Assembly (NCBI GenBank): GCA_002717915.1
Contig: PBCV01000032.1
Coordinates: 1-17,913, forward strand
Origin: Fidelibacterota bacterium
Lineage (GTDB): Bacteria > Fidelibacterota > Marinisomatia > Marinisomatales > UBA1611
DNA: 17,913 nucleotides
Direction of reading: 5' to 3'
Shown: positions 1 through 17,913 of the stretch, one piece after another
How the letters are laid out: each line of letters starts with the position of its first letter
Position numbering within the stretch: position 1 is the stretch's first letter
The notes under the pieces: generated by a model
What the model was told of the DNA's origin: nothing
Databases searched by the model: none
The model's input: only the letters and a program-made list of their open reading frames with translations
Translations under genes and position numbers: made by a program

Positions 1-2
1 GA

Positions 3-281
3 TCACCATCTTTTGGGAAATCAGAAATGGTGGACCTTTCAGCTGAGAATAGAAAAATGCTTTATGTACCAGAAGGATTTGCTCACGGGTACCTAGTAAC
101 GTCTGAAGAGTCCCTTGTCATATATAAATGTACAAATATCTATGATCCAGATGATGAATACGGTATAAAATGGAATGATAAAACTATTGGACTCAAATGG
201 AATTACGATTCACCCATTATATCTGAAAAGGATTTAAACCTGCCCGCATTAAAAGATCAACAATTTTTACCAAAATATTAA
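3..281 (+). CDS. rfbC: dTDP-4-dehydrorhamnose 3,5-epimerase, C-terminal part (5' end outside window)
   Basis: RfbC epimerises dTDP-4-keto-6-deoxyglucose at C3 and C5, the third step towards dTDP-L-rhamnose, in the cytoplasm. The reading frame is open from the first bases of the window: residues SPSFGK precede the first ATG (position 27), and this stretch is typical of the middle of RfbC. That ATG is therefore an internal Met, not the start. About 92 residues remain of a family length near 180. Visible family signatures are the cupin-core motif PEGFAHGYLV and the later YKCTNIYDPDDEYGIKWND segment. The stop codon directly abuts the rfbB start with no spacer, indicating translational coupling. 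A relative making a different dTDP-deoxysugar by 3- or 5-epimerisation cannot be excluded, because the N-terminal catalytic His region is missing. Confidence 0.93.
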   Translation, partial: SPSFGKSEMVDLSAENRKMLYVPEGFAHGYLVTSEESLVIYKCTNIYDPDDEYGIKWNDKTIGLKWNYDSPIISEKDLNLPALKDQQFLPKY

Positions 282-1334
282 ATGAAAACAATACTAGTCA
301 CAGGCGGCTGCGGATTTATTGGCTCTAATTTTATTCGCTATCTTGTTGAAAAGGATGAACCGGTCCATATAGTGAATTTGGATAAACTCACCTATGCCGG
401 TAATACACAGAATTTGAACGATATTCCTGATTCAGTATATACTTTAGTTGAAGGGGATATATGTGACCCAGGTCTTGTGGAATCTCTTTTTAATACACAC
501 CGATTTGATTCTGTGGTTCATTTTGCCGCAGAAAGTCATGTAGACCGATCCATTGACGGACCAGCTGAGTTCATCCAAACAAATGTGGTGGGCACATTAA
601 ACCTATTGGAGAAATCCCGTGCTTATTACAATAGTACAGACAATAAGGATTTCCGGTTCCTCCATGTTTCAACAGATGAAGTGTATGGCTCGCTGGGAGA
701 TAGTGGAAAATTTCTCGAAACCACTCCTTACGATCCAAGTTCTCCCTATTCCGCATCGAAAGCGGGGTCCGACCATTTGGTGAGAGCCTGGCATCGTACA
801 TTCGGTTTACCCTCCCTAATTACCAATTGCTCCAATAATTATGGTCCCTATCAATTCCCCGAAAAATTGATACCTCTAATGATTATTAACTGCCTTCATG
901 GTAAACCTCTCCCGGTTTATGGGAAAGGCGAAAATGTTAGAGACTGGCTTTTTGTACGGGATCATTGCGAAGCGATATTTACTGTGTTAAGAAAAGGAAG
1001 GGTGGGAGAGACGTACAATATTGGCGGAAATAATGAAATTAAAAACATTGATGTCGTTCAGATTGTTTGTGCCGTTTTGGATGAAATTTTACCTAGGGAT
1101 AATGGATTAGTATATTCAGAATTAATCCATTATGTGACAGATCGCCCTGGCCATGATTTCCGTTATGCCATAGATGCCACAAAAATTGAAAAAGAATTAG
1201 GATGGTCGCCCATGGAATCATTCGAGACGGGAGTTCGAAAAACTATTCAATGGTATTTAGATAACCGGACCTGGTGGAAATCGATTCAGGATAATACATA
1301 CAGACAGGAAAGATTAGGAGTGATTCAATCATGA
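282..1334 (+). CDS. rfbB: dTDP-glucose 4,6-dehydratase
   Basis: This enzyme converts dTDP-glucose to dTDP-4-keto-6-deoxyglucose using bound NAD+, the second step of the dTDP-rhamnose route and of other dTDP-deoxysugar routes. The 350-residue protein has the usual family length. It begins with the Rossmann motif GGCGFIGS (residues 8-15). The dehydratase triad region STDEVYG holds Thr131, Asp132 and Glu133, and the SDR catalytic pair Tyr156 and Lys160 lies in [19 protein letters not shown] and [15 protein letters not shown], further on, are typical RfbB sequences. The ATG follows the rfbC stop immediately, and the gene ends in a 4-base ATGA overlap with rfbA. No Shine-Dalgarno site precedes the start, so translation is probably coupled to rfbC. 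Confidence 0.97.
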
Positions 1335-2200
1335 AGGGAATCATATTAGCTGGTGGAAGCGGTACGCGACTTCACCCAATAACTAAAGTTGTATCGAAAC
1401 AATTATTACCTATTTATGACAAACCAATGGTGTATTATCCTCTATCAACACTGATGCTATCGGGTATTCAGGATATTCTGATCATTTCTACCCCGGAAGA
1501 TACCCCGAAATTTGAACGGTTGTTTGAAAACGGCAACCATTTGGGATTGAATATATCCTATACAGTTCAACCATCCCCGGATGGACTGGCACAGGCATTC
1601 ATTTTAGGGGAAGAATTCATTGGCCAAGAGTCTGTCTCCTTGATTTTAGGGGACAATATTTTCTTTGGCCATGGGCTATCGGGTATGCTTTCAAGCAGTG
1701 TTGAAACGGTACATTCCAATAATGATGCTGTAGTGTTTGGATATGCTGTGAGAGACCCTGAGCGCTACGGTGTAGTTGGCTTCAATGATTCAGGAAAGGT
1801 TACCAGCATAGTAGAAAAACCGGAAAATCCAGCTTCAAATTATGCTGTGGTTGGTCTGTATTATTATCCAAATGATGTAGTTGATATTGCTAAAAATGTA
1901 AAACCTTCAGCACGGGGTGAATTGGAGATCACGTCCGTCAACCAGGCTTTTCTGGATATGAACCGATTATCTGTGGAATTGATGGGACGGGGGTACGCCT
2001 GGCTGGATACGGGAACACAGGAAGCCATGAATAACGCTTCAAATTTTATTAAAACAATAGAAGACCGACAGGGGTTAAAAGTGGCCTGCCTTGAAGAAAT
2101 TGCCTATGGCCTTGGGTTCATTGGCCAAGATGATTTGGATGCACTTGCAGCGGGATACTCAAATGAATACGGGGAGTATCTAAAAAGTCTTTTAGATTAA
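1331..2200 (+). CDS. rfbA: Glucose-1-phosphate thymidylyltransferase
   Basis: RfbA joins glucose-1-phosphate and dTTP to give dTDP-glucose, the entry step of dTDP-sugar synthesis. The 289-residue length is normal. Motifs in order are the nucleotide-binding loop GGSGTRLHP (residues 8-16), [12 protein letters not shown] (22-33), the base-recognition segment [11 protein letters not shown] (80-90), the metal-binding [10 protein letters not shown] around Asp108, and GYAWLDTGT near residue 220. The start is supported by an AGGAG Shine-Dalgarno at 1316-1320, one of the few good ones in the window, and by the ATGA overlap with rfbB. The TAA stop shares a TTAA tetramer with the stop of the convergent Wzi-like gene, leaving no room for a conventional terminator between the two operons. 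Confidence 0.97.
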
Positions 2201-3576
2201 TTGAAAAGAATCTGGGTTGATGCAGTTAATCCAAGATTAATTGAAAATTTTGAAATATCTTTCCCCATTCTACCAGAATCATAAGGGTCAAATCCTGCAT
2301 TTTTCCAATCGATCCATTGACCTTCTAATTCTAAGAACAATTTATTTTTTAAAATACCCTTTTTAGCTTTAGCTGAAATAATCATTCTAGTCTCTAAGTT
2401 TCCGTTATACCGTTCATAAACAATAACTGGATCACTGTATTGTCTATCTAGCATTTCCTCAGTTAATTCTCCGCGTTTTACTTGAGATATGTTTGATTGA
2501 AAATTCCAGTCACCCAACTTCTGATTAAATATTATAATAAATTCCTCAGCATGTGGTCCTGCCCAAAAACCGAGAGGAAAATTATAGGTATAAGAACTAT
2601 TTTCTGAAAATTTGTGACGATAAATACGGTGATCAGTCCATGTATATTCAATGAGCAATTTATTATTATATTGTAGAAAATTATTTTTTTTCAGACCGAT
2701 CTGATATCCTATCCAATTTCTATTTTGTTCATCAAAAGTGGATTCGGGTCGCCACTCATCTATAAAAATAGAAGTATAAATTTTTAATTCGTCTTTAGGT
2801 ATCCAAGATATTTCTCCGCACATTTGAACATTATCTACATCACCTGTATAATGCTGCATTGACCAAAAGGGGATAAAAGGTAAAAGATAATGTTCATCAA
2901 ATTTTCGATTTCCAAAAACAACAGTTTCAATTGCAGATAGTATTAATTTATCTAAAAGAGAATATTTTAATCGATGACCTGCAATAGATCTGTCCACATA
3001 AATATCCCGACCGGGATAGAGTTCATTCTGTGAAGAATCGCTTATCTGACTTGCCAAAGAGGCTATAAAATATTGCAAGTTCAGTTTTTCGGATATTTTC
3101 CAGTCAAAAGATGCTAAAGGATAGGTGGGGCAATGATTAGACAGTATCAAATTTGATCTTCCAGCGCCCCATTGAACTCTATCTTTACCAAAGAATACTG
3201 AGAATTTTTCACTATTTCGGTAATTGATAATAAGGGAGGAGGATTCAAACCATGTATTGTCTGACCCGTAATATCCACGACGGTGTTCAAAATTAAAATC
3301 AGGATTAAAAAACGCAGAATTTGAATCAAGATTTGTTGCTGTTATAAATTGAAATCTTCCGGATATGCTCCAGGCACCTGTATTTTTCTTTGCACCTAAT
3401 TGAAAATATGTAATAGTTGTTTTGCCATCCTTCTCAGGCTGAAAAACAGATCCAGATGAATAATATGTACTTGAAAAAAATGGAGTAAAGATTAAAGCCG
3501 TTTCAGAACTGAATGAAAACTCAATGGATAAAAATAAACCAATTATTATAGTTGGAATGGGTTTTATAATTTCCAT
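2197..3576 (-). CDS. Wzi-like capsule assembly outer-membrane beta-barrel protein
   Basis: The 459-residue protein resembles the capsule assembly Wzi family, outer-membrane barrels that help hold or organise exported polysaccharide at the cell surface. It starts with a short basic and hydrophobic signal sequence (about residues 1-23, ending near FSFSSE). The rest is rich in alternating aromatic and polar strands typical of a barrel. The segment [19 protein letters not shown] (128-146), preceded by [11 protein letters not shown], is the most family-like stretch, and the C-terminus ends in a strand closing with Phe-Asn. It is the last gene of the operon, 2 bases after the phosphotransferase stop, and its 3' end overlaps rfbA by 4 bases tail to tail. 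Assignment rests on motif recognition. A generic barrel of similar architecture is the main alternative. Confidence 0.78.
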
Positions 3577-3578
3577 TT

Positions 3579-5012
3579 TTATTTTCCAGAGCCTTTAAAC
3601 ATATGAGGTATTGTTTGCAAAATGATCTTCATGTCCAATTTTAGGGACCATTCATCAATATATTTAAGGTCAAGTGCTACCCAGTCTTCAAAATCAACAA
3701 TTTCATTTCTTCCGCTTATCTGCCACAGCCCAGTAATGCCCGGTTTCATATTTAAACGCCGATGCCATTCGGGTTTGTAATGCTCAACTTCTGAAGGTAT
3801 TGGAGGTCTTGGTCCAACAAGATTCATCTCACCTCTAATCACATTGTATAATTGGGGAAGTTCATCCAGGGAAAATTTTCTTAAGAACTTTCCAATACCA
3901 GTTATCCTTGGGTCATCATCCATTTTAAAAACAGGACCAGACTGCTCGTTATCTTCCATTAACTCACTTAGCTTTGATTCAGCATCCATTTCCATTGTTC
4001 TAAATTTTAATAAGTTGAACTTTCGACCATGATAGCCTACCCGGATTTGTGAAAAGAAAACAGGGCCTTTGGAGCCAAATTTTATCATAATAGGAACAAG
4101 AATCAGAACAGGCAGAAACACAATTGTAATTCCAAGACTCAAAATAAATTCCACATAGGTCTTAATGATTAGTTTGAATAGTTTTTTATCTACCGGATTA
4201 AAGGAAATAACAGGGAGGTCATACCATTCATCCATGAATGGTTTCACATTTAGATTTTTAATTCCCTTTGAAAAGGCATCCAGATTGACCATAATGTGGA
4301 AATTAATTCCAAGGCTATTCAAGTAGTCCAGTTTTTCAGCAAACTCTGGTATTTTTTTTGGAGGTAAAGCAAAAAAGACCTCATCAATGGGTTCTTTTAG
4401 GAGAATACTATTTAATCTATCAATGGGTTCTATGGTAAGTGTATTAAATTTTTCTCTGGCTAACGATGGATTTGGATCAAGAACATGGGTTACAATATAT
4501 CCATATTCTTCATGGTGTTTAAATTCATCCAACAGTTTTTGAGCTCGTTTTTTACTGCCAACGATCATAATGTATCGTGTATTCCTGCCCCTTCTGCGAA
4601 TATTTTCTAAATAGAATTTTACAAGCCATCTCTTTGATACAAGCAGCCCGAAACTTATTAGTATGAAAGCAATGATTGTTGAACGATAAAATAATTCCGT
4701 CTTGGATAAAAAAGATATACTGATGAGAAATGCAAAGCCAATCAGAGCAATGAACAATTGATTTGTAAAAAATGTGTCATAGCTTGTACGTCGATATAAA
4801 TGTTCTTTATCGTAAACCACAAATAATAAATGCCAGAATGCCAAGACAATTGGAACCATAATAAGATGAAAGGATTTTTCATCGATTACGCTTAATGGTT
4901 TATCGTGGTAGGTCTGTTCAGCCAGTATGCCAACTGCTATGGATATAATAAGTAATCCATGATCGGCTAACCTATTTAAAAATGCAAATAATTTTGCCTG
5001 TTCTCTTAACAT
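3579..5012 (-). CDS. Polyprenyl glycosylphosphotransferase (WcaJ/WbaP-like initiating transferase)
   Basis: This inner-membrane enzyme should move a sugar-1-phosphate from a nucleotide sugar to undecaprenyl phosphate, starting each repeat unit. The 477 residues have the full long-form layout. Four N-terminal membrane helices lie near residues 18-34, 49-67, 86-103 and 110-128. A cytoplasmic Rossmann-like CoA_binding_3 region spans about 145-265. A hydrophobic re-entrant helix (288-311) leads into the catalytic bacterial sugar transferase domain. That domain contains LLKFRTME, DDPRITGIGKFLRK, the catalytic Asp383-Glu384 in SLDELPQL, GEMNLVGPRPP and KPGITGLWQISGR. The sugar specificity (glucose-, galactose- or other 1-phosphate) cannot be read from sequence. 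A 65-base gap without a Shine-Dalgarno site separates it from the upstream aminotransferase. Confidence 0.95.
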   Translation of the reverse strand: MLREQAKLFAFLNRLADHGLLIISIAVGILAEQTYHDKPLSVIDEKSFHLIMVPIVLAFWHLLFVVYDKEHLYRRTSYDTFFTNQLFIALIGFAFLISISFLSKTELFYRSTIIAFILISFGLLVSKRWLVKFYLENIRRRGRNTRYIMIVGSKKRAQKLLDEFKHHEEYGYIVTHVLDPNPSLAREKFNTLTIEPIDRLNSILLKEPIDEVFFALPPKKIPEFAEKLDYLNSLGINFHIMVNLDAFSKGIKNLNVKPFMDEWYDLPVISFNPVDKKLFKLIIKTYVEFILSLGITIVFLPVLILVPIMIKFGSKGPVFFSQIRVGYHGRKFNLLKFRTMEMDAESKLSELMEDNEQSGPVFKMDDDPRITGIGKFLRKFSLDELPQLYNVIRGEMNLVGPRPPIPSEVEHYKPEWHRRLNMKPGITGLWQISGRNEIVDFEDWVALDLKYIDEWSLKLDMKIILQTIPHMFKGSGK

Positions 5013-5077
5013 AAAGGAATATTGTTAGAAAATTAATTATTGTTGAAAGGAAAAAATGATTGATAAAGATTATCCAG
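5013..5077. other. 65-base intergenic gap inside the operon
   Basis: This AT-rich spacer lies between the aminotransferase stop and the phosphotransferase start. On the - strand it holds a small inverted repeat (GATAA, TCT loop, TTATC; 5062-5074) followed eight bases later by a run of six T. The stem is only five mostly A-T pairs, so it is at best a pause or weak attenuator. No Shine-Dalgarno site or convincing promoter was seen. Confidence 0.35.
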
Positions 5078-6178
5078 CTAGTGGAAGTCATTTATTATAT
5101 CAACAATACACTCTATTTGATCATCTGATAATTCTGGAAACATGGGTAATGATAATATTTTTTGATGTGTTGCATAAATGTTTGGAAAATCCTCAGGCGA
5201 ATATTCTAAATACTCGTATGCTTTCATAAAAGGGAGCGGTACTGGATAGTGGATTGCAGATGCTATTCCATTATTTTTCAAATGGTGTTGCAATTTATCT
5301 CTATTTTTTACCTGTACTACGTAGAGATGGAATACATGCTTACTGCTTGAGTGTATTACAGGTGTCATAATATCAGGATTGCCATTCAATAATGCACTGT
5401 AATAGGTTGCCCGGTCTATACGTAAAGCGGTCCATTGGCTGATGTATTTCAGTTTTACAGATAATATGGCTGCCTGTAATCCGTCAAGCCTGCTGTTAAT
5501 CCCTTCTGTATGGTGTTCATGTTTAATTAGGGCTCCATGGTTTGCGAACATCCGCATTATTTCTGCTAGCGCATCATTATTCGTAACAATACAGCCAGCA
5601 TCACCATAGGCACCTAGATTTTTCCCTGGGAAAAAACTGAATGTACCTGCATCGCCAATGGTACCCACGTACTTGTTATCCCACTCGGCAAAGTGAGCCT
5701 GGGCACAATCTTCGATTACTTTCAAATTATACTTCTTTGCAATTCTCATGATCTCTGTCATATTCACAGGTTGACCATAAATATGTACTGGAATTATAGC
5801 TTTGGTTTTTTTGGTAATCTTCTCTTCAATGAGATTTGTATTTATTGTATAATAATCTTTATCTATATCTACAAACACCACGTTGGCACCTGCCTGGGTG
5901 ATTGTTTCCGATGTGGAGATCCAGGAATGTGCAGTGGTGATTACTTCATCACCAGGTCCAATGTCCATTGCTTTTAGAGTAATATATAAAGCATCAGTGC
6001 CATTGCCACAACTGACTACATGTTTAGCGCCATAGGCTTCAGCATAGTCTCTCTCAAACTGTTGAACATATTCACCTTTAATAAATGCGGTATTTTCAAT
6101 TACGGATTGGATGGCTTTATCTATTTCTTCCTTTATAGACTGATATTGTACTTTAAGATCAACAATTGGAATATTCAT
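5078..6178 (-). CDS. PLP-dependent sugar aminotransferase (DegT/DnrJ/EryC1/StrS family, WbpE/WlbC-like)
   Basis: The enzyme should transfer an amino group from glutamate to a keto-sugar nucleotide. The 366 residues match the family. Visible features are GNGTDAL (58-64) for PLP-phosphate contact, Trp86 in TTAHSWISTSE, the PLP-ring aspartate Asp157 in EDCAQAH, and the Schiff-base lysine Lys186 in FFPGKNLGAYGDAG. RLDGLQAAIL (230-239) is also characteristic. Five bases upstream lies a hexapeptide acetyltransferase, preceded by a Gfo/Idh/MocA dehydrogenase. That oxidation, amination, acetylation trio matches the WbpB/WbpE/WbpD logic for UDP-2,3-diacetamido sugars. A 3-amino dTDP-deoxysugar (FdtB/QdtB-type) is a reasonable alternative because dTDP-sugar genes sit nearby, although no FdtA/QdtA-type ketoisomerase is seen. 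The family call is firm and the substrate is inferred. Confidence 0.93.
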   Translation of the reverse strand: MNIPIVDLKVQYQSIKEEIDKAIQSVIENTAFIKGEYVQQFERDYAEAYGAKHVVSCGNGTDALYITLKAMDIGPGDEVITTAHSWISTSETITQAGANVVFVDIDKDYYTINTNLIEEKITKKTKAIIPVHIYGQPVNMTEIMRIAKKYNLKVIEDCAQAHFAEWDNKYVGTIGDAGTFSFFPGKNLGAYGDAGCIVTNNDALAEIMRMFANHGALIKHEHHTEGINSRLDGLQAAILSVKLKYISQWTALRIDRATYYSALLNGNPDIMTPVIHSSSKHVFHLYVVQVKNRDKLQHHLKNNGIASAIHYPVPLPFMKAYEYLEYSPEDFPNIYATHQKILSLPMFPELSDDQIECIVDIINDFH

Positions 6179-6183
6179 TAAAA

Positions 6184-6648
6184 TTATTTCTGTTTAATTA
6201 TTTTTGCAGGATTTCCAGCCACTACGCAGTTATCAGGAACATTTTTTGTTACTACGGAGCCAGCACCAACTTCAGCATTCTCACCAATTGTAACCGGGAA
6301 AAGAGTTGCATTACTTCCGATAACTGCACCTTTTTTGATTCGTGTGTTTTTCCAATGTTTTTTACTGCCAGTTCGTTTATAGGATGGGGGTTTTATATCA
6401 TTAATAGTCATTACTCCATGCCCAACAAAAACATCATCTTCAATTGTTACAAGAGAACAAATAAATGAGTGTGTTGATATGGTAACATTATTTCCGATTG
6501 TGACCTCATTCTGTATTTCTACGTAGGATCCTATGTTGCAGCCATCCCCAATCTGACACCCATAAATATTTGCGTATTCCCAAATCTTTGTACCTTTACC
6601 GATTGTTGCATCTTTTACAATGGCTGTTTTACTTTTGAAGAAATTCAT
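6184..6648 (-). CDS. Sugar nucleotide N-acetyltransferase, left-handed beta-helix (WbpD/WlbB-like)
   Basis: A 154-residue hexapeptide-repeat acyltransferase that should acetylate the amino group installed by the neighbouring aminotransferase, using acetyl-CoA, as a trimer in the cytoplasm. Repeated [LIV]-G-x-x-x motifs run along the chain (ATIGKGTKI, CQIGDGCNI, VTIGNNVTI, AVIGSNATL, AEVGAGSVV), as expected for the beta-helix. The loop THSFICSLVTIEDDVFVGHG (residues 59-78) with His60 and His77, followed by Asn83-Asp84, is typical of the WbpD-type subgroup. The C-terminal VVAGNPAKIIKQK is the usual family end. The ATG directly follows the dehydrogenase stop with no spacer. O-acetyltransferase activity is possible but less likely given the neighbours. 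Confidence 0.92.
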   Translation of the reverse strand: MNFFKSKTAIVKDATIGKGTKIWEYANIYGCQIGDGCNIGSYVEIQNEVTIGNNVTISTHSFICSLVTIEDDVFVGHGVMTINDIKPPSYKRTGSKKHWKNTRIKKGAVIGSNATLFPVTIGENAEVGAGSVVTKNVPDNCVVAGNPAKIIKQK

Positions 6649-7638
6649 CTACTCTGCCATTTCCAATATTCTTACAACTTTTTCTGCATGTTCAGGTCCA
6701 GTTATACAGGGAATATTATTTTGTATGCATTTCAAAAAATGATCAATTTCTATCTTTAGTGGTTCAACCCAATCAATAACGGGTATAAATACTTCGCCTG
6801 AACGATGATTAAAGGAAAATGTAACAGGGTTATCGAAATCCATCTGCTCCCCCAGCACTGCCATTCTATCAATCCCCTTATCATAGATCATAACCTTATT
6901 TTCAGCAATATCATCATAGACAACCATCTTTTTTGAACCCACAACTGTCATTTTTCTGATTTTATGCGGGTCCAACCAACTCACATGAATATGAGCCATA
7001 ATATTATTGGGATAAGTAATATTCATAAAGGTTACATCATCAATCCCTTTTTGAACATAATCCATCCCAATTTTATCAATCTTGATTGGTTCAGGTTCAT
7101 TGAGCCAATATTGAATTATACTGATATCATGGGGAGCGAGATTCCACAAGGCATCCACATCATCCCTTATTCGTCCTAGATTTAGTCTCTGGCTGTAGAT
7201 ATACCTAATATCTCCAAGTTCCCCTGATTCTATTATACTTTTTACATATCGCACTGCAGAATTAAAAAGGAATGTATGTCCAACCATGGCCACTAATTCC
7301 TTTTTCCTTGCTAATTGACTGATTTCTCGTACCTGGTCCGTCTTCGTTGCCATGGGTTTTTCCACGAGCACATGTTTACCCTTGTTCAGTGCTTGAATAG
7401 TTAAGTCATAGTGAGATGCAACTGGCGTTGCGATAACAACTGCATCAATATCCGGATCATTAATAACAGAATCCAATTCATCAGTTACGTAAATCCCAGG
7501 ATACGTTTTTTTAACAAATTCCTGACGCTCCTTCGAAGGATCAACGACTGCCTTTACCGTGGAATCGTAGTTAGAACTTAAGTTTCTAAGAAGATTTGGT
7601 CCCCAATATCCTACCCCTACCTGTGCAATCCTTACCAT
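6649..7638 (-). CDS. Gfo/Idh/MocA-family NAD(P)-dependent sugar dehydrogenase
   Basis: The 329-residue protein has an N-terminal Rossmann motif GVGYWGPNLLR (residues 8-18), the family signature VEKPMA with Lys94 (92-97), and His170-Asp171 in LAPHDISI. Lys94 and His170 correspond by position to catalytic residues of the WlbA/WbpB class. Its probable role is to oxidise a hydroxyl (C3 in WbpB-type enzymes) of a nucleotide sugar so that the downstream aminotransferase can act. The N-terminus looks like the broad VGxGYWGPN subgroup rather than classical Pseudomonas WbpB, so the exact substrate is open. The gene overlaps the upstream glycosyltransferase by 7 bases and abuts the acetyltransferase start. 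No strong Shine-Dalgarno site is present, so coupling is likely. Confidence 0.92.
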   Translation of the reverse strand: MVRIAQVGVGYWGPNLLRNLSSNYDSTVKAVVDPSKERQEFVKKTYPGIYVTDELDSVINDPDIDAVVIATPVASHYDLTIQALNKGKHVLVEKPMATKTDQVREISQLARKKELVAMVGHTFLFNSAVRYVKSIIESGELGDIRYIYSQRLNLGRIRDDVDALWNLAPHDISIIQYWLNEPEPIKIDKIGMDYVQKGIDDVTFMNITYPNNIMAHIHVSWLDPHKIRKMTVVGSKKMVVYDDIAENKVMIYDKGIDRMAVLGEQMDFDNPVTFSFNHRSGEVFIPVIDWVEPLKIEIDHFLKCIQNNIPCITGPEHAEKVVRILEMAE

Positions 7639-8843
7639 AGTGTCTGTATCCCTGTTAATTTTTGTATCTCATTTATATAGTTTTTTTGTTCATTTTCCCA
7701 ATTGAGTCGTTGATTTACTATTTCTGTTTTTTTCTGCAATCGACTGAGTTCTGGAGGTGATTTTATCAAATTTAGTAGTTCACGAGTGAATGATTCTAAA
7801 TTATTGCTCTCGTAGTATGCCAACTCATCTGTCTTAAAATAATATTTAATTGGTTTATTTTTTACTGTAAGAGCAGGAATACCCACTGCCATGTATTCCA
7901 TCAGCTTCAATGGTAGCATAAGGTCTGTTGCATCAGACTGAATATAAGTTACAAGGCCCAAGTCCGATTCGGCTATTTTACCTGGAATTAAGTCTAATTC
8001 AATTTGTCCATGGTAAACCACAATATTCTCTAAATCCATCGCTTGGATATCGGTTTCAAGATTTACAACGCCATCACCTTTTCCATAAATATGTAAACGT
8101 AGAAAAGGGAAATCTTCATGTACTTTTTTAATCCCTTTTAGTACAAGATTGAGCCCAAATCTTTCTGCAATAGTTCCGTGATAAATCACATTAAATGCAC
8201 CATTCTTTACTGAATTGGTCTCTGTCAAGGGATGGAATAAGTTTGTATCAGCAAAATTGGGAATAATGAAAGTCTTATTTGGACTCAGATTGTGATTTTT
8301 CACATTGTATTCAAAATGAGGAACATGTACAGTAACAACCCGATCAGCATAGAAACATGATAATCTTTCCTGGGCCAGTAAAATATGATAAAGAAGCACT
8401 CCAATTTTTGAATCAAATTTCGCTTTATACAGCTCGGGCATATTGTCATGAATGTCAAGAATTACTTTTGAACCGAAAAGTTTATTGATGAGTGTTGTAA
8501 AGACAAGAAAATCGGGCATGTTATGAACATGAATCACCGAATAATTCTTTGAGATATTTTTTGTTAAAGCCTTAAAAGCCAAAAAGAAAAATCTTAAATA
8601 AGAAATGATATAAGAAAAATTTGAAACTCCCCGATATTGTGAACTATTTAGATGATGAATTTTGACACCATTTATTATTTCTGTAACAGGCTTGGTTGAT
8701 TCCTTTAGTACAAAACAATCAACATGATATCCATGACGTATTAATGCTTCTGAATATCTTCTGACGCGAGGATCTCGAGTGTATTCAGTATAAGCTACCA
8801 TACCAATATTTTCTTTTTTTATGACCTTTTTATGGATAATCAT
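7632..8843 (-). CDS. Glycosyltransferase, GT4-like (GT-B fold)
   Basis: A 403-residue retaining-type glycosyltransferase expected to add a sugar to the lipid-linked repeat unit on the cytoplasmic membrane face. The N-terminal GT-B half contains YTRDPRVRRYSEAL (21-34), VIHVHNMPDFLVF (103-115) and ILDIHDNMPELY (128-139). The C-terminal half has IPNFADTNLF (194-203), YHGTIAERFGL (221-231) and the donor-site stretch LPLKLMEYMAVGIPAL with Glu316. The usual EX7E pair is not intact: only the second Glu is clear. The start is uncertain. ATG at 8843 gives 14 residues before the first beta-strand, while Met15 (8799-8801) would start right at it, and neither has a Shine-Dalgarno site. The 3' end overlaps the dehydrogenase by 7 bases. 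Donor and acceptor are unknown. Confidence 0.9.
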   Translation of the reverse strand: MIIHKKVIKKENIGMVAYTEYTRDPRVRRYSEALIRHGYHVDCFVLKESTKPVTEIINGVKIHHLNSSQYRGVSNFSYIISYLRFFFLAFKALTKNISKNYSVIHVHNMPDFLVFTTLINKLFGSKVILDIHDNMPELYKAKFDSKIGVLLYHILLAQERLSCFYADRVVTVHVPHFEYNVKNHNLSPNKTFIIPNFADTNLFHPLTETNSVKNGAFNVIYHGTIAERFGLNLVLKGIKKVHEDFPFLRLHIYGKGDGVVNLETDIQAMDLENIVVYHGQIELDLIPGKIAESDLGLVTYIQSDATDLMLPLKLMEYMAVGIPALTVKNKPIKYYFKTDELAYYESNNLESFTRELLNLIKSPPELSRLQKKTEIVNQRLNWENEQKNYINEIQKLTGIQTLW

Positions 8844-8931
8844 AACGACATGTTAGAACAATTATTATTCTCCTGTTTTAATATTAAAATGTCAGTAATT
8901 CTTTTCAATTATTTATTCGTTATTTTAACAT
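8844..8931. other. 88-base AT-rich intergenic gap with a 14-bp palindrome
   Basis: This is the longest non-coding gap inside the operon, between the sulfotransferase stop and the GT4 start. It holds a perfect A/T-only palindrome TTTTAATATTAAAA (8876-8889). On the - strand a good GGAG Shine-Dalgarno stands eight bases before a TTG (8859-8861), but that codon is followed by TTC and TAA, so it opens no real gene. This could be a remnant of an eroded or moved start. No promoter with both boxes was recognised. Confidence 0.4.
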
Positions 8932-9912
8932 TTATTGATAACCTAGTAGAGCCAATAATTCTGAAAAATAATTATTCAAATCTTCTTGTTCTTCCATTGA
9001 TAATTCATGTTTCCATCTCCCAATATGCGCTTTTTTAAAGTTAAAATTTGTTTGTGATAAGATATTTGGAATGTGCTTAATATTTAAAAAAAGACATAAT
9101 TCGTTATAAGTCTTTGAAAAATCATTGGCTATATCTTCAAACTTTAATTCAAAATAAAGTTCTTCAGGTAACTGTTTTTTTTTCTTCAACCAATATGAAT
9201 AAACAGATTTTAATAAAATTAATGAATGTTTTTTTTCTTTTGGTGACCAATCTCTTCCTTGAAATGATTGAAAAACATCACGAGGATCCCTTAAAACAAT
9301 TATTAATTTATTTGCCCCTGTTATTTCTATACATTCCTTAGGATTTTGGGAAATAAAGGGTTCATCAAGGATATACATAGAAGCCCCTTCATTATGCAGT
9401 TTTTTCTTAATTAAAGTATTGAAGTAATCTCTTGTAAATTTTTTAAACTGAGAATAATCAATAGGGTCAGTAATATATATTTTTCTATTTATCAGTTTGA
9501 GCCTTTTCTTATTTAATAACCATGATAATGATTTATTAAAAATATTTGCGTGTTTTCCCCATATTCCATTATAGGAAGATAGAACTAGGTGATCTAGCAA
9601 CTGTTTATTAGCTTCTTCAAAATTCCCATAAAACTCGACCTTAAAATTGCTGAGAGCATAGCCACCGAACCACTTACTGTTTAAATTTTTACAAAAATCG
9701 TTAAACTCATGAATAGCATGGTCTCCCCTCCAAAAAGTCCAATTATCTACAAAAACGTTTTTTAAAGAAATCAATCCACCCGGATCCGTAAGCATTCTAA
9801 ATTCTGATTTTTTCGAAGAAGTAATATCCGGATGCCCTCTTAATAGTTCACGAATTCCAGTTGTTCCGGATCTACCAAATCCTCCAAGTAATATTAATTT
9901 TGAGTCAATCAT
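8932..9912 (-). CDS. PAPS-dependent sulfotransferase
   Basis: The 326-residue protein fits the P-loop sulfotransferase superfamily, which moves sulfate from 3'-phosphoadenylyl sulfate (PAPS) to a hydroxyl or amino group. The 5'-phosphosulfate loop is GGFGRSGTTGI (residues 10-20). The 3'-phosphate site is KLIIVLRDPRDVFQSF (202-217) with Arg208 and Ser216. A third signature, IGRWKHELS (298-306), matches the C-terminal PAPS-contact region. No signal peptide or membrane helix is seen, so it should act in the cytoplasm, probably on the lipid-linked repeat unit. Its start overlaps the upstream GT4 stop as ATGA, and it sits between two glycosyltransferases. The most likely substrate is the polysaccharide itself, an inference from position. 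The gene looks unusually AT-rich for the locus. Confidence 0.9.
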   Translation of the reverse strand: MIDSKLILLGGFGRSGTTGIRELLRGHPDITSSKKSEFRMLTDPGGLISLKNVFVDNWTFWRGDHAIHEFNDFCKNLNSKWFGGYALSNFKVEFYGNFEEANKQLLDHLVLSSYNGIWGKHANIFNKSLSWLLNKKRLKLINRKIYITDPIDYSQFKKFTRDYFNTLIKKKLHNEGASMYILDEPFISQNPKECIEITGANKLIIVLRDPRDVFQSFQGRDWSPKEKKHSLILLKSVYSYWLKKKKQLPEELYFELKFEDIANDFSKTYNELCLFLNIKHIPNILSQTNFNFKKAHIGRWKHELSMEEQEDLNNYFSELLALLGYQ

Positions 9913-10973
9913 GATGCAATTATTGTTGTGTATAGATCTTTTAGTTGATTGACTTTCAACTCAGCATCAAACTGAGAAATTGATTCAACACAAACCTCGG
10001 ATGCGATCAAATTTGGGTTCTTCATGAAAAAAATAATTTTTTCTTCTAAATCACCCACTTCACCAGGTGTAATGAAATATCCATTAATTTTATCTTGAAT
10101 AATTTCTCTCAAGCCGCCTACCTTTGAAGCGATTACGGGAGTTCCACATGCCAGAGCTTCAATAGCAACCAAACCAAAACCTTCCTTCCTAGAAGGAATA
10201 ACCACCAAATGTGCTTGATTCATCCATTTAGAAATTTGAATTTGATTTTGGGAGCCAATAAATGTGATATGGTTTGCTAACATCTTTAATTTTACACTTT
10301 TTTGGTATTGATTCTGTTTATCTCCATCACCTATTACAATGCATTTCAAGCCACTGGAAATCTTTTTGGATATTAATTCGATAGCACCTAAAAGGACATC
10401 GAACCCTTTTTCTTTTGATAAGCGTCCAACAAACAAAAGGGTAAAGGTTTCTTTTTTTGTAATATTGTTATTTGGAAAAAAAATGGTTGAATCAACCCCC
10501 ATATCAATCACACTGATTTTTTTGCTGGTAATATCAAAAGATTCTGTGATAGCATTTTTTAAATCATGGCTTACCGCAATAATATGATCAGAAGAATGGA
10601 GGACAATCCGATTTAAATATTGTGCAATAAAATTCCGATTATTGTGATCATGTATATCGCTACCATGTGTGGTGATGATCAATATTTTTCCTGATATGCA
10701 TTTCCCAATCCATGCAAAAAAACCTGTAGGATATGAATAATGAGCATGAATTAAAGAAACTTTTTTAGTCGCAAGGTTCCAAATAATCTGGCACCATAAA
10801 ATAAAATATTTTTTTATGATTAATATGATGGAACTGTTGCTACCGCCGCCCGTAGCCAAAAGACATTCTATGCCGAAGTTTTCATGCAAAATTGACACAT
10901 GTTTTTGAATAAATATTCCCGAGAAAGTTCTGTATTTATTAGGATACATTGTGGTAGCAACAAGGATCTTCAT
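9909..10973 (-). CDS. Glycosyltransferase, GT4 family
   Basis: A 354-residue GT-B glycosyltransferase of the GT4 type, predicted to act at the inner face of the cytoplasmic membrane on the growing repeat unit. The N-terminal half shows TMYPNKYRTFSGIFIQKHV (residues 8-26), LIHAHYSYPTG (74-84) and TTHGSDIHDHNN (101-112). The C-terminal half has VGRLSKEKGFDVLL (182-195), with the donor-phosphate residues Arg184 and Lys189. The intact EX7E motif is Glu264 to Glu272 in SRKEGFGLVAIEALACGTPV. The start directly abuts the Wzy stop (TAA then ATG), and the end overlaps the sulfotransferase by 4 bases. A short GC-rich patch encodes a TGGGSN loop near residue 43. Donor sugar and linkage cannot be predicted. 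Confidence 0.94.
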   Translation of the reverse strand: MKILVATTMYPNKYRTFSGIFIQKHVSILHENFGIECLLATGGGSNSSIILIIKKYFILWCQIIWNLATKKVSLIHAHYSYPTGFFAWIGKCISGKILIITTHGSDIHDHNNRNFIAQYLNRIVLHSSDHIIAVSHDLKNAITESFDITSKKISVIDMGVDSTIFFPNNNITKKETFTLLFVGRLSKEKGFDVLLGAIELISKKISSGLKCIVIGDGDKQNQYQKSVKLKMLANHITFIGSQNQIQISKWMNQAHLVVIPSRKEGFGLVAIEALACGTPVIASKVGGLREIIQDKINGYFITPGEVGDLEEKIIFFMKNPNLIASEVCVESISQFDAELKVNQLKDLYTTIIAS

Positions 10974-12296
10974 TTATACTGCTATTCTGAATTTTGGAGC
11001 ATTATGGTTGGATGTAACAGAATTTTTTTCAGCGGATAATTTTCCATATTCTAGACCTAAGAATAATGCAAAAAGAGCCCCGCCCATAGGAGCAGTAATT
11101 ACATGTCCGGCTAAACTGCTGTATAAAAAAATGAAATAGATCATCATTGCATTCATGGTCGTACTGAGCCGCCAAATCAGCGGAAAAATTGTTCTTAGAA
11201 TAGGAATATAAATTAGAAGAAAACCAATAATACCATAGTCCAGAAAAATATCTATAAAATCCATTTCGCTACCCGTTCTCCCAGCATAATCTTCACCTAC
11301 TTTTTCTGATCTCATCGCATTGCCAAATCCTATCGCAAGGCTTGAGGGTTCATTTATAATATTATTCAACCCTGTATTTGCTCGAAGTGCCCTGTTGGAT
11401 GAAACATAGGAGTACCATCTTAAAGGAGTAATATTAATTGTACTGTGTTTATCAAAATAATTAATACTATGTAGAGCACGATCCTGATACCTGAGAAATA
11501 GTGCGTTATCAATAAACATGATTGAGTTCAATGCTCCAGTAATGAAGAGTACAACTGCTAATATCATTATGGTGGTTGTGATCAACTTGTAAAATGTTTT
11601 ATTGATGATTTTATATGCTAGGAAATACAATAAGAAAAGCGGATAAACTAATACAATCATTGACCCACTAATGAATAGGGCGGTAAGGGCCAAGATTAAA
11701 AAAAATAGATTGGTAAGTCCATACTTCAATTGATACGTAAAATAAATTGAAAAAGAAAAACCAATAACAGCTGTTGTATTTGATGCGTAAAAAAAACTTT
11801 TATTTGCATCGTAATAAGTAGAGTATGCATTAATGCCGGTACCCAAAACATAGCTCAGTATGATTGTTCCAGAGTAAAACAGTAAGTTCGCTATTATAAT
11901 TTTATTTAAGTGTTTATTAAAATATTTAAAATTCTGGACAACTTGATTTAGAAGTAGTAAAAAGAATAAAGGCTTAATTAATGCAACTAATTCCAAGGGT
12001 AATGCTTTGAAAGTACCATCCCTGAAACAATATAGAATCATTGTTACAGGTGTAATGAATAGTAAATAGATGATGTGTTTATTATTATTGAGTATGCGGG
12101 AAGCAATAATGTCAAATAAAAGTAAAATAGTAAATATGCCTCGGACCAATTGTCCGAAAGAAAGTGGCATTTCTCCTCCAAAAGAATTCAAAAGAATGCC
12201 ATTGATTAAATCAATAATCAAAAATCCATAAAGGTAGACTAAAACAATTTGTCTAATCTTTATTTTCCAAGCAGGTTGATCAAACGTATTAACCAT
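10974..12296 (-). CDS. Wzy-like polysaccharide polymerase (O-antigen polymerase/ligase superfamily)
   Basis: A 440-residue integral membrane protein with about ten or more hydrophobic segments. It has one long extracytoplasmic stretch (about residues 265-350) containing an Arg-rich RYQDRAL, PLRWYSY and the Gly-rich SSLAIGFGNAM. GSEMDFIDIFLDYGIIGFLL follows the loop and resembles the conserved region of the O-antigen polymerase/ligase superfamily. In a Wzx/Wzy system it would join flipped repeat units at the periplasmic face. It is the only such protein in the window and follows the flippase with an 8-base overlap, which favours Wzy over a WaaL-type ligase, though sequence alone does not separate them. 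Low conservation is normal for this family. Confidence 0.82.
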   Translation of the reverse strand: MVNTFDQPAWKIKIRQIVLVYLYGFLIIDLINGILLNSFGGEMPLSFGQLVRGIFTILLLFDIIASRILNNNKHIIYLLFITPVTMILYCFRDGTFKALPLELVALIKPLFFLLLLNQVVQNFKYFNKHLNKIIIANLLFYSGTIILSYVLGTGINAYSTYYDANKSFFYASNTTAVIGFSFSIYFTYQLKYGLTNLFFLILALTALFISGSMIVLVYPLFLLYFLAYKIINKTFYKLITTTIMILAVVLFITGALNSIMFIDNALFLRYQDRALHSINYFDKHSTINITPLRWYSYVSSNRALRANTGLNNIINEPSSLAIGFGNAMRSEKVGEDYAGRTGSEMDFIDIFLDYGIIGFLLIYIPILRTIFPLIWRLSTTMNAMMIYFIFLYSSLAGHVITAPMGGALFALFLGLEYGKLSAEKNSVTSNHNAPKFRIAV

Positions 12297-13590
12297 TCCT
12301 AAAACTGAAAAAAGTGTTCTTAAATAAATGGATATTAATATCTCTTTTATACAAATAATCCATGATGAAGAGGTTAATTATCATGGAAATGGAAATGGCT
12401 GCTGCAACGCCCGTATTTCCATAATCATGGATAAATAAAAATATAAATCCAAAATGCAGAAGCGTGGATATACTTACCCTGAATAAGTTGGTATTTAAAT
12501 TATCGGTCATAATGAGAAACGTGGCAAAGGGTCCAAAGAGATAAATAGTACCCATCCCAATCATCAGAATACCAAGTAGGGGGTGTAGAAATAAATATTC
12601 AGGGGGCATTAGATAATACGTATATCCCATATAAAAAAGATACAACAGGATGAATGCAGGCAGAATTGTTAGGGCATTGTATCTGAATACCTTTCCAATA
12701 TTTAATTCATTTTTCTGGTGTTCATTATTAAACCAATGTTTAGTAAAAACAGGATTAAAACTTTTTTGAACAGCTTGTGGAATTAACAGTATTGACCTGG
12801 AAAATGATAAGACATAAGCAAATAATCCAGCTTCTAAATTTCCACTGATGTAACCGATGATGAGTATTGGCATTCGTATACCAATTTCATCAACAAAACT
12901 TGCCAGTACATTTTTTACTCCAAAAGATAGATGTAATTGTATTTGTGATAAATTGATTTTTCCCCAAAATGGTCTGCAGTATATGACCAATAAAAAAAAT
13001 AAAGATAGTTCAGTAAAAAAAAAGACTTCAGGAATTTTTAAAACCGAGGCGTTGTTTATACTTATGAATAAAATACCAAGTACAATTAAGCTCCATCTAA
13101 ACAGGCGAATACCTGAATAAACTTTCATAAACCTAAGCCCTACCATAAAATTATTCATGGTTTTATTGAGAGCAAATAAGGGTATAGTGCTACAGATTAA
13201 TAGAACAAAATTTAACACTTCATCTGAGTTCAAAATACCCGGATTTAAAGAAAATAGATAATAGGTACATAGTGCTATACACAAGGATACCATTGCAGTA
13301 GCCGCAAGCGTATTTGAAAATATTTGGGCCAGAGTTTTATCATCAGATGAATACTGAGAAGCATGTTTTTGCGCAGATATCATTATTCCGCAATTGGCAA
13401 GAAGAGTTAATAAAAGATAAATAGAGAATCCTTGGCTGAAAATTCCCAATCCTTCAGCAGAGTAATATATGCCGATCAATGAATTGATAATCAATCCAGA
13501 AATTCCAACGAAAATATGTGCAGCAATAGCGAACATAGAATCGCTAACAAATTTCTTTGCAAAAAATTTCTGGATTGATGAAATATTCAA
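12289..13590 (-). CDS. Wzx-like flippase (MOP/polysaccharide transporter family)
   Basis: A 433-residue polytopic protein with about twelve hydrophobic segments, the size and hydropathy of Wzx flippases that move undecaprenyl-linked repeat units across the inner membrane. The N-terminal amphipathic stretch (FFAKKFVSDSMFAIAAHIFV, residues 9-28), the charged segment EIGIRMPILIIGYISG in the seventh-helix region, and QAVQKSFNPVFTKHW are typical of the family. The chosen start is a TTG: between it and the in-frame wzz stop 15 bases upstream there is no ATG or GTG. The next in-frame ATG (Met19) would delete the amphipathic start. It is followed by the Wzy gene with an 8-base overlap. No Shine-Dalgarno site is evident, so it may depend on translation of the preceding gene. 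Confidence 0.9.
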   Translation of the reverse strand: MNISSIQKFFAKKFVSDSMFAIAAHIFVGISGLIINSLIGIYYSAEGLGIFSQGFSIYLLLTLLANCGIMISAQKHASQYSSDDKTLAQIFSNTLAATAMVSLCIALCTYYLFSLNPGILNSDEVLNFVLLICSTIPLFALNKTMNNFMVGLRFMKVYSGIRLFRWSLIVLGILFISINNASVLKIPEVFFFTELSLFFLLVIYCRPFWGKINLSQIQLHLSFGVKNVLASFVDEIGIRMPILIIGYISGNLEAGLFAYVLSFSRSILLIPQAVQKSFNPVFTKHWFNNEHQKNELNIGKVFRYNALTILPAFILLYLFYMGYTYYLMPPEYLFLHPLLGILMIGMGTIYLFGPFATFLIMTDNLNTNLFRVSISTLLHFGFIFLFIHDYGNTGVAAAISISMIINLFIMDYLYKRDINIHLFKNTFFSFRNG

Positions 13591-13605
13591 GTAATAAAAA
13601 TTTGG

Positions 13606-14796
13606 TTAAATGGTTCTGAGTTCTTTAAGCAGTAAATAGCCAACCGAAGCGCAGAGTCCTAAAAACATCATAAAAAGTGTAATAAATGTCCTCATTGGTT
13701 TTGATTTTTCCACTGCAGGTTCAGCTATATCTAAAATATTCACTAATAAATTCTCCTTTGCTTCATCTATCTTTGCAATTTCCAATTGTTGAAGCAGTGT
13801 GATATAGACCGCTTTATTTTCATCAATATTGCTGTTCAATCTCTGTTCCTGCATTCTAAGTTCAGCTGTAACGGATTGAGGAACTTCTTTTTTAAACTCT
13901 ATCCAATTTTGCTCTGATTGTGTAAGGTTAATTTTTGCTTTTTTTGTTTGTTTTTCTACAAATTCGAGATTTCTTTTCGCTTCCCGGTGTTGTTCATAAG
14001 AAATAAACTTTTTTACAAAATCAGAAATATAGTTTGCAACATCAGCCGCAAGTTGGGGTTCTTCCATTAGTACTGAAACGGTGATCAATCCTGTTATATC
14101 TTCCTTTATTGATATCAAATCATTCAATTTTAATATTGCTTCGTGTGTAAACTTCTCCAAACTGTCAGATTCTGCATTATTAATTGGAAGAAGTTTTAAT
14201 AACCATTCCCTGGGATTTAAAAAAGTTGGCTTATCAATTTCCCAGTATTTAATAAGATTGACTTTTTCGGAGTATAATCCAGTTTCCCACTCTTGCAGAA
14301 CAACATCCTTTTTCAGCCTTCTGCTATTAATGATATCTGGAATATTATACGTAGGAGAGTTTCCCAGACTGTTAATACCAAATGTTTGTGCAAGCCCGGT
14401 GAAATCGCCAAACATCCCGCCAGACTGGCTCAACTCTCCTGCAGGGTAAAGCGATATGAAAGAACCGAAATAAACTGTGGCAACAAGTGCATACGTGATT
14501 CCAACTATGGTGAAAATAGAAGTCACTTTTGCTATGAACCATTTATGGTTTGAAAAAACTTTTGCAATAGCCCACAAATCCAATTCTCCATTCTGAAGAA
14601 TTTTCTGCGATTTTTCACTATCACCATTTAAAGTAATTATTCCGCGTTTTTTTAATTCTGCAATTCTATTTCTTAGAGTTTTTTCAGATAGATTATAGAG
14701 TTCCGCGATTTCTGTTCTTTTTTCAGAATTATCTAGAATCTCTGGATGGCTCTTTAAAATATCGAGAATTTTTTGTTCGTGGGGTGATAATTTCAA
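13606..14796 (-). CDS. Wzz-like polysaccharide co-polymerase with N-terminal winged helix-turn-helix
   Basis: The 396-residue protein joins two modules. Residues 1-58 look like a winged helix DNA-binding domain: an initial helix (HEQKILDILK), a second helix (RTEIAELYN), a turn, a recognition helix (SEKTLRNRIAELKKRG) and a short wing (IITLNG). After a 12-residue linker comes a Wzz-type chain-length protein: the pre-membrane segment DLWAIAKVFSNHKWF, membrane helix 1 (87-110), a large periplasmic part with a helical region (245-350), the motif IAEPAVEKSKPMRT (357-370) and membrane helix 2 (368-391). The Wzz topology puts the N-terminus in the cytoplasm, where it could meet DNA. There is no C-terminal kinase domain. 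The start is a TTG, one base after the Wza-like gene stop, with an AGGT Shine-Dalgarno-like site eight bases before. No other in-frame start exists before the next stop, and the frame is continuous. Confidence 0.88.
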   Translation of the reverse strand: MKLSPHEQKILDILKSHPEILDNSEKRTEIAELYNLSEKTLRNRIAELKKRGIITLNGDSEKSQKILQNGELDLWAIAKVFSNHKWFIAKVTSIFTIVGITYALVATVYFGSFISLYPAGELSQSGGMFGDFTGLAQTFGINSLGNSPTYNIPDIINSRRLKKDVVLQEWETGLYSEKVNLIKYWEIDKPTFLNPREWLLKLLPINNAESDSLEKFTHEAILKLNDLISIKEDITGLITVSVLMEEPQLAADVANYISDFVKKFISYEQHREAKRNLEFVEKQTKKAKINLTQSEQNWIEFKKEVPQSVTAELRMQEQRLNSNIDENKAVYITLLQQLEIAKIDEAKENLLVNILDIAEPAVEKSKPMRTFITLFMMFLGLCASVGYLLLKELRTI

Positions 14797-14797
14797 A

Positions 14798-16471
14798 TTA
14801 TGGACCTATTGCATTTTGGATAACTACAATCAAGGCAGCTGCATTCCCCAGTGTTGCTAGGATATCTTTAAAAAGAATCCATCTATTATATTCGAGCCTG
14901 TCAGGGATAAAAATAGTGTCTCCGTTTTCAATAGAAATCGATTTTCTAATGGGTAATCTCTGCCCAGTGCCTGCTTTAATGATAAACCTTTTCCGTGTTG
15001 CAGTATCCGTAAATCCGCCTGCCAATTCAACATAATCACTGTATGCTAAATGGGATGAAAAGGGATAACGCCCAGGTTTTGAAACAGCTCCCAGGACTTC
15101 AATGTAATTAAAATTTTCAGGTATATATATTTCATCATTTTTTATGACATTCAATTCCATAAGAGACTGTGCATGGTCTAAAGACGTGGATTCTATCGTA
15201 CCTTTCTCTGTAAGCATCCTGGCTTTAATGTATGATTTCTCTTCCGCGGATCGGTTTTCCTCGGGGATAATAAGTATTCGGTCTTTTTCACGATCGGGAA
15301 TGCTTGAGATGGATTTGTTATTGATAAAAAGTTTTGTTTTATCTGCTTTGGATGTATATCCACCTGCTTTTTCCAAAACTTCGCCAATTTTTGTATTCCC
15401 AACATCAATAGCGTAGACTCCTGGATATTTTACTTCACCTTTTACATATACAATATCCTGACGTTTATAATCCTGTTCATACCTAATCATAATATGATCT
15501 TCAGGTGAAAGAATTATAGTATTGGCATCGGCCATTGTTGTTGTGAAAGTGTATTTTTCGGTTGGCGATGTAAAACGGGTAATTTGTATCTTGTTTGGGT
15601 CTGCATCCGGCCGTAATCCACCTGCCAGTTTGATAATGTGGGCTAATGATTCACCACGAACAAATTCATAATCTCCAGGAATTTTTATACCGCCGAATAC
15701 TCCCACTATATGATCCATAAGTGGAATTAATACTATATCTCCTTGGTGCAAGAAAGGGTTATTGATATCACTCCCAGTAGAACCAAACTCCAAAAGATCA
15801 ACCTTCAGGCTGTCATCGTTGCGCAGGATCGTTAGATTTCTTCTTGATAGTTCTGGGTAATTCAGTTCTTCATCGTTGATATCATCTTCATTATCATTCT
15901 CATCTTTTTCTTCATCTTGTTCAGTTTCTTGTGCTTCAATGTCATCCAGTTCTAATTCTGACATTATTTCCTGGTATAGATCTGAAACCCGGGAAACGGG
16001 CGTAACAGTATAAAGTCCTGGTTGCTGCAAATGTCCGATGACCTTTATTTTAAATTCGCGTATCTCTGATAAAAGAATATGGATCTTTGCACTTGGGTTA
16101 AGTTTTTGAATGGAATCTTCTATTCTTTCTTTTGCTGTAAAAAGATATAAACCATCTAAGTGAACAATTCCCACAGAGGGAATTAATATTTTTCCTGATG
16201 GTGAAACAGCAAGGGTATAAGTGAAAATATCTTCACTTGAAATTATGTTAACATTGAACTCATCGCCCGGGCCGACAATATATTTAGTCTCGTCAATTGC
16301 TTGGTCGACAATTACTTTCGCTTTAGTTTGGGTTACAGTTGAAAGGCCACTGTTCCCGAGGGTATTGGAACCCTGCTTCAATTGAGCCATACGAAGAGCA
16401 TTAATATCAAGCGTTTGTGCTTCAGAAAAAGCATAAACGCATATTGCTATGAATATGAATTTATTTTTCAC
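14798..16471 (-). CDS. Wza-like polysaccharide export protein with several SLBB domains
   Basis: Probable periplasmic/outer-membrane export channel component for the polysaccharide. Numbering here is from the longer TTG start at 16513 (571 residues). A Poly_export domain begins at YIVGPGDEFNVNI (78-90). SLBB-type repeats follow at about IKVIGHLQQPGLYTV (156-170), VFGGIKIPGDYEFV (272-285), VYVKGEVKYPGVYAI (355-369) and IEVLGAVSKPGRYPF (471-485), the last three ending in AGG(L/Y/F). A C-terminal hydrophobic helix (546-568) closes the protein. Between the first and second repeats lies a strongly acidic insert (184-217). The preferred start is the GTG at 16471: it gives a compact signal peptide (KNK, hydrophobic core, SEA-Q cleavage site) and a 557-residue protein. 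The TTG at 16513 adds 14 polar residues. No lipobox cysteine is in a canonical setting. It is the first gene of the operon. Confidence 0.92.
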   Translation of the reverse strand: MKNKFIFIAICVYAFSEAQTLDINALRMAQLKQGSNTLGNSGLSTVTQTKAKVIVDQAIDETKYIVGPGDEFNVNIISSEDIFTYTLAVSPSGKILIPSVGIVHLDGLYLFTAKERIEDSIQKLNPSAKIHILLSEIREFKIKVIGHLQQPGLYTVTPVSRVSDLYQEIMSELELDDIEAQETEQDEEKDENDNEDDINDEELNYPELSRRNLTILRNDDSLKVDLLEFGSTGSDINNPFLHQGDIVLIPLMDHIVGVFGGIKIPGDYEFVRGESLAHIIKLAGGLRPDADPNKIQITRFTSPTEKYTFTTTMADANTIILSPEDHIMIRYEQDYKRQDIVYVKGEVKYPGVYAIDVGNTKIGEVLEKAGGYTSKADKTKLFINNKSISSIPDREKDRILIIPEENRSAEEKSYIKARMLTEKGTIESTSLDHAQSLMELNVIKNDEIYIPENFNYIEVLGAVSKPGRYPFSSHLAYSDYVELAGGFTDTATRKRFIIKAGTGQRLPIRKSISIENGDTIFIPDRLEYNRWILFKDILATLGNAAALIVVIQNAIGP

Positions 16472-16566
16472 TGATTTGTTGGATTTACTCGCCGAGGTCT
16501 CGACAGGAGACAAGGAATTACTGCTGCCCGAACGAATGTTCTATTACTTATATTGCCTTTTTTTGT

Positions 16567-16584
16567 TAAACTGGGCGCAGTTTA
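16567..16584. promoter_or_regulatory. Inverted repeat over the -10/start region (operator candidate)
   Basis: A perfect 7-bp inverted repeat, TAAACTG-CGCC-CAGTTTA on the - strand, shares four bases with the predicted -10 box and runs to about +8. That is a classic place for a repressor operator. As RNA it could also form a short hairpin at the very 5' end. On the - strand it is followed by A residues rather than T, so it is not an intrinsic terminator for the operon. Confidence 0.45.
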
Positions 16585-16608
16585 TATCGATAGTATTCCT
16601 TGTGTGAA
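16581..16608 (-). promoter_or_regulatory. Sigma70-like promoter of the polysaccharide operon
   Basis: Reading on the - strand, TTCACA (16608-16603; five of six matches to TTGACA) is followed after exactly 16 bases by TATAAA (16586-16581; five of six matches to TATAAT). Transcription would start near 16574, about 100 bases before the GTG start of the Wza-like gene. It is the best-formed promoter seen in the intergenic region. If the host uses a Bacteroidetes-type sigma factor this match would mean less. Confidence 0.5.
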
Positions 16609-16657
16609 TAACAAAACTTATTCTAGAAAAGTTATTAATCCAAATTATTCTTCGCCC

Positions 16658-16680
16658 GGGCAATTGCCCAAAATATTTTG
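16658..16680. repeat. Two adjacent 12-bp perfect palindromes
   Basis: GGGCAATTGCCC (16658-16669) and CAAAATATTTTG (16669-16680) are both perfect palindromes and share one C. They lie about 50 bases upstream of the -35 box of the polysaccharide operon promoter and 71 bases before the serS start. The GC-rich one stands out from its AT-rich surroundings. Binding of a dimeric regulator is possible. Neither has a T tract that would make it a terminator. Confidence 0.45.
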
Positions 16681-16741
16681 ATTTAGCCATAAGATTAGTA
16701 ATGAACTATTATTCAAAATAAATTATTCCCATAATTATTGA

Positions 16742-17913
<1,172 letters not shown>

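Follow-up and report, generated by a model that had tools for sequence, protein, structure and literature searches.

Regulators of the ToxR/CadC kind combine a cytoplasmic DNA-binding domain, a membrane helix and a periplasmic domain in one chain and act with no kinase step, and polysaccharide chain-length proteins (PCPs) of the Wzz and Wzc types are ring oligomers. It is poorly understood how cells adjust the production of capsule or O-antigen enzymes to the condition of their membrane assembly machine. In group B Streptococcus the N-terminus of CpsA, a capsule-assembly membrane protein, is reported in the available part of PMC8875755 to bind the capsule operon promoter. For Csa3a, the available part of PMC8699464 describes three strictly conserved recognition-helix residues, E173, K174 and N178, whose position suits base-specific contacts. 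Titles and abstract openings listed in searches of an open-access library yielded no PCP–HTH fusion, no DNA binding by a PCP and no report of the site described below.

Here we describe a gene in which a winged helix-turn-helix (wHTH) is joined to a PCP (wHTH-PCP), found in the window, that is, the whole analysed stretch of 17,913 nucleotides, which is contig 32 of a 1.28-Mb assembly, 72% complete. In this case the chain-length component of the assembly machine itself appears to act as the regulator, with a defined candidate target of 8 bp.

The wHTH-PCP gene, its protein and its relatives

The gene, its domains and its upstream neighbor are as follows:

14796..13606, minus strand: wHTH-PCP fusion gene, a single 396-codon frame (396 aa) that starts with TTG at 14796
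14623..14796, minus strand: N-terminal winged helix-turn-helix, residues 1–58 (Pfam HTH_24 slightly below cut-off; Csa3 wHTH profile match)
14647..14688, minus strand: recognition helix S37–K50, SEKTLRNRIAELKK (alignment to Csa3; E38, K39 and N43 correspond to Csa3a E173, K174 and N178)
13609..14589, minus strand: PCP body (Wzz + GNVR), residues 70–396 (Pfam and PDB sequence matches)
14470..14538, minus strand: first membrane helix, approximately residues 87–109 (hydropathy; the Wzz profile begins at 71)
13624..13689, minus strand: second membrane helix, approximately residues 370–391 (hydropathy; the GNVR profile reaches 392)
14798..16471, minus strand: wza-like polysaccharide export gene (Poly_export + SLBB), probable GTG start at 16471 (TTG at 16513 in the ORF list)

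The chain thus runs from the winged helix through a linker and the first membrane helix to the Wzz/GNVR body and the second membrane helix. Wzz (PF02706, residues 71–166, 25.9 bits) and GNVR (PF13807, residues 319–392, 37.4 bits) both exceed their curated cut-offs (25.5 and 27.7, respectively) and, together with the two flanking membrane helices, place the protein among the Wzz/GNVR PCPs; PDB sequence matches of this part are Wzc cryo-EM chains. The C-terminal tyrosine kinase of the Wzc type is absent, as the chain stops after the second membrane helix. With the single wHTH-PCP sequence as query, no HTH family reaches its curated Pfam cut-off: HTH_24 (residues 7–55, E = 1.9e-4) scores 21.4 bits against 21.9, and HTH_Mga (residues 26–49), 21.1 against 23. 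An 18-row wHTH profile compared with PDB sequences gives the Csa3 wHTH as the best relative (E = 3.9e-7). Pfam, PDB and hydropathy data agree with the first-pass annotation of this DNA, which described a winged helix at residues 1–58 and a two-membrane-helix Wzz-like protein in one frame without giving a strand; as to the winged helix, for which the lack of any profile match would have been a warning, the match holds for the 18-row profile and falls short of the Pfam cut-offs for the single sequence. A DNA-binding-type domain and a membrane helix in a single chain also make this protein a transmembrane transcription regulator by architecture, the wHTH being presumably on the cytoplasmic side, as we take from established PCP topology.

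The TTG start lies one base past the stop codon of the wza-like gene. Initiation near residue 72, also at a TTG, is unlikely, because 14 of 15 relatives read have ATG at the wHTH start of the frame (the fifteenth does not fit the reading pattern) and because no other part of the protein is as conserved as the wHTH; this candidate was rejected, and with it the earlier reservation that translation might begin downstream of residue 60.

Of the 40 fetched loci, 38 include sequence upstream of the wHTH-PCP gene, and in every one of these the first long gene encountered there is wza-like, in L065 after 535 bases; in L082 and L090 the fetched sequence holds no upstream gene. On the 3' side wzx-, wzy- and glycosyltransferase-like genes follow, and on the 5' side, wza and then a divergent serS (named by eye). 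Pfam matches in the window include SLBB/Poly_export, Polysacc_synt_3 and GT4 families, and an O-antigen ligase-like match at 30.8 bits, slightly below the cut-off of 31. This is the content of a PCP locus with wza, wzx, wzy and glycosyltransferases, and the gene order is similar in relatives.

Homologues of the wHTH-PCP number 434 at E ≤ 1e-3, and the best 120 of the 434 align over 94–100% of the query at 52–99% identity. Named relatives among the matches listed belong to Ca. Marinimicrobia/Neomarinimicrobiota, which places the window's genome as a MAG of that phylum, and one match is named Flavobacteriales; Ca. Marinimicrobia is an abundant marine phylum, largely uncultured. At E ≤ 1e-3, a wHTH-only profile has matches in 64 of the 245 genomes examined from the phylum. 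Strong matches (E < 1e-20) occupy 61 places in 60 of the 245 genomes, from the window's order and one genome elsewhere (G081), and nearly all are PCP-size frames, a few being cut short (e.g., 100, 150, and 265 aa). Spread beyond the phylum was addressed by a single scan of genome contigs, which gave two loci. Mean identity over 170 homologues is 0.71 in residues 5–58, 0.56 in residues 70–160 and 0.53 in residues 161–396. Judged by these comparisons the fusion is old, and its recurrence, with a strong wHTH in 60 of 245 genomes, answers the earlier concern that homologues might consistently lack the domain. Two atypical copies were also seen: P0166, which ends in an EF-G C-terminal domain (PF00679) and is probably a chimeric contig, and L178 (G196:C6), seemingly broken, with a wHTH frame of 100 aa and, on the opposite strand, a piece of a PCP, perhaps through an assembly fault.

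Within the recognition helix, all 170 homologues, gathered without using the helix string, have E38, K39, T40, R42, N43 and R44, and 169 have L41; another count, 47/47, comes from rows found by the string EKTLRN and is circular for those letters. In the profile match SEKTLINKIAELKK of Csa3 is aligned with SEKTLRNRIAELKK, and in a second class of PCPs the recognition helix is identical. An N-terminal CARF domain as in Csa3 is not seen among the Pfam/NCBIfam matches of the wHTH-PCP, in which the wHTH itself is N-terminal.

The GCCCGGGC palindrome at wHTH-PCP loci

Gibbs sampling over 16 serS–wza intergenic regions identifies GCCCGGGC in all 16, often as GGGC-N4-GCCCGGGC, with a motif score of 24.1 bits compared to 11.2–11.6 in four shuffles. 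The surroundings of the site are far less conserved, save for promoter-like and leader blocks, and in 13 of the 16 aligned regions the site is located about 8 bp before the promoter-like block. The features of this kind in the window are:

16654..16669, read on the minus strand: candidate operator 1, GGGC-N4-GCCCGGGC, core palindrome 16654–16661 (motif discovery)
16265..16272: candidate operator 2, GCCCGGGC in the wza GPGD codons, 389 bp from operator 1 (synonymous-codon test)
16612..16645, minus strand: possible promoter ATTTGG...TAAGTTTTG, a conserved alignment block immediately downstream of operator 1
16568..16601, minus strand: conserved leader block AAGGAATACTATCGATATAAACTGCGCCCAGTTT, between the possible promoter and wza (alignment)

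The region 16472–16750, named in the first-pass annotation for a binding test of the N-terminal domain, does hold a conserved candidate operator. The possible promoter resembles, in our judgment, the Bacteroidota –33/–7 type. The leader block has no Rfam match up to E = 1; it could be an antitermination or leader element.

Where wza adjoins serS, the exact site is present in 20 of 21 genomes, and G119 has one mismatch. None of seven serS upstream regions without wza within 700 bases carries it (an eighth showed only 171 bases and a ninth, 2), and a link to serS was rejected on this ground: GCCCGGGC follows wza and the PCP with the wHTH, not the neighboring serS. A second site lies inside wza, whose GPGD motif is spelled GGC CCG GGC in 16 of 17 genes; at a mean wza identity of 0.46, these three codons stand out most strongly in synonymous use among 135 columns (p from 1e-13 to 4e-11, the next being 2e-4). 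The distance between the two sites is 373–449 bp in 15 loci and 233 bp in L089, and L077 has only the first site. In genera g3 and g69 (six wHTH genomes) GGGC-N3-GCCCGGGC is found in the wza signal-peptide codons in all six, written GGC x GCC CGG with codon fractions of 0.15, 0.085 and 0.033; the GPGD codons are not of the GGC CCG GGC kind in five readable loci, and no near match to the site was found within 3 kb. In family f12 the site directly precedes the wza start (3/3).

In other families, the PCP gene is part of a long one-strand gene run, approximately 14–16 kb downstream of a wide gap where this was fetched (the long-operon type). A codon scan of 1831 columns, with serine columns set aside as the AGY/TCN split ranks them high (one is the first row), gives CCC GGG of the EPGL motif of ugd (UDP-glucose dehydrogenase, named by eye) as the top outliers (18/18 and 16/20). 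GCCCGGGC occupies the EPGL or the later ARA codons of ugd in 16 of 24 genomes and lies still further into ugd in G127; in genus g14 it is in the ARA codons of the gene preceding ugd (3/3), bringing the total with a site in either gene to 20 of the 24. Second sites are often 7-of-8 matches, e.g., ACCCGGGC at EPGL where the exact site is at ARA, 163 bp on, and TCCCGGGC in g14, 279 bp on. In G112 and G151 there is no exact site but a pair of 7-of-8 matches separated by 366 bp, G052 has a site 5.6 kb upstream, and no site was found in the wHTH genomes G023 and G129. Coding coincidence as the origin of the sites in wza (GPGD) and ugd (EPGL, ARA) was rejected, and these sites are counted, because the codon tests and the ugd control given below show conservation at the nucleotide level. 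Motif searches in the gaps and promoters of the long-operon type gave only a riboswitch-like block and coding motifs; a conserved GTTCCCGC or CCCCGC...TACTGT block, which we take to resemble a cobalamin riboswitch, is present in the wide gap before the long gene run at L182, L187–L190, L192–L194, and L199.

Altogether, 44 of 49 loci have GCCCGGGC (66 copies) no more than 4.5 kb upstream from the wHTH, the loci being anchored on the string EKTLRN, coming from 49 of the 60 wHTH genomes (the others had too little upstream sequence or were unfetched), including the 16 discovery loci and L170, fetched because of its site, and not being independent draws, as many genomes are related; five of the 49 had 2.4–3.3 kb upstream instead of 4.5. 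At least two exact copies are present in 21 of the 49 and one in 23, g3/g69 among the latter. Outside motif discovery, 28 of 33 loci have the site. The other 15 G/C palindromes occur in 0–3 of the 49 loci each, under the same 4.5-kb limit, which was chosen after the site positions were known.

Control ugd loci from genomes without the wHTH (2.5–4.2 kb long) contain the site in two of 30, both with GC content of at least 0.49; three of the 30 do not fit the codon reading pattern but were searched whole for the 8-mer. At GC below 0.42 the comparison is 38 of 41 wHTH loci versus none of 17 control ugd loci, and at 0.42 or above the contrast is weaker, 6 of 8 versus 2 of 13. Other PCP loci without the wHTH carry the site in two of 43; these overlap in part, have a mean length of 3.9 kb and are mostly shorter.

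The 8-mer occurs ten times in the window's genome, twice at this locus, and the reversed 8-mer, five times. GGGCN3-4GCCCGGGC occurs there once, so control by the wHTH-PCP looks local. The long motif is present in 23 of 33 family genomes, the reversed pattern in none of them, and in 63 of 245 genomes overall, GC-rich ones included. Hits of GGGCN3GCCCGGGC in G120, G203, G119, G145, and G200 were rejected as a regulon, since they fall in one homologous long coding gene; further hits are at G214:C13, G215:C30, and G209:C3. In two g69 genomes (L165, G214:C13, and L166, G215:C30) GGGCACTGCCCGGGC is observed away from the PCP locus, in L165 between long frames.

Other HTH heads and the exchange of PCP bodies

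Among 130 genomes we find 103 GNVR frames, of which 19 were set apart as kinase-size or fragments (16 of at least 690 aa, taken as kinase fusions by size alone, and three by eye). The remaining 84 non-kinase-size PCP frames of the order comprise 56 with the wHTH, 11 with another HTH and 17 with no HTH, 10 of these 17 being judged by length alone. A Phage_CI_repr/YdaS-like HTH is fused to PCPs (PF02706 + PF13807) in L104, L105, L111, L117, and L118, and a divergent form of it, in L106, L113, L114, L115, and L243; L116 has an XRE HTH_3 (35 bits, cut-off 23). Head families were searched with L118/L021, L117/L020, and L116/L016, and the other heads were read by eye and aligned. With the CI-like alignment as query, 786 proteins are found, and among the best 120 of the 786 many have PF07022, PF15943 or PF12728 beside the PCP domains. 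Five genomes with CI-like or XRE heads (G052, G056, G105, G109, and G216) also have the wHTH type. Two side observations concern these loci: the type-2b HTH-PCPs of L243 (G216:C101) and L113 (G109:C50) are identical over 424/424 residues between two families, and the genes that follow them have similar beginnings, pointing to recent transfer or a contaminating contig; and near the CI-type locus L118 (7210–7851) there is what we take, by eye, to be a NusG/RfaH/UpxY-like protein.

In a quick tree of 56 PCP bodies with heads removed, the 24 wHTH rows need eight label changes, five of them forced by starred branches, and an AU test rejects a single clade for wHTH-bearing bodies (p = 3.06e-6). Bodies of the window's class fall with the head-less PCPs L011 and L012, and those of the second class, with other head-less PCPs. 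On this tree, PCP bodies are exchanged under a kept wHTH head, and the repeated appearance of unrelated HTH heads on PCPs suggests that the solution arose more than once.

Proposed membrane-anchored control, its alternatives and known systems

The fusion, its conservation and the association of the site with the wHTH are shown by comparison of sequences. The palindrome, the invariant helix and their joint presence across changed bodies and gene surroundings make the wHTH a likely sequence-specific reader of GCCCGGGC at its own locus. We interpret the wHTH-PCP as a membrane-anchored autoregulator of its own polysaccharide locus and give this reading a probability of about two in three. The cytoplasmic N-terminal winged helix would bind GCCCGGGC, with GGGC as the half-site, which would be kept at the PCP's own surface-polysaccharide locus, near or inside the upstream export or precursor genes. 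The sites appear to be often paired, approximately 160–570 bp apart, one of the pair being a 7-of-8 match in several genera, and, because Wzz/Wzc-type PCPs are ring oligomers, one membrane ring could present several wHTHs, grip both sites at once and loop the DNA at the membrane. DNA binding, ring, loop and the sign of control are here what we infer; the result would be feedback control of polysaccharide genes by their own chain-length protein, and we favor feedback repression over activation or a tether. Such a one-component membrane regulator would act in the manner of ToxR/CadC, as the first-pass annotation had supposed; that reading has gained a recurrent fusion, a probable DNA-reading helix and a candidate operator at the own locus, and its further element, the sensing of the polymerisation state by the periplasmic part, is speculative.

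One point against autoregulation is that the site shifts position, preceding the possible promoter in some loci and lying within wza, ugd or the gene ahead of ugd in others, a pattern that fits no single promoter mechanism. Shifts among in-gene positions, from the wza signal peptide to wza GPGD, ugd and the gene before ugd, are expected if only the presence of the site at the locus matters, that is, if the PCP ring binds the transcribed operon and keeps it where assembly takes place in the membrane, so that transcription and translation of Wza, Wzx, and Wzy would be coupled to their insertion and the transcription rate would hardly change. Such a membrane tether would also accord with the nearly invariant helix, with the frequency of the site at wHTH loci and with the lack of a visible regulon in the window's genome, but the serS–wza type keeps its near-constant place before the promoter-like block, which fits transcription control, and we consider a mere tether rather unlikely. 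A broader form of the autoregulator is offered tentatively, at somewhat less than even odds: the ring may be a DNA-bridging hub on paired GCCCGGGC sites that anchors and gates its own genes, head and site being kept while the body is exchanged, and the CI-like and XRE heads, some in the same genomes, may be private readers of their loci.

As association differs from binding, the site might belong to another factor or process, such as a soluble regulator, a recombination or cassette-exchange signal, or an RNA element, with the wHTH having a different target or binding protein. Recombination acts at the locus, where PCP bodies are exchanged under one head, and GGGC-N4-GCCC could form an RNA hairpin. 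However, the site is tied to the wHTH in the comparison with the ugd and the mostly shorter other PCP loci, wHTH and site are both kept in L078 and L170, whose PCP body is of the second type, the palindrome is retained where the hairpin half is lost, and the leader block gave no Rfam match; this explanation seems improbable. It is very improbable that the wHTH persists only as a fold that binds no DNA and serves as an adaptor, structural or for proteins, making contacts inside the ring or to Wzy/Wzx: winged helices can bind protein and residues 1–58 have a net charge of only +2, but the invariant residues are counterparts of base-contact residues, unrelated DNA-binding HTHs (CI-like, XRE) occupy the same place in other PCPs, and the candidate operator tracks the wHTH, so the non-DNA role allowed for in the first-pass annotation is now unlikely.

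The preferred reading, autoregulation from the membrane, suggests that a sugar-assembly machine may control or tie down its own genes, and the question is testable in vitro with a 66-residue domain and short DNA.

Among known systems, the wHTH-PCP resembles Wzz/PCP-1 and Wzc-type PCPs (PF02706 + PF13807) in its two membrane helices with Wzz and GNVR, and its locus resembles theirs in having wza immediately before the gene and wzx/wzy-like and glycosyltransferase genes behind it; the protein differs from them in the N-terminal DNA-binding-type domain and in having no tyrosine kinase. Csa3, with a MarR-like wHTH (available parts of PMC8699464 and PMC8844856), shares the helix SEKTL-N-IAELKK, with the base-contact positions common to both, and a binding site with palindromes, as in the candidate site here, but it is a CARF protein, and the likeness is confined to the wHTH (profile positions 28–62). 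With ToxR, TcpP, and CadC, as covered in the available part of the transmembrane-regulator survey PMC10269533, the wHTH-PCP shares the one-chain layout, and it differs in having a polysaccharide assembly protein, with a second membrane helix, as its periplasmic part; neither "Wzz" nor "chain length" appears in the main text of the survey, as far as it was available. CpsA is alike in being an assembly protein of the membrane with reported N-terminal promoter binding, such as is proposed for the wHTH-PCP, but belongs to the LytR-CpsA-Psr (LCP) family and not to the PCPs. By membership, then, the wHTH-PCP is a Wzz/GNVR PCP, though one that would work like the ToxR/CadC regulators and CpsA.
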